A stretch of DNA of 64,000 nucleotides. It comes from Herbiconiux oxytropis. GTDB taxonomy: Bacteria > Actinomycetota > Actinomycetes > Actinomycetales > Microbacteriaceae. Location of the stretch: the NCBI RefSeq assembly GCF_024979315.1, contig NZ_JANLCK010000003.1, forward strand, positions 248,001 through 312,000, read 5' to 3'. The translations under genes and the position numbers were made by a program. Below, one piece after another: positions 1 to 64,000 of this stretch. The notes beneath the pieces were generated by a model. That model did no database searches. It was given only the letters and a program-made list of their open reading frames with translations, and was not told the origin of the DNA. Position 1 is the stretch's first letter, and every line of letters starts with the position of its first letter.

Positions 1-2153
1 GCCGGCGCAACGTGATGCGGCTCATCGGAATCCCGCTGCCGGCGCTCGTGCTGTTCTTCCCGCTCGTGCTCGACCAGCTCGAGCGCGGCACGCCGCTCGC
101 CCTGCTCGCCGACCCGGGCCTCCCCGTCTGGCGCGCACCCGTTCCCGTTCTCGAGCTCGTGCTCGGGCTGCCGCAGACCGGCCTCGGCGGCTGGTCGTCG
201 CTCGCGGCCGAAGTGGGGGTCGACTCGGGCGCGGTGCTCATCGCCGTGGCCGTGCTCACCATCCCCCTGGCCCTGCTCGCGCTCGCCGCGCTCGTGCTGC
301 CGGGCTCCTACCGGCCCGTCTTCGCCATCGTGATCGCCATCGCGGGCTTCGTCACCGCCGTGCTGGCCGGCCAGCTCGCGCTCGCCACCTCGGGATCCGA
401 GGCCGTGGCCGTCTGGCCGGGCTCGGGGCTCAGTCTCTACTGGCTCGGCCTCGCGGGAGCCGCCGTGTTCGGTCTCGCGGCCCTGCCACGGTTCACGGGC
501 GTTCCCGCCGTCGTGGCCACCGTCGCCATCGCCGTCGTCGCGCTGCCGATGGGACTCGGCGTGCTGCTCGGCACCGCACAGGTCGTGCCGGGCGACGGGC
601 GGCAGCTGCCCGCCTACGTCACCGCCGAGGCCTCCACCAATCCGCGCGTGGGCACCCTGCTGCTCGCCCCTGAGCCCGACGGTGCGCTCGGCGGCACGGT
701 CGTGCACGGCGCCGGAGCAACCCTCTCGCAGCAGTCGACCCTCGCTTCGACCGCCGACTACGCCGCCACGGCCGGCACCCTGGAAGGCCCGGGAGCGAGC
801 GCGGGAGAGGCGAGCAACCGCGCCGAGATCGCCGACATCGTCGGCAACGCCGCCTCCATCAGCGGTGCGGAGGTGTCGTCGCGACTGACGGCGCTCGGCA
901 TCGAGTTCGTGCTGCTGCAGCCCGCCGTGACCCGGGGTGACGACGCGCCGGGGGAGGCCGCCGAGTCCATCACGGCACGCACCACGAGCGCGCTGAACAG
1001 CAACCCGCAGTTCACCTTCATCGGCGACACCTTCGCGGGCGCGCTCTGGCAGGTCGCCGACGACGGGACCGTCGCCACGCTTCCGGCACCGAGCCCCACC
1101 AACACCGGAACACCGTTCGGGGTGCTCGTGCTCGTGCTCCAGGCCTTCGTGTTCGGCGTGGCACTGCTCCTCGCCCTGCCCGCCGGCCGGCTCCAGGTGC
1201 AGGGCAACCGTGCCGTGAGCACCACTGCCCACGTCGGCGCGGCCGACTCGGCCGAGGAGCACCTCGCCGAGGAGAAGGGCGCCGAGTCCGATGAGCGCGT
1301 GGCGGTGGGCGAAGAGCCCGAGGCCCTCGACACCGATCAGGGTGCTCCGGCTGCGACCGACCCGCGCACGGCCGACCCTCAGCACGAGCCGGTCTCCGCG
1401 CGTGATCACGCCAACGCCCGGGTGACGGATGCCGCGGCAGACGGGGTCTCCGGTCGTGAGCACGCCGCCCCAGGGCATCCGGAGCTGCCCGAGGCCGCTC
1501 CGAGCGCAGCGATCGCGGCGGCCGTGCTGGCTGCCCGCCAGCACGACGCCGAGATGGCGGAGGGCGACCCACCCGTCGAGACCGCCGCGCCTGCCGCTGC
1601 GGAGTCGTCCTCGGCCGCGGCCGAGCCCGTCGAGACCGCCGCCGGCACCTACGCCGCCGAGTACATGAACGATGAACCGGCCGTCGCCGCGGATGTCTCC
1701 GCCGAGCCGGAGATCGAGCCGGAGACCGAGCCGGCGGCGCCCGCGGAGGCGTCGACCGACACAGCTCCCTCAGCCGTCGTGCAGCCGGAGCCGCAGGTGG
1801 TCCCGGCACCCACGTCGCCGGTGTTCGTCGCCCCCGACCCCGAGCCGGCGGCCGCCCCGGCGCCGGCCCCGGCGGCCCCGCCGGCCCCCGTGGTGTTCGT
1901 GGAGCCGGAGCCGGAGCCGGAGCCCGAGCCTGGGCCGGTGCCTCAGCCCGAAGCGGCTCCCACGGACGCGCCGTCGAACGGCCCGGTCGGCGGCTACGAC
2001 CCGGACGACTACGACCCCAACGACGAGACGGTCCTCAGCATCCGCGAGGCGCTCGACCGTGAGGCCGCCGAGGAGCACCGCGAGCAGGTCGAGAACCGCC
2101 CCGCCGCGCGCCCCACCCAGAACCCCGAGGAGGGATCGGACGATGCCCGCTGA
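1..2153 (+). CDS. C-terminal part of a large membrane protein, probably a family 2 glycosyltransferase (5' end outside window)
   Basis: The frame is open from the first bases, so the gene starts upstream. The visible part has about five hydrophobic segments in the first 190 residues, an Ala/Ser/Gly-rich presumably external stretch of about 170 residues, another membrane helix near residue 375, and then a cytoplasmic-looking tail of over 300 residues. The tail is acidic and rich in Ala, Pro and Glu, with runs of alternating P-E near 1900-1940. No catalytic glycosyltransferase motif is visible. The assignment rests on the usual actinobacterial neighbour order (glycosyltransferase, DUF5719 protein, metallopeptidase, DUF3499) and is an inference. 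The stop overlaps the next gene by 11 nt, which suggests translational coupling. Confidence 0.6.
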   Translation, partial: RRNVMRLIGIPLPALVLFFPLVLDQLERGTPLALLADPGLPVWRAPVPVLELVLGLPQTGLGGWSSLAAEVGVDSGAVLIAVAVLTIPLALLALAALVLPGSYRPVFAIVIAIAGFVTAVLAGQLALATSGSEAVAVWPGSGLSLYWLGLAGAAVFGLAALPRFTGVPAVVATVAIAVVALPMGLGVLLGTAQVVPGDGRQLPAYVTAEASTNPRVGTLLLAPEPDGALGGTVVHGAGATLSQQSTLASTADYAATAGTLEGPGASAGEASNRAEIADIVGNAASISGAEVSSRLTALGIEFVLLQPAVTRGDDAPGEAAESITARTTSALNSNPQFTFIGDTFAGALWQVADDGTVATLPAPSPTNTGTPFGVLVLVLQAFVFGVALLLALPAGRLQVQGNRAVSTTAHVGAADSAEEHLAEEKGAESDERVAVGEEPEALDTDQGAPAATDPRTADPQHEPVSARDHANARVTDAAADGVSGREHAAPGHPELPEAAPSAAIAAAVLAARQHDAEMAEGDPPVETAAPAAAESSSAAAEPVETAAGTYAAEYMNDEPAVAADVSAEPEIEPETEPAAPAEASTDTAPSAVVQPEPQVVPAPTSPVFVAPDPEPAAAPAPAPAAPPAPVVFVEPEPEPEPEPGPVPQPEAAPTDAPSNGPVGGYDPDDYDPNDETVLSIREALDREAAEEHREQVENRPAARPTQNPEEGSDDAR

Positions 2154-3588
2154 TCGCACGATCGTCGCCAAGGGCACGCGCGTCGCCGTCGGGATCGTCG
2201 CCGCCGCCGCACTCGTGGCCGCGGCCGGCGCCGCCGTGGTGCTGCCGCTTCCCGGTGTGAGCGCCGTGCCAGCCTCGTTCTCGATCGATCCGGCTCCCGC
2301 CGAGGAGGTCCGTGCCTGCGCAGGGCCGCTCGTGCGGCTCTCCGACGACACCGGTGCCGACGCCACCTCCATCTCGAGCGTGGGCACCACGACCGTCTAC
2401 GCCGCGGCCTCCGATCCGGCGGCCGTGCTCGACGAGACCGCCCTCCTGTCGCCCGACGACGTCATCTCCAACGAGCCCACCGCGCCTGCGCGCATCGCCC
2501 TTCCGGCTGCCGCTGCCGATACCGCCGATTCCGATCTGCTCTTCGCCGCGGCCCAGTCCCAGAGCGTCTCGACTCCCGAGCTCGTGGGGCTCGCCGCCAC
2601 GTCCTGCGGCGAGGCCTCTCCCGACAGCTGGCTCGTCGCCGGCTCCACCACGGTGGGCCGCACGAGCTTCGTGGTGCTCGCCAACCCGGGCGACGTCAAC
2701 TCCATCGTCGACCTGGCGATCTACGGCGACGCCGGCCTCGTGGAATCGCCTGGCGCCCAGAACATCGACGTGCCCGCGCGCTCCACGCGCATCCTCTCGC
2801 TCGCGGGTCTCGCTCCGGATCTCGCCGACCCCGTCATCCACGTGGTCGCGAGCGTCGGCGCGGTCACCGCCGCCCTGCAGCACAGCGTCGTGCGGGGCCT
2901 CGAGCCCGGTGGCGTGGAGCTCGCGGGAGCCACAGCCCCGCCCGCTCCCGAGCAGACCGTCACGGGAGTGCGCGTCGCCGGCACCTCCACCATCTCGGAG
3001 CGCCTCGCCGACGCCGACTACTCCGACCTGCAGAGCGTGCTCCGCCTGTTCGTCCCCGGTTCCGAGCCGGCCTCGGTCACCATCCGCGTGACCGAGGAGC
3101 GCGACGGGGGAGCGCAGACCGAGTACCAGGTGGGGCTCACCCCAGGCGTCGTCACCGAGTTCCCGCTGCAGGACATCCCCGACGGTGTCTACACCGTCGA
3201 GGCCGGCTCCGACGTGCCGTTCGTGATGGGCGCCCGCACCTCGACCGTCGGCAACGGCGGCCTCGACTTCGCCTGGTACCAGTCGCTGCAGCCCCTCGAG
3301 GAGCGCTTCTTCGTCACGAACGCCGACGGTCCCAACTCGCGCCTGCACATCGTCAGCACCACGGGCGAGAGCGTCGAGGTCACGCTCACCGACGCCAGCG
3401 GAGTCGTGACCGAGGCCACGATCGTGCCGGGCGGCCGCTACCTGCCCCTCCGCGTGGGCGGCTCCTACACGGTCACGACCTCGGATCCGGTGCTCGCCAA
3501 CGTCACCTACTTCGGTGACGGCCGCTCGTCGTCGTTCCCGATCGCGCCACCGAACCCGGCGGCGTCGGCGGTGGTCGTCTACCCGTAG
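2143..3588 (+). CDS. DUF5719 family protein, membrane-anchored, extracytoplasmic
   Basis: This 481-residue protein has one N-terminal hydrophobic segment (about residues 17-40) followed by a secreted Ala/Val/Thr-rich beta-type domain with no cytoplasmic features. It matches the actinobacterial DUF5719 family in length and in gene position directly after the glycosyltransferase-like gene. The ATG at 2143 lies inside the upstream gene, whose TGA is at 2151-2153; the two are likely co-transcribed and coupled. Molecular function is unknown. Position beside a probable glycosyltransferase suggests a role in cell-envelope glycan assembly, but nothing in the sequence shows an activity. Confidence 0.75.
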   Translation: MPADRTIVAKGTRVAVGIVAAAALVAAAGAAVVLPLPGVSAVPASFSIDPAPAEEVRACAGPLVRLSDDTGADATSISSVGTTTVYAAASDPAAVLDETALLSPDDVISNEPTAPARIALPAAAADTADSDLLFAAAQSQSVSTPELVGLAATSCGEASPDSWLVAGSTTVGRTSFVVLANPGDVNSIVDLAIYGDAGLVESPGAQNIDVPARSTRILSLAGLAPDLADPVIHVVASVGAVTAALQHSVVRGLEPGGVELAGATAPPAPEQTVTGVRVAGTSTISERLADADYSDLQSVLRLFVPGSEPASVTIRVTEERDGGAQTEYQVGLTPGVVTEFPLQDIPDGVYTVEAGSDVPFVMGARTSTVGNGGLDFAWYQSLQPLEERFFVTNADGPNSRLHIVSTTGESVEVTLTDASGVVTEATIVPGGRYLPLRVGGSYTVTTSDPVLANVTYFGDGRSSSFPIAPPNPAASAVVVYP

Positions 3589-3630
3589 GCGGCTGCTCGA
3601 CACCTGGCGGCCGCTCGCCACCGGGGTGCG

Positions 3631-4071
3631 TCAGAAGTGCCGGAACCGGTCAGGTGCGAGATCCCACGGATCCTTGCCGAGGAGTTCCGCCACGGCCCGG
3701 AACACGCACGACTCGATGGCGAGCCGCCGGTGCACCTCCTCGTCGCGATGCAGGTGCGACATCCGCTCGATCGGCAGCCGGAACATGATGACGCGATTCT
3801 TCGTGACCGACCAGCGGTCGACGTGGTCGGGGGAGCCGAACGTGCCGAACGGCATCACCGCCACCTCGAAGCTCACGTTCGCGAGCTCGTTGGGCCACAC
3901 GCTCCTGAGGTACTCGGCGGTCGAGGAGACGGTCATCTCGAACAGGTCGATGCGCGTGCGCAGGAACGGCAGATGCGGACCCGTGGCCGACGACCTCAGA
4001 TCGCGCCCGTGCCGGTTGCGGGTGCGGGCCCGGATGGCGGCCGATCGCGGGGTTCTGCGCGACCTGGCCAT
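3631..4071 (-). CDS. Metallopeptidase family protein (degenerate zincin-like fold)
   Basis: A 146-residue protein with a basic N-terminus (Arg/Ser-rich, about 30 residues) and a C-terminal helix carrying V-H-R-R-L-A-I-E and V-A-E-L-L-G, where classical minimal zincins carry HExxH. The second histidine and the glutamate of HExxH are missing. From memory, actinobacterial members next to DUF3499 commonly have this degenerate site, so peptidase activity is doubtful. ATG at 4071 is preceded by TAGACT with a 7-nt gap, the leaderless pattern shared with the divergent DUF3499 gene. The gene pair is conserved in actinobacteria (Rv3258c/Rv3259 in M. tuberculosis, from memory). Confidence 0.7.
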   Translation of the reverse strand: MARSRRTPRSAAIRARTRNRHGRDLRSSATGPHLPFLRTRIDLFEMTVSSTAEYLRSVWPNELANVSFEVAVMPFGTFGSPDHVDRWSVTKNRVIMFRLPIERMSHLHRDEEVHRRLAIESCVFRAVAELLGKDPWDLAPDRFRHF

Positions 4072-4078
4072 GCGGCCC

Positions 4079-4084
4079 AGTCTA
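4079..4084 (-). promoter_or_regulatory. -10 box of a probable leaderless transcript (metallopeptidase gene)
   Basis: The minus strand reads TAGACT, 7 nt, ATG. The spacing puts the predicted transcription start on the start codon. No Shine-Dalgarno sequence is present. Confidence 0.5.
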
Positions 4085-4133
4085 TGCGAGCGCGACACGG
4101 CCGCGCCTGCCGGGTCGCGGGCGGGCCCGCGGG

Positions 4134-4139
4134 TAGGCT
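4134..4139 (+). promoter_or_regulatory. -10 box of a probable leaderless transcript (DUF3499 gene)
   Basis: TAGGCT, 7 nt, ATG at 4147, with no Shine-Dalgarno sequence. It is back to back with the divergent TAGACT box at 4079-4084, so the two genes share a roughly 75-bp divergent promoter. Confidence 0.5.
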
Positions 4140-4146
4140 CGATCCG

Positions 4147-4350
4147 ATGACGAACAGGGAATGCTCGCGGCCCTCGTGCCGCGGTGAGGCCGCCACCACC
4201 CTCACCTACGACTACGCCGATTCGATGATCGTCGTCGGTCCGTTGAGCCCCGTCTCCGAACCGCACAGCTACGACCTCTGCACGCGCCACACCGAGCGGC
4301 TGTCCGCTCCGCAGGGCTGGCAGATCATGCGGCACGTTCCCGCCGGCTGA
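4147..4350 (+). CDS. DUF3499 family protein
   Basis: A short 67-residue protein with C-S-R-P-S-C near the N-terminus and an L-C-T-R-H motif further on. These are the paired Cys/Cys and Cys/His features of DUF3499, possibly a small zinc-binding fold. It is shorter than many family members, which usually carry a disordered C-terminal tail. The start is chosen because it is the ATG 7 nt after a TAGGCT box and the protein begins directly with the conserved cysteine motif. It is divergent from the metallopeptidase-like gene and 63 nt upstream of ahcY. Function is unknown. Confidence 0.8.
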   Translation: MTNRECSRPSCRGEAATTLTYDYADSMIVVGPLSPVSEPHSYDLCTRHTERLSAPQGWQIMRHVPAG

Positions 4351-4413
4351 ATCGGCGGGATCGCTCCGGCCAGGCACCGGCCGCGTCACAGCAGGATCTG
4401 AGAGAATGGCGGC

Positions 4414-5921
<1,508 letters not shown>

Positions 5922-5925
<4 letters not shown>

Positions 5926-6752
5926 CGGTCGGGGAAGCCGTTCGGGAGTCCGTGCAGGATGGGCGCGACCGTCGCGAGGCGGTCGCGCTCGATCATGAGC
6001 GCACGGTACTCCCGGTCGCGCCGCATGGCCGCGACGCCCAGGAGGAACACGTGAGGGTGCACGTTGGGCACGGGGGAGACGTAGGGCGCCACCTCGCCCG
6101 CGAGCTCGGTGGAGAGCCGCTCACGGGTGGCGGGGGTCATGCTCGCCGACTGGGTGAGGAACTGCACCACGCGCCGTGACAGCCGATCCGGGAGCTTCGC
6201 GACGTCGGCGGTCTGCGCCCACACGGTGAGCGGCGGTGGCACCGCCACGTCGAACGGCAGGGCGGCGGGCACCCGCTCGTGCTGGCTGTAGGTTCCGGCC
6301 AGCAGATCGCCGAGGCGCTTCGAGCGGGAATTGAGCAGCGACGTCACGAAGGCGATCGAGCCGAGCGTCGCGAAGATCTCCAGGAACCCCGTGAGGCCCC
6401 GGATGACGGAGTGCCGGAGCGAGATGGCGCCGCCGTCGTCGCGCACGATACGGGCGCCGATCACGAGCTTGCCGAGGGAACGGCCGCGGGAGGCGACCTC
6501 GACCACGATCGGGAGGATCACGAGGTATCCCACGAGCATCGCCGTGAAGAGGGCCTGCGCGAGCGCGGGGTCGACGCCCTCGCCGGCGAAGAGCACTCCG
6601 AAGAAGAGGTAGATCGTGACGGCGAGCGGGATGACCGAGACGAGGAAGTCGATGGCGCCGCTCGCACTCCGCAGCAGGAAGCTCGCGGGCCGCACATCGA
6701 GGGCGACCGCCTCGCCGGTGAGGAGTTCGTCGTCGGCATTCGCCTCTGTCAT
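5922..6752 (-). CDS. RDD family membrane protein
   Basis: A 276-residue protein with an N-terminal RDD domain: R-P-A-S-F-L-L-R, a first long hydrophobic segment (about 30-55), a second (about 70-95), then the [14 protein letters not shown] motif and a third segment. The C-terminal 100 residues are soluble and contain no motif I recognise. RDD proteins are small polytopic membrane proteins, some implicated in ion or compatible-solute transport, so the substrate is unknown. ATG 6752 is preferred; an in-frame ATG at 6761 adds three residues. The gene is divergent from the SpoIIM-like gene, a pairing common in actinobacteria together with DUF58/MoxR genes. Confidence 0.85.
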
Positions 6753-6755
6753 GCC

Positions 6756-6761
6756 TATCAT
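6756..6761 (+). promoter_or_regulatory. -10 box, probable leaderless transcript (SpoIIM-like gene)
   Basis: TATCAT lies 8 nt before the ATG at 6770, with no Shine-Dalgarno sequence. It overlaps the start region of the divergent RDD gene, so the two promoters must be interleaved. Confidence 0.45.
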
Positions 6762-6769
6762 TTAAGCAG

Positions 6770-7765
6770 ATGGACCTCGACGCCTACTCCGCAGCCCATC
6801 GCGACGAATGGGATCGTCTCGATGATCTCGGTCGACGGCGCGATTTCTCAGGCCGCGAGGCCGACGAGCTGATCGAGCGCTACCAGTCCGGAGCCACGCA
6901 GCTCTCGGCCATCAAGACGGTGGCGGGTTCCACGCGGCAGGGCGACCGGCTCTCGGTCTCGCTCTCGCGGGCGCGACTGCGATTCACGGGCGCGGGATCC
7001 AACATCCTGCGCCAGATCCCCACGTTCTTCGCCATCCACCTGCCGGCCGCGCTCTACCGGCTGCGCTGGCTCACGCTCGCGGTGGCGCTCGCGACGGTGC
7101 TCATCGCCGCGCTCTACGCGGTGTGGATCTCGCAGGATCCGGCGGTCATGGCGGCGATCGGCGACGACGCCGACCTCAAGAAGCTCGCCGACGAGGAGTT
7201 CGTCGACTACTACTCGGAGAACCCGGCGGCCTCGTTCACGGGCCTCGTCTGGACCAACAACGCCTGGATCGCCGCGCAGTGCATCGCCTTCGGCATCCTG
7301 GGCATCTTCGTGCCCTATGTCATCATCCAGAACGCGCAGAACCTCGGCGTCAACGCCGCCGTGATGTTCGAGTTCGGGCAGGGCGACACCTTCTTCCTCT
7401 ACATCATGCCGCACGGGCTGCTCGAGCTCACCGCCATCTTCGTGGCGGCCGCGGCGGGCCTGCGCATCTTCTGGGCCTGGGTGGCACCAGGCGCCCGCAC
7501 CCGGGGCCAGTCGCTCGCCGAGAACGGCCGCTCGCTCTTCACGGTGGCCGTGGGCCTCGTCTTCGTGCTCTTCATCTCGGGAGTCATCGAGGGCTTCGTC
7601 ACCCCGTCCCCTTGGCCCTGGCCTGTGAAGATCGGCATCGGGGCCTTGGCGCTCCTGGCGTTCCTCGCCTACATGCTCGTCCTCGGCCGCCGCGCGGCCC
7701 GGGCCGGCCACACGGGCGACCTCGAGGAGTTCGAGGCGGGCGCGAAGCAGCTGGTGGCTGGGTAG
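6770..7765 (+). CDS. SpoIIM-like (stage II sporulation protein M family) membrane protein
   Basis: A 331-residue integral membrane protein. A soluble N-terminal helical region of about 95 residues (Y-Q-S-G-A-T-Q-L-S) is followed by about six hydrophobic segments, the first near 105-125. The centre carries N-N-x-W-I-A-A-Q-C-I-A-F-G-I-L-G-I-F and the M-P-H-G-L-L-E-L-T motif typical of the family. The organism shows no sign of sporulation; in actinobacteria such proteins travel with RDD, DUF58 and MoxR genes, as here, and are thought to act in envelope maintenance. That role is inference from context. Confidence 0.85.
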   Translation: MDLDAYSAAHRDEWDRLDDLGRRRDFSGREADELIERYQSGATQLSAIKTVAGSTRQGDRLSVSLSRARLRFTGAGSNILRQIPTFFAIHLPAALYRLRWLTLAVALATVLIAALYAVWISQDPAVMAAIGDDADLKKLADEEFVDYYSENPAASFTGLVWTNNAWIAAQCIAFGILGIFVPYVIIQNAQNLGVNAAVMFEFGQGDTFFLYIMPHGLLELTAIFVAAAAGLRIFWAWVAPGARTRGQSLAENGRSLFTVAVGLVFVLFISGVIEGFVTPSPWPWPVKIGIGALALLAFLAYMLVLGRRAARAGHTGDLEEFEAGAKQLVAG

Positions 7766-7791
7766 GTACCGCGCCGGAGGTGGGTGCTAGT

Positions 7792-7903
7792 TCCGCGCCG
7801 CCGCCCCTGCGGCGCGGGCGACATGCGGTGCCGCCGTCGTGCGGCGTCGCTTCGCGGCGCCACCCGGCGACGGTACCGCTCCGGGTCATCGAGTAGGGCC
7901 CGT
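7792..7903 (-). repeat. Dispersed intergenic repeat, copy R1
   Basis: Reverse-oriented copy of a family also found at 7949, 9481, 44744 and 47062. Shared blocks in family orientation are GGGCC..ACTCG..GACCC, then GAGCGAC or AGCGAC, then CATGTCGC, ending in self-complementary CGCGCCG..CGGCG. It begins 26 nt after the SpoIIM-like stop. With R2 it fills the 327-nt gap 7766-8092, in which no coding potential or tRNA is seen. Confidence 0.75.
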
Positions 7904-7970
7904 TGCGTTCGTTGTCACGCGGAACAAGCGCTGCCTAGATACGAACGCGACGGGCCGTGCTCGATGACCC
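7883..7970. repeat. Large inverted repeat formed by R1 and R2 head to head
   Basis: The arms are 7883-7912 and 7941-7970 (30 nt each, about 26 of 30 pairing) around a 28-nt loop. The arms consist of the outer part of the dispersed repeat plus a CCCGT-GCGTTCGT block. The element lies between two convergent genes, so it may work as a bidirectional terminator. Confidence 0.7.
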
Positions 7971-8070
7971 AGAGTGTCGGCGCGGCCGCGGAGCGACCGC
8001 ACCGGCACATGTCGCGCTGCGCCGGGCGGGGACCGGCGCAGCCTGGCGGAGCCGCGCGCAGCACGGCCCC
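7949..8070 (+). repeat. Dispersed intergenic repeat, copy R2
   Basis: Forward-oriented copy sharing GGGCCGTGCTCG, GACCCAGAG, GCGCGGCCGCG, GAGCGACCG, CACATGTCGC and GCGCCGGGCGGGGACCGG with the other copies, closest to R3. It ends just before the stop of the convergent DUF58 gene at 8093. Confidence 0.75.
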
Positions 8071-8092
8071 GCCAGCAACCAGCACAGCGAAC

Positions 8093-9400
8093 TCATAACC
8101 TTCCGGCCGCCTTCAGCGCCAGGTACCGGTCCGCGAGCGCCGGCGGCAGGTCGGCCGGGGCCGCCGTGAGGACGTCGGCGCCGTAGCGCTTGAGGACGGT
8201 GGTGACGCGGGCCACGTCGAGGAGGGCGCGCTCGGAGGCGGCCGCGCGGTAGACCTCCTCGCGGTCGCCGCGGCGGAGCACGCCCGCCGCGACGTCGGGG
8301 TCGGTCACCGAGGTCACCACGACCGTGTGGTTGCGGGTGAGCTGCGGCACGATGGCCATCAGCTCGCGCGAGATGCCGGGGGAGTCGATGGCGGTGGCGA
8401 GCACCACGAGCGAGCGCTGCGTGGTGACCTGGCGCACGAGGCCGGGCACGGCCGTCCAGTCCATCTCGATCAGGTCGGGCTCCACGGGTGCCATGGAATC
8501 GACCATGCGCGAGAGCAGTTCGGGGCCGGATGCGCCGTGAACGCGGCCGCGCAGCCGCCGGTCGTACATCACCAGGTCGACCCGATCGCCCGCCCGCGTG
8601 GCGAGGGCGGCGAGCAGCAGCGCGCTCTCGAACGCGGTGTCGATGCGTGGTTCGTCGTCGATCCTCGCCGCCTGGGTGCGGCCGGTGTCGATCACGATCA
8701 CCACCCGCCGGTCTCGCTCGGGGCGCCAGGTGCGCACCATCACGTCGGAGTGCCGGGCGGTGGCCCGCCAGTCGATCGAGCGCACGTCGTCGCCTCGCAC
8801 GTACTCGCGCAGGCTGTCGAACTCGGTGCCCTGCCCGCGGACCATGACGCTCGTGCGCCCGTCGAGCTCCCGCAACCGCGCGAGCCGCGATGGCAGGTGC
8901 CTGCGGGAGTTGAACGGCGGCAGCACCCTGATGCGCCCCTCAGCGCGGAGAGTCGTCTGCCGTGCAGCGAGCCCGAGAGGCCCGAAGGAGCGCACGGTGA
9001 CGCGCTCGGTGCGCCGCTCGCCGCGGCGAAAGGGCGTGAGCCCGATCGTCACGGCCCGCCGCTCCCCGCCCGGGATCGCGACACGTGAGCGCGTGGTCGA
9101 CGCACCCGCCGACGGCTGCCACGCATCACGCACCACGCCGCGCAGCATCCGCGACCCCGTGTTGGTGAGATAGAGCGTGCTCGTGACGGTCTCTCCGAGC
9201 CGCACCCGCGCAGGCAGCACCCGCTCGACCGCAAGCGCCCGGGGCGAAGCCGCCACGACCAGATCCACGACGACGAGCACCACCACGAGCCCCACCCACC
9301 CCAGCAGCGCCCCGAAAGCCTCCCCGTAGAGCTCCCCCAGAAGCACCACGGGCACGACCCCCACCGCCAGCAGCCCCACGAACCTCCCCGACAGCGTCAT
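8093..9400 (-). CDS. DUF58 domain-containing protein
   Basis: A 435-residue protein with two adjacent N-terminal hydrophobic segments (about 5-55), a beta-rich stretch, and the DUF58 signature V-R-G-D-D-V-R-S-I-D-W-R-A-T-A-R at about 200. This is followed by a von Willebrand A-like core (V-V-I-V-I-D-T-G-R). DUF58 proteins pair with MoxR AAA+ ATPases, encoded directly upstream here, and are proposed membrane-linked chaperone or assembly partners. ATG 9400 is chosen; an in-frame GTG at 9412 is possible. It is the last gene of the operon from 13946. A dispersed repeat lies in the 214-nt gap to moxR, so co-transcription across that gap is less certain. Confidence 0.87.
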   Translation of the reverse strand: MTLSGRFVGLLAVGVVPVVLLGELYGEAFGALLGWVGLVVVLVVVDLVVAASPRALAVERVLPARVRLGETVTSTLYLTNTGSRMLRGVVRDAWQPSAGASTTRSRVAIPGGERRAVTIGLTPFRRGERRTERVTVRSFGPLGLAARQTTLRAEGRIRVLPPFNSRRHLPSRLARLRELDGRTSVMVRGQGTEFDSLREYVRGDDVRSIDWRATARHSDVMVRTWRPERDRRVVIVIDTGRTQAARIDDEPRIDTAFESALLLAALATRAGDRVDLVMYDRRLRGRVHGASGPELLSRMVDSMAPVEPDLIEMDWTAVPGLVRQVTTQRSLVVLATAIDSPGISRELMAIVPQLTRNHTVVVTSVTDPDVAAGVLRRGDREEVYRAAASERALLDVARVTTVLKRYGADVLTAAPADLPPALADRYLALKAAGRL

Positions 9401-9480
9401 GGCGCCCCCCACCCCCGAAGCGGCTGGACAGACACAACCGCTCCACGCATCTCAACGTCCCGACCCCGACCCCACGCAAC

Positions 9481-9590
9481 GGGGCCTACTCGCCGACCCA
9501 GGGTGAGGCCCCGGCCGCGCCAGCGACCGGAGCCGAACATGTCCCCTCGCGCCGGGCAGGGACCGGCGCGACCGCCAGACACCCGTCGCC
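9481..9590 (+). repeat. Dispersed intergenic repeat, copy R3
   Basis: Lies between the moxR stop (9615) and the DUF58 start (9400), inside an apparent operon. It carries GGGGCCTACTCGCCGACCC, CCGGCCGCGCCAGCGACCGG, ACATGTC and GCGCCGGGCAGGGACCGGCG, very close to R2. Its terminal GCGCCGGgcagggaCCGGCGC can fold into a hairpin. Confidence 0.72.
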
Positions 9591-9614
9591 GAAGGCGACA
9601 GGTTTCTGGCGCAA

Positions 9615-10619
9615 TCAAATCGGCACCCGCACCTGCGTCAGTATCGACCGCAGGATCGAATCGACCGAGACCCCTTCGAGCTCGGCCTCGGGCCGCAGCT
9701 GGATGCGGTGGCGGAGCACGGGCAGCACCATCGCCTGCACGTGGTCGGGGGTGATGCCGGGCGAACCGTTCAGCCACGCCCAGGCCTTCGCCGCGGCGAG
9801 CAGCGCGGTGGAGCCACGGGGGCTCACACCGAGCTTGACCGAGGGGCTCTGCCGGGTGGCCCTCGCGAGGTCGACGATGTAGGCGAGCACGTCGGGCGTG
9901 GCCTGCACGCGCTGCACGTCCTGCTGCGCGAAGGTGAGCTCGGCGGCGCTCAGCACGGGGGTGACGCCCGCGCCCACGAGGTCGCGCGGGTTGAATCCGC
10001 GGGCGTGCCGCTCGAGCACGGCCACCTCCACCTCGCGCTCGGGCAGGTCGAGCACGAGCTTCAGCAGGAACCGGTCGAGCTGGGCTTCCGGCAGCGTGTA
10101 CGTGCCCTCGTACTCGATGGGGTTCTGCGTGGCGGCCACGAGGAACGGATCGGGCAGGGCCCGGGTGATGCCGTCGGCGCTCACCTGCCGCTCCTCCATG
10201 GCTTCGAGCAGCGCCGATTGCGTCTTCGGCGGAGTGCGGTTGATCTCGTCGGCGAGCAGGATGTTGGTGAACACCGGGCCTTCGCGGAACGAGAACTCGC
10301 CGGCCTTCGCGTCGTAGATGAGGGAGCCGGTGATGTCGCCCGGCATCAGATCCGGGGTGAACTGCACCCGCTTGGTGTCGAGGCTGAGTGCCTGGCTGAG
10401 CGAGCGCACGAGCAGCGTCTTGGCGACACCGGGCACGCCCTCCAGCAGCACGTGCCCGCGGGCGAGCAGCGCGATGATGAGCCCCGTGACCGCGCCGTCC
10501 TGCCCCACGACGGCTTTGCCCACCTCGGTGCGCACGCGCGCGAGGCTCTGCCTCAGCTGCTCCGGCGAGGGAGACGAGGAGGCGGGCGGGGTGCCCTGGG
10601 GGGTGGTGATGTCGGTCAT
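9615..10619 (-). CDS. MoxR family AAA+ ATPase
   Basis: A 334-residue AAA+ ATPase with Walker A G-V-P-G-V-A-K-T at 61-68, Walker B L-L-A-D-E-I-N at 121-127 followed by R-T-P-P-K-T-Q, sensor 1 A-T-Q-N-P, and the G-V-S-P-R-G sensor 2 region. The first 20 residues are Ser/Pro-rich and not conserved. MoxR proteins act with DUF58/VWA partners in folding, metal insertion or assembly of protein complexes. The DUF58 partner is downstream and DUF4350/DUF4129 membrane proteins are upstream on the same strand, a standard actinobacterial module. The substrate is not predictable. Confidence 0.93.
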   Translation of the reverse strand: MTDITTPQGTPPASSSPSPEQLRQSLARVRTEVGKAVVGQDGAVTGLIIALLARGHVLLEGVPGVAKTLLVRSLSQALSLDTKRVQFTPDLMPGDITGSLIYDAKAGEFSFREGPVFTNILLADEINRTPPKTQSALLEAMEERQVSADGITRALPDPFLVAATQNPIEYEGTYTLPEAQLDRFLLKLVLDLPEREVEVAVLERHARGFNPRDLVGAGVTPVLSAAELTFAQQDVQRVQATPDVLAYIVDLARATRQSPSVKLGVSPRGSTALLAAAKAWAWLNGSPGITPDHVQAMVLPVLRHRIQLRPEAELEGVSVDSILRSILTQVRVPI

Positions 10620-10682
10620 CCGGATGTCCTCACTGTCGCGGTGCTGTCACGGTCTGAGTAAAGGGGTCGGCGAGGCGAGGCG

Positions 10683-11960
10683 TCATCGTGGTGTCGTCGC
10701 ACGCTGCACCTCCTGCTCGAGCCGCAGCAGGCGGTCCGAGATCTCGAGCAGCTCGGCCTCGGTGCGCGGGATGGACCCGACGAGCACGTCGTAGACCTCG
10801 TCGACGTGCCGCCCGGTCACCGCGGCGACCGACCGGCTGACCTCCACGACCCCGGCGTGCCTCGGCAGCGCGAGCATCGAGGTGAGTCGGGTGATGGTGC
10901 CGATGCGCACGGCGTCGAGCGCGCGGCCGTGGGCGCCGTGCTTGGCGTAGAGGCGGGCGCGGCCCTCCATGGTCTCGCTCGCCCGCACGGTGACGGGCAG
11001 GTTCTCGACCACGACCGGCCCGAACCGCCGCCCGCGCCAGATGCCGGCGGCGACGGTGACGAGCACGAGCAGGAGAAGCACGGGGGTCACCCAGGGCGGC
11101 GTGAGCGATCCGAGGGTCTCAGGGGCCTCGCCGTCGCCGCCCAGGTCGTCGCCGCCCGGGATGTACCAGACGAGCGTCTGCTCTCCGCCGAGCAGGCCCA
11201 GGGCGAGGGCTGCGTTGCCCTCCTGGGCCACGAGATCGTTGGTGAGCGAATCGCCCCCGCCGAACACCGTGACGGTGCCGTTGGCCGTGGTCGAGCGGAT
11301 GAGCGCGAAGGCGTCTCCGCTGTCGCCCGTGCCGGCCAGGAAGCAGGTCTCGATCTCGCCGCCGTCGGCATCGCCACCCGAGGCGATCGGCCGGTAGGTG
11401 GCGTTCGGGGCCGTGATGGTGCCGGCGCGCTCGGCGGCGTCGACGCGACATCCCTCGCCCGCCTCGACGGAGCCGTCGCCGTCGGGGGAGCCGGCATTGG
11501 CGACACCGGGCGCCAGCACGTCGAGGTCGCTCGACCACGGCTCGAGCAGCACGAGCTCGGCCCCGCTGTCACGCACGGCGCGGGCGAGCTCCGCCCGGCG
11601 GTCGTCGTCGAGATAGCCGTAGACGTCGGAGAAGAGGAGGGTCACGCCGTCGTCAGCCGTCTCGAGCGCGTCGGTGGCCTCGGCGAGGCTCGCGGCGCCC
11701 ACGACGTCGACGCCCTGCTGCCGCAGCACCTCGGCGACGGCCCGGGAGCCCGAGGGGCCGGCGTTCTCGAGGGAGTAGCGGTCGGTGTCGGGGTTCGACG
11801 AGGCGGTGAGGGCGATCGTGAACACGGAGAAGACGAGCGCGGCGACGACGGCGACGATCCAGAAGAGGCTGCGGCGCGCGCTCGAGCGCACGCGAGGGGT
11901 CTCGGCGACCGCCGGCGTCGGCGAGCCGGGGGTGCGCTTCAGGCCGGTCTTCGCGCTCAC
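10683..11960 (-). CDS. DUF4350 domain-containing membrane protein
   Basis: A 425-residue protein with a short basic N-terminus, a membrane helix at about 32-52, a large external domain of about 220 residues resembling a ThuA/GATase-like fold (A-D-D-G-V-T-L-L-F-S-D-V), and a second helix at about 278-298. A cytoplasmic C-terminal segment ends in a Leu/Glu-rich helix. The start is GTG at 11960, overlapping the stop of the upstream DUF4129 gene in a GTGA junction, strong evidence for coupling and for this start. It belongs to the DUF4129-DUF4350-MoxR-DUF58 module. Biochemical role unknown. Confidence 0.85.
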   Translation of the reverse strand: MSAKTGLKRTPGSPTPAVAETPRVRSSARRSLFWIVAVVAALVFSVFTIALTASSNPDTDRYSLENAGPSGSRAVAEVLRQQGVDVVGAASLAEATDALETADDGVTLLFSDVYGYLDDDRRAELARAVRDSGAELVLLEPWSSDLDVLAPGVANAGSPDGDGSVEAGEGCRVDAAERAGTITAPNATYRPIASGGDADGGEIETCFLAGTGDSGDAFALIRSTTANGTVTVFGGGDSLTNDLVAQEGNAALALGLLGGEQTLVWYIPGGDDLGGDGEAPETLGSLTPPWVTPVLLLLVLVTVAAGIWRGRRFGPVVVENLPVTVRASETMEGRARLYAKHGAHGRALDAVRIGTITRLTSMLALPRHAGVVEVSRSVAAVTGRHVDEVYDVLVGSIPRTEAELLEISDRLLRLEQEVQRATTPR

Positions 11961-12613
11961 CGCACGACCTCGTGGTCGACGCGCTCGAGGGCGGCGGGCC
12001 GCTCGATCTGCAGCTGCCGGTCGAGGGCCGAGATGCGGTCGTAGTCGCCTCGGGTGCCGGGCTCGTCGAGGTAGCGCACGCCGTCGAAGAGTCCGGCGCA
12101 TCCGCCGAGCTCGTCACGCCGGCCGGGGAAGGCCTCTCCCGCGCGCAATGCGAAGTCGCGGGCCGTCGTTCCCGGAGCGGTGAGCACGACCGTGCGCTCG
12201 GCGAGCTGGCGGGCGAGAGCGCGGAACGCCTCCTCCACCGCCACCGTGAAGTCGCCCTGCGCGGCGGCGCGGGCAGCCGAGGCGCGCAGCTCTGCGGCCG
12301 ACCGTGCGTCGTCGGCACCGAAGAGAGCCCCCGGCTTCACCTGGCTGCGCCGGTTCAGCCGCGGCCGGCCGAACACGAGGAACGCGACCACGATGAGCGC
12401 CACCACGACGAGCACCACGATGAGCGGCACGAGCCCCGAGAGCCCTGCGCCGTCCGGCACCCGCAGCGAGTCGAGCCAGTCGCCTATGGCCTGAGCGATG
12501 CGGTCGAACCAGCTCGGGCGGGCGGCCTGGTAGGGCGGCTTCGAGAGCTCGCCGAGGAGCCAGTCGCGAGCGGTCTCGGCATCCGGCTCCACAGGCACGT
12601 CACGGATGAGCAC
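11957..12613 (-). CDS. DUF4129 domain-containing membrane protein
   Basis: A 218-residue protein. Residues 1-58 contain R-D-W-L-L-G-E-L and W-F-D-R-I, one hydrophobic segment follows (about 62-84), and the soluble C-terminal part holds the DUF4129 features: A-V-E-E-A-F-R-A-L-A-R-Q-L-A-E-R-T and T-A-R-D-F-A. The family resembles the C-terminal part of transglutaminase-like membrane proteins but has no catalytic triad here. The start is GTG at 12613, 4 nt after the upstream stop. It overlaps DUF4350 by 4 nt, so the three genes from 13946 form a tight operon. Confidence 0.85.
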   Translation of the reverse strand: MLIRDVPVEPDAETARDWLLGELSKPPYQAARPSWFDRIAQAIGDWLDSLRVPDGAGLSGLVPLIVVLVVVALIVVAFLVFGRPRLNRRSQVKPGALFGADDARSAAELRASAARAAAQGDFTVAVEEAFRALARQLAERTVVLTAPGTTARDFALRAGEAFPGRRDELGGCAGLFDGVRYLDEPGTRGDYDRISALDRQLQIERPAALERVDHEVVR

Positions 12614-12617
12614 GGGA

Positions 12618-13946
12618 TCAGCCGGCTGGCCGCGGCAGGTAGGGGTCGGGCCAGGACTCGTCGCCGTCCTGGCGCGACTCGACGAAGCGGGTGAGCTCGA
12701 TGTCGAGACCCTCGGTGCGCATCCGCAGGTCGAGGTAGACCACCGCGACCGTGGCCGCCTGCACCACGGCGGCCAGCGCCGAGATGATGATGGTGAAGGC
12801 CAGGAAGACGAAGTAGAGGACGATGATCGCGACGATGCCCGTGCCCGAGTTGTTGGGGTCGATGAGCGCCGCGACGATCGGGATGAGGAACGAGAACGGC
12901 GTCGACAGCAGCTGCGAAGCGAAGTTCAGGATGAGCGAGACGAGGGCGATCACCCCGAAGGTGCGCCAGAAGTGCCCGCGCGTGAGCGACCAGGAACGGC
13001 GCATGGCCGCGCCCACGCCGAGCCGCTCGAGCACGATGACGCTCGGCACGAGCGCGAGCTTGGTGCCGAGCCAGACGGAGGCGGCGATCGTGGCGAGGCC
13101 GATCAGCACGATGCCGATGACGGCCACGGCGATGCCCGCGGGCCCGGTGACGGTGGCGATCACGATGAGTCCCACGACGATGCCGAGCACGATCACCACG
13201 GCCAGCGCGATCAGCGCGAACCAGCCGGTGAGCGGCAGGATGCGCCGGAACGCCGCCTTCCAGAGCTCGCCGAGCCTGCGCTTCTCACCGAGCGTGGCGC
13301 GGGCCACCTCGAGCACGAGCACCGCCTGGAGGAGGGCGGAGGCGAAGAGCGAGAGCGCGAGCGGCACGAGCACCGACACCAGGATGATGGCGACGTTCCC
13401 GGCCTCGATGGCGTCGAGGTCGCTCCCGGCCGCGGAGGCGGCGCGGGCTCCCGCCCAGACGGCGGCGGCTCCGACGAAGACGACGGTGGCGACCACCACG
13501 AGCAGCTGCACGATGAGGCCGCTGCCGAAGGTGGCCTTGGGGTTCCGGCGCACGACCTGGAAGGGGGCGGCGAGCAGTGTGCCGAAGCCGAGCGGCCGCA
13601 GCGGGATGAGCCCTGGCTTGGGCGGGGGAGCCCAGCCGGTGGGGGCCGGCTGCGCGTAGCCCTGCTGGGCCCAGGCAGGCGTGCCCGTGGGGGGAGGGCC
13701 GTACGGATCGAACGCCGGCTGGCCGTACTGCGGCGGCGGCGCGGGCTGGCCATACTGCGGCGGCGGCGGGTACTGCCCGTGCGGCGGCGGGGGAGGCGGG
13801 TACTGCCCGTACGCCGGGGCCTGCTGCGGCAGCGGCTGCTCAGCCGATGGTGGCGGCGGGGCGTACTCCCCGTACCGCGGCTTCTCGAGTCGCGGCGGCG
13901 GCGGGTTCTCGGCCCCCGGCGCGGCCCACGTGTCGTTCTCGCTCAT
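12618..13946 (-). CDS. Proline-rich polytopic membrane protein with glycerophosphodiester phosphodiesterase-type membrane domain
   Basis: A 442-residue protein. The first 110 residues are a cytoplasmic Pro/Gly/Tyr/Gln-rich tail built from repeated Y-G-Q-Y-P-P-P-P and P-P-P-Q-Y-G-Q-P units. About six hydrophobic segments follow, separated by R-R-S-W-S-L-T-R-G-H-F-W-R-T-F-G, a motif of the GPDPase membrane-domain family. No phosphodiesterase catalytic domain is present, so enzymatic activity should not be assumed. It is the first gene of the DUF4129-DUF4350-MoxR-DUF58 operon, divergent from mtrA with 120 nt between. The proline-rich tail suggests protein-protein contacts. Confidence 0.75.
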   Translation of the reverse strand: MSENDTWAAPGAENPPPPRLEKPRYGEYAPPPPSAEQPLPQQAPAYGQYPPPPPPHGQYPPPPQYGQPAPPPQYGQPAFDPYGPPPTGTPAWAQQGYAQPAPTGWAPPPKPGLIPLRPLGFGTLLAAPFQVVRRNPKATFGSGLIVQLLVVVATVVFVGAAAVWAGARAASAAGSDLDAIEAGNVAIILVSVLVPLALSLFASALLQAVLVLEVARATLGEKRRLGELWKAAFRRILPLTGWFALIALAVVIVLGIVVGLIVIATVTGPAGIAVAVIGIVLIGLATIAASVWLGTKLALVPSVIVLERLGVGAAMRRSWSLTRGHFWRTFGVIALVSLILNFASQLLSTPFSFLIPIVAALIDPNNSGTGIVAIIVLYFVFLAFTIIISALAAVVQAATVAVVYLDLRMRTEGLDIELTRFVESRQDGDESWPDPYLPRPAG

Positions 13947-14053
13947 CGCTGTTCCTCTAACCCCCAGCGCCGGTGTCGACCGACCACGTCCTGGCTTTCC
14001 ATGCTTTCATACTCGCCCCGAGTTTTCTCGGCATCCGTCGAGAAGTGCTCGGC

Positions 14054-14059
14054 TACGCT
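14054..14059 (+). promoter_or_regulatory. -10 box of a probable leaderless mtrA transcript
   Basis: TACGCT, 7 nt, ATG at 14067, with no Shine-Dalgarno sequence. Confidence 0.5.
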
Positions 14060-14066
14060 GATCGCC

Positions 14067-14744
14067 ATGGACCCTCGCATTCTCGTTGTCGACGACGACA
14101 CGGCCCTTGCGGAGATGATCGGCATCGTGCTGCGCGCCGAGGGCTTCGACCCGGTGTTCTGCGCCGACGGGGCCGAGGCGCTCGCCGCCTTCCGCGACGC
14201 CAAGCCCGATCTGGTGCTCCTCGACCTGATGCTCCCTGGCCTCGACGGCATCGAGGTCTGCGGACTCATCCGCGCCGAGTCCGGCACCCCCATCATCATG
14301 CTCACGGCCCGAACCGACACATCGGACGTGGTGAAGGGTCTCGAGTCCGGCGCCGACGACTACGTCGTGAAGCCCTTCAACCCCAAGGAGCTCGTGGCGC
14401 GCATCCGCACACGCCTGCGCCCCACCCCCGAGTCGACACCTGATCTGCTGCAGGTCGGCGACCTCACGCTCGATGTCGCCGGGCACGAGGTCAAGCGCGG
14501 CGCCGAGCGGGTCAACCTCACGCCGCTCGAGTTCGACCTGCTGCTCGCCCTCGCCTCGAAGCCGCAGCAGGTCTTCACCCGCGAGATGCTGCTCGAGCAG
14601 GTCTGGGGCTACCACTACAAGGCCGACACCCGCCTGGTCAACGTGCACGTGCAGCGGCTCCGCGCGAAGGTCGAGGAGGATCCCGACAACCCGAAGATCG
14701 TGATGACCGTGCGCGGCGTGGGCTACCGCGCCGGAGCATCCTGA
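14067..14744 (+). CDS. mtrA: MtrA response regulator (OmpR/PhoB family)
   Basis: DNA-binding response regulator of the essential actinobacterial MtrAB system, which controls cell-wall, division and osmotic-stress genes. The 225 residues match the family. The receiver domain (1-120) has the acidic triad D9-D10, phosphoacceptor D53 in L-L-D-L-M-L-P-G, and the V-V-K-P-F-N lysine near 100. The C-terminal winged helix contains L-T-P-L-E-F-D-L-L, the W-G-Y turn, V-H-V-Q-R-L-R-A-K and V-R-G-V-G-Y-R. It is followed after 7 nt by mtrB and then lpqB, the conserved operon. Confidence 0.97.
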   Translation: MDPRILVVDDDTALAEMIGIVLRAEGFDPVFCADGAEALAAFRDAKPDLVLLDLMLPGLDGIEVCGLIRAESGTPIIMLTARTDTSDVVKGLESGADDYVVKPFNPKELVARIRTRLRPTPESTPDLLQVGDLTLDVAGHEVKRGAERVNLTPLEFDLLLALASKPQQVFTREMLLEQVWGYHYKADTRLVNVHVQRLRAKVEEDPDNPKIVMTVRGVGYRAGAS

Positions 14745-14751
14745 GCCCGTC

Positions 14752-16491
14752 GTGAGCGAGCGCTCCGGCGCGCGCGCCGTGCCGCAGCGGTCGAGCCGTC
14801 TGGGCCCTGCCCTCGTGCAGGGCGCCAGGGGGTGGCGCGGCTGGCCCCGGCGCCTCGTGGGGGTGTGGCGACGCTCCCTGCAGTTCCGCACCATCGTCAT
14901 CACGGTCGTGCTGTCGACCCTCGCCATGGCCGTCACGGGCACCTACATGTCGATCTCGATCGGCAACGATCTCTTCCAGTCGCGCCTGAACCAGGTGCTG
15001 GTCGAGTCGAAGAACGCGGCCACCGCGGCCCAGACCATCTTCGACTCGGCGGATGCATCGGGCGAGGCCTCCACGCTCTCCCTGCTCTCCTCGGCCAAGT
15101 CGGCCATCATCGCCTCGTCGTCGAGCCGCCTGATCGCCCTCTACGCGACCCCGGGCCAGACCTCGAGCTCCACCACGGTGCTCTCGTTCGCGAGCCCGGA
15201 GCTCGCGCGCGCAGGTGTCATCAGCCCCGAGCTGCGCGCCGCCGTGGCCGACACTCCCGAGGGAGCGCAGCAGCACTGGCAGTCCGTGCCGCTCGACGAC
15301 CAGCAGGGCGGCACGGATCCCGGCATCATCGTGGGCTCGCCCCTCACCATCCCCGGTGCCGGCGCCTTCGAGCTCTACATCGGCTACAACCTCGCCGAGG
15401 CGGAGCAGACGCTGCTGTTCGTGCAGCAGACCCTGTGGCTCGGCGGCCTCGCGCTCATCATCCTGATCGGTCTCGTGGCCTGGCTGATCGTGCGGCTCGT
15501 CGTCGAGCCGATCCGGGTGGCGGCCGAGACGAGCGAGAAGCTCGCGGCAGGCCAGCTCGAGGTGCGCATCCCGGAGCGCGGCGACGACGTGATCAGCACG
15601 CTCGCGCGCTCCTTCAACGGGATGGCCGACAGCATGCAGTCGCAGATCACCCAGCTGGCCGATCTCTCGCAGGTGCAGCAGCGGTTCGTCTCCGACGTCT
15701 CGCACGAGCTCCGCACCCCGCTCACCACCATCCGGCTCGCGGGCGATGTGCTCTACGACCAGCGCGAGTCCTTCCCGCCCGCGACCGGCCGCACCGCCGA
15801 GCTCCTGCACACCCAGACCGAGCGGTTCGAGGTGCTGCTGTCCGACCTCCTCGAGATCAGCCGCTTCGACGCCGGATCCGCCTCGCTCGACACCGAGCCC
15901 ACCAACCTCGTGCGGCTCGCGGAGGACGCGGTGGAGGGCATGGAGTCGCTCGCCGAGCAGGCCGGCTCGCCGCTGCGGCTCGTGGCGCCCGGCGGCTACT
16001 TCGAGGCGGAGGTCGACGGTCGTCGCATCCGCCGGATCGTGCGCAACCTGCTCGGCAACGCCATCGAGCACGGCGAGGGCAAGCCCATCGTGGTGAGCGT
16101 CGACAGCGACGAGCGCTCGGTCGCGCTCTCGGTGCGCGACTACGGCAGCGGCATGAGCGAGGAGGAGGCCGAGCGCGTGTTCGACCGCTTCTGGCGCGCC
16201 GATCCCTCGCGCAAGCGCACGATCGGGGGCACGGGCCTCGGCCTCGCGATCTCGCTCGAGGACGCGACGCTGCACGGCGGAGCCCTCGAGGTGTGGTCGC
16301 GGCCCGGCGCGGGCAGCTGCTTCCGGCTCACGCTGCCGCGCATCCAGGGCCGCATGATCGGCGAGCCGCCGCTGCCGCTCGAGCCCGCCGACGCCTTCGG
16401 CGAGGTCCCCGCCGTCGCCGAGCTGAGGCCGCACACACCGGTCGCCTCCTCGACCGGATCCACACCCGCCCAGGGAGGCGACGATGACTGA
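14752..16491 (+). CDS. mtrB: MtrB sensor histidine kinase
   Basis: Membrane sensor kinase for MtrA, 579 residues from a GTG start. A basic N-terminus is followed by a first membrane helix (about 48-68), an external sensor region of about 150 residues, a second helix (about 225-245), HAMP, and the HisKA box V-S-D-V-S-H-E-L-R-T-P-L near 320 with the phospho-accepting His. The ATPase domain has N-L-L-G-N-A-I-E-H (N box), D-Y-G-S-G-M (G1) and T-G-L-G-L-A-I (G2). A Pro/Glu-rich tail of about 60 residues ends the protein. The stop overlaps the lpqB start by 8 nt. Confidence 0.97.
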   Translation: MSERSGARAVPQRSSRLGPALVQGARGWRGWPRRLVGVWRRSLQFRTIVITVVLSTLAMAVTGTYMSISIGNDLFQSRLNQVLVESKNAATAAQTIFDSADASGEASTLSLLSSAKSAIIASSSSRLIALYATPGQTSSSTTVLSFASPELARAGVISPELRAAVADTPEGAQQHWQSVPLDDQQGGTDPGIIVGSPLTIPGAGAFELYIGYNLAEAEQTLLFVQQTLWLGGLALIILIGLVAWLIVRLVVEPIRVAAETSEKLAAGQLEVRIPERGDDVISTLARSFNGMADSMQSQITQLADLSQVQQRFVSDVSHELRTPLTTIRLAGDVLYDQRESFPPATGRTAELLHTQTERFEVLLSDLLEISRFDAGSASLDTEPTNLVRLAEDAVEGMESLAEQAGSPLRLVAPGGYFEAEVDGRRIRRIVRNLLGNAIEHGEGKPIVVSVDSDERSVALSVRDYGSGMSEEEAERVFDRFWRADPSRKRTIGGTGLGLAISLEDATLHGGALEVWSRPGAGSCFRLTLPRIQGRMIGEPPLPLEPADAFGEVPAVAELRPHTPVASSTGSTPAQGGDDD

Positions 16492-18166
16492 GCGTGCGCA
16501 GAGAACAGCCGCCGCCGTCCTGGCGGCCCTCCTCCTCGTCGTGCTGTCCGCCTGCAGCGGCATCCCGCGCGCCGGCCAGGTCGAGACCGGCGACGCGATC
16601 GGCACCGACGACGACATCGATGTGATCTTCCTGGCGGCAGACCCGACGGCCGGCGCCACCCAGCAGGAGATCCTCAACGGCTTCATCCTGGCCGCCAAGA
16701 GCCCGCAGGACGATTACGCGATCGCCCGCCGCTACCTCACCGACGATGCGGCCGACGTGTGGCGGCCGAACCAGGGCACCACGGTCGACTCAGGCCCCCG
16801 GCCGGCGACGTCGCTGAACGACACGACGCTGCAGATCAGCGTCTCGGAGGTCGCACGGGTCGACGGCAACGGCTCCTACACCGAGACGGGGCCCGGTGCC
16901 CCGACAGCCTTGCAGTTCGGCTTCACGCAGGTCGACGGCGAGTGGCGCATCAACGATCTCGCCGACGGCATCGTGATCGAGGAGCTCTTCTTCGACCAGG
17001 TCTTCACCGCCCACGCCCTCTACTTCTACGACCCCACGTTCACCTACCTCGTGCCGGATCTGCGGTGGTTCCCCACCTCGACGGCCGTCGGAACCCGCGT
17101 GGTGCGCGCCCTGCTCGCCGGCCCCTCCGCCTGGCTCGGCGACGGCGCAGTGGTCACCGCGTTCCCCGACGGCACCATCACCCCGGCGGTGGTCACAGCC
17201 GGCGGGCAGACGCAGGTCGAGCTCTCCGGCAACGTGCTGGAGGCCGACGCGGTCGACCTCCAGCGCATGCAGCGCCAGCTCTCCGCGAGCCTCAGCGACC
17301 TGGCCTCGGCCTCGAACATCGCGATCTCGGTCGATCAGAACATCGTGCCGATCCCCGCGGCTCCGGCACTCGCGCCCGAGCCGTCCACCCGCGTCGACTC
17401 CCGCCCGCTCGTGGTGCGCGATGGAGCGTTCGGCTACCTGGCCGGCGCGAGCGTGGCGGGCATCCAGGGCATCAGCGCGGGCGTGGAGTCGCTCCAGCCG
17501 GTCTCGGCGGCCTACTCCGAGACCGCGGGCCTGGCGGCGGCGGGAGCCGCGGCGGGGGGCGTGTACGCGGTGCGGACGGGTGAGGCGCCCGTGCTGCTCG
17601 ATCAGCGGCCCGCACTCATCGCTCCCGCCGTCGATCCCTTCGGCTACGTCTGGTCCGTGCCCGCCGGCAGTCCCACCGAGCTCTCGGCCTTCGGTCCCGA
17701 GGGCACGGTGCCCGCCGTTCCCACCAACTGGGACGGGGCGTCCTCCATCACGAGCTTCGAGATCTCGCGCGACGGCACCAGGGCTCTCGCGTTCCTCTCG
17801 GTCGACGGAGTCCCCAAGCTCGTCGTCGCCGCGGTCATCCGCAACCAGGACGGTGTGCCCCAGCAGCTCGGCCGGCCGGTGGAGCTCCGCACGACGCCGG
17901 GCACCCCGGTGGGTGCGACCTGGGTGGATCAGCTCTCGGTCGCCTCGGTCACCCGGTTGGCTTCGGGCGAGGCGCGTGCGACCACGCAGACGCTCGGCGG
18001 TCGCAGCACCTCGCTCGGCTCTCCCACGGGCGCCGTGGCGATCGCCGGTGGCAACGACCTCGACGGTCTGCGGGTGCTCTCGGCCGAGGGCGGTCTGCTG
18101 CAGCAGCGGGGAAGTGCGTGGCAGACCGCAGCGGGAGGCATCGGCCGTCTGGCTGTGCAGAACTGA
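16484..18166 (+). CDS. lpqB: LpqB lipoprotein, MtrAB accessory factor
   Basis: A secreted lipoprotein, 560 residues. The signal peptide ends in lipobox L-S-A-C with lipidated Cys24. A GerMN-type domain follows (G-T-R-V-V-R-A-L-L-A-G-P-S-A-W-L near 200) and then a C-terminal beta-propeller-like LpqB domain (W-D-G-A-S-S-I-T-S-F-E-I-S-R-D-G-T-R). LpqB binds the MtrB sensor domain and modulates MtrA phosphorylation in mycobacteria. The ATG lies inside the 3' end of mtrB, so the three genes are translationally linked. Confidence 0.95.
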   Translation: MTERAQRTAAAVLAALLLVVLSACSGIPRAGQVETGDAIGTDDDIDVIFLAADPTAGATQQEILNGFILAAKSPQDDYAIARRYLTDDAADVWRPNQGTTVDSGPRPATSLNDTTLQISVSEVARVDGNGSYTETGPGAPTALQFGFTQVDGEWRINDLADGIVIEELFFDQVFTAHALYFYDPTFTYLVPDLRWFPTSTAVGTRVVRALLAGPSAWLGDGAVVTAFPDGTITPAVVTAGGQTQVELSGNVLEADAVDLQRMQRQLSASLSDLASASNIAISVDQNIVPIPAAPALAPEPSTRVDSRPLVVRDGAFGYLAGASVAGIQGISAGVESLQPVSAAYSETAGLAAAGAAAGGVYAVRTGEAPVLLDQRPALIAPAVDPFGYVWSVPAGSPTELSAFGPEGTVPAVPTNWDGASSITSFEISRDGTRALAFLSVDGVPKLVVAAVIRNQDGVPQQLGRPVELRTTPGTPVGATWVDQLSVASVTRLASGEARATTQTLGGRSTSLGSPTGAVAIAGGNDLDGLRVLSAEGGLLQQRGSAWQTAAGGIGRLAVQN

Positions 18167-18228
18167 CCGTTCTCCACCGGTCGTGGGCTGTCCATCCACG
18201 CGGTTCGCGCCCCCGCCATGATGAGCGG

Positions 18229-18936
18229 ATGCGCGACCGGGCCGGGTGGTGGAGAGGCTGGCTCGCGGAGGCGGCGGGGGTGCTCGTGCCCACGGGGTGC
18301 GCCGGGTGCGGAGCCGACGCCGAGGAGGCGCGCCTCCGGTACGGGGTGTGCGCCTCCTGCCGCCCGCACCTCGAGCCTGCCCCGCTCGAGGCGGAGGGCC
18401 GGGGCCTGGGGTTCCCCGTTCTGGCCGCACTCGAGTACCAGGGCGTGGTGGCCGGGGTGCTCGGGGCGGTGAAGGAGCGAGGGCGGACGGATGCGCTCGC
18501 GGCGCTCGCGCCGGCGCTGGCCGCATCCGTGGGGCTCGCGCTGACCGGCCTGCCGTCCCGCCCAGGGCTCCTCCTCGTTGCTGTGCCCTCCTCGCCGCGA
18601 GCTGTGCGCCGCCGCGGATTCCGGCCCGTCGACGAGCTGCTGCGCCGTGCGGGCCATCCGGTCTCGCGCTCCTCGCGACTCGTGCTGGCGCGCTCCGTGC
18701 GCGACCAGGCCGGACTCTCCTCCTCCGAACGCGGCACCAACCTGCACGGTGCGCTCCGCGCCAACGGCCCCTTCGAAGGCCGGCCCGTCCTCCTGGTCGA
18801 CGACGTCGTGACCACCGGCGCCACGCTCGCCGAAGCCGCAAGGGCGGTGCGGGCGGCGGGCAGTGAGGTGGTGGCGGCCGCCTGCCTTGCACACACTCCG
18901 CGGCGACACACCGGGGGGCCGGCGACGCACAGGTGA
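18229..18936 (+). CDS. ComF family phosphoribosyltransferase-like protein
   Basis: A 235-residue protein with an N-terminal zinc-finger-like pair C-A-G-C and C-A-S-C separated by about 17 residues, and a C-terminal phosphoribosyltransferase fold whose PRPP loop reads V-L-L-V-D-D-V-V-T-T-G-A-T-L. In naturally competent bacteria ComF acts in DNA uptake; in actinobacteria the conserved gene between lpqB and hpf has no proven function. ATG 18229 is preceded by CATGAT with a 6-nt gap, compatible with a leaderless transcript. An earlier ATG at 18218-18223 is out of frame. Confidence 0.88.
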   Translation: MRDRAGWWRGWLAEAAGVLVPTGCAGCGADAEEARLRYGVCASCRPHLEPAPLEAEGRGLGFPVLAALEYQGVVAGVLGAVKERGRTDALAALAPALAASVGLALTGLPSRPGLLLVAVPSSPRAVRRRGFRPVDELLRRAGHPVSRSSRLVLARSVRDQAGLSSSERGTNLHGALRANGPFEGRPVLLVDDVVTTGATLAEAARAVRAAGSEVVAAACLAHTPRRHTGGPATHR

Positions 18937-18965
18937 ACGCAAGTCGATCGGCAGGAGATTAAGCG

Positions 18966-18994
18966 GTGACACTTCGGGGTGCTCGTACTAGCGT
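18966..18994 (+). promoter_or_regulatory. Predicted hpf promoter
   Basis: GTGACA (18966-18971), a 17-nt spacer and TAGCGT (18989-18994) fit a housekeeping-type promoter. The transcript would have a leader of about 65 nt, unlike the many leaderless genes here, and a strong Shine-Dalgarno AGGAGG before the ATG. Confidence 0.5.
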
Positions 18995-19065
18995 GAACCC
19001 CACAAGGCGCGAAGGTTCCCGTCTGAGACGCAACCGGCGCCATCCACAACGGCTAGGAGGTCTCC

Positions 19066-19764
19066 ATGGACGTCAACATCACTGGTAGAAACCTAGGGAT
19101 CACGGATCGTTTCCGTGAGTACGCGACCGAGAAGGCCGACAAGGTGGCCCATCTCGCCGACAAGGCGCAGGTGCTCGAGATCAAGGTGAGCCGTCACAAC
19201 TCCGCTGCGGGTGTGCAGAGCGGTGACGACCGGGTGGAGCTGACGCTCATCGGCCCCGGTCCGCTCGTGCGGGCAGAGAGCGCGGCGAGCGACAAGTACG
19301 CCGCCTTCGACCTCGCGATCGCCAAGCTCATGCAGCGCGTGCGCCGGGCGAAGGACCGCAAGAAGGTGCATCGCGGACAGCATCGTCCCGTGTCGCTGCA
19401 CGAGGCGAGCACCGGCGGGTTCGCCGTGATCGACGTGCAGCCGGCGGACGTCGACCTGCTGCTGAACGGCACGAGCGAGGCCGCCCCGACGGGCGAGGAC
19501 GCCGCCGAGTCCGAAGAAGAGGTCTACAGCCCCGTCGTCATCCGCAAGAAGGTCTTCGGCGCCACGCCGATGACGGTCGACGACGCGCTCTACCACATGG
19601 AACTCGTGGGCCACGACTTCTACATCTTCATCGACTCCGAATCGTCGAGGCCGAGCGTCGTCTACCGGCGCAAGGGCTGGGACTACGGGGTCATCGCCCT
19701 CGATGAGAACGCCGACCCGTTCGTCGAGCTCGAGAACGAGACCGTGGGGGTGACCGTCCGCTAG
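19066..19764 (+). CDS. hpf: Ribosome hibernation promoting factor, long form
   Basis: A 232-residue long-form HPF. The N-terminal domain (1-105) has M-D-V-N-I-T-G-R-N-L-G-I-T and the basic V-R-R-A-K-D-R-K-K segment that lies in the ribosomal A/P sites. An acidic linker (about 140-165) leads to a C-terminal dimerisation domain with K-x-F-x-x-x-P-M-T-V-D-D-A-L-Y-H-M-E-L-V-G-H-D-F-Y and V-V-Y-R-R-K-G-W-D-Y-G-V-I. It dimerises 70S ribosomes into inactive 100S particles when growth slows. The ATG follows an AGGAGG Shine-Dalgarno. The location before secA matches M. tuberculosis Rv3241c/Rv3240c (from memory). Confidence 0.95.
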   Translation: MDVNITGRNLGITDRFREYATEKADKVAHLADKAQVLEIKVSRHNSAAGVQSGDDRVELTLIGPGPLVRAESAASDKYAAFDLAIAKLMQRVRRAKDRKKVHRGQHRPVSLHEASTGGFAVIDVQPADVDLLLNGTSEAAPTGEDAAESEEEVYSPVVIRKKVFGATPMTVDDALYHMELVGHDFYIFIDSESSRPSVVYRRKGWDYGVIALDENADPFVELENETVGVTVR

Positions 19765-19901
19765 CGCAGACACCTCACCGAGGCCACGGAGACTCTCCCC
19801 GAGCGCTCAGCTGCTGCGCCCCCGGCGCTCAGACAGGAGCAACTAGTATGTCTTAGGCTTGCGCGCACAGCGCAGCGACGACTTGCAGTAGGAGAAACTC
19901 C

Positions 19902-22853
<2,952 letters not shown>

Positions 22854-22872
22854 GTCGCTGAACGGGCCAGGG

Positions 22873-23355
22873 TCAGAGCACGTGGATGGCGCTGGCCCGC
22901 CAGCGCCGCCCCAGCTGCTCGAGCCTGATGGCGACGGCGCGCGACCTGGCCCGGCCGTGCACGATCACGACGGCCTCCACGATGCCGGGGCCCGGCTGTG
23001 AGATGACCGCCCGGCCCAGGCTGAAGGTCGGCCGGGAGGGCGCTTCGTCGCGCACCCGGCGCGCGCGTGCCGACAGCACCACGCGCTTCATCAGATGGGC
23101 GTGCACGTCGGTGCTGAGCCAGCGCGCGATCTGATCGAGGTCCCTCGTGCCGGCGAGGATCTCGATCACGCAGCGGGCCAGGTTCTCGGCGAGCGGTCGC
23201 GGATCGGGCAGGGGATCCGGAGGCGGATCGGCGTCGGGCTCTCGACGAATGGACACGATCCGGGCCGACGGCGGAGCCGGGGCCATCGCCGGGGCACGCG
23301 GCGGTGCGGGCGCTCGTGTGGGAGGCGGGGGAAGGGTGATGGTCTGCGCGCTCAT
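22873..23355 (-). CDS. Rv3235-like (DUF6459-type) protein
   Basis: A 160-residue protein. The first 50 residues are Pro/Ala-rich and probably disordered. The rest has the family layout: L-A-E-N-L-A-R-C-V-I-E-I-L-A-G-T-R-D-L-D-Q-I-A-R-W-L, then V-H-A-H-L, and a beta-rich end G-I-V-E-A-V-V-I-V-H-G-R-A-R-S-R-A-V-A-I-R-L-E-x-L-G-x-R-W. This matches the actinobacterial protein of unknown function located near secA (Rv3235 in M. tuberculosis, from memory). It converges on secA with 19 nt between stops and no obvious terminator. Its promoter shares the 334-nt region 23356-23689 with pdtaS. Confidence 0.75.
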   Translation of the reverse strand: MSAQTITLPPPPTRAPAPPRAPAMAPAPPSARIVSIRREPDADPPPDPLPDPRPLAENLARCVIEILAGTRDLDQIARWLSTDVHAHLMKRVVLSARARRVRDEAPSRPTFSLGRAVISQPGPGIVEAVVIVHGRARSRAVAIRLEQLGRRWRASAIHVL

Positions 23356-23488
23356 GGAGCTCCTTCAGCTCGACGGCCGGAAGTAAGCAATGCTCAGCAC
23401 CCTCCGGAGGCTGTTACTCAACCAGTGTCGACCAGGGTTGTCCAGAAGCGTTTGTGCCCTGTGGATTCCGCACGAGTGGCGGTCGGGA

Positions 23489-23505
23489 TGAGTGGGAATT
23501 GCTCA
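23489..23505. promoter_or_regulatory. Dyad operator candidate, site A
   Basis: TGAGTGGGAATTGCTCA, imperfect 7-3-7 dyad, 16 of 17 bases identical to site D at 30017. It lies in the pdtaS/Rv3235-like divergent region. The hexamer TGGAAT starts 25 nt after the dyad end, the same offset as the -10-like hexamers after sites B and D. Confidence 0.6.
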
Positions 23506-23619
23506 TAACGCCCCCACGGCTGCAGCTGATGGAATGTACTCGCAGCACAGCACTGCACACACTTCCGGCCGGGGCGCCCGTTCCCCCGACCTACCGCAGC
23601 CCCGGTCGGAATCACACGG

Positions 23620-23658
23620 CTCCCGTGACCGCTTCGTAGGGAAACGCGGTCACGGGAG
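23620..23658. promoter_or_regulatory. Perfect 13-bp inverted repeat upstream of pdtaS
   Basis: Arms CTCCCGTGACCGC (23620-23632) and its exact complement (23646-23658) enclose a 13-nt loop. No T-run follows. It sits about 18 nt upstream of the pdtaS -10 box, so it overlaps the -35 area. It could be an operator, or the end hairpin of a short RNA begun near site A. Confidence 0.7.
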
Positions 23659-23676
23659 TCACCCTCGAGAGCACCG

Positions 23677-23682
23677 TAGGCT
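23677..23682 (+). promoter_or_regulatory. -10 box of a probable leaderless pdtaS transcript
   Basis: TAGGCT, 7 nt, GTG at 23690, with no Shine-Dalgarno sequence. This box decides the start codon. Confidence 0.5.
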
Positions 23683-23689
23683 AGAACCC

Positions 23690-25183
23690 GTGTCAACTCT
23701 CAGCGACCTCGTCACCGCCCACGGCAGCTCCACCGAAGCCGACGTCGAGTGGCTGCACCTGCTCGTCAGCGACTGCCAGCTGCTCGCCGATCTGGCCTTC
23801 GCCGACATCGTGCTCTGGGTGCCGACGATCGACGACACCTTCGTGGCGGTCGCGCACTCCCGCCCATCGAGCTCGGCCACCCTCTTCTACCGTGACTTCG
23901 TGGGCCAGACCATCAAGCCGGAGTGGCGCAAGCAGGTCACCGACGCCTTCGAGAGCTCCCAGATCGTCGACACCGCGGCCCCGGACTGGTACGAGGAGAC
24001 TCCCACCCGCGTGCGGGCCGTCCCGGTGCTCCGCCGCCTGTCGATGTCCGAGCAGACGACGACCGACAAGCCCATCGCCGTCATCACCCGGCACACCAAC
24101 CTGAGCGAGGCGCGCACGCCGAGCCGCCAGGAGCTCACCTTCAACGAGTGCGCCAACGACCTGTTCGCCATGATCGCCGCCGGCGACTTCCCCGACCTCG
24201 GCGCCCCCACGGGCCCGCGCCGGGGTGCCCCGCGCGCCTCCGACGGCCTCATCCGGCTCGATGTCGACGGAGTGGTCACGTTCGCGAGCCCGAACGGACT
24301 CTCGGCCTTCAACCGCATGGGCTTCGCAGGGGAGCTCGAGGGCCAGTCCCTCGCCGAGGTCACGACCCAGCTGCTCTCGGGCCGGCTCGTGGTCGACGAG
24401 TCGCTGCCTCTCGTCGTCACCGGCCGCGCGCCGTGGCGCACCGACATCGAGGCGAGGGGGGTGACCGTGTCGCTCCGCGCCATCCCGCTCCGCACCCGCG
24501 GCCACCGCTTCGGCGCCATCGTGCTCAGCCGCGACGTGACGGAGCTCCGCCACCAGGAGCGCGAGCTCATCACGAAGGATGCGACGATCCGGGAGATCCA
24601 TCACCGGGTGAAGAACAACCTGCAGACCGTCGCGTCGCTCCTGCGCATCCAGGCCCGCCGCACGCACTCCGACGAAGCGCGGGATGCCCTCACGCAGGCC
24701 ATGCGGCGCGTCGCCGCCATCGCCGTGGTGCACGACACCCTCTCGGAGGGCCTCAACCAGCGCGTCGACTTCGACACCGTCTTCGACCGCGTGCTGCTGC
24801 TCGTGGCGGAGGTGGCCTCGGCCCACAACACCACGGTGCACCCGAAGTCGTCTGGCAGCTTCGGGGTGCTGCCGAGCGAGTACGCCACTCCGCTCGCGCT
24901 CGCGCTCACCGAGCTCGTGACCAACGCGGTGGAGCACGGGCTCGCGGGTCAGGAGGGCGAGGTCGAGATCGTCGCCTCCCGATCGGAGGAGCTGCTGACC
25001 GTCGAGGTGCGCGACAGCGGAACCGGCCTGCCCGAGGGCAAGGTCGGCTCGGGGCTCGGCACGCAGATCGTGCGCACCCTCATCCAGGGCGAACTCGGCG
25101 GCACGATCGACTGGCACACCATGGTGGGCTCGGGCACGGTCGTGACCATCGAGATCCCGTTCCGGTGGCTCAAGAAGGGCTGA
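23690..25183 (+). CDS. pdtaS: PdtaS-type sensor histidine kinase
   Basis: A soluble 497-residue kinase: N-terminal GAF-like domain (about 1-160), PAS domain (about 180-295), HisKA_2 box R-E-I-H-H-R-V-K-N-N-L-Q-T-V-A-S-L-L-R near 302-320, and HATPase_c with E-L-V-T-N-A-V-E-H-G and G-S-G-L-G-T-Q-I-V. In M. tuberculosis PdtaS signals to PdtaR, an ANTAR RNA-binding regulator; no pdtaR is in this window. The gene converges on whiB1 as in M. tuberculosis (Rv3220c/Rv3219, from memory). There are no transmembrane segments, so the signal is cytoplasmic. Confidence 0.92.
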   Translation: MSTLSDLVTAHGSSTEADVEWLHLLVSDCQLLADLAFADIVLWVPTIDDTFVAVAHSRPSSSATLFYRDFVGQTIKPEWRKQVTDAFESSQIVDTAAPDWYEETPTRVRAVPVLRRLSMSEQTTTDKPIAVITRHTNLSEARTPSRQELTFNECANDLFAMIAAGDFPDLGAPTGPRRGAPRASDGLIRLDVDGVVTFASPNGLSAFNRMGFAGELEGQSLAEVTTQLLSGRLVVDESLPLVVTGRAPWRTDIEARGVTVSLRAIPLRTRGHRFGAIVLSRDVTELRHQERELITKDATIREIHHRVKNNLQTVASLLRIQARRTHSDEARDALTQAMRRVAAIAVVHDTLSEGLNQRVDFDTVFDRVLLLVAEVASAHNTTVHPKSSGSFGVLPSEYATPLALALTELVTNAVEHGLAGQEGEVEIVASRSEELLTVEVRDSGTGLPEGKVGSGLGTQIVRTLIQGELGGTIDWHTMVGSGTVVTIEIPFRWLKKG

Positions 25184-25206
25184 GACCTGGGCGCCGGCGC
25201 ACACGA

Positions 25207-25253
25207 AAGAACCCACCGACTCCGCCGCATCGCCGCGGAGTCAGTGGGTTCTT
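25207..25253. terminator. Bidirectional terminator between pdtaS and whiB1
   Basis: A long near-perfect stem: AAGAACCCAC.GACTCCGC pairs with GCGGAGTC.GTGGGTTCTT around a short CG-rich loop. It lies between two convergent stops, with T-rich ends on both strands. Confidence 0.8.
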
Positions 25254-25259
25254 CGGATG

Positions 25260-25508
25260 TCAGGAGGCGCGTCGTGCCCGTGCCGCTCGACGCTTCAGAG
25301 CGCGCCGCTCGTCTTCGCTCAGACCACCCCACACGCCCGAGTCCTGTCCGGTCTCGAGGGCGTACTGGAGGCAGACCTCGGTGACGGTGCAGCGGGCGCA
25401 CACGGTCTTGGCCTTGTCGATCTGGTCGACCGCGGGTCCGGTGTTCCCGACGGGGAAGAACAGTTCCGGGTCAGCGGTCAGGCAGGCGGCTTTGTCGCGC
25501 CAATCCAT
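25260..25508 (-). CDS. whiB1: WhiB1-type iron-sulfur transcription factor
   Basis: An 82-residue Wbl protein. The 4Fe-4S cluster cysteines are C9, C37, C40 and C46 (C-A-R-C-T-V-T-E-V-C), followed by the G-V-W-G-G turn and a basic R-R-A-A-R-A-R-R DNA-binding end. WhiB1 is essential in mycobacteria, reacts with nitric oxide and binds the primary sigma factor region 4. A strong Shine-Dalgarno AAGGAG (25517-25522) lies 8 nt before the ATG. It converges on pdtaS, which supports the WhiB1 rather than another WhiB assignment. Confidence 0.95.
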   Translation of the reverse strand: MDWRDKAACLTADPELFFPVGNTGPAVDQIDKAKTVCARCTVTEVCLQYALETGQDSGVWGGLSEDERRALKRRAARARRAS

Positions 25509-25615
25509 AGCGGGTACTCCTTATGTTGCCAGGGTGCGTCGGTCGATTGACCGGAGGGAATTCGGGTGAGAGATCAATGGCACGGTGGACGTTGCAATCA
25601 GAGGAGACTGCACCC

Positions 25616-25633
25616 GCTCACGTCACTGTGAGC
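25616..25633. promoter_or_regulatory. Inverted repeat in the whiB1 upstream region
   Basis: GCTCAC-N6-GTGAGC is a perfect 6-6-6 dyad, 108 bp upstream of whiB1 and 68 bp upstream of the divergent membrane-protein gene. A perfect 10-bp palindrome, ATTTGCAAAT, follows at 25666-25675. This AT-richer segment (25509-25700) holds no gene. Confidence 0.5.
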
Positions 25634-25700
25634 AACATTGACCTCAGATATGGTCGCATACTGGTATTTGCAAATCAAGGGTTTTCTACGGAGTACAGGC

Positions 25701-26147
25701 GTGAGTGACCAGATGAACGAAGCACGAACTCCGGATGAAAGATCGTCGGGGCCCGACCGCACCCCCGGTCGCCGACCGGTTCTGCTCGTGCTGCTCGCCG
25801 TCATCCTGGCCGCTGAAGCGCTCGCCATGGCGGGGGTCACCGTGTGGCTCGTGTTCGAACTCCTGACCGAGCGGCCGGCCTCCTACGAGACCGCGCTCGC
25901 CATCCTCGTGCTCACCGCGATCGCCGCCGTGTTCCTCGCCTTCGTCGCCGTGCACACGCTCCGGATGCAGCCCTGGACGCGAGCGGCGGCGCTCACCTGG
26001 CAGCTGCTGCAGATCGTCATCGCGATCGGCTGCTTCCAAGGCATCGTGGCCACAGCGTCGGCGGGGTGGTACCTGCTGATCCCCGCCGTGCTGGCCGTGC
26101 TCCTGCTGTTCTCGCCGCCCGTGGTGGCCGCTACGCGTCGAGCTTGA
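25701..26147 (+). CDS. Small four-helix membrane protein, function unknown
   Basis: A 148-residue protein with a hydrophilic N-terminus (about 30 residues) and four predicted membrane helices, roughly 32-55, 66-88, 97-118 and 122-142. I recognise no family motif. GTG 25701 is preferred because GGAG lies 7 nt before it; ATG 25713 is an alternative. The last 17 nt overlap the 3' end of the convergent peroxiredoxin gene. It shares its upstream region with whiB1. Confidence 0.7.
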   Translation: MSDQMNEARTPDERSSGPDRTPGRRPVLLVLLAVILAAEALAMAGVTVWLVFELLTERPASYETALAILVLTAIAAVFLAFVAVHTLRMQPWTRAAALTWQLLQIVIAIGCFQGIVATASAGWYLLIPAVLAVLLLFSPPVVAATRRA

Positions 26148-26613
26148 GCTTCTTGCGGAGCGACGCCACGTGGCCGGTGGCCTTCACGTTGTAGAGCGCG
26201 AGCGTCACGTCGCCCTGCCCGTCGATCACGAACGTGGAGCGGAGCACCCCGGTGACCGTCTTGCCGTAGAGCGACTTCTCGCCCCAGGCGCCGTAGAGCT
26301 CGTGCACGGCCTTGTCGGGGTCCGAGAGCAGGGTGAAGTTCAGGCCCTCGGCCTCGGCGAACCGTTGGAGCTTGGCGGGGGTGTCGCGCGAGACGCCGAG
26401 CACCGTGTAGCCGGCGCTCTTCAGCGAGTTGAGGTGGTCGCGGAAGTCGCACGCCTGCGTGGTGCAGCCGGGAGTGCCGGCCTCGGGGTAGAAGTACAGG
26501 ATGACGCGCTCACCGCGGTAGCCGGAGAGGGTGCGCTCGACGCCGTTCTGGTCGGCGAGGGTGAAGTCGGGGGCGGCCTGGCCCGGTTCGAGGCGCGCGG
26601 TGGTGTCTGTCAT
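26131..26613 (-). CDS. bcp: Thioredoxin-dependent peroxiredoxin, BCP/PrxQ type
   Basis: A 160-residue peroxide-reducing enzyme. The peroxidatic and resolving cysteines occur as G-C-T-T-Q-A-C-D-F-R-D, the intramolecular spacing of BCP/PrxQ, with P-E-A-G-T-P upstream and the conserved T-x-V-L-G-V-S-R-D and R-S-T-F-V-I-D-G segments. It reduces hydroperoxides using thioredoxin. ATG 26613 is chosen because residues before it are not conserved. Dyad site B lies only 21 nt upstream and would cover this gene's -35 region, so it may be co-regulated with the lipoprotein on the other side. Confidence 0.93.
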   Translation of the reverse strand: MTDTTARLEPGQAAPDFTLADQNGVERTLSGYRGERVILYFYPEAGTPGCTTQACDFRDHLNSLKSAGYTVLGVSRDTPAKLQRFAEAEGLNFTLLSDPDKAVHELYGAWGEKSLYGKTVTGVLRSTFVIDGQGDVTLALYNVKATGHVASLRKKLKLDA

Positions 26614-26634
26614 GCGTCCAGTATTTCGCATCCG

Positions 26635-26651
26635 TGAGCAGTGATTGCTCA
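26635..26651. promoter_or_regulatory. Dyad operator candidate, site B
   Basis: TGAGCAGTGATTGCTCA, 14 of 17 identical to site D, with the adjacent CAC also shared. It lies between the divergent bcp and lipoprotein starts. GACGAT (26676-26681) follows at the common 25-nt offset and stands 6 nt before ATG 26688. Confidence 0.6.
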
Positions 26652-26687
26652 TCACTCCCTGCGGCCATCCGACCCGACGATGGGGGC

Positions 26688-26972
<285 letters not shown>

Positions 26973-27009
26973 GAACACCGCACCTCACCACGACATCCCC
27001 GCAGGTCCT

Positions 27010-27291
27010 TCAGTGGCCGTTCGTGTCCGCATCCACGTCGATGCCGTTGCGGGCGAACTCCGATGTCGTCACGATCGTGATGACCGCTCCCACCACCACG
27101 AAGCCGAAGGCGATCACGGCGATCCAGTTCATGGCGTCGTCGAGCGGGGTCCCCTCGTCCGAGTCGGCCCCGATCAGCCACTGCATCGTCTGCAGGCCGA
27201 CGGCGAGCAGCACGTCGATGACGAAGAGCGAGAGCCCGGTGATGTAGGCGATGCGCAGAAGCACGATGAGCCTGGCCGTCAGAGCGTTCAC
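27010..27291 (-). CDS. Small two-helix membrane protein, function unknown
   Basis: A 93-residue protein with helices at about 13-33 and 54-76, and an acidic interhelix loop and tail. I recognise no family. The GTG start at 27291 is preceded by TATCGT with a 6-nt gap, the leaderless pattern, which supports the start. It is divergent from the LuxR-type regulator gene. The 101-nt region between them carries two CTACGTAA repeats (near 27313 and 27335) and dyad site C. Confidence 0.65.
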   Translation of the reverse strand: MNALTARLIVLLRIAYITGLSLFVIDVLLAVGLQTMQWLIGADSDEGTPLDDAMNWIAVIAFGFVVVGAVITIVTTSEFARNGIDVDADTNGH

Positions 27292-27376
27292 GGTCCCACG
27301 ATAAGGCAGGCGCTACGTAATCGTGAGCCCGCTCCTACGTAACCTCGGCTCTCCGCGAGACGGGGGCGATCCCGGG

Positions 27377-27393
27377 TGAGTAGAACCTACTCA
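27377..27393. promoter_or_regulatory. Dyad operator candidate, site C, abutting the LuxR-type start codon
   Basis: TGAGTAGAACCTACTCA is a perfect 7-3-7 dyad whose last base is the A of the regulator's ATG. Binding there would block initiation, which suggests autorepression. Unlike sites A, B and D it has no -10-like hexamer 25 nt downstream. Confidence 0.62.
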
Positions 27394-30023
27394 TGAGCAC
27401 ACAGGACATCTCTTCCCGACCGGGCCGGCTGCACGGCCGCGAACGACTGCTGCGGCACGCGCTGCGGTCGCTGGAACGGCCGGCACCGCGCCCGTTCGTG
27501 CTGGTCACCGGGCGCCAGGGGGTCGGCCGCACGGCCTTCCTCGAGGCCGTCGTGGCCGGCGCCGGCCCCGAGTGGTCGGTGCACGTCATCCGGGGCCGTG
27601 CCGACCTCGCCGACGTGCCGCTCGGCGCACTCGCACCTCTTCTGGCGGGCCTGCCCGACACCGAGAGCAGCGCCGACGGATCCCCGATGGTCGGCCTCCA
27701 CCGCCTCGTGAACCGGCCGGGAGCCGTCGTCGTCGTCGACGACGCCGACCTGCTCGATCCGGCCAGCGCCTGCGTGCTCGAGCAGATCGCGGAGGCGCGC
27801 ACGGCGGCCCTCGTGGTCTCGTGCACGGCGGCGGGCTCGGACATCTCCCGGCACGCGAGCACGGTGATCGAGCTTCCCCCGCTCTCTGCGGCCGACATGC
27901 ACGATCTCGTCAAGGACCGCTTGGGGCCCCTCGTCGGCACCGTGGCCGTCGAGGAGATCGTGCGGCTCGCCGCCGGCAGCACCCGCACCCTCGTGGAGCT
28001 CGTCGACGCGGCCGCGGTGGCCACCGACCTGCACGACGACGCGGGCTCCTGGCGCGAGCGCTGGCCGCACATCACGCCCGGCCTCGTGGCGTCGCTGCCG
28101 CACGATCCGCTGCACACCGACCCGCTCGTGGCCGATCTCCTCGCGCTCGTCGCGGTCGCCGGCGAGGTGCCGGTGGAGCAGGGCGGCACCTCCGGTGCCT
28201 CGGAGCGGGCCACGCGGCGGGCCGAGTCGCTCGGAGTGGTGAGCACCGTGAAGGCCGACGGCCGTCTCTGGGTGCGGCTCTCGCATCCGCTCTACGCCGC
28301 CGTGGTGCTCGGCACGGTCTCCGATCTCGAGAGCGCCTGCTACTGCGCCGCCGGTGCCGACATGCTCGACGGCTACCCCGAGCACCGCGTGCGGCGGACC
28401 CTCCTGCAGTTGAAGGCCGGGCACTGCGTGCCGCCGCAGACGCTCCTCGACCTCGCCCACCAGGAGCTCAGCGCCTGCCGGTACTCCACCGCCATCACCC
28501 TGGGGCTGCACGCCGTCGAGAGGGGCCACACACCGCTTCTGAGAGCAGCAGGGGAGTACGTCGAGGCCCAGGCCTCGTCACAGGTGGGCCGGATCGAGGC
28601 GGCGTCGGCCCACTTCGACGCCGCGTGGGCCCTGCTCGACGACGCGACGGCGGGGGGCGCGTTCGGCGAGGCGGAGCCGTTCGCGGTGGCCCTCGCGCAG
28701 GGGCACGGCAACCACCTCGCCTTCCGGGTGCTCCGGCCGGCCCAGGCGATCGTGCGCATCGAGGCCGTGCTCGACCGGATGGGTCCCGAGAAGCGGCTCC
28801 TGGTGGAGGACGACATCGCGAAGTGGCGGGTGATGGCCGGGCAGGCGCTCTCACCCGATGCCGACGTGCTGTCGATGCTCGGCCCGGTCGAGACACCGGC
28901 AGACCTCAACCTGCTGCAGCTGACCGCGAGCCTGCACACCATGGGCGGTGACCTCGCGCTCGCCGAGGAGGCGGTGGCGCGCGGCCTCGAGGCCTGCGAG
29001 CGATTCCGCGAGGTGCTGCCGAACGCCCGCGACCTGTTCCAGCTCTCCGAGCTGCTCGTGCTCTCGTTCACGGGGCGCTTCGCCGAGGCGAGGCTCGCGG
29101 CCCGCACCAATCTGGCCACCGCGGAGTCGACGAATCCGAGCGCCCGCGGCATGTGGCGGTTCGCGCTCGCCATGATCGAACTGCACACCGGATCGCCCGG
29201 TCGCGCCTGGAAGCTCATCGCCGAGGGCCGCCGCGACCTGCTCTGGCGCGACATCGCCGGACTCCTCCCGGCGGCGGACGCGCTCTCCGCCGCGGTGGCG
29301 GCGCGGACCGGCCGCTTCGCGGTGGCCCGCAGCTGGCTCGACCAGGTGACCCCCGCCGAGATCCGCGATCCTCGGGTGGAGCTCTACGCCGCACTCGCCC
29401 GCGCGTGGGTGTCGGCGTCGGCAGGGCGTCCGGGTTTCGCCATCCGGAGCCTCGCTCCCGTGCTGCACAAGGCCACGGCGGAGGGCAACCGGTACCTGGC
29501 GGCGCTCGTGGCCTACGAGGCGGTCAGGATCGATCCTGTGGTCGGTGCCACCGTGATGCTGCCCACCCTCGTGGCCGCCCGGCAGGCCTTCCCGCTCTGC
29601 GAGGGGCACGCCCGCGCCGTCGTCTCGCGGCAGGACGTGCTCCCGGTGGCCAGGCAGCTCGCCGACGCCGGACTGCTCGGGCCGGCGATCGACGCCGCCC
29701 GCTGGGTGGCCGAGCAGTCCGGCAACGACCTCGTGCGGGCCTCGCACGCCCACCGGCTGGCCGACTCGTGGACCGTGCGCACCGGGATCTCGATGACGCC
29801 GCGGCGCCGGCAGTCGCATCCGCGGGTCATGCCGCTCACGGACCGCGAGTGGCAGCTCGCCTCGGGAGCCGCGTCACTCCGCACGAGCGCCGAGCTCGCC
29901 GCCGAGTTCGGGATCTCGGTGCGGACGGTCGACAACCATCTCGCTCGCATCTACAAGAAGCTCGGGATCGCCGGGCGCCGGGAGCTCGCGGGCGAGCTGG
30001 CCGCTCTCCGATCGGTTGAGTAG
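27393..30023 (+). CDS. Large ATP-binding LuxR-family transcriptional regulator (LAL-like)
   Basis: An 876-residue regulator. N-terminal AAA-type domain with G-R-Q-G-V-G-R-T at 40-47, a Walker A in which the usual lysine is arginine, and Walker B-like V-V-V-V-D-D-A-D-L-L. A helical TPR-like middle of about 500 residues follows. The C-terminal LuxR helix-turn-helix (about 815-872) reads L-T-D-R-E-W-Q-L-A-S, then T-S-A-E-L-A-A-E-F-G-I-S-V-R-T-V-D-N-H-L and I-Y-K-K-L-G-I. The Walker lysine change means ATP binding may be altered. Dyad sites at its start codon and stop codon make it the first candidate to bind the TGAG-N9-CTCA motif. The inducer is unknown. Confidence 0.85.
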   Translation: MSTQDISSRPGRLHGRERLLRHALRSLERPAPRPFVLVTGRQGVGRTAFLEAVVAGAGPEWSVHVIRGRADLADVPLGALAPLLAGLPDTESSADGSPMVGLHRLVNRPGAVVVVDDADLLDPASACVLEQIAEARTAALVVSCTAAGSDISRHASTVIELPPLSAADMHDLVKDRLGPLVGTVAVEEIVRLAAGSTRTLVELVDAAAVATDLHDDAGSWRERWPHITPGLVASLPHDPLHTDPLVADLLALVAVAGEVPVEQGGTSGASERATRRAESLGVVSTVKADGRLWVRLSHPLYAAVVLGTVSDLESACYCAAGADMLDGYPEHRVRRTLLQLKAGHCVPPQTLLDLAHQELSACRYSTAITLGLHAVERGHTPLLRAAGEYVEAQASSQVGRIEAASAHFDAAWALLDDATAGGAFGEAEPFAVALAQGHGNHLAFRVLRPAQAIVRIEAVLDRMGPEKRLLVEDDIAKWRVMAGQALSPDADVLSMLGPVETPADLNLLQLTASLHTMGGDLALAEEAVARGLEACERFREVLPNARDLFQLSELLVLSFTGRFAEARLAARTNLATAESTNPSARGMWRFALAMIELHTGSPGRAWKLIAEGRRDLLWRDIAGLLPAADALSAAVAARTGRFAVARSWLDQVTPAEIRDPRVELYAALARAWVSASAGRPGFAIRSLAPVLHKATAEGNRYLAALVAYEAVRIDPVVGATVMLPTLVAARQAFPLCEGHARAVVSRQDVLPVARQLADAGLLGPAIDAARWVAEQSGNDLVRASHAHRLADSWTVRTGISMTPRRRQSHPRVMPLTDREWQLASGAASLRTSAELAAEFGISVRTVDNHLARIYKKLGIAGRRELAGELAALRSVE

Positions 30024-30033
30024 GAATTGCTCA
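30017..30033. promoter_or_regulatory. Dyad operator candidate, site D, overlapping the regulator's stop codon
   Basis: TGAGTAGGAATTGCTCA. It is followed by CAC as in site B, and by CACACT (30058-30063) at the common 25-nt offset. The TAG stop at 30021-30023 lies within it. Confidence 0.6.
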
Positions 30034-30067
30034 TCACACCGTGCCGGCCCGCGCCGCCACACTGGCT

Positions 30068-30204
30068 TCTGGCACACAGCCAGTCATCGCCGCTCGTGCG
30101 GTCCGGCCCCACGCGCGGTTCACTCGTCAGTCCCACGCCCCGGAGCGCACGGCGATGATCCGGGAACAGGGGCGGCCTTCGGGTGGCCGCCCCTGTTCTT
30201 TTCC
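30068..30204 (+). ncRNA. Candidate small RNA downstream of dyad site D
   Basis: Site D, a -10-like CACACT and a strong intrinsic terminator at 30164-30204 delimit a non-coding transcript of about 135 nt. No ORF with start and ribosome site is seen in it. An internal CTGGCTTCTGGCACACAGCCAG can fold. This is inference from signals only; the alternative is that the terminator merely ends the regulator mRNA. Confidence 0.35.
30164..30204 (+). terminator. Intrinsic terminator
   Basis: GAACAGGGGCGGCC (30164-30177), a 7-nt loop, the exact complement (30185-30198), then TTTTCC. It is one of the best rho-independent terminators in the window. Confidence 0.85.
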
Positions 30205-30240
30205 TTCCTGGCGGGGCCCGGTTCTTCCTCCCACCTGCCC

Positions 30241-30246
30241 TACTGT
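30241..30246 (+). promoter_or_regulatory. -10 box of a probable leaderless transcript (glucose-6-phosphate dehydrogenase)
   Basis: TACTGT, 7 nt, ATG at 30254. Confidence 0.45.
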
Positions 30247-30253
30247 GATTGCT

Positions 30254-31630
30254 ATGACGCAACGGGTCGACACTCTCCTCATCTTCGGCGCCAGCGGCGA
30301 CCTCACCGCTCGCCTCCTGCTCCCCGGCCTCGGCCAGCTCCTCACCGATCAGCCCGACAGGCGGCTCGAGCTCATCGGCGCCGGGGGAGTGGAATACACC
30401 GACGAGCAGTGGAAGACGATCGTCACGACCTCGTTCTCCGAGGTCGAGGCCGAAGGTGCCGCCATCGACGCCCTCCTCGCCTCCACCCGCTACGTGCAGG
30501 CCGACGTCACGGATGCGAAACAGCTCACCGACGTGCTCGCGCTCGCCACGGGGAACCCCGCGATCTACTTCGCCTTGCCGCCCGCGGTCGCCGCAGCTGT
30601 GGTGACCACCCTCCAGACCATCGAGTTCCCGCCCGGGCTCACACTCGCCCTCGAGAAGCCGTTCGGGCTCGACGTGCCGAGCGCCATCGCGCTGAACGGC
30701 GAACTCGCCAAGCTCGTGCCCGAGAACCAGATCCACCGCGTCGACCACTTCCTCGGCCGCTCGACGGTGTTCAACATCCTCGGCCTCCGCTTCGCCAACC
30801 GCATCTTCGAGCCGGTGTGGAACTCCGAGCACATCGCCTCGATCGACGTCGTCTACGACGAGCAGCTCGGCCTCGAGGGCCGTGCGGGCTACTACGACAA
30901 GGCGGGAGCCCTCGTCGACATGATCCAGAGCCACCTGCTCCAGGTGATGGCCGTGCTCGCCATGGAGCCGCCCTCGACGCTCGGCTCGGACGACCTGCGC
31001 GACGCCAAGGAGATCGTGCTCCGCGCGACCCGCCTCTGGAACGACGATCCCGCGACGGGAAGCCGGCGGGCCCGCTACACGGCCGGCGACATCGACGGCC
31101 GCTCGCTGCCGAGCTATGCCGACGAGAAGGGCGTCGATCCGGCGCGAGAGACCGAGACGCTCGCCGAGGTCACGCTCGAGGTGTCGACCTGGCGCTGGAA
31201 GGGAGTTCCCATCACGCTGCGCTCCGGCAAGGCCCTGGTGGAGCGCCGCCGCGAGATCGTGGTGACCTTCAAACCCGCCAACCAGCTGCCCGTGGGCCTC
31301 ACGGGCGCCAACGCGCCCACCGTGCTGCGGCTCTTCCTGGCACCGGATGCGATGTCGCTCGAGATCGACATCAACGGCCCCGGCGACCCGTACGAGCTCG
31401 AGCGCACGAGCCTCGACGCCACCTTCGGCGACGGCCAGCTGCTGGCCTACCGCGAGGTGCTCGCCGGCATCCTCGACGGCGACCCGACGCTCGGTGTGCG
31501 CGGTGACTCCGCGGTGGAGGGCTGGCGCATCCTCGCCCCCGTCATCGCCGCCTGGCGCGCCGACGAGGTGCCGCTCGACGAGTACCCCGCCGGTAGCGAG
31601 GGCCCGTCGGAGTGGAAGCGGATCGGCTGA
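30254..31630 (+). CDS. zwf: Glucose-6-phosphate dehydrogenase, short divergent form
   Basis: Oxidises glucose 6-phosphate to 6-phosphogluconolactone with NAD(P)+. At 458 residues it is shorter than classical Zwf (about 490-510). The N-terminal cofactor motif is G-A-S-G-D-L-T. The substrate motif R-I-D-H-Y-L-G-K appears as R-V-D-H-F-L-G-R, with its lysine replaced by arginine, and D-M-I-Q-S-H-L-L-Q-V keeps the catalytic histidine. These changes mark the divergent actinobacterial paralogue, which often stands apart from the main pentose-phosphate cluster, as here. Cofactor preference cannot be told. Confidence 0.85.
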   Translation: MTQRVDTLLIFGASGDLTARLLLPGLGQLLTDQPDRRLELIGAGGVEYTDEQWKTIVTTSFSEVEAEGAAIDALLASTRYVQADVTDAKQLTDVLALATGNPAIYFALPPAVAAAVVTTLQTIEFPPGLTLALEKPFGLDVPSAIALNGELAKLVPENQIHRVDHFLGRSTVFNILGLRFANRIFEPVWNSEHIASIDVVYDEQLGLEGRAGYYDKAGALVDMIQSHLLQVMAVLAMEPPSTLGSDDLRDAKEIVLRATRLWNDDPATGSRRARYTAGDIDGRSLPSYADEKGVDPARETETLAEVTLEVSTWRWKGVPITLRSGKALVERRREIVVTFKPANQLPVGLTGANAPTVLRLFLAPDAMSLEIDINGPGDPYELERTSLDATFGDGQLLAYREVLAGILDGDPTLGVRGDSAVEGWRILAPVIAAWRADEVPLDEYPAGSEGPSEWKRIG

Positions 31631-31650
31631 CCCCAGCGGCGCCCTGGCTC

Positions 31651-32169
31651 CTAGCGGGCCAGCGACCAGCCGCCCTCGGCGTTCTTCTGCGCCGCGGCCT
31701 CGGTGACGGCGCGATGGTGCGCCACGAGTGAGCGCAGCGCGTCGTCGTCCTCAGGATCGGGACCCGCGGTGGCGACCGCAGCAGGTGCGAGAGTGAGCGT
31801 GGGGGCCACCGAGGTCGCTGCCGGGGGAGCGGCGGAGGCCATGGCGGGAGCCGCAGCCGACACCGCACGCGCGAGCTGACGGGGCACGTAGACGGCCTCG
31901 ACCGGCGCGAGAGGCGCAGCCGCGTGACTGAGCGAGGAGCGCACCGAGATGCCGTGCTCGGCGAGGTTGGCCACGATGTCGTGGGCCACCGAGCGGGCGA
32001 GCGAGGTGTGGAAGATGTCGTCGGTGTCGGCGGCGCTCCGGCGGGTGATGGCGAAGGAGCCGAGGGGGCCGAAGTTCTCCATGAGGGTCTGATTCACGAG
32101 CTCGTACAGCCGCTCCTGGCTGACCGTGTCGTCGCGGGCCGCCTTCGCTCGTCGTCGCCAGCCGATCAT
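31651..32169 (-). CDS. Hypothetical protein, soluble, Ala/Pro-rich C-terminus
   Basis: A 172-residue protein. Residues 1-75 (G-W-R-R-R-A-K-A-A, then L-Y-E-L-V-N-Q-T-L-M-E-N-F-G-P-L-G-S-F-A-I-T-R-R) look folded, and A-R-S-V-A-H-D-I-V-A-N-L-A continues as a helix. Residues 85-140 are low-complexity Ala/Pro/Thr, and the tail is acidic then basic. I do not recognise the family. ATG 32169 follows AAGGAG with 6 nt spacing; upstream in-frame codons lack such support. It converges on the glucose-6-phosphate dehydrogenase gene with 20 nt between. Confidence 0.65.
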   Translation of the reverse strand: MIGWRRRAKAARDDTVSQERLYELVNQTLMENFGPLGSFAITRRSAADTDDIFHTSLARSVAHDIVANLAEHGISVRSSLSHAAAPLAPVEAVYVPRQLARAVSAAAPAMASAAPPAATSVAPTLTLAPAAVATAGPDPEDDDALRSLVAHHRAVTEAAAQKNAEGGWSLAR

Positions 32170-32299
32170 CGAAGCTCCTTCATCACCCTCACCGTGAGAA
32201 CAGTGTGCGCGCTGTGCATCGGCAGAGCGAACCGACACGCCGCGCGACCCGGTGCAATGGGCTGATTAGGGTGGGTATTCGTCTACCGGAAGGGGTGCC

Positions 32300-33541
32300 G
32301 TGCCGCTCGAGAGAACGTGGATCGTCTTCGCGATCGCCGCCGTCGCCGCCCTCGTGGCCGCGATCGTCATCACCGCCGCCATCGCACTGGCCCTGAGGCT
32401 CGCCGCACGCCGACGCGGCTGGCCGTCGGCGCTCGTCCGCCGGGTGCGGCTGCCGTTCCGGATCTTCCTCGTCGTGGTGCTGCTCTGGGTGGCCGTCGGG
32501 CTGACCCTCCCGGCGGGCGACTGGGCCGCGCTCGTCGACCAGCTCTTCCTGATCGCGACGATCGCCGTGGGGGCGTGGCTCGTCTGCGCCTTCGCCGTCT
32601 TCGTCGAGGACGTCGCGCTCGCCCGCTACACGATCGACCGGCCGGACAACCGGGTCGCCCGTCGTGCCCGCACCCAGGTGCTCATTCTGCGCCGACTCGC
32701 CATGGCCGTCGTCATCGTGCTCGCCTTCGGCGCGATCCTGCTGACGTTCCCCGGGGCCCAGGCCGTGGGTGCGAGCGTGCTCGCGTCGGCCGGAGTGGTC
32801 TCGATCATCGCCGGCCTCGCCGCCCAGTCCACCCTCGGCAACGTGTTCGCCGGCATGCAGATCGCCTTCAGCGACGCCGTGCGGGTCGACGACGTCGTGA
32901 TCGTGGAGAACGAGTGGGGCCGGATCGAGGAGATCACGCTCACCTACGTGGTCGTGCACATCTGGGACGACCGGCGCATGGTGCTGCCGAGCACCTACTT
33001 CACCTCGACGCCGTTCCAGAACTGGACGAGGCGCAACTCCGAGCTGCTCGGCTCCGTGGAGTTCGACCTCGACTGGCGCGTGACGCCGGCCGAGATGCGC
33101 GCCGAGCTCGAGCGCGTGCTCGCCCGCACCGACCTCTGGGACCAGCGTGTCTCGGTGCTGCAGGTCACGGATGCCGTGGGCGGCTACGTGCGGGTGCGCA
33201 TCCTGGTGACCGCGATCGACGCGCCCACCCTGTTCGACCTTCGCTGCTTCGTGCGCGAGGAGATGATCGCCTGGCTCTACCGCTCGAGCCCGCAGTCGAT
33301 CCCGCGCTCCCGGGTGGAGCTCCGCGAGGAGGAGGACGACATCTCGGCGCCCGTGCACGTCGCCGACCCCGAGGCGGTGGGCCTCTTCCACGGCGACCGC
33401 GGCGCGGAGGGCCGCGCCAGCATGTTCACCGGGCCCATCCGCACCACCGACGTGCTGCCGGATGCTACGCGGCCGGCTCCGAAGGGGGAGTGGCCGGAGC
33501 GGGCGGCGCGGCCGGGGAAGCCGGAGCGGCCTGCTCCGTAG
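32300..33541 (+). CDS. MscS-family mechanosensitive channel
   Basis: A 413-residue membrane protein. Four hydrophobic segments (about 8-32, 52-70, 80-105 and 130-175) lead into the pore-lining helix and the MscS motif: V-S-I-I-A-G-L-A-A-Q-S-T-L-G-N-V-F-A-G-M-Q-I-A, then D-D-V-V-I-V-E-N-E-W-G-R-I-E-E-I-T and W-D-D-R-R-M-V-L-P-S-T-Y-F. It releases solutes on hypo-osmotic shock. The C-terminal 50 residues are Pro/Ala/Glu-rich and their last 77 nt overlap a convergent gene. The start is GTG after GGAAGGGG. The trehalose genes nearby also serve osmotic adaptation. Confidence 0.9.
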   Translation: MPLERTWIVFAIAAVAALVAAIVITAAIALALRLAARRRGWPSALVRRVRLPFRIFLVVVLLWVAVGLTLPAGDWAALVDQLFLIATIAVGAWLVCAFAVFVEDVALARYTIDRPDNRVARRARTQVLILRRLAMAVVIVLAFGAILLTFPGAQAVGASVLASAGVVSIIAGLAAQSTLGNVFAGMQIAFSDAVRVDDVVIVENEWGRIEEITLTYVVVHIWDDRRMVLPSTYFTSTPFQNWTRRNSELLGSVEFDLDWRVTPAEMRAELERVLARTDLWDQRVSVLQVTDAVGGYVRVRILVTAIDAPTLFDLRCFVREEMIAWLYRSSPQSIPRSRVELREEEDDISAPVHVADPEAVGLFHGDRGAEGRASMFTGPIRTTDVLPDATRPAPKGEWPERAARPGKPERPAP

Positions 33542-33815
33542 CCGGAGTCGCCGACGGCGCCTTGGGCCTCCGCGGCTGCGCCGGGTCGGCCTGCTGCTGC
33601 ACGTCGATCCGCCGCAGCGGCCACGAGAATGTGGGCGACTCGCCGTTCCTGGCGAGGTAGACCTGCGCCGCGCGGGTGCCGAACCAGAGGAACCGCACGA
33701 GGAGGAACAGCACTCCCACGATCACGACGAGGGCGACGAGCCCGGCGATCACCGAGAACGCGCTCGAGAGCACCGAGAAGAGCAGATGGAACGGGCCCCC
33801 GCCGAACGACGACAT
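33465..33815 (-). CDS. Small single-helix membrane protein with Pro/Ala-rich tail
   Basis: A 116-residue protein: Gly/Phe-rich start, one long hydrophobic segment (about 10-45), a basic stretch with F-G-T-R-A-A-Q-V-Y-L-A-R-N-G, and a low-complexity Pro/Ala/Thr tail. I recognise no family. It lies 2 nt after the upstream small gene, so the two form an operon. Its last 77 nt run antisense to the end of the mechanosensitive channel gene, an unusually long convergent overlap in which both products are low-complexity. Confidence 0.6.
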   Translation of the reverse strand: MSSFGGGPFHLLFSVLSSAFSVIAGLVALVVIVGVLFLLVRFLWFGTRAAQVYLARNGESPTFSWPLRRIDVQQQADPAQPRRPKAPSATPATEQAAPASPAAPPAPATPPSEPAA

Positions 33816-33817
33816 GA

Positions 33818-34009
33818 TCAGTCGCCCAGCTCGCGCGCGTCCTCGTCTTGCTGCATGACGCTGCCGACGGCGAGAGCCACGGTGATGCCCCAGCTCACCC
33901 ACATGAGCACGAGGCGCCAGTCGCGCGGGCCCTTCCTCGTGGTCTGCACGGCGGAGAACCCGCCGATGACCGCACCGATGATGCTGCTGTTCAGGATGTA
34001 CTTGCGCAC
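33818..34009 (-). CDS. Small two-helix membrane protein
   Basis: A 63-residue protein with a hydrophobic N-terminal segment containing I-I-G-A-V-I-G-G-F, a basic middle (T-T-R-K-G-P-R-D-W-R) and a second helix, ending in an acidic tail. GTG 34009 is the most likely start, with AGGAG 13 nt upstream, a longer gap than usual. It is co-transcribed with the next gene (2-nt gap) and divergent from otsA. Function unknown. Confidence 0.6.
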   Translation of the reverse strand: MRKYILNSSIIGAVIGGFSAVQTTRKGPRDWRLVLMWVSWGITVALAVGSVMQQDEDARELGD

Positions 34010-34082
34010 CGTGACCCCGTTCTCCTGCGTGTTTGCCCCTACGCTACCCCGCCGGGCCCGGGCGCGCCCCCGCCGCCGCTGG

Positions 34083-34088
34083 TAGGCT
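34083..34088 (+). promoter_or_regulatory. -10 box upstream of otsA
   Basis: TAGGCT, 9 nt, ATG at 34098, with no Shine-Dalgarno. Leaderless or nearly so. Confidence 0.4.
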
Positions 34089-34097
34089 CGGCAGCGC

Positions 34098-35696
34098 ATG
34101 CCCTCCTCAGACAGCACCACGCCAGAGTCCCTCGCCGGCGAGTTCTCCTTCGTCGTCGTCTCCAACCGCCTGCCGGTCGACCGCATCACAGATGCCGACG
34201 GCAATCCGTCGTTCCGCACCTCGCCCGGCGGCCTCGTGACGGCCCTCGAGCCCGTGATGCGCGAAGCCGACGGCGCGTGGATCGGCTGGACGGGCAGCGC
34301 CGATGACGAGGCCGATCCGTTCGAGCACGACGGCATCCACCTCATCCCCGTGGGCCTCTCGGCCGAGGAGATCGAGCTCTACTACGAGGGCTTCTCGAAC
34401 GACACCCTCTGGCCGCTCTATCACGACGTGATCGCGCCCCCCGCCTACCACCGGGAGTGGTGGGAGAGCTACGTGCAGGTCAACCGGCGCTTCGCCGACC
34501 GCGCCGCGCTCGTGACCGCCGAGGGCGGCACGGTGTGGGTGCAGGACTACCAGCTGCAGCTCGTGCCGCAGATGCTCCGCGAGCAGCGGCCCGACCTCAC
34601 GATCGGCTTCTTCAACCACATCCCGTTCCCGGCCTACGGCATCTACTCCCAGCTGCCGTGGCGCACCCAGATCATCAAGGGGCTGCTCGGAGCCGACGTC
34701 ATCGGCTTCCAGCGCACGGCCGACGCGGGCAACTTCTCGCGTGCGGTGCGGCGGCTGCTCGGCCACCAGACCAAGGGCACCGTGATCGACGTGCCCGTGA
34801 CCGACGAGGAGGCGGGCAGCGCCAAGCACCGCATATCCTCGGTCAAGGTGAGCGCGGTCAAGGGCGCGGAGGCCGGCGCCCAGAAGCTCGTGCGCACGGT
34901 CGTGGCCAAGGCCTTCCCGATCTCGATCGACGCGGCCCGCTATGAGGAGCTCGCCCGCCGGCCCGACATCCAGGCCAGGGCGAAGGAGATCCGCGAGGGC
35001 CTCGGCAACCCCGCCGTCGTGATGCTCGGCGTCGACCGGCTCGACTACACCAAGGGGATCGGCCACCGCCTGAAGGCCTTCGGCGAGCTCCTGGCCGATG
35101 GCAAGCTCGACGTGGAGGACGTGACGCTCGTGCAGGTCGCGAGCCCGAGCCGCGAGCGGGTGCGCACCTACCAGATGCTCCGCGACGACATCGAGCTGAC
35201 GGTCGGGCGCCTGAACGGCGACTACTCGACCATCAGCCACCAGGCCATCAGCTACCTGCACCACGGCTACCCCCGCGAGGAGATGGTCGCGCTCTACCTG
35301 GCCGCCGACATCATGCTCGTGACGGCGCTCCGCGACGGCATGAACCTCGTGGCCAAGGAGTACGTGGCCTCACGCTTCGACAACGACGGGGTGCTCGTGC
35401 TGAGCGAGTTCGCGGGAGCCAGCGACGAGCTGCGCACGGCGCTCCGGGTGAACCCGCACGACATCGAGGGCCTCAAGGAGGCCATCATGCAGGCGAAGAC
35501 GATGCCGAAGGCCGAGCGGTCGAGGCGTATGCGAGCCCTCCGCAAGCGCGTGCAGGAGTACGACGTGGCCCGCTGGTCGACTTCGTTCCTCACCGCCTTG
35601 GCCACTCCCTCCGACGGCCTCGTGCTGCCGAAGGCGAATCAGCAGACCCGCAGCGAGGCGCGCGCCGAGGAGCGGGCGATCGAGGAGTCCCGGTGA
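34098..35696 (+). CDS. otsA: Trehalose-6-phosphate synthase
   Basis: Joins UDP-glucose (or another NDP-glucose) to glucose 6-phosphate. A 532-residue GT20 enzyme with S-N-R-L-P-V near 18, the G-G-L-V-T-A-L loop, V-Q-D-Y-Q-L-Q-L-V-P (H-D-Y-H in classical forms, here Q-D-Y-Q), H-I-P-F-P, the nucleotide-sugar site R-L-D-Y-T-K-G-I, and D-G-M-N-L-V-A-K-E-Y. It is longer than the E. coli enzyme because of an insertion around 235-260 and a Glu/Arg-rich end. The stop overlaps otsB by 4 nt. Confidence 0.96.
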   Translation: MPSSDSTTPESLAGEFSFVVVSNRLPVDRITDADGNPSFRTSPGGLVTALEPVMREADGAWIGWTGSADDEADPFEHDGIHLIPVGLSAEEIELYYEGFSNDTLWPLYHDVIAPPAYHREWWESYVQVNRRFADRAALVTAEGGTVWVQDYQLQLVPQMLREQRPDLTIGFFNHIPFPAYGIYSQLPWRTQIIKGLLGADVIGFQRTADAGNFSRAVRRLLGHQTKGTVIDVPVTDEEAGSAKHRISSVKVSAVKGAEAGAQKLVRTVVAKAFPISIDAARYEELARRPDIQARAKEIREGLGNPAVVMLGVDRLDYTKGIGHRLKAFGELLADGKLDVEDVTLVQVASPSRERVRTYQMLRDDIELTVGRLNGDYSTISHQAISYLHHGYPREEMVALYLAADIMLVTALRDGMNLVAKEYVASRFDNDGVLVLSEFAGASDELRTALRVNPHDIEGLKEAIMQAKTMPKAERSRRMRALRKRVQEYDVARWSTSFLTALATPSDGLVLPKANQQTRSEARAEERAIEESR

Positions 35697-36484
35697 GCGG
35701 CGCGCTCCCCGCCGACCTGGGTGATGCCCTCCGGCAGCTCGCCGCCACCCCCCGGCTCCTCGTCGCCCTCGACTTCGACGGCACCCTCGCGCCCGAGGTC
35801 GACGTGCCCGACGAGGCGAGGGCCCTGCCCGAGGCGCACGAAGCCGTGCTCGCTCTGCTCGCGCTGCCCGAGACCGACGTGGCCTTCATCTCGGGGCGCG
35901 CCATGCAGAGCCTCCAGCACGTCAGCCGGTTGCCCGAGACCGCGTTCCTCGTGGGCTCCCACGGCGTCGAGGTGCACACCGACGGCCGCACCGAGCTCGA
36001 CCTCGACGAGAGCGAGCTCGCGCGCCGAGCCGCCCTCGAGACGGCGCTGCAGGCGATCGCCGACTCGCTCGAGGGGGTCTGGATCGAGACCAAGCCCGCC
36101 GGCTTCGCGCTGCACACCCGCCTCGCCGGCGACGCCGAGACCGCGGAGGCCGAGGCCCGCGCGCTCGCCGAGACCGATCCGGAGGCCAACGGCCTCACGG
36201 TCCGCCGCGGCAAGAACGTGCTGGAGTTCTCGGTGCGGAGCACCACAAAGGGCGAGGCCGTCGAGCGCCTGCGCGCCCAGACGGGCGCCACGGCGGTGCT
36301 CTTCGCGGGCGACGACGTGACCGACGAAGACGGATTCGCGGTGCTCCGCGACGGCGATCTGGGTCTGAAGAGCGGCCAGGGCGAGACCGTGGCGTCGCAC
36401 CGCGTGGCCGGTCCGCACGACGTGGCCGCCGCCTTGCGGGCGCTCGCCGAGAACCGTGCCGGAGCATCCCCTTCTCGCCTCTAA
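35693..36484 (+). CDS. otsB: Trehalose-6-phosphate phosphatase
   Basis: Dephosphorylates trehalose 6-phosphate to trehalose, an osmoprotectant and, in actinobacteria, a glycolipid precursor. A 263-residue HAD hydrolase with nucleophile motif L-D-F-D-G-T-L-A-P near 24, F-I-S-G-R (motif II), K-P-A-G-F-A-L-H and the metal motif F-A-G-D-D-V-T-D-E-D-G-F. The start is GTG, overlapping the otsA stop (GTGA), a reliable sign of translational coupling. It ends 9 nt before ilvD. Confidence 0.95.
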   Translation: MSGALPADLGDALRQLAATPRLLVALDFDGTLAPEVDVPDEARALPEAHEAVLALLALPETDVAFISGRAMQSLQHVSRLPETAFLVGSHGVEVHTDGRTELDLDESELARRAALETALQAIADSLEGVWIETKPAGFALHTRLAGDAETAEAEARALAETDPEANGLTVRRGKNVLEFSVRSTTKGEAVERLRAQTGATAVLFAGDDVTDEDGFAVLRDGDLGLKSGQGETVASHRVAGPHDVAAALRALAENRAGASPSRL

Positions 36485-36487
36485 ACT
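36482..36487 (+). promoter_or_regulatory. -10 box of a probable leaderless ilvD transcript
   Basis: TAAACT, 6 nt, ATG at 36494. It overlaps the otsB stop codon. Confidence 0.5.
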
Positions 36488-36493
36488 CGTAAC

Positions 36494-38188
36494 ATGCCCG
36501 AAATAGACATGAAGCCTCGCAGCCGCACCGTCACCGATGGGATCGAAGCCCTCACCTCGCGCGGAATGCTCCGCGGCGTCGGGATGGGCGACGGCGACTG
36601 GGAGAAGCCCCAGATCGGCATCGCGAGCTCGTGGAACGAGATCACGCCCTGCAACCTCTCGCTCGAGCGCCTCGCCCGGGCGTCGAAGGAGGGCGTGCAC
36701 GCCGGCGGCGGCTACCCGCTGCAGTTCGGCACCATCTCGGTCTCCGACGGCATCTCGATGGGCCACGAAGGCATGCACTTCTCGCTCGTCTCGCGCGAGG
36801 TCATCGCCGATTCGGTCGAGACCGTCATGATGGCCGAGCGCCTCGACGGCTCGGTGCTGCTCGCAGGCTGCGACAAGTCGCTGCCGGGCATGCTCATGGC
36901 CGCGGCCCGCCTCGACCTCGCCTCCGTCTTCCTCTACGCCGGATCGATCGCGCCCGGCTGGGTGAAGCTCTCCGACGGCACGGAGAAGGACATCACGATC
37001 ATCGACTCCTTCGAGGCCGTCGGCGCCGTGCGCGCCGGCCGCATGTCGATGGAGGACGCGCACCGCATCGAGTGCGCCTTCGCCCCCGGCGAGGGATCGT
37101 GTGGCGGCATGTACACGGCCAACACCATGGCGAGCGCCGCCGAGGCGATGGGCATGAGCCTCCCCGGCTCTGCGAGCCCCGCCGCCGCCGACCGCCGCCG
37201 CGACTACTTCGCCCACCGTTCGGGCGAGGCCGTGGTGAACATGCTGCGCCAGGGGCTCACCGCCCGCGACATCATCACCAAGAAGTCGCTCGAGAACGCC
37301 ATCGCCGTGGGCATGGCCTTCGGCGGATCGACCAACCTCGTGCTGCACCTGCTCGCGATCGCCGCCGAGGCCGACGTCGACCTCACGCTCGCCGACTTCA
37401 ACCGAGTGGGCGACAAGGTGCCGCACATCGGCGACCTCAAGCCCTTCGGCCGCTTCGTGATGAATGACGTCGACCGCCACGGGGGCGTGCCCGCCGTGAT
37501 GAAGGCGCTGCTCGAGGAGGGACTGCTGCACGGCGACGCCATGACCGTCACCGGCAAGACGGTCGAGGAGAACCTCGCCGAGATGGACATCGCCCCGCTC
37601 GACGGCGAGGTGCTCCGCCCCATCTCGAACCCCATCCACAAGTCCGGTGGCATCACCATCCTCGAGGGCACCTTCGCCCCCGAAGGCGCCGTGGTGAAGT
37701 CGGCCGGCTTCGACGCCGACGTGTTCGAGGGCCCGGCACGGGTGTTCGAGCGCGAGCGAGCGGCGATGGACGCCCTCACCGAGGGCCGCATCAACGCCGG
37801 CGACGTCGTGGTCATCCGCTACGAGGGCCCCAAGGGCGGACCGGGGATGCGCGAGATGCTCGCCATCACGGCCGCCATCAAGGGCGCAGGCCTCGGCAAA
37901 GATGTACTACTCTTGACGGACGGACGATTCTCAGGCGGCACAACCGGCCTGTGCATCGGCCACATAGCACCCGAAGCGGTCGACGCAGGTCCGATCGCCT
38001 TCGTGCGCGATGGTGATCTAATACGGGTCGATATCGCCGCTCGCTCGCTCGACCTACTGGTTGACCCCGCAGAGCTGGAATCCCGCCGAGAAGGCTGGGC
38101 CCCTCTCCCCCCGCGCTATACCCGTGGCGTGCTCGCGAAGTACTCCAAGCTGGTGCATTCCGCCGCCGTCGGCGCCATCACCGGCTAG
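36494..38188 (+). CDS. ilvD: Dihydroxy-acid dehydratase
   Basis: Third step of valine/isoleucine synthesis: dehydrates dihydroxy acids to 2-oxo acids using an iron-sulfur cluster. 564 residues. Cluster ligands are in G-C-D-K-S-L-P-G near 125 and [13 protein letters not shown] near 196, with C-N at about 53 (I-T-P-C-N). The C-terminal swivel domain carries T-D-G-R-F-S-G-G-T. From about 37886 to 38075 codon choice changes abruptly to rare A/T-ending codons although the protein stays conserved. It is followed by ilvB after 43 nt. Confidence 0.97.
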
Positions 38189-38231
38189 GCGCTCCGCCTC
38201 CATCACTCGTGCTCGACGCTTAGGAAACCAG

Positions 38232-40037
38232 ATGTCCTCGGACGCTTTCCCCGTGCCAACGAAGAAGACCACCCCGCCCACCGCCCCCGCGACCGAGACG
38301 ATGACCGGCTCAGGAGCCGTCCTCCGCTCGCTCAAGGAGCTCGGCATCACCGACGTGTTCGGTCTGCCGGGCGGCGCCATCATCCCGTTCTACGACGAGC
38401 TGATGGTGCAGGACGACATCCGCCACATCCTCGTGCGGCACGAGCAGGGCGCAGGCCACGCCGCCGAGGGCTACGCCTCCTCGAGCGGGAAGGTCGGCGT
38501 CGCCATCGCCACGAGCGGCCCGGGCGCCACGAACCTCGTGACCGCCATCGCCGACGCTTACATGGACTCCGTGCCGATGCTCGCGATCACCGGCCAGGTG
38601 TTCTCGACGCTCATGGGCACCGACGCCTTCCAGGAGGCCGACATCGTGGGCATCACGATGCCCATCACGAAGCACTCCTTCCTCGTCAAGCGCGCCGAGG
38701 ACATCCCGGCGACCCTGGCGGCCGCCTACCAGATCGCCACGACCGGGCGCCCCGGCCCCGTGCTCGTCGACATCACGAAGGATGCGCAGCAGAACCCGAT
38801 GGAGTTCTCCTGGCCGCCGAAGATCGACCTGCCCGGCTACCGGCCCATCACGAAGGCCCACGGCAAGCAGATCCAGGCCGCGGCCCAGCTGCTCGCCGAG
38901 GCCAAGAAGCCCGTGCTCTACGTGGGCGGCGGCGTCATCCGTGCCGGTGCGTCGACCGAGCTCCTCGAGTTCGCCGAAGCGACCGGCGTGCCCGTGGTCA
39001 CGACGCTCATGGCGCGCGGCGCGTTCCCCGACTCGCATCCGCAGAACCTCGGCATGCCCGGCATGCACGGCACCGTTCCCGCCGTTCTCGCCCTGCAGGA
39101 GAGCGACCTGCTGATCTCGCTCGGTGCCCGGTTCGACGACCGCGTCACGGGCAAGGCGGCCGACTTCGCGCCCGGAGCCAAGGTCGTGCACGTCGACGTC
39201 GACCCCGCCGAGATCTCGAAGATCCGGGTGGCCGACGTGCCCATCGTGGGCGACGCGAAAGACGTCATCGCCGACCTGATCAAGGCCTGGGCCGACATCT
39301 CCAGCGAATCCAAGCTCGACCTCACCGAGTGGTGGAGCTACCTCGACGGCCTTCGCACGGAGTTCCCGCTCGGTTACACCGAGCCCTCCGACGGCCTCAT
39401 GGCCCCGCAGTACGTGATCAAGCGGATCGGCGAGCTCACCGGCCCCGAAGGCGTCTACGCCGCGGGCGTGGGGCAGCACCAGATGTGGTCGGCGCAGTTC
39501 ATCAAGTACGAGCGCCCCCACGCCTGGCTCAACTCCGGGGGAGCGGGCACCATGGGCTACGCGGTCCCCGCGGCCATGGGCGCCAAGGTCGCCCAGCCCG
39601 ACCGCGTGGTGTGGGCGATCGACGGCGACGGCTGCTTCCAGATGACCAATCAGGAGCTCGCCACCTGCACGATCAACAACATCCCGATCAAGGTCGCGAT
39701 CATCAACAACTCCTCCCTCGGCATGGTGCGGCAGTGGCAGACGCTGTTCTACGACGGCCGGCACTCGTTCACCGACCTCAACACGGGGCACGAGACCCGG
39801 ATGATCCCGGACTTCGTGAAGATGGCCGACGCCTACGGTGCGCTGGGCATCCGGGTCACCAAGGCCGAGGACGTCGACGCCGCCATCAAGCTCGCGCTCG
39901 AGACCAACGACCGGCCGGTCGTGATCGACTTCGTGGTCTCGGCGGATGCGATGGTGTGGCCGATGGTCGCGCAGGGCACCTCGAACAGCCAGATCCAGTA
40001 CGCCAAAGAGCACGCCCCCGAGTGGGAAGAGGAGTAG
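38232..40037 (+). CDS. ilvB: Acetolactate synthase large subunit
   Basis: Condenses pyruvate with pyruvate or 2-oxobutyrate, the committed step of branched-chain amino acid synthesis. 601 residues, thiamine diphosphate-dependent. [12 protein letters not shown] starts the PYR domain with the catalytic Glu in [14 protein letters not shown], a central FAD-binding domain follows, and the ThDP motif is [15 protein letters not shown] 38232 gives a 30-residue flexible lead, and no strong Shine-Dalgarno is seen. It forms an operon with ilvN (4 nt gap) and ilvC. Confidence 0.96.
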
Positions 40038-41627
<1,590 letters not shown>

Positions 41628-41652
41628 CCACCCCTGGTCTCTCTCTGTCGAG

Positions 41653-41700
41653 ACGTCGAAATCCGCGCCAGGACTTCGGTTTTGGCGCGGATTTCGACGT
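41653..41700. terminator. Long perfect hairpin after ilvC
   Basis: 18-bp perfect arms (41653-41670 and 41683-41700) around a 12-nt loop. The stem contains GTCGAAATCCGCGCC. Only a weak T-run follows. It shares CGCGGA(T/C)TTCG with the hairpin at 56828-56902, so it may be a mobile palindromic element doubling as a terminator. Confidence 0.7.
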
Positions 41701-41724
41701 TTCGGCGGGATGTAGGGTGAGGGG

Positions 41725-42222
41725 ATGAGCGACCGGCGGGATGAGGACGATGAAGCCCTGGGGTGGGGCGGGGACGACGATCCCACGCTCGCACCGGTGA
41801 AGCCCGCGGGAGCTGCGGCGGCTTCGCCGACCGCGGCACGGCGCAGGTCGGGCCGCACGGTGGAGGAGGAGGCCGACGAGGCCGAGGACCTGCTCGCCGA
41901 GAAGGATCTCGCCGCGGCCGAGAAGGAGACCGCGCAGCTGAGCTCGGCCGCCCTCATCGCCTACGGTGTGCTCGGCGGCGTCTACCTGCTCTACACGATC
42001 GGCTGGGTGATCAGTTTCACGCGCGTGGAGATCGCCGACATCGTGACCTTCGGCACCGTGACCGACCTCGTGGCACGCACGCTCGCGATCGCCGCCTCGC
42101 CGCTGTGGTTCATCTCGGCGCTGCTGCTGACGCAGAAGAAGGACATCCGGTGGACCTTCATCTGGCTCGTGATCGGCGTGCTCGTGCTCGTTCCGTGGCC
42201 GTTCCTTCTCGGAGGCAAGTGA
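41725..42222 (+). CDS. Hypothetical membrane protein with acidic N-terminus
   Basis: A 165-residue protein. Residues 1-75 are hydrophilic, very acidic then mixed-charge with a coiled-coil-like A-E-D-L-L-A-E-K-D-L-A-A-A-E-K-E stretch. Three hydrophobic segments follow (about 79-100, 113-132 and 141-160). No family is recognised. The stop and the next gene's ATG share an A (TGATG), so the two are coupled. Not essential to the flanking amino-acid pathway as far as can be seen. Confidence 0.65.
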   Translation: MSDRRDEDDEALGWGGDDDPTLAPVKPAGAAAASPTAARRRSGRTVEEEADEAEDLLAEKDLAAAEKETAQLSSAALIAYGVLGGVYLLYTIGWVISFTRVEIADIVTFGTVTDLVARTLAIAASPLWFISALLLTQKKDIRWTFIWLVIGVLVLVPWPFLLGGK

Positions 42223-42557
42223 TGACGACCGTCGAGACCCCCGAGAAGCGGGGCTTCACGAGCTTCGGCCGATCCGGCTGGGCCGTGGCCCTCGTGTTCG
42301 CCTTCATCTACGCGTATCACCTGTGGGGCGGCATCGCGAACCTCGTGGGGGTCGTGACCACGTTCTCCGAATTCGGAGCTCCCGTGACCGGGGGAGTGTG
42401 GGCGCTCATCATCGCCTACGCCGTGGTGCCCGTGATCGTCTACATCGCCGCGCTCGTCGTGGGCCGGAGGCTCCGCAACGTCGGCCGAATCGTCGTGTTC
42501 CTCGTGGGGTTCGCCGTGGTCGCCGTGATCTCCCTCGACATCCTCGCCCTGGCCTAG
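42222..42557 (+). CDS. Hypothetical three-helix membrane protein
   Basis: A 111-residue protein with helices at about 19-43, 56-78 and 86-110, and a short hydrophilic lead. It is translationally coupled to the preceding gene through TGATG, with GGAGG 7 nt before the ATG. The two probably act together in the membrane, but nothing indicates the process. Confidence 0.65.
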   Translation: MTTVETPEKRGFTSFGRSGWAVALVFAFIYAYHLWGGIANLVGVVTTFSEFGAPVTGGVWALIIAYAVVPVIVYIAALVVGRRLRNVGRIVVFLVGFAVVAVISLDILALA

Positions 42558-42592
42558 GCCCCGCCGGGACCCGCTCAGAACGGGGATCCAGC

Positions 42593-42982
42593 TCAGAAGA
42601 TGGCGGCGAACAGCACCAGGGCCGCCAGCACCACCTGGCCGATCAGCCGTGGCCAGAACGGGATCGCGAGGGCGCCGAACCTCTCCTTGTGCTTCGCCGC
42701 GTAGGCGTTGGCCGGGAAGACGGCGGCGAGGAACACGACGAGCGCGATGCCGGCCGCGATCCGGGTGGGCGGGAACAGCAGCCCGAGGCCGCCCGCGATC
42801 TCGCAGACGCCCGTGAGGTGGACGAGCGCGCGCGGCGTGATCCGCTCCCACCGCAGTCTCGGCGGGATCATGGCGGCCATGCCCCGCACCGAGCGCGGCA
42901 CGAAGTGGTTGACCCCCATCACGATGAAGGCGGTGGCGACGAGGATGCGCACGACGAGCGCCGACAGCGAGAGCGGGTCCAT
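42593..42982 (-). CDS. DoxX family membrane protein
   Basis: A 129-residue protein of four helices. The first has A-T-A-F-I-V-M-G-V-N-H-F-V-P, the third G-V-C-E-I-A-G-G-L-G-L-L, and the loop P-A-N-A-Y-A-A-K precedes the last, the typical DoxX pattern. Members have varied or unknown roles in redox and quinone metabolism. CACAAT stands 6 nt before the ATG, compatible with leaderless expression. It is divergent from serA. Confidence 0.85.
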   Translation of the reverse strand: MDPLSLSALVVRILVATAFIVMGVNHFVPRSVRGMAAMIPPRLRWERITPRALVHLTGVCEIAGGLGLLFPPTRIAAGIALVVFLAAVFPANAYAAKHKERFGALAIPFWPRLIGQVVLAALVLFAAIF

Positions 42983-43044
42983 GCCCCCATTGTGCCTGCA
43001 CTACAGTTGAGAGGTTCCCCGCCACAGAACCAAAGGATCCGTCC

Positions 43045-44637
43045 GTGTCGAAGCCGGTCGTGCTGATCGCCGAAGAACTCTCTCCCGCCACCGTCGACGC
43101 CCTCGGGCCCGACTTCGAGGTGCGCTCCGTGGACGGCACCGACCGCCCCGCGCTCCTCGCCGCTCTCGCCGAGGCGAACGCGATCCTGGTGCGCTCCGCC
43201 ACGAAGGTCGACGCCGAGGCCATCGCCGCGGCGCCCGTGCTGAAGGTGGTCGCGCGCGCCGGAGTGGGGCTCGACAACGTCGACATCAAGGCGGCCACGA
43301 CCGCCGGCGTGATGGTGGTGAACGCGCCGACCTCCAACATCATCTCGGCCGCGGAGCTCACCGTGGGCCACATCCTGAGCCTCGCCCGGCACATCCCCGC
43401 CGCGCACGCCGCGCTCGCGCAGGGCCAGTGGAAGCGCTCGGCCTACACGGGCACCGAGCTCTACGAGAAGACCGTCGGCATCATCGGCCTCGGCCGCATC
43501 GGCGCCCTCATCACCGCGCGCCTGCAGGCCTTCGGCGTGAACGTGATCGCCTACGACCCCTACGTCACGAGCGCTCGCGCCCAGCAGCTCGGCGTCACCC
43601 TGGTGACGCTCGACGAGCTGCTCGAGCAGAGCGACTTCATCACCATCCACATGCCGAAGACGCCCGAGACCACCGGGATGATCTCGGACGAGCAGCTGGC
43701 GAAGATGAAGAGCACCGCCTACATCGTCAACGTCGCCCGCGGCGGCCTGATCGATGAGGACGCCCTGCACCGCGCCCTCACCGGCGGAGTCATCGCCGGC
43801 GCCGGTCTCGACGTGTTCGTGAGCGAGCCGCCGAAGGACTCCCCGCTGCTCGCGCTCCCGAACGTGATCGTGACCCCGCACCTCGGCGCCTCGACCGACG
43901 AGGCGCAGGAGAAGGCCGGCGTCTCGGTGGCCAAGTCGGTGCGGCTCGCGCTCTCGGGCGAGCTCGTCCCGGATGCCGTGAACGTCGCCGGCGGCATCAT
44001 CGACCCGTACGTGCGCCCCGGCATCCCGCTGATCGAGAAGCTCGGCCAGGTGTTCTCGGGCCTCGCCTCGAGCCCCGTGACCTCGATCGACGTGGTGGTG
44101 AAGGGCGAGCTCGCCGACTACGACGTGAGCGTGCTCAAGCTCGCCGCGCTGAAGGGCGTGTTCACCAACGTCGTGAGCGAGAGCGTCTCGTACGTCAACG
44201 CGCCGCTGCTCGCCGAGCAGCGCGGCGTGACCGTGCGGCTCATCACCGACCCCGTGTCGGAGGAGTACCGCAACGTGATCACGCTCTCCGGCGCCCTGAG
44301 CGACGGATCGCAGATCTCGGTCTCCGGAACGCTCACCGGCACCAAGCAGATCGAGAAGATCGTCGAGATCAACGGCTACGACGTGGAGGTGCCGTTCGCG
44401 AAGCACCTCGTGGTGATGCTCTACACGGATCGCCCCGGGATCGTCGCCGTCTACGGCAAGGAGTTCGGTGAGGCCGGCGTGAACATCGCGGGCATGCAGA
44501 TCGCCCGCCACGAGGCCGGCGGCGCCGCCCTCTCGGTGCTCACCATCGACTCCCCGGCCCCCGAGGGCCTCCTCGACGCCCTCGCCAAGGCAATCGAGGC
44601 TGACGTCATGCAGGAAATAGACATCACCGAGAGCTGA
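43045..44637 (+). CDS. serA: D-3-phosphoglycerate dehydrogenase
   Basis: First step of serine synthesis. The 530 residues match the long actinobacterial type with an extra allosteric substrate-binding domain and a C-terminal ACT domain. Motifs are V-R-S-A-T-K-V near 55, NAD loop G-I-I-G-L-G-R-I-G near 150, N-V-A-R-G-G-L-I-D-E, and the catalytic His in T-P-H-L-G-A-S-T. The ACT domain begins near 455 (L-Y-T-D-R-P-G-I-V) and mediates serine inhibition. The start is GTG with a weak AAGGA. It is the first of serA-leuB-ilvE in the same orientation. Confidence 0.97.
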   Translation: MSKPVVLIAEELSPATVDALGPDFEVRSVDGTDRPALLAALAEANAILVRSATKVDAEAIAAAPVLKVVARAGVGLDNVDIKAATTAGVMVVNAPTSNIISAAELTVGHILSLARHIPAAHAALAQGQWKRSAYTGTELYEKTVGIIGLGRIGALITARLQAFGVNVIAYDPYVTSARAQQLGVTLVTLDELLEQSDFITIHMPKTPETTGMISDEQLAKMKSTAYIVNVARGGLIDEDALHRALTGGVIAGAGLDVFVSEPPKDSPLLALPNVIVTPHLGASTDEAQEKAGVSVAKSVRLALSGELVPDAVNVAGGIIDPYVRPGIPLIEKLGQVFSGLASSPVTSIDVVVKGELADYDVSVLKLAALKGVFTNVVSESVSYVNAPLLAEQRGVTVRLITDPVSEEYRNVITLSGALSDGSQISVSGTLTGTKQIEKIVEINGYDVEVPFAKHLVVMLYTDRPGIVAVYGKEFGEAGVNIAGMQIARHEAGGAALSVLTIDSPAPEGLLDALAKAIEADVMQEIDITES

Positions 44638-44650
44638 CACGCGGCAGACC

Positions 44651-44745
44651 TCCGTCCGAGGCCCGAAGCCGCCTACGCGCAGAACGTCCGTCCGAGGCTG
44701 GAAGCCGCGGGCGCGCAGGCCTCCGTCCGGGGCTGGAAGCCGCGG
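44651..44745 (+). repeat. 36-bp tandem repeat, about 2.7 copies
   Basis: TCCGTCCGaGGC..GAAGCCGC units start at 44651, 44687 and 44722 (periods 36 and 35) and run directly into dispersed repeat R4. The rest of the 230-nt serA-leuB gap is R4 and the leuB promoter. Confidence 0.75.
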
Positions 44746-44855
44746 GCCGTACTCGCCGACCCGGGGCGGCACAGTCGCCGCGGAGCGCCGCGCAGCGACG
44801 CGGAGCGACGGCTGCGCCGCATGTCGCCCGCGCCGCAGAGGCGGCGGCGCGGCAC
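44744..44855 (+). repeat. Dispersed intergenic repeat, copy R4
   Basis: GGGCCGTACTCGCCGACCC, AGCGACGCGGAGCGACGG, GCATGTCGCCCGCGCCGC and the terminal GGCGGCGGCGCGGC match R5 in reverse orientation. It ends at the leuB -10 box. Confidence 0.75.
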
Positions 44856-44861
44856 TAATCT
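44856..44861 (+). promoter_or_regulatory. -10 box of a probable leaderless leuB transcript
   Basis: TAATCT, 6 nt, ATG at 44868, immediately after repeat R4. Confidence 0.5.
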
Positions 44862-44867
44862 TGTCTC

Positions 44868-45917
44868 ATGGCACAGACGTTCAAGCTCGCTCTCATCCCC
44901 GGCGACGGGATCGGTCCCGAAGTGGTGGCGGAGGCCATCAAGGTGCTCGACGCCGTCGCATCCGCCGAGGGGATCGAGTTCGAGAAGACCGAGTTCCAGC
45001 TCGGGGCTGCACGGTTCCTCGAGACGGGCGACGTGCTGACGGACGAGGATCTGGTGGCGATCTCGGCGCACGACGTCATCCTGCTCGGCGCCGTCGGCGG
45101 AGTGCCAGGCGACCCGCGGCTGAAGAACGCCAACATCGAGCGCGGGCTGCTGCTGAAGCTGCGCTTCTCGCTCGACCACTATGTGAACCTCCGCCCGACG
45201 GTGATCTACCCGGGCGTGCCCTCGCCGCTCGCCTCGCACGGCGACGTCGACTTCGTGGTGGTGCGGGAGGGCACCGAAGGTCCCTACGTCGGCAACGGCG
45301 GTGTCATCCGGGCCGGCACCCCGCAGGAAGTGGCCAACGAGGTCTCGGTCAACACCGCCTACGGCGTGGAGCGCGTCGTGCGCGACGCCTTCGCACGCGC
45401 ATCCGCCCGTCGCAACAAGCTCACGCTCGTGCACAAGACGAACGTGCTCACGTTCTCGGGCAACCTCTGGAAGCGGATCGTCGACGAGGTGGGGGCCACC
45501 TTCCCAGAAGTGGCCGTCGACTACCTCCATGTCGACGCCGCGACCATCTTCCTGGTCACCGACCCTGCTAGATTCGATGTCATCGTCACGGACAACCTCT
45601 TCGGCGACATCCTCACCGACCTCGCCGGCGCAATCAGCGGCGGAATCGGATTGGCGGCCTCGGGCAACATCAACCCCGACGGCACGTATCCCTCGATGTT
45701 CGAACCGGTCCACGGATCCGCTCCCGACATCGCAGGACAGCAGAAGGCCGATCCCACCGCCGCGATCCTCTCGGTCGCGCTGATGCTCGATCACCTCCGG
45801 CTCCCGGATGCCGCTGACCGCGTGCGCTCGGCCGTGGTGGCCGACATCGCCTCCCGGGATGGTTCGGCCCGGTCGACCTCGGCCATCGGCGACGCCATCG
45901 TGGCCGCCCTCTCGTAA
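44868..45917 (+). CDS. leuB: 3-isopropylmalate dehydrogenase
   Basis: Third step of leucine synthesis: oxidative decarboxylation of 3-isopropylmalate with NAD+. 349 residues. G-D-G-I-G-P-E near 11, G-A-V-G-G near 65, R-G-L-L-L-K-L-R substrate arginines near 90, and the C-terminal metal and NAD motif [11 protein letters not shown] and [12 protein letters not shown]. Codons from about 45565 to 45740 shift toward rare choices including AGA, TTG and GGA, within the most conserved part. leuACD are not nearby. Confidence 0.96.
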
Positions 45918-45944
45918 CAGTCCCGACAGACGAAAAGACTCACC

Positions 45945-47054
45945 ATGACACTCGCACCGAGCTCCACCTTCCCCCTCCAGTTCGAGCTGACCCCCTCGCA
46001 GGATGCGCGGGAGGAGGCCGAGCGCGAGGTCATCCTCTCCGACCCCGGGTTCGGCAAGCACTTCACCGACCACATGGTGCAGATCGACTGGACCATCGAC
46101 GCCGGCTGGCACGCGGCGAGCGTCATCCCCTACGGCCCCATCCAGCTCGACCCGTCGGCGGCCGTGCTGCACTACGCCCAGGAGATCTTCGAGGGGCTGA
46201 AGGCCTACCGGCACGCCGACGGCTCCATCTGGACCTTCCGGCCCGAGAAGAACGCCGAGCGGCTGCAGCGCTCCGCCCGCCGCCTCGCCCTACCCGAGCT
46301 CGCTACCGAGGACTTCGTGGAGTCGCTCAAGCAGCTCATCGCCGTCGACGGCGGCTGGGTGCCCTCCGCGCCCGAGACGAGCCTCTACATCCGCCCGTTC
46401 ATGATCGCCAACGAGTCGTTCCTCGGCGTGCGGCCGTCGCAGCGGGTGGCCTACTACGTGATCGCGAGCCCGGCCGGCGCCTACTTCACGGGCGGCGTCG
46501 CCCCCGTCTCGATCTGGCTCTCGACCGAGTACTCCCGGGCCGGCCGTGGCGGCACGGGGGCTGCGAAGTGCGGCGGCAACTACGCCGCGTCGCTGCTTCC
46601 GCAGCAGGAGGCCTACGAGAACGGCTGCGCACAGGTGCTGTTCCTCGACGGCGAGACCGGTGAGCACATCGACGAGCTCGGCGGCATGAACGTGTTCTTC
46701 GTGCACCGGGGCGACAAGCTCGTGACGCCGAGGCTCACCGGGGCCATCCTCGAGGGGATCACCCGCGACAGCATCATCCAGCTCGCCCTCGACCGCGGGC
46801 TCACGGTGGAGGAGCGCGACGTGACCGTGGACGAGTGGCGCGAAGGGATCGCCTCGGGCGAGATCACCGAGGTGTTCGCCTGCGGCACCGCCGCCGTGAT
46901 CACCCCCATCTCGGCGCTGAAGTCTCCGGATGGGACGATCGGCGACGAGAACGCCCCCGCCGGCGAGTTCACGATGTCGATCCGCCAGGAACTCACGGAC
47001 ATCCAGTACGGGCGCATCGAGGACCGGCACGGTTGGTTGACTAGGTTGGGTTGA
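45945..47054 (+). CDS. ilvE: Branched-chain amino acid aminotransferase
   Basis: PLP enzyme for the last step of valine, leucine and isoleucine synthesis. 369 residues, the eukaryote/actinobacterial-size class IV aminotransferase. Motifs are E-I-F-E-G-L-K-A-Y-R near 80, the PLP lysine in G-A-A-K-C-G-G-N-Y-A-A-S near 205, and E-V-F-A-C-G-T-A-A-V-I-T-P-I near 310. It follows leuB by 27 nt in the same direction. A dispersed repeat starts 8 nt after its stop. Confidence 0.97.
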   Translation: MTLAPSSTFPLQFELTPSQDAREEAEREVILSDPGFGKHFTDHMVQIDWTIDAGWHAASVIPYGPIQLDPSAAVLHYAQEIFEGLKAYRHADGSIWTFRPEKNAERLQRSARRLALPELATEDFVESLKQLIAVDGGWVPSAPETSLYIRPFMIANESFLGVRPSQRVAYYVIASPAGAYFTGGVAPVSIWLSTEYSRAGRGGTGAAKCGGNYAASLLPQQEAYENGCAQVLFLDGETGEHIDELGGMNVFFVHRGDKLVTPRLTGAILEGITRDSIIQLALDRGLTVEERDVTVDEWREGIASGEITEVFACGTAAVITPISALKSPDGTIGDENAPAGEFTMSIRQELTDIQYGRIEDRHGWLTRLG

Positions 47055-47061
47055 TTTCGAT

Positions 47062-47160
47062 TGCCGCGCCGCCGCCTCTGCGGCGCGGGCGACATGCTCG
47101 CGTGCGGTCGCTCGCGCGGCCGCGCGCTCTCCTTGGGTCGTCCACGTAGGGCCTGTCACG
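47062..47160 (-). repeat. Dispersed intergenic repeat, copy R5
   Basis: Reverse-oriented copy. TTGCCGCGCCGCCGCCTCTGCGGCGCGGGCGACATG is shared almost exactly with the reverse of R4, given here as a run split by position: 47060-47079 and 47080-47095. It fills the ilvE to fumarylacetoacetase gap and ends on the latter's -10 box. Confidence 0.75.
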
Positions 47161-47166
47161 TAGGGT
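47161..47166 (+). promoter_or_regulatory. -10 box of a probable leaderless transcript (fumarylacetoacetate hydrolase)
   Basis: TAGGGT, 6 nt, ATG at 47173, directly after repeat R5. Confidence 0.5.
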
Positions 47167-47172
47167 TGTGAG

Positions 47173-47931
47173 ATGAAGATCGCGCGATTCAGCCATCAGG
47201 GGGCCATCAACTTCGGGATCGTGGACGAGGGCGATCTGGTCGTGCTGAACGGGGATCCGATGTTCGCCGGGTTCGACACCACGGGGGAGCGGGTGCCGCT
47301 GAAGGCCGCCACGCTGCTCGCGCCCGTCATCCCGCGCTCGAAGGTCGTGGCCATCGGCAAGAACTACCGCGACCACGCCGCCGAGATGGGTGGCGAGGCA
47401 CCGGCCGAGCCGCTGATCTTCCTGAAGCCCAACACCTCGGTGATCGGGCCGGGCGATCGCATCATCCGCCCCCGGCAGTCGAACCGGGTGGACTTCGAGG
47501 GCGAGCTCGCCGTGGTGATCGGCAGCGTGGCGAAGAACGTGGCCGCCGCCGACGCCGCGAGCGTGATCTTCGGCTACACGGTCGCGAACGACGTGACCGC
47601 GCGCGACCTGCAGAAGTCGGACGGGCAGTGGACGAGGGCCAAGGGCTTCGACACCTTCTGCCCGCTCGGGCCCGTGATCGAGACCGAGTTCGACCTGTCG
47701 ACCTCCACCGTCGAGACCCGGCTGAACGGAGTGCTCGCGCAGAGCGCCCCGCTCACGGACATGGTGCACTCGGTGCCGGAGATCGTGGCCTACGTGTCGG
47801 CCGTGTTCACGCTGCTGCCCGGAGACGTCATCCTCACCGGCACACCCGCGGGGATCGCGCCGATGGAGTCGGGAGACACGGTGAGCGTCGAGATCTCCGG
47901 GATCGGCGTGCTCGAGAACCCGTTCGTCTGA
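47173..47931 (+). CDS. Fumarylacetoacetate hydrolase family protein
   Basis: A 252-residue FAH-fold enzyme. K-N-Y-R-D-H near 65, the metal-binding D-F-E-G-E-L-A-V-V-I-G near 110, F-G-Y-T-V-A-N-D-V-T-A-R-D near 138, and T-G-T-P-A-G-I-A-P-M near 222 are all present. Such short FAH proteins act as acylpyruvases or 2-hydroxyhepta-diene-dioate isomerases. The substrate cannot be assigned. In actinobacteria this gene commonly precedes gltX, which is not present here. Confidence 0.9.
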   Translation: MKIARFSHQGAINFGIVDEGDLVVLNGDPMFAGFDTTGERVPLKAATLLAPVIPRSKVVAIGKNYRDHAAEMGGEAPAEPLIFLKPNTSVIGPGDRIIRPRQSNRVDFEGELAVVIGSVAKNVAAADAASVIFGYTVANDVTARDLQKSDGQWTRAKGFDTFCPLGPVIETEFDLSTSTVETRLNGVLAQSAPLTDMVHSVPEIVAYVSAVFTLLPGDVILTGTPAGIAPMESGDTVSVEISGIGVLENPFV

Positions 47932-47941
47932 CGACGGGCCG

Positions 47942-48382
47942 CTACTCGTTGGGCTGCATGCCCGACGCCGCCTCGAGGGCGTCGAGCGCATCGATCAGGC
48001 GCGCGATCTGATCGTCGTCGAGCTCGTCGAAGACCTCGAGCACACGGAGCGCCCGCTCGGAGCGGGCCTTCTCGATGGCGGCGACCCCGGCCTCGGTCGA
48101 GCTGAGGAAGAACGAGCGCCCGTCGTCCGGATCGGCCGTGCGGCGCACGAGCTCGCGGCTCTCGAGGTCGGTGAGCAGGCGTGTGACCGTGGGGGCGGCG
48201 ACGCGCTCGACGCGGGCGAGGTCGCCGGGGCGGATGGATCCCGCGGCGACGATGGTGCTGAGCGCCGAGATCTGGCCCGGGGTGAGGTCGCCGGTGTAGC
48301 GGATGCGGCGGTTGAGCCGGCCGACGGAGTGGGCGAGCCGCGCGGCGGCCTCGTCGCGTGAGTCGGCGGTGCTGTTCGTCAT
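47942..48382 (-). CDS. MarR family transcriptional regulator
   Basis: A 146-residue winged-helix repressor: L-T-P-G-Q-I-S-A-L-S-T-I near 35, recognition region R-P-G-D-L-A-R-V-E-R-V-A-A-P-T-V-T-R-L, wing D-P-D-D-G-R-S-F-F-L-S, and C-terminal dimer helices. MarR proteins usually control an adjacent divergent transporter; the divergent neighbour is the MFS gene at 48437. An AAGACT box lies 7 nt before the ATG, compatible with leaderless expression. Confidence 0.9.
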   Translation of the reverse strand: MTNSTADSRDEAAARLAHSVGRLNRRIRYTGDLTPGQISALSTIVAAGSIRPGDLARVERVAAPTVTRLLTDLESRELVRRTADPDDGRSFFLSSTEAGVAAIEKARSERALRVLEVFDELDDDQIARLIDALDALEAASGMQPNE

Positions 48383-48436
48383 GCGCACGAGTCTTCCACA
48401 ACCGGCCGGGCACGAGCGATGTGGCAGGCTGTCGTG

Positions 48437-49702
48437 GTGCCTCCCCGTCGCCCCCACGAGCCGCCGTGGCGTGGATTCCAGCGGGGCGAGCCGCAGTACC
48501 GCCGCATCGTGGCCGCGCTGTTCGCCGCCGGGTTCGCCACCTTCACCCAGATCTTCGACGCCCAGGCCGTGCTCCCGGCGCTCCGCGACGAGCTCGGCGT
48601 CTCCGCCCCCACCGCCGCGCTGAGCGTCTCGGCCGCGACCGTCGGCATCGCCCTCTCGGTGCTGCCCTGGGCATCCGTCGCCGACCGCATCGGGCGGGTG
48701 CAGGCCATGCGCATCTCGCTCACGGCCGCCACCCTGCTCGCGTTCCTCGTGCCGCTCATGCCGACGTTCGAGACCGTGCTCCTCGCGCGCGGTCTCGTGG
48801 GGCTCGCCCTCGGGGCGGTGCCCGCCGTGGCCGTCGCGTACCTCGCCGAGGAGCTGCACGTCTCGTGGGTGAGCGTGGCGGCGGGCACCTACATCGCCGG
48901 TAACACCATCGGCGGCATCGCGGGGCGGCTGATCGCGGGCCCGGTCTCGGAGCTGGCCGGATGGCGGGCCGGTCTCGCGGTGGTGGCGGTGGCCGGGGCG
49001 CTCGCGGCGGCGCTGTTCTGGCTGCTCGTGCCCGAGCCGCGCGGGTTCGTGCGAGCGGGGGTGGGCGACGCGGGCAGCGACGCAGGTGGCGGGGCGCTCC
49101 GCCTGCGCACCCGCATCCTGTTCCAGCTGCGCGACCCCACCATGCTCGCGCTCTACGCTCAGGGGTTCTTCCTGATGGGGGCCTTCGCGGTGGTCTACAA
49201 CTACCTCGGGTTCCGGATCACGGCGCCGCCTTTCCTCCTGCCCTCGGGCTTCGTGAGTCTGCTCTTCCTGGCCTACCTCTCCGGAACGGTCTCGAGCCGG
49301 TTCTCGGGAGCGCTCCTGGCGCGGTTCGGAGCGCTCCGCGTGATCGTCGGCGGCGTGGCGGTGATGCTCGTGGGGCTCGCGCTGCTCGTCAGCGAGGCGC
49401 TGCCCGTGGTGATCGTGGGGCTCGTGGTCTTCACGGTCGGCTGCTTCACGGCGCATCCGGTGGCCAGCGGGCTCAGCGGCCGCTCCGCCCTCGTGGGGCG
49501 GGCGCAGGCGACGGCCCTTTACCAGCTCTCATGGCTCGGCGGCACGTCGCTGTTCGGCTGGCTCGTGGGGCTCGTCTACGACCGGGCGGGCTGGAACGCG
49601 ATGCTCGTCGTGGTGGCCGGGATGGGCCTCTCGGCTGCCGTTGCGGCGCTCCTCGGGCTCGGGCTGCTGCGCTCGCGACGGCCGGTTCCGCCGACGGCGT
49701 GA
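48437..49702 (+). CDS. MFS transporter (YnfM/12-helix type)
   Basis: About 421 residues with 12 predicted helices in two bundles and a loop of about 25 residues between them. The loop after the second helix reads P-W-A-S-V-A-D-R-I-G-R, the MFS signature. A-A-G-T-Y-I-A-G-N-T-I-G-G-I-A-G-R is typical of the YnfM group of putative drug or metabolite exporters. GTG 48437 is chosen because CAGGCT stands 6 nt before it; ATG 48419 in frame adds six residues. It is divergent from the marR gene, which probably represses it. Confidence 0.85.
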   Translation: MPPRRPHEPPWRGFQRGEPQYRRIVAALFAAGFATFTQIFDAQAVLPALRDELGVSAPTAALSVSAATVGIALSVLPWASVADRIGRVQAMRISLTAATLLAFLVPLMPTFETVLLARGLVGLALGAVPAVAVAYLAEELHVSWVSVAAGTYIAGNTIGGIAGRLIAGPVSELAGWRAGLAVVAVAGALAAALFWLLVPEPRGFVRAGVGDAGSDAGGGALRLRTRILFQLRDPTMLALYAQGFFLMGAFAVVYNYLGFRITAPPFLLPSGFVSLLFLAYLSGTVSSRFSGALLARFGALRVIVGGVAVMLVGLALLVSEALPVVIVGLVVFTVGCFTAHPVASGLSGRSALVGRAQATALYQLSWLGGTSLFGWLVGLVYDRAGWNAMLVVVAGMGLSAAVAALLGLGLLRSRRPVPPTA

Positions 49703-49731
49703 CGTCGGCAGGAGCGACCCGCCGAAAAAAG

Positions 49732-49755
49732 TTGACAGTGTTTACATTCCGGTAA
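49732..49755 (+). promoter_or_regulatory. Promoter/operator region of the DHA2 transporter
   Basis: TTGACA (49732-49737) is followed by TTTACATTCCGGTAAT, in which TTAC and GTAA form a dyad. No TetR or MarR gene directly precedes the transporter, so the binding protein is unknown. Confidence 0.4.
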
Positions 49756-49838
49756 TCCGGATGTCGGAGGAATACGGGACACTAGGGAAGGCGTTCTCGT
49801 TCTCGAAGCCCCTCCGCCCCCACTCGACAGGATCACCC

Positions 49839-51344
49839 GTGACAGACACCTCCACGTCCGCCCCGAGCTCCGACGAGGCGGTGCGCCTCCAGAAGCGCAA
49901 CAACCTCGTCATCCGCCTGCTGCTCGTCTCGGCGTTCGTCGTCATCCTCAACGAGACCATCATGGGCGTCGCGATCCCGCACCTCGTGATCGACCTCGGC
50001 ATCACCGAGGTGGCCGCGCAGTGGCTCTCGACGGCGTTCATGCTCACCATGGCGGTCGTCATCCCCATCACCGGGTTCCTGCTGCAGCGGTTCAACACCC
50101 GGCCCATCTTCATCGCCGCCATGAGCCTGTTCAGCATCGGCACGCTCATCGCCGCCATCGCCCCGGGCTTCGAGGTGCTGCTCGCCGGCCGCGTGGTGCA
50201 GGCCAGCGGCACGGCCATCATGATGCCGCTGCTCATGACCACGGTCATGACGCTCGTGCCGCCGGCCACCCGCGGGCGCACGATGGGCAACATCTCGATC
50301 GTGATCGCCGTCGCCCCGGCGATCGGTCCCACCATCTCGGGCATCATCCTGAGCACCCTGTCGTGGCGGTGGATGTTCCTGCTCGTGCTGCCGATCGCCA
50401 TCGGCTCCCTCGTGCTCGGCTTCCTGCGGGTGCAGAACGTCACCGAGCCGCGCAAGGTTCCGATCGACGTGCTGTCGGTCATCATCTCGGCCATCGGCTT
50501 CGGCGGCTTCGTGTTCGGCCTCAGCAACATCGGCGGCGCCGGTGCGACCTTCGTGTCGAGCTGGCTGCCGATGCTCGTCGGCATCGTGGCGCTCGCGGTG
50601 TTCGTGCTGCGGCAGATCTCGCTGCAGCAGAAGGACAGGGCGTTGCTCGACCTCCGCACCTTCCGCTCGCGCACCTTCACCGTGGGTGTGCTGCTGCTCG
50701 CGGTGAGCATGATGGCGCTGTTCGGCACCATCATCGTGCTGCCGTTCTTCCTGCAGAACGTGCTGCAGCTCGATGCGCTGGCCACGGGCCTCCTGCTGCT
50801 GCCCGGCGGCATCGTGATGGGCGTGCTGGCACCGTTCGTGGGCCGCGCCTACGACAGGGTCGGGCCGCGGCCGCTCGTCATCCCGGGCGCCATCATCGTG
50901 AGCGCCGTGCTCTGGGGTCTCACGATGCTCGGCCCCGACACCCCGGTGTGGTGGGTGCTCGGTGCCCACGTCGTCTTGAGCGTGGGGCTCGCTCTCATGT
51001 TCACTCCGCTCTTCACCTCGGCGCTCGGATCGCTGCGGCCGCGTCTCTACTCGCACGGCTCGGCCACCATCGGAACGGTGCAGCAGCTGGCCGGAGCCGC
51101 CGGCACGGCGCTGTTCGTGAGCGTCATGGCGGGGGTCGGCGCCTCGACCGCTGCGGCGGGCGGAACCTCGCTCGCGGCCTCGGCCTCCGGCATCCAGGCC
51201 GCCTTCCTCTGCGGAGCGGTGATCTCGCTGTTCGGTGTGCTCGCGGCGTTCTTCGTGCGGCGGCCCCCGGAGCTCTCGGCGGCTGATGCGAAGCTCGTCG
51301 AGAGCGAGGGCGGCGAAGCAGCCGACGTGCCGTTCGCGCACTGA
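49839..51344 (+). CDS. DHA2-family MFS drug exporter (14 helices)
   Basis: About 501 residues with 14 predicted helices. Helix 1 ends with N-E-T-I-M-G-V-A-I-P-H-L, the DHA2 start motif (usually D-x-T-I-V-N-V-A-L-P). Helix 5 has motif C-like A-P-A-I-G-P-T-I-S-G-I-I. It exports hydrophobic drugs or dyes by proton antiport, with unknown substrate. The GTG at 49839 is about 100 nt after a TTGACA-containing promoter. A strong hairpin follows its stop. Confidence 0.9.
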   Translation: MTDTSTSAPSSDEAVRLQKRNNLVIRLLLVSAFVVILNETIMGVAIPHLVIDLGITEVAAQWLSTAFMLTMAVVIPITGFLLQRFNTRPIFIAAMSLFSIGTLIAAIAPGFEVLLAGRVVQASGTAIMMPLLMTTVMTLVPPATRGRTMGNISIVIAVAPAIGPTISGIILSTLSWRWMFLLVLPIAIGSLVLGFLRVQNVTEPRKVPIDVLSVIISAIGFGGFVFGLSNIGGAGATFVSSWLPMLVGIVALAVFVLRQISLQQKDRALLDLRTFRSRTFTVGVLLLAVSMMALFGTIIVLPFFLQNVLQLDALATGLLLLPGGIVMGVLAPFVGRAYDRVGPRPLVIPGAIIVSAVLWGLTMLGPDTPVWWVLGAHVVLSVGLALMFTPLFTSALGSLRPRLYSHGSATIGTVQQLAGAAGTALFVSVMAGVGASTAAAGGTSLAASASGIQAAFLCGAVISLFGVLAAFFVRRPPELSAADAKLVESEGGEAADVPFAH

Positions 51345-51363
51345 TCCTCGACGCGTTCCACGC

Positions 51364-51403
51364 GAGAACGCCCGCGCCCCCGATGAGGGGTGCGGGCGTT
51401 CTC
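51364..51403. terminator. Terminator hairpin between the DHA2 gene and the small proline-rich ORF
   Basis: GAGAACGCCCGC (51364-51375) pairs exactly with 51392-51403, with further GC pairs inside. It serves the plus-strand transporter and, from the other side, the minus-strand small ORF. Confidence 0.75.
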
Positions 51404-51429
51404 ACGTGTGATGGTGTACGTCGGCGGGC

Positions 51430-51525
51430 CTAGAACTGCGGGGGCTCAGGCGACGTGGGCGGCGGATCGGTCGGGGGTCCGGGTGGGGGCGGCGGCGGGG
51501 TCGTGGGAGGGGGTTCTGTCGACAT
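51430..51525 (-). CDS. Small proline-rich ORF, 31 residues
   Basis: MSTEP, then a run made of Pro with Thr, Gly, Asp and Ser, ending PPQF; 17 or more of 31 residues are proline. The minus strand reads TAGGTT, 7 nt, ATG, the same leaderless architecture as many real genes here, and a terminator-like hairpin begins 27 nt after the stop. It lies just after the CitB-type regulator gene. It has no signal peptide or helix. It could be a leader peptide, a small adaptor, or a fortuitous ORF. Confidence 0.45.
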   Translation of the reverse strand: MSTEPPPTTPPPPPPGPPTDPPPTSPEPPQF

Positions 51526-51549
51526 GGTGGTGAACCTACTCCACAAGCC

Positions 51550-52230
51550 TCACGGGAGGAGGTGGTACTCGGATTCGGGGCGGCCTGGGGTGCCGTAGCG
51601 CTGGGTGCGGAGGGCCGTGCCTGTGGCGGCCAGGTGCTCGAGGTAGCGACGCGCCGTCACCCGGGAGAGGTCGAGGGCCGCGGCCAGCTCGGTGGCCGAG
51701 AGCGGCGTGGGCGAGGAGCGCAGGGCGGCCCGCACGAGGTCGAGGGTCTCGGGGGTGAGCCCCTTCGGCAGCACGGTGTGCGGCGAGAGCCGCAGGGCGG
51801 CGAACGACGCGTCGACCTCCTGCTGGTCGGTCACGGTGGAGGCCGCGAAACGGTCGTGGAAGTCGCGGTAGGCCGTGAGCTTCTCGGCGAAGGAGGCGAA
51901 CGCGAACGGCTTGATGAGGTACTGCACGATGCCGAGCGAGACCGCCGAGCGCACGACGGCGGCGTCGCGCACGGCCGTGACGGCGATGACGTCGGTCTCG
52001 ATGCCGGCTGCGCGGAGCCGGCGGCAGAGGTCGATCCCCGTGGTGTCGGGCAGGTTGACGTCGAGCAGGATGAGGTCGAAGCCCCGCTCGTCGTCGCGCA
52101 GCAGGCGGAGGGCCTCCGAGCCGGTGTGGGCGACCGCCCCGGCCTCGAAGCCGTCGATGCGCTCGAGGTAGGCCGCGTGGGCCTCGGCGGTGATCGGCTC
52201 GTCTTCGACGACGAGCACGCGGATGCTCAC
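51550..52230 (-). CDS. CitB/DcuR-type response regulator
   Basis: A 226-residue response regulator. The receiver has V-V-E-D-E-P near 10, phosphoacceptor Asp in L-I-L-L-D-V-N-L-P near 57 and the K-P-F lysine near 106. The C-terminal helix-turn-helix (L-S-A-T-E-L-A-A-A-L-D-L-S-R-V-T-A-R-R-Y-L-E-H-L) is that of the CitB family, which responds to C4-dicarboxylates or citrate. The start is GTG, 10 nt after the kinase stop. Its probable target is the divergent dicarboxylate symporter. Confidence 0.92.
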   Translation of the reverse strand: MSIRVLVVEDEPITAEAHAAYLERIDGFEAGAVAHTGSEALRLLRDDERGFDLILLDVNLPDTTGIDLCRRLRAAGIETDVIAVTAVRDAAVVRSAVSLGIVQYLIKPFAFASFAEKLTAYRDFHDRFAASTVTDQQEVDASFAALRLSPHTVLPKGLTPETLDLVRAALRSSPTPLSATELAAALDLSRVTARRYLEHLAATGTALRTQRYGTPGRPESEYHLLP

Positions 52231-52240
52231 GATGTGCCGC

Positions 52241-53899
52241 TCACGAGGAGGCCCGCTCGCCGAGCTCCTGCGGGGCGTGGTGCGGCAGCTGCACGGTGAA
52301 GCGCGGGCCGTCGATCTCGATCCGGCCACCGAGCCGGGAGACAGCCTGGCGCACGAGGGCGAGGCCGATGCCGCGGCGGGTGGCGAGATCGCCGTCGCGG
52401 GTGGTGCCGGACGCCTTCGTGGAGACCCCGAGCTCGAACAGGTGGGCGGCGAGGGCCGGATCCGGTCCGTCGCCGCTGTCCTCGATCTCGATCACGAGGC
52501 CCGCAGCCGTCGAGGCGACCCGCACCCGCACGCGCGCATCCGGAGTGCCGGCCACCGCATCCATCGCGTTGTCCAGGAGATTGCCGACGATCGTGATGAG
52601 CTCCCGCGGGGGCGCGAGCGAGGCGGGGAGTCGCTCGGGGATGTCGACGTCGAGGGCGATGCCGCGCTCCGCCGCCTGCGCCGACTTGCCGAGCAGGAGT
52701 GCGAGCAGCACGGGCTCGTCGACCGCGGTGAGCACGCGGTCGGCGAGGCCCTGGCTGAGCTCGAGCTCGGAGATCGCCAGCTCGGCGGCCTCGCGGGGCC
52801 GGTCGAGCTCGATCAGGGCGATGATCGTGTGCAGCCGGTTCGCGAACTCGTGGGCCTGCGAACGCAGCGCATCCGAGAGCGTGGTCATGGTGGCGAGCTC
52901 GCCGGCGAGCTCCTGCACCCGGGTGTGGTCGCGCAGGGTGGTGACCGTGCCGATGAACCCGCCCGCCCGGCCGACCACGCGGTCGCGGTCGACCACGAGC
53001 ACGTGATCCGGAGTGATGACGATCTCGTCGACCGCCACCGCGTCGTCGGTGAGCAGCGCGGCGATGGGCGCGGGCAGGCCGAGGGCCCCGGGGCTGAGTG
53101 AGCGGAGCCGAGAGGCGGGGGTCGGGCGGGGGAGGCCGAGGAGCTCGGCGGCGCGGTCGTTGTAGAGCACGAGCTCGCGGTCGCCGTTCTGCAGCACGAG
53201 GCCCTCCCCGATGGAGTGCAGCACGCCCTCGTAGTAGGCGAACATGCGGCTCATCTCCTCGGCACCGCGCCCGTCGGTCACGCGCCGGAGGTAGCGGCTG
53301 AGCGCCCAGGAGGCCGCGGCGCCCACGGCAACGGCGATGCCGGCGGCCACGAGCACGGTGCCGATGCGCCGGCCCAGGGCGACCTGGGTGGCCGACACCG
53401 TGATGCCGGCCGAGACGAGCGCGACCACGTCTCCCGAGGCATCCTGGATCGGCACCACGGCTCGCACCGACGGGCCGAGCGTGCCCGTGTAGGTCTCGGT
53501 GAACGAGTCGCCCGCGAGCGCCCGGTCGATGGTGCCGAGGAACTCGAGGCCGATCTGATCCGGATCGCGGTGGGTGAGGCGGATGCGGTCGGGCGTCATG
53601 ATCGTGATGAAGTCGGTCTTCGTGGCGGCCATCACATCCACGGCGTAGGGCTGCAGGGCGTCGGTGGCGGCTGCGCGGGCGGCGGGCGAGGGTGCGGCCC
53701 CGAGGCCGTCGACGGCGGCCACCACGAACGGATCCTGCCCGAGCGTCTCGGCGACCGCGAGGCTCCTGGCGGCGGCGTCGCGCTCGACGTCTGCCCTCGC
53801 ATCCGCCCAGCTGAGGCCCACGGCGGCGGCGGCGAGCAGCAGGATGACGACGAACTGGAGCGCGAAGAGCTTGGTCGCGATGCTCCACCGCCTCGTCAT
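52241..53899 (-). CDS. CitA/DcuS-type sensor histidine kinase
   Basis: A 552-residue kinase: membrane helix (about 8-30), an external PAS-like sensor domain with the ligand-binding R-L-T-H-R-D-P and G-D-S-F-T-E-T-Y-T-G-T-L-G-P-S-V-R-A features of CitA/DcuS, and a second helix (about 175-197). A cytoplasmic PAS (about 215-320), an H box in R-S-Q-A-H-E-F-A-N-R-L-H-T and an ATPase domain with N-L-L-D-N-A-M-D-A-V follow. It senses extracellular C4-dicarboxylates or citrate. A purine-rich Shine-Dalgarno precedes ATG 53899. Confidence 0.93.
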   Translation of the reverse strand: MTRRWSIATKLFALQFVVILLLAAAAVGLSWADARADVERDAAARSLAVAETLGQDPFVVAAVDGLGAAPSPAARAAATDALQPYAVDVMAATKTDFITIMTPDRIRLTHRDPDQIGLEFLGTIDRALAGDSFTETYTGTLGPSVRAVVPIQDASGDVVALVSAGITVSATQVALGRRIGTVLVAAGIAVAVGAAASWALSRYLRRVTDGRGAEEMSRMFAYYEGVLHSIGEGLVLQNGDRELVLYNDRAAELLGLPRPTPASRLRSLSPGALGLPAPIAALLTDDAVAVDEIVITPDHVLVVDRDRVVGRAGGFIGTVTTLRDHTRVQELAGELATMTTLSDALRSQAHEFANRLHTIIALIELDRPREAAELAISELELSQGLADRVLTAVDEPVLLALLLGKSAQAAERGIALDVDIPERLPASLAPPRELITIVGNLLDNAMDAVAGTPDARVRVRVASTAAGLVIEIEDSGDGPDPALAAHLFELGVSTKASGTTRDGDLATRRGIGLALVRQAVSRLGGRIEIDGPRFTVQLPHHAPQELGERASS

Positions 53900-54020
53900 C
53901 CCGCCCTCCTCGCCTCGTCGCACGTGACCAGTATGACCACAACCGGCGAGGGCGACGGCCGGGCGCGCAGTCTGGGTGCCACGCACACCCGCGGACTCGA
54001 AGAAGAGGAAGAGGACAGCA

Positions 54021-55457
54021 ATGGCGCTCAGCAGCAAGACCGACGGACCCAAGCGGCGTCGGCGCATCGACTCGTCGCACTACCTGTACATCGCCGTGAT
54101 CGTCGCCGTGGTCGGCGGCGCCGTGGTGGGGCTCACCGTGCCCGACTTCGCGGTGGGGCTGAAGCCCCTCGGCGACGCCTTCGTGGGGCTCATCAAGATG
54201 ATGATCGCGCCCATCATCTTCTGCACGATCGTGCTCGGCGTGGGCTCGGTGGCCAAGGCAGCCACGGTGGGCAAGGTCGGCGGGCTCGCGCTCGGCTACT
54301 TCATCATCATGTCGACCTTCGCGCTCGGGATCGGGCTCGTCGTGGGCAACCTGATCCACCCGGGAGAGGGCCTGAACATCGGCGCGAGCACCTACGACGC
54401 GGGCGACGCCAAGGCGGCGACCACGACCGAGTTCCTGCTCGGCATCATCCCCACCACGATGCTGTCGTCGCTGACGGCCGGCAACATCCTGCAGGTGCTG
54501 TTCGTGGCGCTGCTCGTGGGCTTCGCGCTGCAGAAGATGGGCTCGAAGGGAACGCCCATCCTGGGCGCGATCCGGCAGATCCAGGCGCTCGTGTTCCGCA
54601 TCCTCGCCATGATCATGTGGGTGGCGCCGATCGGCGCCTTCGGAGCGATCGCCGCCGTGGTGGGCAACACCGGGTTCGCGGCCATCATCGGGCTCGGCAC
54701 GCTCATGATCGCGTTCTACATCACCTGCGCCCTGTTCATCGTGGTCGTGCTCGGTTCGCTGCTGTGGCTCGTGGCCCGGGTGAACATCTTCCGCATGATG
54801 AAGTACCTCGGCCGGGAGTACCTGCTGATCGTCTCGACCTCCTCGAGCGAGGTCGTGCTGCCGAGGCTCATCGCCAAGATGGAGCACGCGGGCGTCTCCA
54901 AGCCCGTGGCCGGCATCACCATCCCCACCGGCTACTCGTTCAACCTCGACGGCACGGCGATCTACCTCACGATGGCCTCGCTGTTCATCGCGAGCGCCAT
55001 GGGCACCCCGCTCGCGCTGGGCGAGCAGATCTCGCTGCTGCTGTTCATGATGATCGCCTCGAAGGGCGCGGCCGGCGTGACCGGTGCGGGCCTCGCGACC
55101 CTCGCCGGCGGACTGCAGGCGCACCGGCCGGACCTCGTGGACGGCGTGGGCGTGATCGTGGGCATCGATCGCTTCATGTCCGAGGCCCGTGCGCTCACGA
55201 ACTTCACCGGCAACGCCGTGGCGACGCTGCTCGTCGGCACCTGGACGAAGGAGCTCGACCGCGAGCAGCTCTCGGCGGTGCTCGACGGTTCGCGGCCCTT
55301 CGACGAGACGACCATGAGCGTCGACGACCACCTCGGTGGCGACGAGAAGGCGGAGGTGGCCGCGGAACGCGGAGGAGCCTCCGACGAGCGGCCCTCGACG
55401 GCGGCGATCGCGGCGATCGTGGGGGACCTCGAGTCGGAGAAGACGACGCGCCGCTGA
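54021..55457 (+). CDS. Dicarboxylate/amino acid:cation symporter (DctA/GltP family)
   Basis: A 478-residue membrane transporter. Key motifs are S-T-S-S-S-E-V-V-L-P-R (hairpin 1), G-Y-S-F-N-L-D-G-T-A-I-Y (substrate and cation site in TM7), and G-A-A-G-V-T-G-A-G (hairpin 2). It imports C4-dicarboxylates or related acids with H+ or Na+. The C-terminal 50 residues are acidic and not conserved. ATG 54021 follows an AGGAAGAGGA ribosome site. Divergent CitA/CitB-type genes imply induction by its own substrate. A terminator follows at 55463. Confidence 0.93.
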   Translation: MALSSKTDGPKRRRRIDSSHYLYIAVIVAVVGGAVVGLTVPDFAVGLKPLGDAFVGLIKMMIAPIIFCTIVLGVGSVAKAATVGKVGGLALGYFIIMSTFALGIGLVVGNLIHPGEGLNIGASTYDAGDAKAATTTEFLLGIIPTTMLSSLTAGNILQVLFVALLVGFALQKMGSKGTPILGAIRQIQALVFRILAMIMWVAPIGAFGAIAAVVGNTGFAAIIGLGTLMIAFYITCALFIVVVLGSLLWLVARVNIFRMMKYLGREYLLIVSTSSSEVVLPRLIAKMEHAGVSKPVAGITIPTGYSFNLDGTAIYLTMASLFIASAMGTPLALGEQISLLLFMMIASKGAAGVTGAGLATLAGGLQAHRPDLVDGVGVIVGIDRFMSEARALTNFTGNAVATLLVGTWTKELDREQLSAVLDGSRPFDETTMSVDDHLGGDEKAEVAAERGGASDERPSTAAIAAIVGDLESEKTTRR

Positions 55458-55462
55458 GAAGA

Positions 55463-55500
55463 GGGTGGGGATGCGCCGTTCGAGTGCATCCCCACCCCCT
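55463..55500 (+). terminator. Terminator after the dicarboxylate symporter
   Basis: GGGTGGGGATGC (55463-55474) pairs exactly with 55486-55497 around an 11-nt loop, followed by CCTTTC. Confidence 0.75.
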
Positions 55501-55536
55501 TTCGCAACCGTCACCCGCACGCTCTCGAGCGACGGC

Positions 55537-55542
55537 TACGAT
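55537..55542 (+). promoter_or_regulatory. -10 box of a probable leaderless MFS transcript
   Basis: TACGAT, 6 nt, GTG at 55549. It decides between this GTG and upstream in-frame codons. Confidence 0.5.
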
Positions 55543-55548
55543 CGCATC

Positions 55549-56814
55549 GTGAGCACTCGGGAGGTGGGGACGCGGCGGCTGCATCCCGCGTGGATCGTGG
55601 CGGCGGTGGCCTTCCTCGCGCTCGTGGGCGCCGCGGGGTTCCGGGCGGCTCCGAGCGTGCTCATGCTTCCGCTCGAAGCCGAGTTCGGCTGGTCGCGCAC
55701 CGAGCTCTCGGCCGCCGTCACGGTGAACCTGCTCTTCTACGGGCTCATGGCGCCCTTCGCGGCGGCCCTCATGGCCCGATTCGGGATGCGCGCGGTCACG
55801 ACCTGCGCGCTCCTCCTGGTGGCCGCCGGCGCCGCCCTCAGCATCGTCGCCACGGCGCCCTGGCTGCTCGTGCTGACCTGGGGCCTCATGATCGGCCTCG
55901 GCACGGGATCGATGGCGCTCGTGTTCGCCGCCACCGTCGCCGACCAGTGGTTCGTGCGGCGGCGCGGGCTCGTGGTGGGAGTGCTCACGGCCGGCAGCGC
56001 CACCGGGCAGCTCGCGTTCCTGCCGTTCATCGCGATCCTCGTGGAGGAGCAGGGCTGGCGCCAGGCGTCGCTGCTCGTGGCGGCCGGCGCCTTCGCGGTG
56101 GTGCCGCTCGTGCTGATCTGGCTGCGCAACCGGCCCGCCGACCTCGGCACGACCCCGTTCGGAGCGCCCGCCGGCTGGACGGCACCGGTCCGTGCCACAG
56201 GCAACCCCGCCCGCACGGCGCTCAGCACCCTCGGCCGGGCCGCGAAGACGCGCACGTTCTGGGCGCTCGCCGCGGGCTTCGCCATCTGCGGTGCCACGAC
56301 CAACGGACTCGTCGGCACCCACTTCATCCCGAGCGCCCACGATCACGGCATGCCCGAGACGACCGCGGCGGGCCTGCTCGCCGTGGTGGGGATCTTCGAC
56401 ATCGTCGGCACGATCGCCTCGGGCTGGCTGACGGATCGGGTGAACCCGCGCATCCTGCTCGCCATCTACTACGCCGGCCGGGGGCTCGGGCTGCTGGTGC
56501 TTCCGTTCCTGCTGTCGGAGGCCGTGCATTCGCCGATCATCGTGTTCGTCGTGATCTACGGGCTCGACTGGGTGGCGACGGTGCCGCCCACGGTCGCGCT
56601 CTGCCGGGAGCTGTTCGGGCCCGACGGCCCTGTGGTGTTCGGCTGGGTCTTCGCGGCGCACCAGGTGGGTGCGGCCATCGCGGCGACTGTGGCCGGGGTC
56701 GTGCGCGACAGCACGGGGGAGTACACGCTCGCGTGGTTCGGGGCCGCCGGGCTCTGCGCCGTGGCCGCCGTGGTGAGCGTCTCGATCGCCCGCCGCCCCC
56801 GCGTCGACGCCTGA
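55549..56814 (+). CDS. MFS transporter (oxalate/formate antiporter-like, OFA)
   Basis: A 421-residue 12-helix transporter. The R-A-A-P-S-V-L-M-L-P-L-E-A-E-F-G-W-S-R loop after helix 1 and F-G-M-R-A-V in the helix 2-3 loop are characteristic of monocarboxylate/OFA-type MFS proteins. D-Q-W-F-V-R-R-R-G-L-V-V-G-V and E-Q-G-W-R also fit. It likely carries organic acids; the substrate is unknown. Adjacency to the dicarboxylate system may be meaningful, but the intervening terminator separates transcription. Confidence 0.88.
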   Translation: MSTREVGTRRLHPAWIVAAVAFLALVGAAGFRAAPSVLMLPLEAEFGWSRTELSAAVTVNLLFYGLMAPFAAALMARFGMRAVTTCALLLVAAGAALSIVATAPWLLVLTWGLMIGLGTGSMALVFAATVADQWFVRRRGLVVGVLTAGSATGQLAFLPFIAILVEEQGWRQASLLVAAGAFAVVPLVLIWLRNRPADLGTTPFGAPAGWTAPVRATGNPARTALSTLGRAAKTRTFWALAAGFAICGATTNGLVGTHFIPSAHDHGMPETTAAGLLAVVGIFDIVGTIASGWLTDRVNPRILLAIYYAGRGLGLLVLPFLLSEAVHSPIIVFVVIYGLDWVATVPPTVALCRELFGPDGPVVFGWVFAAHQVGAAIAATVAGVVRDSTGEYTLAWFGAAGLCAVAAVVSVSIARRPRVDA

Positions 56815-56827
56815 GCCGGCGCCCGGT

Positions 56828-56902
56828 CGCGGACTTCGCCACCCGTGGCGGCATCCGGCCGCTCTACGGCATCGATCGTGCGCAGGGTTGGCGAAGTCCG
56901 CG
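56828..56902. repeat. Hairpin element between MFS and aldo/keto reductase genes
   Basis: Exact 14-bp arms (56828-56841 and 56889-56902) with a 47-nt loop. The arm CGCGGACTTCGCCA resembles the ilvC hairpin arm. It lies between convergent genes. Confidence 0.65.
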
Positions 56903-56921
56903 GGAACCGGTGGTGTGGGAG

Positions 56922-57917
56922 TCAGCTCCAGGGGCGGGCGGAGCGGGCGGCCCAGTACTGCTCGGGCGGCTCGGCGAGGGCGGCGAGGGCGTCGGCGGGC
57001 ACGCGGGGCGGCCGGGCGGCGACGTTCTCGCGGAGCTGGCGGCGGGTCACGGCGCCCGTGAGCACGATGTCGGCCCACGGCTCGGCGACGACGGCGCCGA
57101 GGGCGAGACCGGCGAGGGACTGACCGTCGGCCTCTGCGAGAGCCGCAGCCCGCTGCTCGGGCAAGCCGGGCGCGCTGCCGGCGAGGCGCCCGTTGGCGAG
57201 GGACTCCTTCACGACCACGAGCCAGCGGGCGTCGTTGGCCCGGGCCAGCGCGTCGCCCGCCGAGGGCTCGAGCAGGTTCCAGGTGGTCTGCACCGCACTG
57301 AACGGGGAGTCGCCGTCCAGCATCCGGTCGATCAGCTCCCCCTGGCGCGGACCGCTCGTGGAGAAGCCCACCCGCACACCGGAGTCGGCGAGTGCCCGCA
57401 GGCGATCGAGCAGCGCCCGGTCGCCGAGCGCAGGGCTCTCCGGGGTGAGCGAGTGCACGAGGTAGACGTCGGGTTCGGTGCCGAGTGCCTCGAGGCTCTC
57501 GGGCCACTGCTGCTCGAAGCGCGCGAGCGAGTGCTCCTTGTGCTCGTGCTCCGCGGCGTCCATCCGCCAGTCGCCCGTGTAGGCGTAGCCCCACTTCGAC
57601 CCGATCGTGAGCTCGTCGCGACGGCCGGGATGCGCGGCGAGCCACGATCCGAGGAACTGCTCGGCGAGCCCGTAGGAGCGGGCGGCGTCGACGTAGCGGA
57701 GGCCGAGCCACCACGCTCCGTCGAGGAGCGCGTGGGCGCGCTGCCGCAGGGCGTCGACCGAGCGGTCGGCGGGGTCGCCGAGGTCGTCGTCGCGGCCCGC
57801 CGTGATGTAGGCGGGGCGGCCGATCGCGGCGAGGCCGAGGCCCAGGCGCGAGGCGATGCCCTGGCCGTCCCCGGTTTCGGGCTCGGTTCCAGACGCTGCG
57901 GATGCGGGATCGCTCAT
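56922..57917 (-). CDS. Aldo/keto reductase
   Basis: A 331-residue TIM-barrel oxidoreductase. The catalytic tetrad is visible: Asp and Tyr in Y-V-D-A-A-R-S-Y-G, Lys in I-G-S-K-W-G-Y, and His in Y-L-V-H-S-L-T-P. The C-terminal half has the cofactor region in a somewhat divergent form. The N-terminal 20 residues (Ala/Ser/Glu/Gly) are not part of the barrel. TAGCGT stands 6 nt before the ATG, a leaderless arrangement. It reduces aldehydes or ketones with NADPH, substrate unknown. Confidence 0.9.
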   Translation of the reverse strand: MSDPASAASGTEPETGDGQGIASRLGLGLAAIGRPAYITAGRDDDLGDPADRSVDALRQRAHALLDGAWWLGLRYVDAARSYGLAEQFLGSWLAAHPGRRDELTIGSKWGYAYTGDWRMDAAEHEHKEHSLARFEQQWPESLEALGTEPDVYLVHSLTPESPALGDRALLDRLRALADSGVRVGFSTSGPRQGELIDRMLDGDSPFSAVQTTWNLLEPSAGDALARANDARWLVVVKESLANGRLAGSAPGLPEQRAAALAEADGQSLAGLALGAVVAEPWADIVLTGAVTRRQLRENVAARPPRVPADALAALAEPPEQYWAARSARPWS

Positions 57918-57962
57918 CCGTCCACGCTAGCCCCAGCCGTCGGATCCTCGGTGCACGCGACC

Positions 57963-58853
57963 TCAGCGCACCTGGCTGGTCGTCACCACCTCGAGCCACG
58001 GCCCGGGGGGCACCTCAGCCTCCTCGACGAACCGCCAGTTCACGCCCGCCTGCTCGCCGTTGAGCTCGTCGAAGCCGAGGCACCCCACTACGGCGGGCGA
58101 CACGTCCATGCCGGCCCCGCCGTAGCGGTCGTTGAGCGGCCGCTCGTCGGCCGATCCGAAGACGTACTCGGCGTCGTCGTACTCGCCCGGACCGGCATCC
58201 TGAATCTGCGCGAAGCAGGTCGCATCGCCGTAGCCGAGCTCGACCCAGCGGTTCTTGAGATAGCTGAAGCCCTGGTCGCCGGAGTGCTCGGCGTAGGGCG
58301 CCTCACCGGCCCACGGCACCACGGAGTCGCGGCGGGCGAAGGCCGCAGGGTCGTTGATGTCGTCGAAGGGCAGGTCGAGGTAGAATGGGTTCTCGAGCGG
58401 AGTGATCTCGAGCGGGAAGTAGCCGTTCGCCGCCGTGCGCGCCTCGGTCTCGCAGACCCCCGAGGCTGTGGTGCCGTCGCAGCCGCCGTAGTGCTCCATC
58501 CAGAGCGAGTCGTAGGTGGAGTAGACCTGGCTGCCGTCGCTCGCCGTGGGGTCGAAGACCTCGCCCACCCAGAACGTGGTGGCGACGATGCCCGTGTGCC
58601 ACGGGTGCGGGGAGTCGGCGGATGCGCCGGGCGGGCCGTGCGACGGTGGCGTCGACGGATCGGTGACCGTCGATCCGCAGCCGCTCACTCCGAGGCACAC
58701 GGCGAGGAGCGTGCATCCGCCGAGGGAGCCCGCGAGCGCGAGCGCGACGGCGGCGCCGCCGAGCGCTCGCGCGAGGGGAACGACGGCCGACCGGGTTTCG
58801 GTGGGGATGTCCACCCGGTCGGCCGCCCGTCTGGGGGTCGGGCACGGTGTCAT
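57963..58853 (-). CDS. Putative lipoprotein of the polysaccharide operon
   Basis: A 296-residue protein. A basic lead (about 20 residues), a hydrophobic segment and G-S-L-G-G-C place a lipobox Cys at about 47, with a second C-G-S-T-V downstream. The mature domain has paired cysteines (G-G-C-D-G and G-V-C-E-T; C-F-A-Q and G-C-L-G) and many aromatic residues, and is rich in Asp, Tyr and Pro. No family is recognised. The ATG overlaps the glmS stop (ATGA), so it is translated with the sugar-nucleotide genes and probably acts at the cell surface. Confidence 0.7.
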   Translation of the reverse strand: MTPCPTPRRAADRVDIPTETRSAVVPLARALGGAAVALALAGSLGGCTLLAVCLGVSGCGSTVTDPSTPPSHGPPGASADSPHPWHTGIVATTFWVGEVFDPTASDGSQVYSTYDSLWMEHYGGCDGTTASGVCETEARTAANGYFPLEITPLENPFYLDLPFDDINDPAAFARRDSVVPWAGEAPYAEHSGDQGFSYLKNRWVELGYGDATCFAQIQDAGPGEYDDAEYVFGSADERPLNDRYGGAGMDVSPAVVGCLGFDELNGEQAGVNWRFVEEAEVPPGPWLEVVTTSQVR

Positions 58854-60661
58854 TCGACCGTGACCGATTTGGCGAGGTTGCGAGGCTTGTCGACGTCGTG
58901 CCCGAGGGCCTTCGCGAGCTCGCGGGCGAGCATCTGGAGCGGCACGACGGACTCGAGCGGGCCCCAGCGGTCCATGGCGCCCGGGAAGGGCGCGGTGAGG
59001 CTCTGACCGAGGGCCGGCACCGTGCTGCCGGGGCCGCCGATGCGGATGACGCGGCCGCCGCGGGCCTCGACCTCAGCGATGTTGCTCTCGAGGCGGCGCT
59101 CGCCGGAGTCGATCACGACCACGGGCGTGCCCTCCTGGATGAGCGCGAGCGGACCGTGCTTGAGCTCTCCCGCCGGATAGTGCTCCGCCCAGCGGTAGCT
59201 CAGCTCCTTGAGCTTCAGCGCACCCTCGGCTGCGAACACGATGCCGGAGCCGCGCCCGAGGAAGAGGAAGCCCGGCTCGTCGAGCACCGAGTCGACGACG
59301 GGCGGCAGCGCCTCGCTCGACACCGCGATGGCATGCGCCAGCAGATCGGGGAGTCGCTTCAGGTCGTCGACCTGCCGTGCCGCCTCTCCCGGCGTCATGC
59401 GCCCCGTGGCCACGAGCGCCGAGAGGGCCGTGGCGACTCCTGTCACCACCTGGGCGACGAAGGTCTTCGTGGCCGCCACGCCGATCTCGGGGCCCGCCTG
59501 GCAGGTGAGCACCGAGTCCGCGCGGCGTGCGAGGGTGGAGTGCTCGTTGTTGGTGATGGCGACGAGCGACGAGCGCGAGAGGTCGAGCTCGTCGACCGCG
59601 CGCAGCACATCGGCGGTCTCGCCGGACTGGCTCAGCGCGATCATCAGGGTGCCGGGTTCGATCACGGTCTCGGCGGCCTCGCTCGCGATGAACGAGGTCG
59701 AGGGGACCCCACCGAGCCGCTCGAAGGCCGAGGCGATCACGCGCCCGGCGTTCAGCGACGTGCCGCAGCCGATCACGGCGACGCGCTCGAAGCGGGGCAG
59801 CACGAGACCGTGCCAGAGCGAGCCGTCGCCGACACCGGGAGCCAGGGCGTCGATCGTGCGAGCTGCGACTTCGGGCTGCTCGGCGATCTCCTTGCTCATG
59901 TGGTCGTCGAAGCCGGCGAAGCCCGTGGAGGCCGTCGCTGCCCGGGCCTGGAGGAGCGGCGGCTGCGCGGAGGGCAGCCCGCGGCGGAACCACCGCGGCG
60001 TGCCGGAGAGGTCGACCACGTCGCCGTCCGTCAACGCCTGGAACTGCACCACGCGCGATCCGATCGCCGTGATGTCGCTCGCGGCATAGACCTCGTCGCC
60101 GACCACGGCCACCACGAGCGGAGACCGGTGCGCCGTGGCCGCCAGCCGGCCGGTCTCGAGATCGAGCACCACGACGGCCCACGAGCCCTGCAGCGTCGCT
60201 GCGGCGGCGGTGAGCGCCATCGCGAGGTCGTCCTCCACGATCAGCCCGTCTTCGACGAGGTGGCAGATGACCTCGCTGTCGACGTCGGAGGTGAAGACGT
60301 GACCGTGCGACTCGAGGTCGCGCCGCAGCTCGGCCGCGTTCTCGATGATGCCGTTGTGCACCACGCTGATCTGCCCCGTGCAGTCGAGGTGCGGATGCGC
60401 GTTCACCCGGTTCACCGCCCCGTGCGTGGCCCAGCGGGTGTGGCCGATGCCGGTGCCGGAGAGGAGGGAGCCCGGCCACGGCTCGAATATCGCCGTGAGC
60501 GAGTCCACGCGCTGCGTGGTGTGGGAGGTCGCCGACAGACCGCTCGACGCGCGCACGCTCACCCCGGCGGAGTCGTAGCCGCGGTACTCCAGCAGCCCGA
60601 GCGCCTCGATCAGGAAGGGCACGACCGGCTGGCCGGTACGCGCCGCCACGATGCCGCACAT
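58850..60661 (-). CDS. glmS: Glutamine--fructose-6-phosphate aminotransferase (isomerizing)
   Basis: Makes glucosamine 6-phosphate, the entry to UDP-GlcNAc. 603 residues. Met1-Cys2-Gly3 supplies the catalytic cysteine of the N-terminal glutaminase, with G-H-T-R-W-A-T-H-G and H-N-G-I-I-E-N. Two SIS domains follow (S-Q-S-G-E-T-A-D, E-G-A-L-K-L-K-E), ending in the conserved D-K-P-R-N-L-A-K-S-V-T-V-E. Its place between an epimerase and a lipoprotein, overlapping both, suggests a pathway-dedicated copy rather than the housekeeping one, but a second copy cannot be checked here. Confidence 0.95.
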   Translation of the reverse strand: MCGIVAARTGQPVVPFLIEALGLLEYRGYDSAGVSVRASSGLSATSHTTQRVDSLTAIFEPWPGSLLSGTGIGHTRWATHGAVNRVNAHPHLDCTGQISVVHNGIIENAAELRRDLESHGHVFTSDVDSEVICHLVEDGLIVEDDLAMALTAAAATLQGSWAVVVLDLETGRLAATAHRSPLVVAVVGDEVYAASDITAIGSRVVQFQALTDGDVVDLSGTPRWFRRGLPSAQPPLLQARAATASTGFAGFDDHMSKEIAEQPEVAARTIDALAPGVGDGSLWHGLVLPRFERVAVIGCGTSLNAGRVIASAFERLGGVPSTSFIASEAAETVIEPGTLMIALSQSGETADVLRAVDELDLSRSSLVAITNNEHSTLARRADSVLTCQAGPEIGVAATKTFVAQVVTGVATALSALVATGRMTPGEAARQVDDLKRLPDLLAHAIAVSSEALPPVVDSVLDEPGFLFLGRGSGIVFAAEGALKLKELSYRWAEHYPAGELKHGPLALIQEGTPVVVIDSGERRLESNIAEVEARGGRVIRIGGPGSTVPALGQSLTAPFPGAMDRWGPLESVVPLQMLARELAKALGHDVDKPRNLAKSVTVE

Positions 60662-61683
60662 CAGAGCGTCGCCCCGCGGAGCGCGGCTTCACGGATGTAG
60701 GCGGGCACCTCGTTCCGGCGCCGGCGGAGGGAGATCTCCGTGGCGACGCGCTTGATGATCTCGTCGAGCGGGGTGGCGGGGTCGAACCCCACGAGGCTGG
60801 CCGCCTTGGAGTAGTCCGGCACCCGGCGGCGCATGTCCTCGAAGCCGGCGGAGTACGCGTCGGCGTAGTCCACATGCACGATGCTGCTCGAGCTGCCGGT
60901 GACGCGGATCACCCGATCCGCGAGGTCGTTGATCGAGACCTCCTCGGCGCCGCCGAGGTTGAAGGCGTCGCCCGTGGCGGTGTCCGACTCGATCAGCCGC
61001 ACGAGCGCGGGGACCACGTCGCCCACGTAGGAGAAGCAGCGGGTCTGCTCGCCGTCGCCGTAGACGGTGAGCGGATCGCCCGAGAGCGCCTGCGCCACGA
61101 GGTTCGGCACGACCATGCCGTAGCGCCCGGTCTGCCGCGGCCCCACCGTGTTGAAGGGGCGCACGATCGTGACGTCGAGACCGTACTCGAGCCAGTAGCC
61201 GTGGGCGAACGCCTCATCGATGCCCTTGGCGGCGGCGTAGGTCCAGCGCGAGAGCAGCGGCGAACCGAGGATGCGGTCGGCGTTCTCGTCGAGCTTGTCG
61301 GCGGTGTTCTTCCCGTAGATCTCGCTCGTGGAGACGACGAGCACCGAGGCGCCGTGCTCGACGCATGCATCGAGGACGTTCTCGGTGCCGTGGATGTTGA
61401 CGCGCAGGCTCGCCAGCGGCCGGTCGACGATGAGCTTGACGCCCACCGCCGCGGCGAGGTGGAAGACCCGGTCGACTCCGCGCACCGCCGACGACACCGT
61501 GTCGCGGTCGAGCACGCTGCCGTGCACGACCGAGAGGTGCGGATCGACCAGTGCGTCGATGAGGTTGCGGGGCGCCCCGGTGGACATGTCGTCGAGGACG
61601 ACGACATCGTCTCCCCGCTCGAGGAGGTGCTCCACCAGGTGGCTGCCGATGAATCCGGCTCCGCCGGTCACGAGAGTGCGCAT
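60661..61683 (-). CDS. NAD-dependent epimerase/dehydratase (UDP-sugar 4-epimerase-like)
   Basis: A 340-residue extended SDR. Cofactor loop V-T-G-G-A-G-F-I-G-S-H-L-V near 5, D-D-M-S-T-G, V-S-T-S-E-I-Y-G near 118, and catalytic Tyr/Lys in W-T-Y-A-A-A-K-G near 148. V-R-P-F-N-T-V-G-P-R and the G-D-G-E-Q-T-R-C-F-S-Y-V motif contact the nucleotide sugar. It likely interconverts UDP-hexosamines or uronic acids made by the adjacent dehydrogenase. It shares one base with each neighbour (TGATG junctions). Confidence 0.9.
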   Translation of the reverse strand: MRTLVTGGAGFIGSHLVEHLLERGDDVVVLDDMSTGAPRNLIDALVDPHLSVVHGSVLDRDTVSSAVRGVDRVFHLAAAVGVKLIVDRPLASLRVNIHGTENVLDACVEHGASVLVVSTSEIYGKNTADKLDENADRILGSPLLSRWTYAAAKGIDEAFAHGYWLEYGLDVTIVRPFNTVGPRQTGRYGMVVPNLVAQALSGDPLTVYGDGEQTRCFSYVGDVVPALVRLIESDTATGDAFNLGGAEEVSINDLADRVIRVTGSSSSIVHVDYADAYSAGFEDMRRRVPDYSKAASLVGFDPATPLDEIIKRVATEISLRRRRNEVPAYIREAALRGATL

Positions 61684-63038
61684 CAGAGGTTCACCCCGTT
61701 CACCAGATCGGCACCGCGGTAGGTGGTGTCGAGCACGATCCGACCGGGATCGAGCCAGGCCAGATCGGTGCCCTCATGTCGAGTGTGCAGCACCACGAGC
61801 TCGGGATCGAACGCGGCCGCCCCGGTGGGGGTGAGGCCGAGCAGCGTCGAGCCGTCGGGCAGTGCCACCAGGTCGAAGTGGTCGTCGAGGTAGGCGACCT
61901 CGGCGCCCCTGGCCCGGAGCCCCGCGAGGATCTCGAGGGCCGGCGACTCGCGGAGGTCGGCGACGTCGGGCTTGTAGGCGATGCCCATCACGAGCACGCG
62001 GGTGCCCGTGAGTCCACGGCCGGAGCCCGAGAGCACCTCCTGCACCCGGTCGACGACGCGGTGCGGCCGGGCCGCGATCTCGGTCATCGCCTGGGTGATC
62101 ATGGGGGCCGCCACCCGCGATCCGCGGAGTTGCCAGAGCAGGTAGTGCGGGTCGCACGGGATGCAGTGCCCGCCGACACCGGGCCCCGGATAGAAAGGCA
62201 TGAAGCCGTAGGGCTTGGTGGAGGCGGCGGTGATGACGTCGGAGACGTTCAGGTCCATCGACGTGCAGATGTCGGCGAACTCGTTGGCCAGCGCGATGTT
62301 GACGGCGCGAAACGTGTTCTCCAGGAGCTTGGTCATCTCGGCGGCCGCGAGGGAGCGCACCCGGTGCACGTCGGTGACGTAGCGCAGCAGGAGGCGGCTG
62401 GCCTCCTCCTCGCACTGCGGGGTCGAGCCGCCGACCACGCGCGGGACCTCGTCGTGGCCGAACGACTCGTTGCCGGGGTCGATCCGCTCGGCGCTGAAGG
62501 CCACGAAGACATCCGTGCCCACCACGAAGCCGCGCTCGGTGAGGGGCACGACGAGGAGGTCGTCGGTGCAGCCGACGTAGCTCGTGGAGGTGAGCATGAG
62601 GGTCTGGCCGGGCGTCACGCGGTCGAGCACGGCCGCGCAGGCAGCCCTCAGCAGCGACAGGTCGGGCACGAGGTGCTCGTCGATGGGCGTGGGGACGCAG
62701 ACGATCACCGCCGCCGACGCACGGAGGCGATCCGGATCGCTCGTGAGCTCGAAGTCGGGGTGGTCGAGGGCCGTGCGCAGGCGCTCGTGATCGCCCTCCA
62801 GCAGGTCGGCCCGGTCGGAGCGGATGAGGTCGAGCCGCCTGGGCGAGACGTCCAGCGCCAGCACCCGGCTGCCGGCCGCGTGGTAGGCCAGTGCGGTGGG
62901 GAGCCCCACGTAGCCGAGGCCCACGACCGCCACGTCGTACTCGAACCCGGGAGCGTGCGCCCCCTCGGCCTCGCGTCTGGCGGGCAGGCCGATCGGTGCC
63001 ACCGGCTCCGGTCGTGTGACGCTCTCGAACGTTGTCAT
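61683..63038 (-). CDS. Nucleotide sugar dehydrogenase (UDP-GlcNAc/UDP-ManNAc 6-dehydrogenase type)
   Basis: A 451-residue two-domain NAD enzyme. N-terminal V-A-V-V-G-L-G-Y-V-G-L-P-T near 37, F-S-A-E-R-I-D-P-G-N near 182 and the catalytic cysteine in G-V-G-G-H-C-I-P-C-D-P near 290. The C-terminal V-M-G-I-A-Y-K-P-D-V-A-D-L-R-E-S-P-A belongs to the WecC/WbpA group that oxidises UDP-N-acetylhexosamines to uronates. It heads the operon with epimerase, glmS and lipoprotein. The 35-residue lead before the Rossmann fold is unusual. Confidence 0.92.
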   Translation of the reverse strand: MTTFESVTRPEPVAPIGLPARREAEGAHAPGFEYDVAVVGLGYVGLPTALAYHAAGSRVLALDVSPRRLDLIRSDRADLLEGDHERLRTALDHPDFELTSDPDRLRASAAVIVCVPTPIDEHLVPDLSLLRAACAAVLDRVTPGQTLMLTSTSYVGCTDDLLVVPLTERGFVVGTDVFVAFSAERIDPGNESFGHDEVPRVVGGSTPQCEEEASRLLLRYVTDVHRVRSLAAAEMTKLLENTFRAVNIALANEFADICTSMDLNVSDVITAASTKPYGFMPFYPGPGVGGHCIPCDPHYLLWQLRGSRVAAPMITQAMTEIAARPHRVVDRVQEVLSGSGRGLTGTRVLVMGIAYKPDVADLRESPALEILAGLRARGAEVAYLDDHFDLVALPDGSTLLGLTPTGAAAFDPELVVLHTRHEGTDLAWLDPGRIVLDTTYRGADLVNGVNL

Positions 63039-63171
63039 GATGATCCCCTCGTTGTCCGGCTCCGGTGCGGAGCTGATGCGGATGCAGGCGTCGAGACGAA
63101 TCGTTCAGCGATCTCGGGCCCCCGGTCACACTGTCGCCACGGGCCCTCCGCTTCGTCAACGCGATCCGGCA

Positions 63172-63255
63172 GGAGTGCGGTTCCCCACGCCGGAACTGCG
63201 TGCGGATGCGGTGGCAGGGCCGCGGATGCGGTTCACCGCAACGGGAGTGCGGTCA
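63172..63255. repeat. Direct-repeat array in the polysaccharide divergent promoter
   Basis: Four copies of GGA(G)TGCGGT begin at 63172, 63204, 63224 and 63244, the last three exactly 20 bp apart (two helical turns). They lie in the 283-nt intergenic region 63039-63321, which contains no gene. Likely binding sites for an unidentified regulator. Confidence 0.5.
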
Positions 63256-63285
63256 CGGACCGCGCGCCGCTGCCCGGCGGTCGGC

Positions 63286-63291
63286 TACCGT
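63286..63291 (+). promoter_or_regulatory. Possible -10 box of the glycosyltransferase gene
   Basis: TACCGT, 31 nt before the ATG. A ribosome site GAAGGAGGGGG stands between, so this gene has a normal leader. Confidence 0.35.
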
Positions 63292-63321
63292 GATCGCAGC
63301 CACGCGAAGGAGGGGGCCGCG

Positions 63322-64000
63322 ATGACGACGTTCCTGATCGTGTTCCTGCTCGTGTTCGGGCTGAACACGCTGCTCTGGACGAGCGCCGGACTGATCAGGG
63401 TGATCGCCGGCCGCACCCGCTCGGCGACCCGTCCCCCGAGGCGGGTGCCGTGGTCGAGGCAGGGTCCGGGGCCGACCGTGGGTGACGTGGCCGTGCTCAT
63501 GGCCGCGCACAACGAGGAGGCCGTGATCGGCCACACGCTCGAGGCGCTCGAGGTGTTCGGCCCGGACCTCCGGGTGTTCCTCGTCTCGGACGGCTCGAGC
63601 GACGGCACCGTCGAGATCGCCAGGGACCACGGCGCCGACGTGCTCGACCTCACCGTCAACCGCGGCAAGGCAGGTGCACTCGTGGAGGCCATCCGGCACT
63701 TCCGCCTCGCGGAGCGCTTCGAGGTGCTCCTGCTGCTCGACGCCGACACCCACCTCGCCGCCGACTACTTCGAGACCGGACTTCCGGCCTTCGCCGACGA
63801 CGGGGTCGTCGCGGTGGCAGGCCGGGCCACGACGCTGCTCGTGCCGCGTTCGCCGACCCTCGCCGGGCGCATCCTGCTCGCCTATCGCGAGCGGGTGTAC
63901 ATCGCCATGCAGTACCTTTTCAAATTCGGCCAGGCCGCGCGCTACGCCAACGTCGTGCCGATCGTGCCCGGGTTCGCGAGCATGTATCGCACGCGCATCC
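63322..64000 (+). CDS. Family 2 glycosyltransferase, N-terminal part (runs off the window)
   Basis: The ATG follows a strong Shine-Dalgarno and the frame stays open to the window end (226 codons). An N-terminal membrane helix (about 2-28) is followed by a GT-A domain: V-A-V-L-M-A-A-H-N-E-E near 55, L-V-S-D-G-S-S-D-G-T near 88, N-R-G-K-A-G-A-L near 113, and the DxD-like L-L-L-D-A-D-T near 136. This is the processive polysaccharide-synthase layout (as in N-acetylglucosaminyl or hyaluronan-type synthases). It is divergent from the UDP-sugar operon, which would supply its donor. Confidence 0.88.
   Translation, partial: MTTFLIVFLLVFGLNTLLWTSAGLIRVIAGRTRSATRPPRRVPWSRQGPGPTVGDVAVLMAAHNEEAVIGHTLEALEVFGPDLRVFLVSDGSSDGTVEIARDHGADVLDLTVNRGKAGALVEAIRHFRLAERFEVLLLLDADTHLAADYFETGLPAFADDGVVAVAGRATTLLVPRSPTLAGRILLAYRERVYIAMQYLFKFGQAARYANVVPIVPGFASMYRTRI

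Follow-up and report, generated by a model that had tools for sequence, protein, structure and literature searches.

The luxR locus and its two structured RNAs

The window, a 64-kb stretch of the Herbiconiux oxytropis genome, carries a luxR-type gene with four copies of a TGAG-N9-CTCA dyad (A to D), two structured RNAs, the genes pdtaS and zwf, and a lipoprotein gene remnant (Table 1). The initial annotation had placed four 17-mers here, one at the start codon and one over the stop codon of the 876-residue regulator. All four were confirmed exactly: the last base of dyad C is the A of the luxR ATG (27393), and dyad D overlaps the luxR TAG stop (30021-30023). TGAG-N9-CTCA has four matches in the window, all of which are dyads A to D, against 0.79 expected, and none of 100 dinucleotide shuffles reached four. 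With site D as the query and up to three mismatches allowed, we recovered D itself, A and B (0.02 expected).

Table 1. Features of the luxR locus, in window coordinates.
Feature	Position	Strand	Description
dyad A	23489..23505	+	putative promoter of RNA A; TGGAAT -10-like at 23530-23535; dyad also at orthologous loci
RNA A, structured non-coding RNA	23530..23671	+	model R2 match; putative transcription start
pdtaS probable leaderless promoter	23677..23689	+	TAGGCT, 7 nt, GTG at 23690
dyad B	26635..26651	+	putative lipoprotein gene promoter; GACGAT -10-like at 26676-26681
lipoprotein gene remnant, 72 aa	26688..26906	+	behind dyad B
dyad C	27377..27393	+	TGAGTAGAACCTACTCA, perfect 7-3-7 palindrome, luxR 5' end; candidate autorepression operator
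luxR regulator, 876 aa	27393..30023	+	N-terminal AAA_16-like domain, C-terminal GerE/LuxR helix-turn-helix
dyad D	30017..30033	+	putative promoter of RNA D; CACACT -10-like at 30058-30063
RNA D, structured non-coding RNA	30058..30205	+	model R1 match
zwf probable leaderless promoter	30241..30253	+	TACTGT, 7 nt, ATG at 30254

The lipoproteins behind the equivalent of dyad B in the four relatives we translated are 164-178 aa long, and both of those scanned by Pfam contain a Septum_form domain. On the opposite strand, dyad B lies ~21 nt ahead of the likely start of an AhpC/TSA-type gene.

RNA A is predicted to fold into two hairpins, one at ~23563-23611 and the other at ~23618-23660, and has a C-rich apical loop, GUUCCCCCGACCU; no U-run follows the last hairpin, which leaves the 3' end of the RNA uncertain. 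RNA D has a long-range helix (GUCAUC paired with GAUGAU), a hairpin whose loop is highly conserved around UUCACUCGUCAGU, and an intrinsic-terminator-like hairpin (~30162-30200) followed by TTTT. Folding z-scores were -6.0 for RNA A and -4.7 for RNA D, and covariation, seen as changes on both sides of a pair, was found in 9 of 30 and 16 of 28 pairs, respectively. Strong matches to models R1 and R2 (E 1.6e-19 and 2.1e-29 or better) occur only in the eight genomes with a luxR orthologue. An Rfam scan of positions 23300-30400 returned only a tRNA over the cut-off, and RNAs A and D match no family; the sole Rfam overlap with RNA D was below the cut-off and on the other strand. RNAs A and D appear to be two previously undescribed structured RNA families. 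The dyad ahead of RNA D is degenerate or displaced at two loci (L092, L034), and at three (L094, L216, L217) the dyad ahead of RNA A reads TAGG instead of TGAG, a difference of two bases.

Neither pdtaS nor zwf was retained as a target of dyads A and D, as each has a probable leaderless promoter of its own. TAGGCT stands 6 or 7 nt before the GTG in all 11 rows in which pdtaS was found (14 loci were examined, of which L095 and L139 probably represent a single genome), and TACTGT-N7-ATG precedes zwf at 11 of the 12 RNA D loci, G026 being the exception. It is unlikely that the RNAs are attenuator- or riboswitch-like 5' leaders of these genes instead of stand-alone sRNAs. Gene order is what a leader would give, with zwf behind RNA D at 12/12 aligned loci and pdtaS behind RNA A wherever it was found, and strong hairpins lie at the ends of both RNAs. 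However, the conserved leaderless -10 of each gene is located past the hairpins, the distance from RNA to gene is not constant, and RNA D in the window has its TTTT tail. Dyads A and D most likely serve not pdtaS and zwf but two conserved non-coding RNAs.

These RNAs would act in trans. Seed-complement searches (reverse complements of the conserved RNA loops against 11 genus genomes) and duplex energies did not reveal a conserved RNA target. Among the 11 exact loci examined, five were RNA A itself, four (L255, L259, L260, L267) were a shared unrelated hairpin, and L252 and L261 were single occurrences. Duplexes with loop A were weaker at 11 regulon start regions than at 133 controls (-12.3 vs -18.4 kcal/mol), and correcting for base composition left a small difference (z 0.69 vs 0.15, with a control sd of 1.21).

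The regulator, dyad C and their distribution

Large ATP-binding LuxR-type (LAL) regulators span roughly 800-1000 aa, with an ATP-binding AAA domain (Walker A and B) at the N-terminus and a GerE/LuxR helix-turn-helix at the C-terminus. The protein encoded here has that size and a GerE domain above the cut-off at residues 814-866 (E 2.5e-9, 37 bits; cut-off 23.5). At the N-terminus, the AAA_16 match (E 2.1e-7) scores 32.0 bits, slightly under the cut-off of 32.6, and the protein carries a Walker A motif, GRQGVGRT, and a Walker B-like VVVVDD. The Walker A reads GxxGxGR[TS] in this protein and in 13/13 orthologue rows, with arginine for lysine; rows of distant homologues have GK[ST], one misaligned row excepted. 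No named equivalog matched the regulator (AbsR2 51.8 of 850 bits, MalT 21.5 of 537 bits).

The dyad C consensus, TGAGTARAACCTACTCA, is present exactly at 11 of 13 luxR orthologue loci. One locus is without dyad C (L036) and one has a different dyad ahead of luxR (L038). Dyad C looks like an autorepression operator: with no -10 behind it, the regulator would repress its own gene from this site.

A luxR orthologue was found in 8 of 299 family genomes, which have motif counts of 5-13 against at most four in each of the other 291; this co-occurrence covers one genus and one further genus and may therefore reflect few evolutionary events. Each of the 16 genus genomes has 5-13 motif matches. Such a dyad is often found next to more distant LuxR homologues (26-35% identity), several of which carry the recognition helix SVRTVDNHLARIYRKLG. 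In one genome (G018), both genome-wide pattern matches flank a luxR homologue. Another (G282) has a single pattern match overall, and 18 nt beyond the matched stretch of its homologue there is a fitting dyad.

Could the dyads instead belong to another transcription factor, encoded elsewhere, with luxR merely a target through dyad C? We regard this as improbable. The conservation of dyad C at luxR is also compatible with such a factor, and genome G302 retains eight motif matches with no luxR orthologue detected. However, RNA A is also unmatched in G302, a draft assembly that is 92% complete and in about 170 contigs; its absence points to a gap in the assembly. Moreover, the dyads adjoining distant homologues lie in other genera. 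Most likely, the dyads are operators of the large LuxR-type protein whose gene lies among them; this 876-residue AAA/LuxR-type regulator would bind the site TGAGTAGNAAYTRCTCA.

Promoter geometry and predicted targets of the dyad

At positions 25-30 beyond the dyad, the sequence reads TGGAAT for A, GACGAT for B and CACACT for D, and dyad C is without a hexamer of -10 type at that distance, as the initial annotation had described. This spacing is not anecdotal: among 67 pattern-matching sites from eight genomes, 44 have an nAnnnT beginning at position 25, and no other start between positions 11 and 45 is used by more than 6. The proposed strict architecture consists of the dyad, 24 nt usually beginning T-A/C-A/C-C, and an nAnnnT; most start codons fall 60-80 nt beyond the dyad. 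On such a dyad the regulator would activate transcription by replacing the -35 box, similar to a class II activator. A promoter scan found no sigma-70 pair, which carries little weight as only 0.2 were expected by chance. An ECF sigma-factor promoter was rejected because the spacing is wrong, with a GAA-like core (judged by eye) ~31 nt from the -10.

That the protein represses, rather than activates, the promoters of RNA A, RNA D and the CWB2 genes seems to us quite unlikely. LAL proteins are able to repress, and the excerpt of PMC9628970 that we consulted reports a negatively acting one, but the dyad here lies upstream of the -10, in the place of the -35 box, and its fixed spacing gives it the geometry of an activator site. 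The earlier proposal of activator promoters at A, B and D and a repressor site at C gains comparative support, and the sites look so; activation at A, B and D we infer from this geometry.

The motif TGAGYR-N5-YRCTCA has 15 exact places in the whole genome, and exact matches to TGAGYRNNRANYRCTCA number 13 vs 0 for the control. The notion that the four dyads are chance palindromes has next to nothing in its favor: bare TGAG-N9-CTCA has 47 loose genome places vs 33 for the reversed control, and TGAGYR-N5-YRCTCA with one mismatch shows no excess (102 vs 106 in this genome), but the dyads are clustered in the window, and orthologous-locus conservation, the fixed -10 spacing and the phylogenetic pattern of motif counts rule out a chance origin for the extended motif. 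The initial annotation had already argued against chance, and, of the refuters it named, neither random scatter genome-wide nor absence of conservation in relatives was found. Its idea of a local regulon has to be given up: the sites are spread genome-wide and serve mainly secreted cell-wall-binding proteins. By comparison across genomes, the four dyads are part of a genus-wide set of predicted regulatory sites.

Of the 11 exact TGAGYR-N5-YRCTCA places outside the window, six lie ahead of CWB2 genes and one each ahead of genes for a choice-of-anchor-D protein and a secreted Vgb-lyase-like protein and of sepH; two are unassigned. The genome has 47 CWB2 (PF04122) frames. A dyad of at least 20.8 bits stands at 10 of them, the next-best scores are 16.1 and 12.2 bits, and the strong dyad is absent at 37. 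Three PF04122 stretches are present in every one of the 10 CWB2 proteins of this genome that we scanned; a dyad precedes 9 of the 10. The CWB2 targets have signal peptides (judged by eye), and one target weakly matches the SlpA model (71 of 650 bits). Among 54 sites in seven other genomes, 12 could be assigned no plausible target and 6 precede sepH with a different spacing; the sepH-linked sites may belong to another regulator. A flagellar or chemotaxis regulon was rejected because the targets we read encode cell-wall and secreted proteins, and the five Herbiconiux strains in the excerpt of PMC10011130 are described as non-motile.

The regulon would thus be genome-wide, comprising about ten of the 47 CWB2 frames, the choice-of-anchor-D surface protein, the secreted Vgb-lyase-like protein, the lipoprotein (degenerate here) and the structured small RNAs A and D. 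These comparisons of sequences establish the recurrence, spacing and conservation of the dyad, its co-occurrence with a luxR orthologue and the covariation of the RNAs; direct binding by the 876-aa protein we infer. We consider it likely that a LAL-like AAA/LuxR activator runs this genome-wide regulon of surface proteins and two sRNAs and represses itself at dyad C.

Comparison with known systems

DosR is a LuxR/NarL-type regulator. As proposed here, a single regulator in the DosR regulon of Mycobacterium drives protein genes together with a structured sRNA, DrrS/MTS1338, at whose promoter the DosR site overlaps the -35 region (excerpt of PMC5360333). DosR, however, is a two-component response regulator, whereas here an 876-aa AAA/LuxR protein and a different dyad are involved, two RNAs adjoin the regulator's own gene, and the predicted regulon is one of cell-wall surface proteins. 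In Vibrio, LuxO controls several sRNAs, the Qrr RNAs, and likewise more than one sRNA would fall to one regulator here, but the regulator family and the RNAs are unrelated. According to the portions of the LAL literature consulted, MalT and Streptomyces SCO0877 and SCO7173 resemble our protein in size, N-terminal AAA-like domain and C-terminal GerE domain. Unlike them, this clade has arginine in place of the Walker A lysine, and while those portions concern the phosphate response and antibiotic production, the predicted targets here are surface proteins and sRNAs.

The CWB2 proteins of Clostridioides difficile use three PF04122 repeats as a cell-wall anchor, the same number per protein as in the targets here. 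We know of no shared LuxR-type promoter for the C. difficile genes; the CWB2 genes here, in contrast, are dispersed and have a common dyad promoter. We did not meet a comparable regulon in the parts of the literature on Microbacteriaceae or on actinobacterial LuxR/sRNA regulation that we consulted.

A more specific reading has, in our estimate, about an even chance: a genus-specific surface-coat switch in which a regulator of the R-for-K Walker A clade activates, through one invariant promoter type, the dispersed CWB2 family and the two new sRNA families, with self-repression. If so, the RNAs would link surface remodelling to the post-transcriptional control of other genes. To our knowledge, little is known of cell-surface control in actinobacteria beyond Streptomyces, Mycobacterium and Corynebacterium. 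If true, our reading would give a plant-associated genus a defined regulator and a 17-bp operator with an exact promoter geometry, together with a set of surface-protein targets and two novel RNA families, each of them open to direct testing. The role of CWB2 proteins in actinobacteria would then become approachable through a single regulator.

The dyads and the cell-wall-binding genes

The initial annotation had described four TGAG-N9-CTCA dyads (A to D) around the gene of an 876-residue LuxR-type regulator; the gene is called luxR here, and its product is of AAA/LuxR type (LAL-like). All four were located precisely as claimed, with no further copy in the window, and this clustering is not expected by chance: shuffled sequences held 0.79 copies on average, and four were reached in 0 of 100 shuffles. 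The annotation was also right in putting site C against the luxR start codon, site D on the stop codon and -10-like hexamers at positions 25–30 past A, B and D.

By itself, TGAG-N9-CTCA was weakly enriched in the whole genome (47 occurrences versus 33 for the reversed control). Adding the inner YR/YR letters left 15 exact places, 4 of them inside the window; with one mismatch allowed there was no genome-wide excess (102 versus 106 for the reversed control). Six of the 11 exact places outside the window lie upstream of genes for secreted proteins with the cell-wall-binding repeat CWB2 (PF04122). The others precede a choice-of-anchor-D surface protein gene (1), a secreted Vgb-lyase-like protein gene (1) and sepH (1), or were assigned no target (2). 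The chance of at least 6 of 11 dyads preceding CWB2 genes is about 1.6e-9, given 47 CWB2 frames among an assumed 3,800 genes.

The genome contains 125 CWB2 repeats, which fall in at least 47 frames over contigs C1–C31. The 47 frames were taken from a repeat regex, with the surroundings of every repeat fetched except C14:1-252 and some frames clipped at contig ends. We scored the frames with a matrix built on 49 sites from other genomes of the genus. Ten of the 47 have a strong dyad (≥20.8 bits) in front of them, and a gap separates these from the next scores (16.1, 12.2, 9.0 and lower). The dyad stood 60–82 nt ahead of the start codon in nine of these ten, counting from the start that gives a signal peptide, picked by eye; the start codon of the tenth was ambiguous. 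Since 37 frames have no strong dyad, the regulator would govern only a subset of the family. Contigs C3, C9, C14, C15, C17, C28 and C30 terminate within or close to CWB2 repeats, which suggests that these repeats interrupt the assembly.

Coordinates of the features (window positions unless a locus is named)
Feature	Position	Remark
Dyad A	23489	hexamer TGGAAT
RNA A (model R2)	23530..23671	followed by pdtaS
Dyad B	26635	hexamer GACGAT
Lipoprotein frame	26688-26906	72-aa remnant running into tRNA-Lys gene
ACGTAA, twice	27315-27342	upstream of luxR
Dyad C	27377	5' end of luxR
luxR	27393..30023 (+)	
Walker A region	27393-27600	lysine to arginine
Dyad D	30017	hexamer CACACT
RNA D (model R1)	30058..30205	followed by zwf
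sepH dyad, own genome	L027:7033-7049	
sepH dyads, relatives	L132, L136, L154, L166, L170, L177	

Promoter geometry and targets in relatives

We pooled 67 sites matching TGAGYRNNRANYRCTCA, 13 from this genome and 54 from seven other genomes. The hexamer nAnnnT began at position 25 past the dyad in 44 of the 67, and at every other start from 11 to 45 in at most 6. The first four bases past the dyad were TAAC in 26, TACC in 6 and TCAC in 5. A dyad at a fixed spacing from nAnnnT has the geometry of an activator site in place of a -35 element. Several regulon mRNAs appear to begin with a short hairpin (e.g., CTGGAA..TTCCAG), seen by eye straight after the inferred transcription start in the 5' leaders of L020, L023 and L026.

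Targets of the 54 sites were assigned by reading the loci. Among them were CWB2 genes (16, by regex), surface proteins resembling by eye the choice-of-anchor-D protein of L025 (6), other secreted proteins (4), lipoproteins (2) and a Vgb-lyase-like protein (1). The remainder comprised sepH (6), RNA A (5), RNA D (1), luxR itself (1, in genome G026) and sites with no assignment (12). The lipoprotein gene downstream of site B, a remnant in the window, is intact in the four relatives translated (L093, L094, L095 and L171), where a B or B-like dyad lies upstream of a gene for 164–178 residues; both lipoproteins scanned have a Septum_form domain. A dyad of the same type is also found upstream of sepH (DUF3071), both here and in all but one of the seven relatives read. 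Its downstream context differs, with no -10 element at position 25, and these dyads may serve another regulator or a different mode of control.

Two structured RNAs

Three elements recur at the 12 RNA D loci: a long-range helix, a hairpin whose loop is highly conserved around TTCACTCGTCAGT, and a second hairpin that resembles a terminator. Of the 28 pairs, 16 are changed on both sides. The paired cells, the covariation score and the counts of double changes were each reached by none of 500 shuffles; 18 reached the number of further pair types. RNA A has two hairpins with a C-rich loop common to 8 loci (9 of 30 pairs changed on both sides); the corresponding shuffle counts were 0 for the first three measures and 44 for pair types. 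Both fold better than shuffled sequences (z -4.7 for RNA D, -6.0 for RNA A). Closed ORFs within them are at most 41 codons long and not alike between sequences, a count that leaves out frames open past the ends. Rfam gave no family match for either RNA, and no mRNA targets emerged from loop-complement searches of genus genomes or duplex energies. A conserved non-coding hairpin, AGGTCGGGGGAACCAGC...GCTGGTCCCCCCGACC, occurs in four genus genomes (L255, L259, L260 and L267), one strand being close to the RNA A loop.

RNA A and RNA D are predicted to be stand-alone RNAs, not leaders of pdtaS and zwf. The downstream genes have probable promoter elements of their own past the RNA hairpins, at variable distance. 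For pdtaS this is TAGGCT, 6 or 7 nt and then GTG in 11 of 11 rows where found. Gene zwf follows RNA D in 12 of 12 loci, with TACTGT-N7-ATG at its start in 11 (one chance match at window position 7964 omitted) and none found in G026. We take these to be typical leaderless actinobacterial starts. In the window RNA D has a TTTT tail. RNA A lacks one, which leaves its 3' end uncertain.

The LuxR-type protein as candidate regulator

Orthologues of the regulator (≥56% identity) occur in 8 of 299 family genomes, seven from its own genus, Herbiconiux, plus G026. Named relatives are Herbiconiux daphne, H. ginsengi, H. gentiana, two further Herbiconiux, a Microbacteriaceae bacterium and the fragment "Corynebacterium-like bacterium B27". 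Each of the 8 genomes has 5–13 matches to the TGAGYRNNRANYRCTCA pattern (67 in total versus 2 for the reversed pattern), and the 291 others have at most 4 each (Fisher's test, 7e-16, which overstates independence because the eight come from two genera). Genus-wide, 5–13 matches were found in 16 of 16 genomes and an orthologue in 15; the only genome without one, G302, is a draft assembly that is 92% complete, and RNA A is absent from it too.

The RNAs follow the same distribution. Among the 299 genomes, R1 at E ≤1.6e-19 and R2 at E ≤2.1e-29 were confined to the eight luxR genomes, in scans whose stricter filters lose weak matches. R1 matched weakly in 8 other genomes (E 2.2e-6 to 7.5e-4, five nominally spanning the whole model) and R2 had one weak partial match elsewhere. 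In G250 and G205, RNA A lies about 40–60 kb from luxR yet keeps its dyad (two bases off in G250), so the dyad–RNA pairing outlasts local gene order.

Conservation at orthologous loci, a check proposed in the initial annotation, was found for dyad C, which is identical (TGAGTARAACCTACTCA) in 11 of 13 loci (L091–L096 and L032–L038, some genomes represented twice). L036 has none, L038 (G026) has TGAGTAGAAACTGCTCA before luxR, and fragment L097 also carries dyad C. This dyad stands 3' of an ACGTA element and in the window lacks nAnnnT at position 25, which together suggest autorepression. ACGTA is kept exactly 40 nt 5' of dyad C in the six named relatives read (L091–L096), and the ACGTA elements are possibly the site of a second regulator.

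Distant homologues (26–35% identity) were scanned at their loci in 22 family genomes. A dyad scoring at least 16 was present in the fetched stretch of nine (G018, G228, G111, G192, G082, G220, G242, G145 and G282), a count biased upwards by wider stretches for 8 of the 22, three chosen after earlier pattern matches, and made without a matched control. The only two pattern matches in the G018 genome flank a luxR homologue. G282 has a single pattern match, and a fitting dyad is located there 18 nt beyond the homologue's matched stretch. The recognition helix is also alike, SVRTVDNHLARIYKKLG in this protein and SVRTVDNHLARIYRKLG in several distant homologues. These observations favour the view that the LuxR-type protein itself binds the dyads. 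In the Herbiconiux/G026 clade, arginine replaces the Walker A lysine (GxxGxGR[TS]), both in this protein and across the 13 orthologue rows; the distant homologues have GK[ST], one misaligned row aside. ATP hydrolysis may be altered in this clade.

The literature searched on this topic showed neither this combination nor the operator nor the two RNA families, and the components are individually of known kinds. As PMC5360333 describes for DosR-DrrS, a regulator of such a type is able to drive an sRNA through a promoter with this geometry. We infer binding, the direction of control and RNA function from sequence. Most likely, the AAA/LuxR-type protein would respond to a signal and bind the dyads as a dimer, switching on the surface-protein, RNA A and RNA D promoters and, at dyad C, repressing its own gene.
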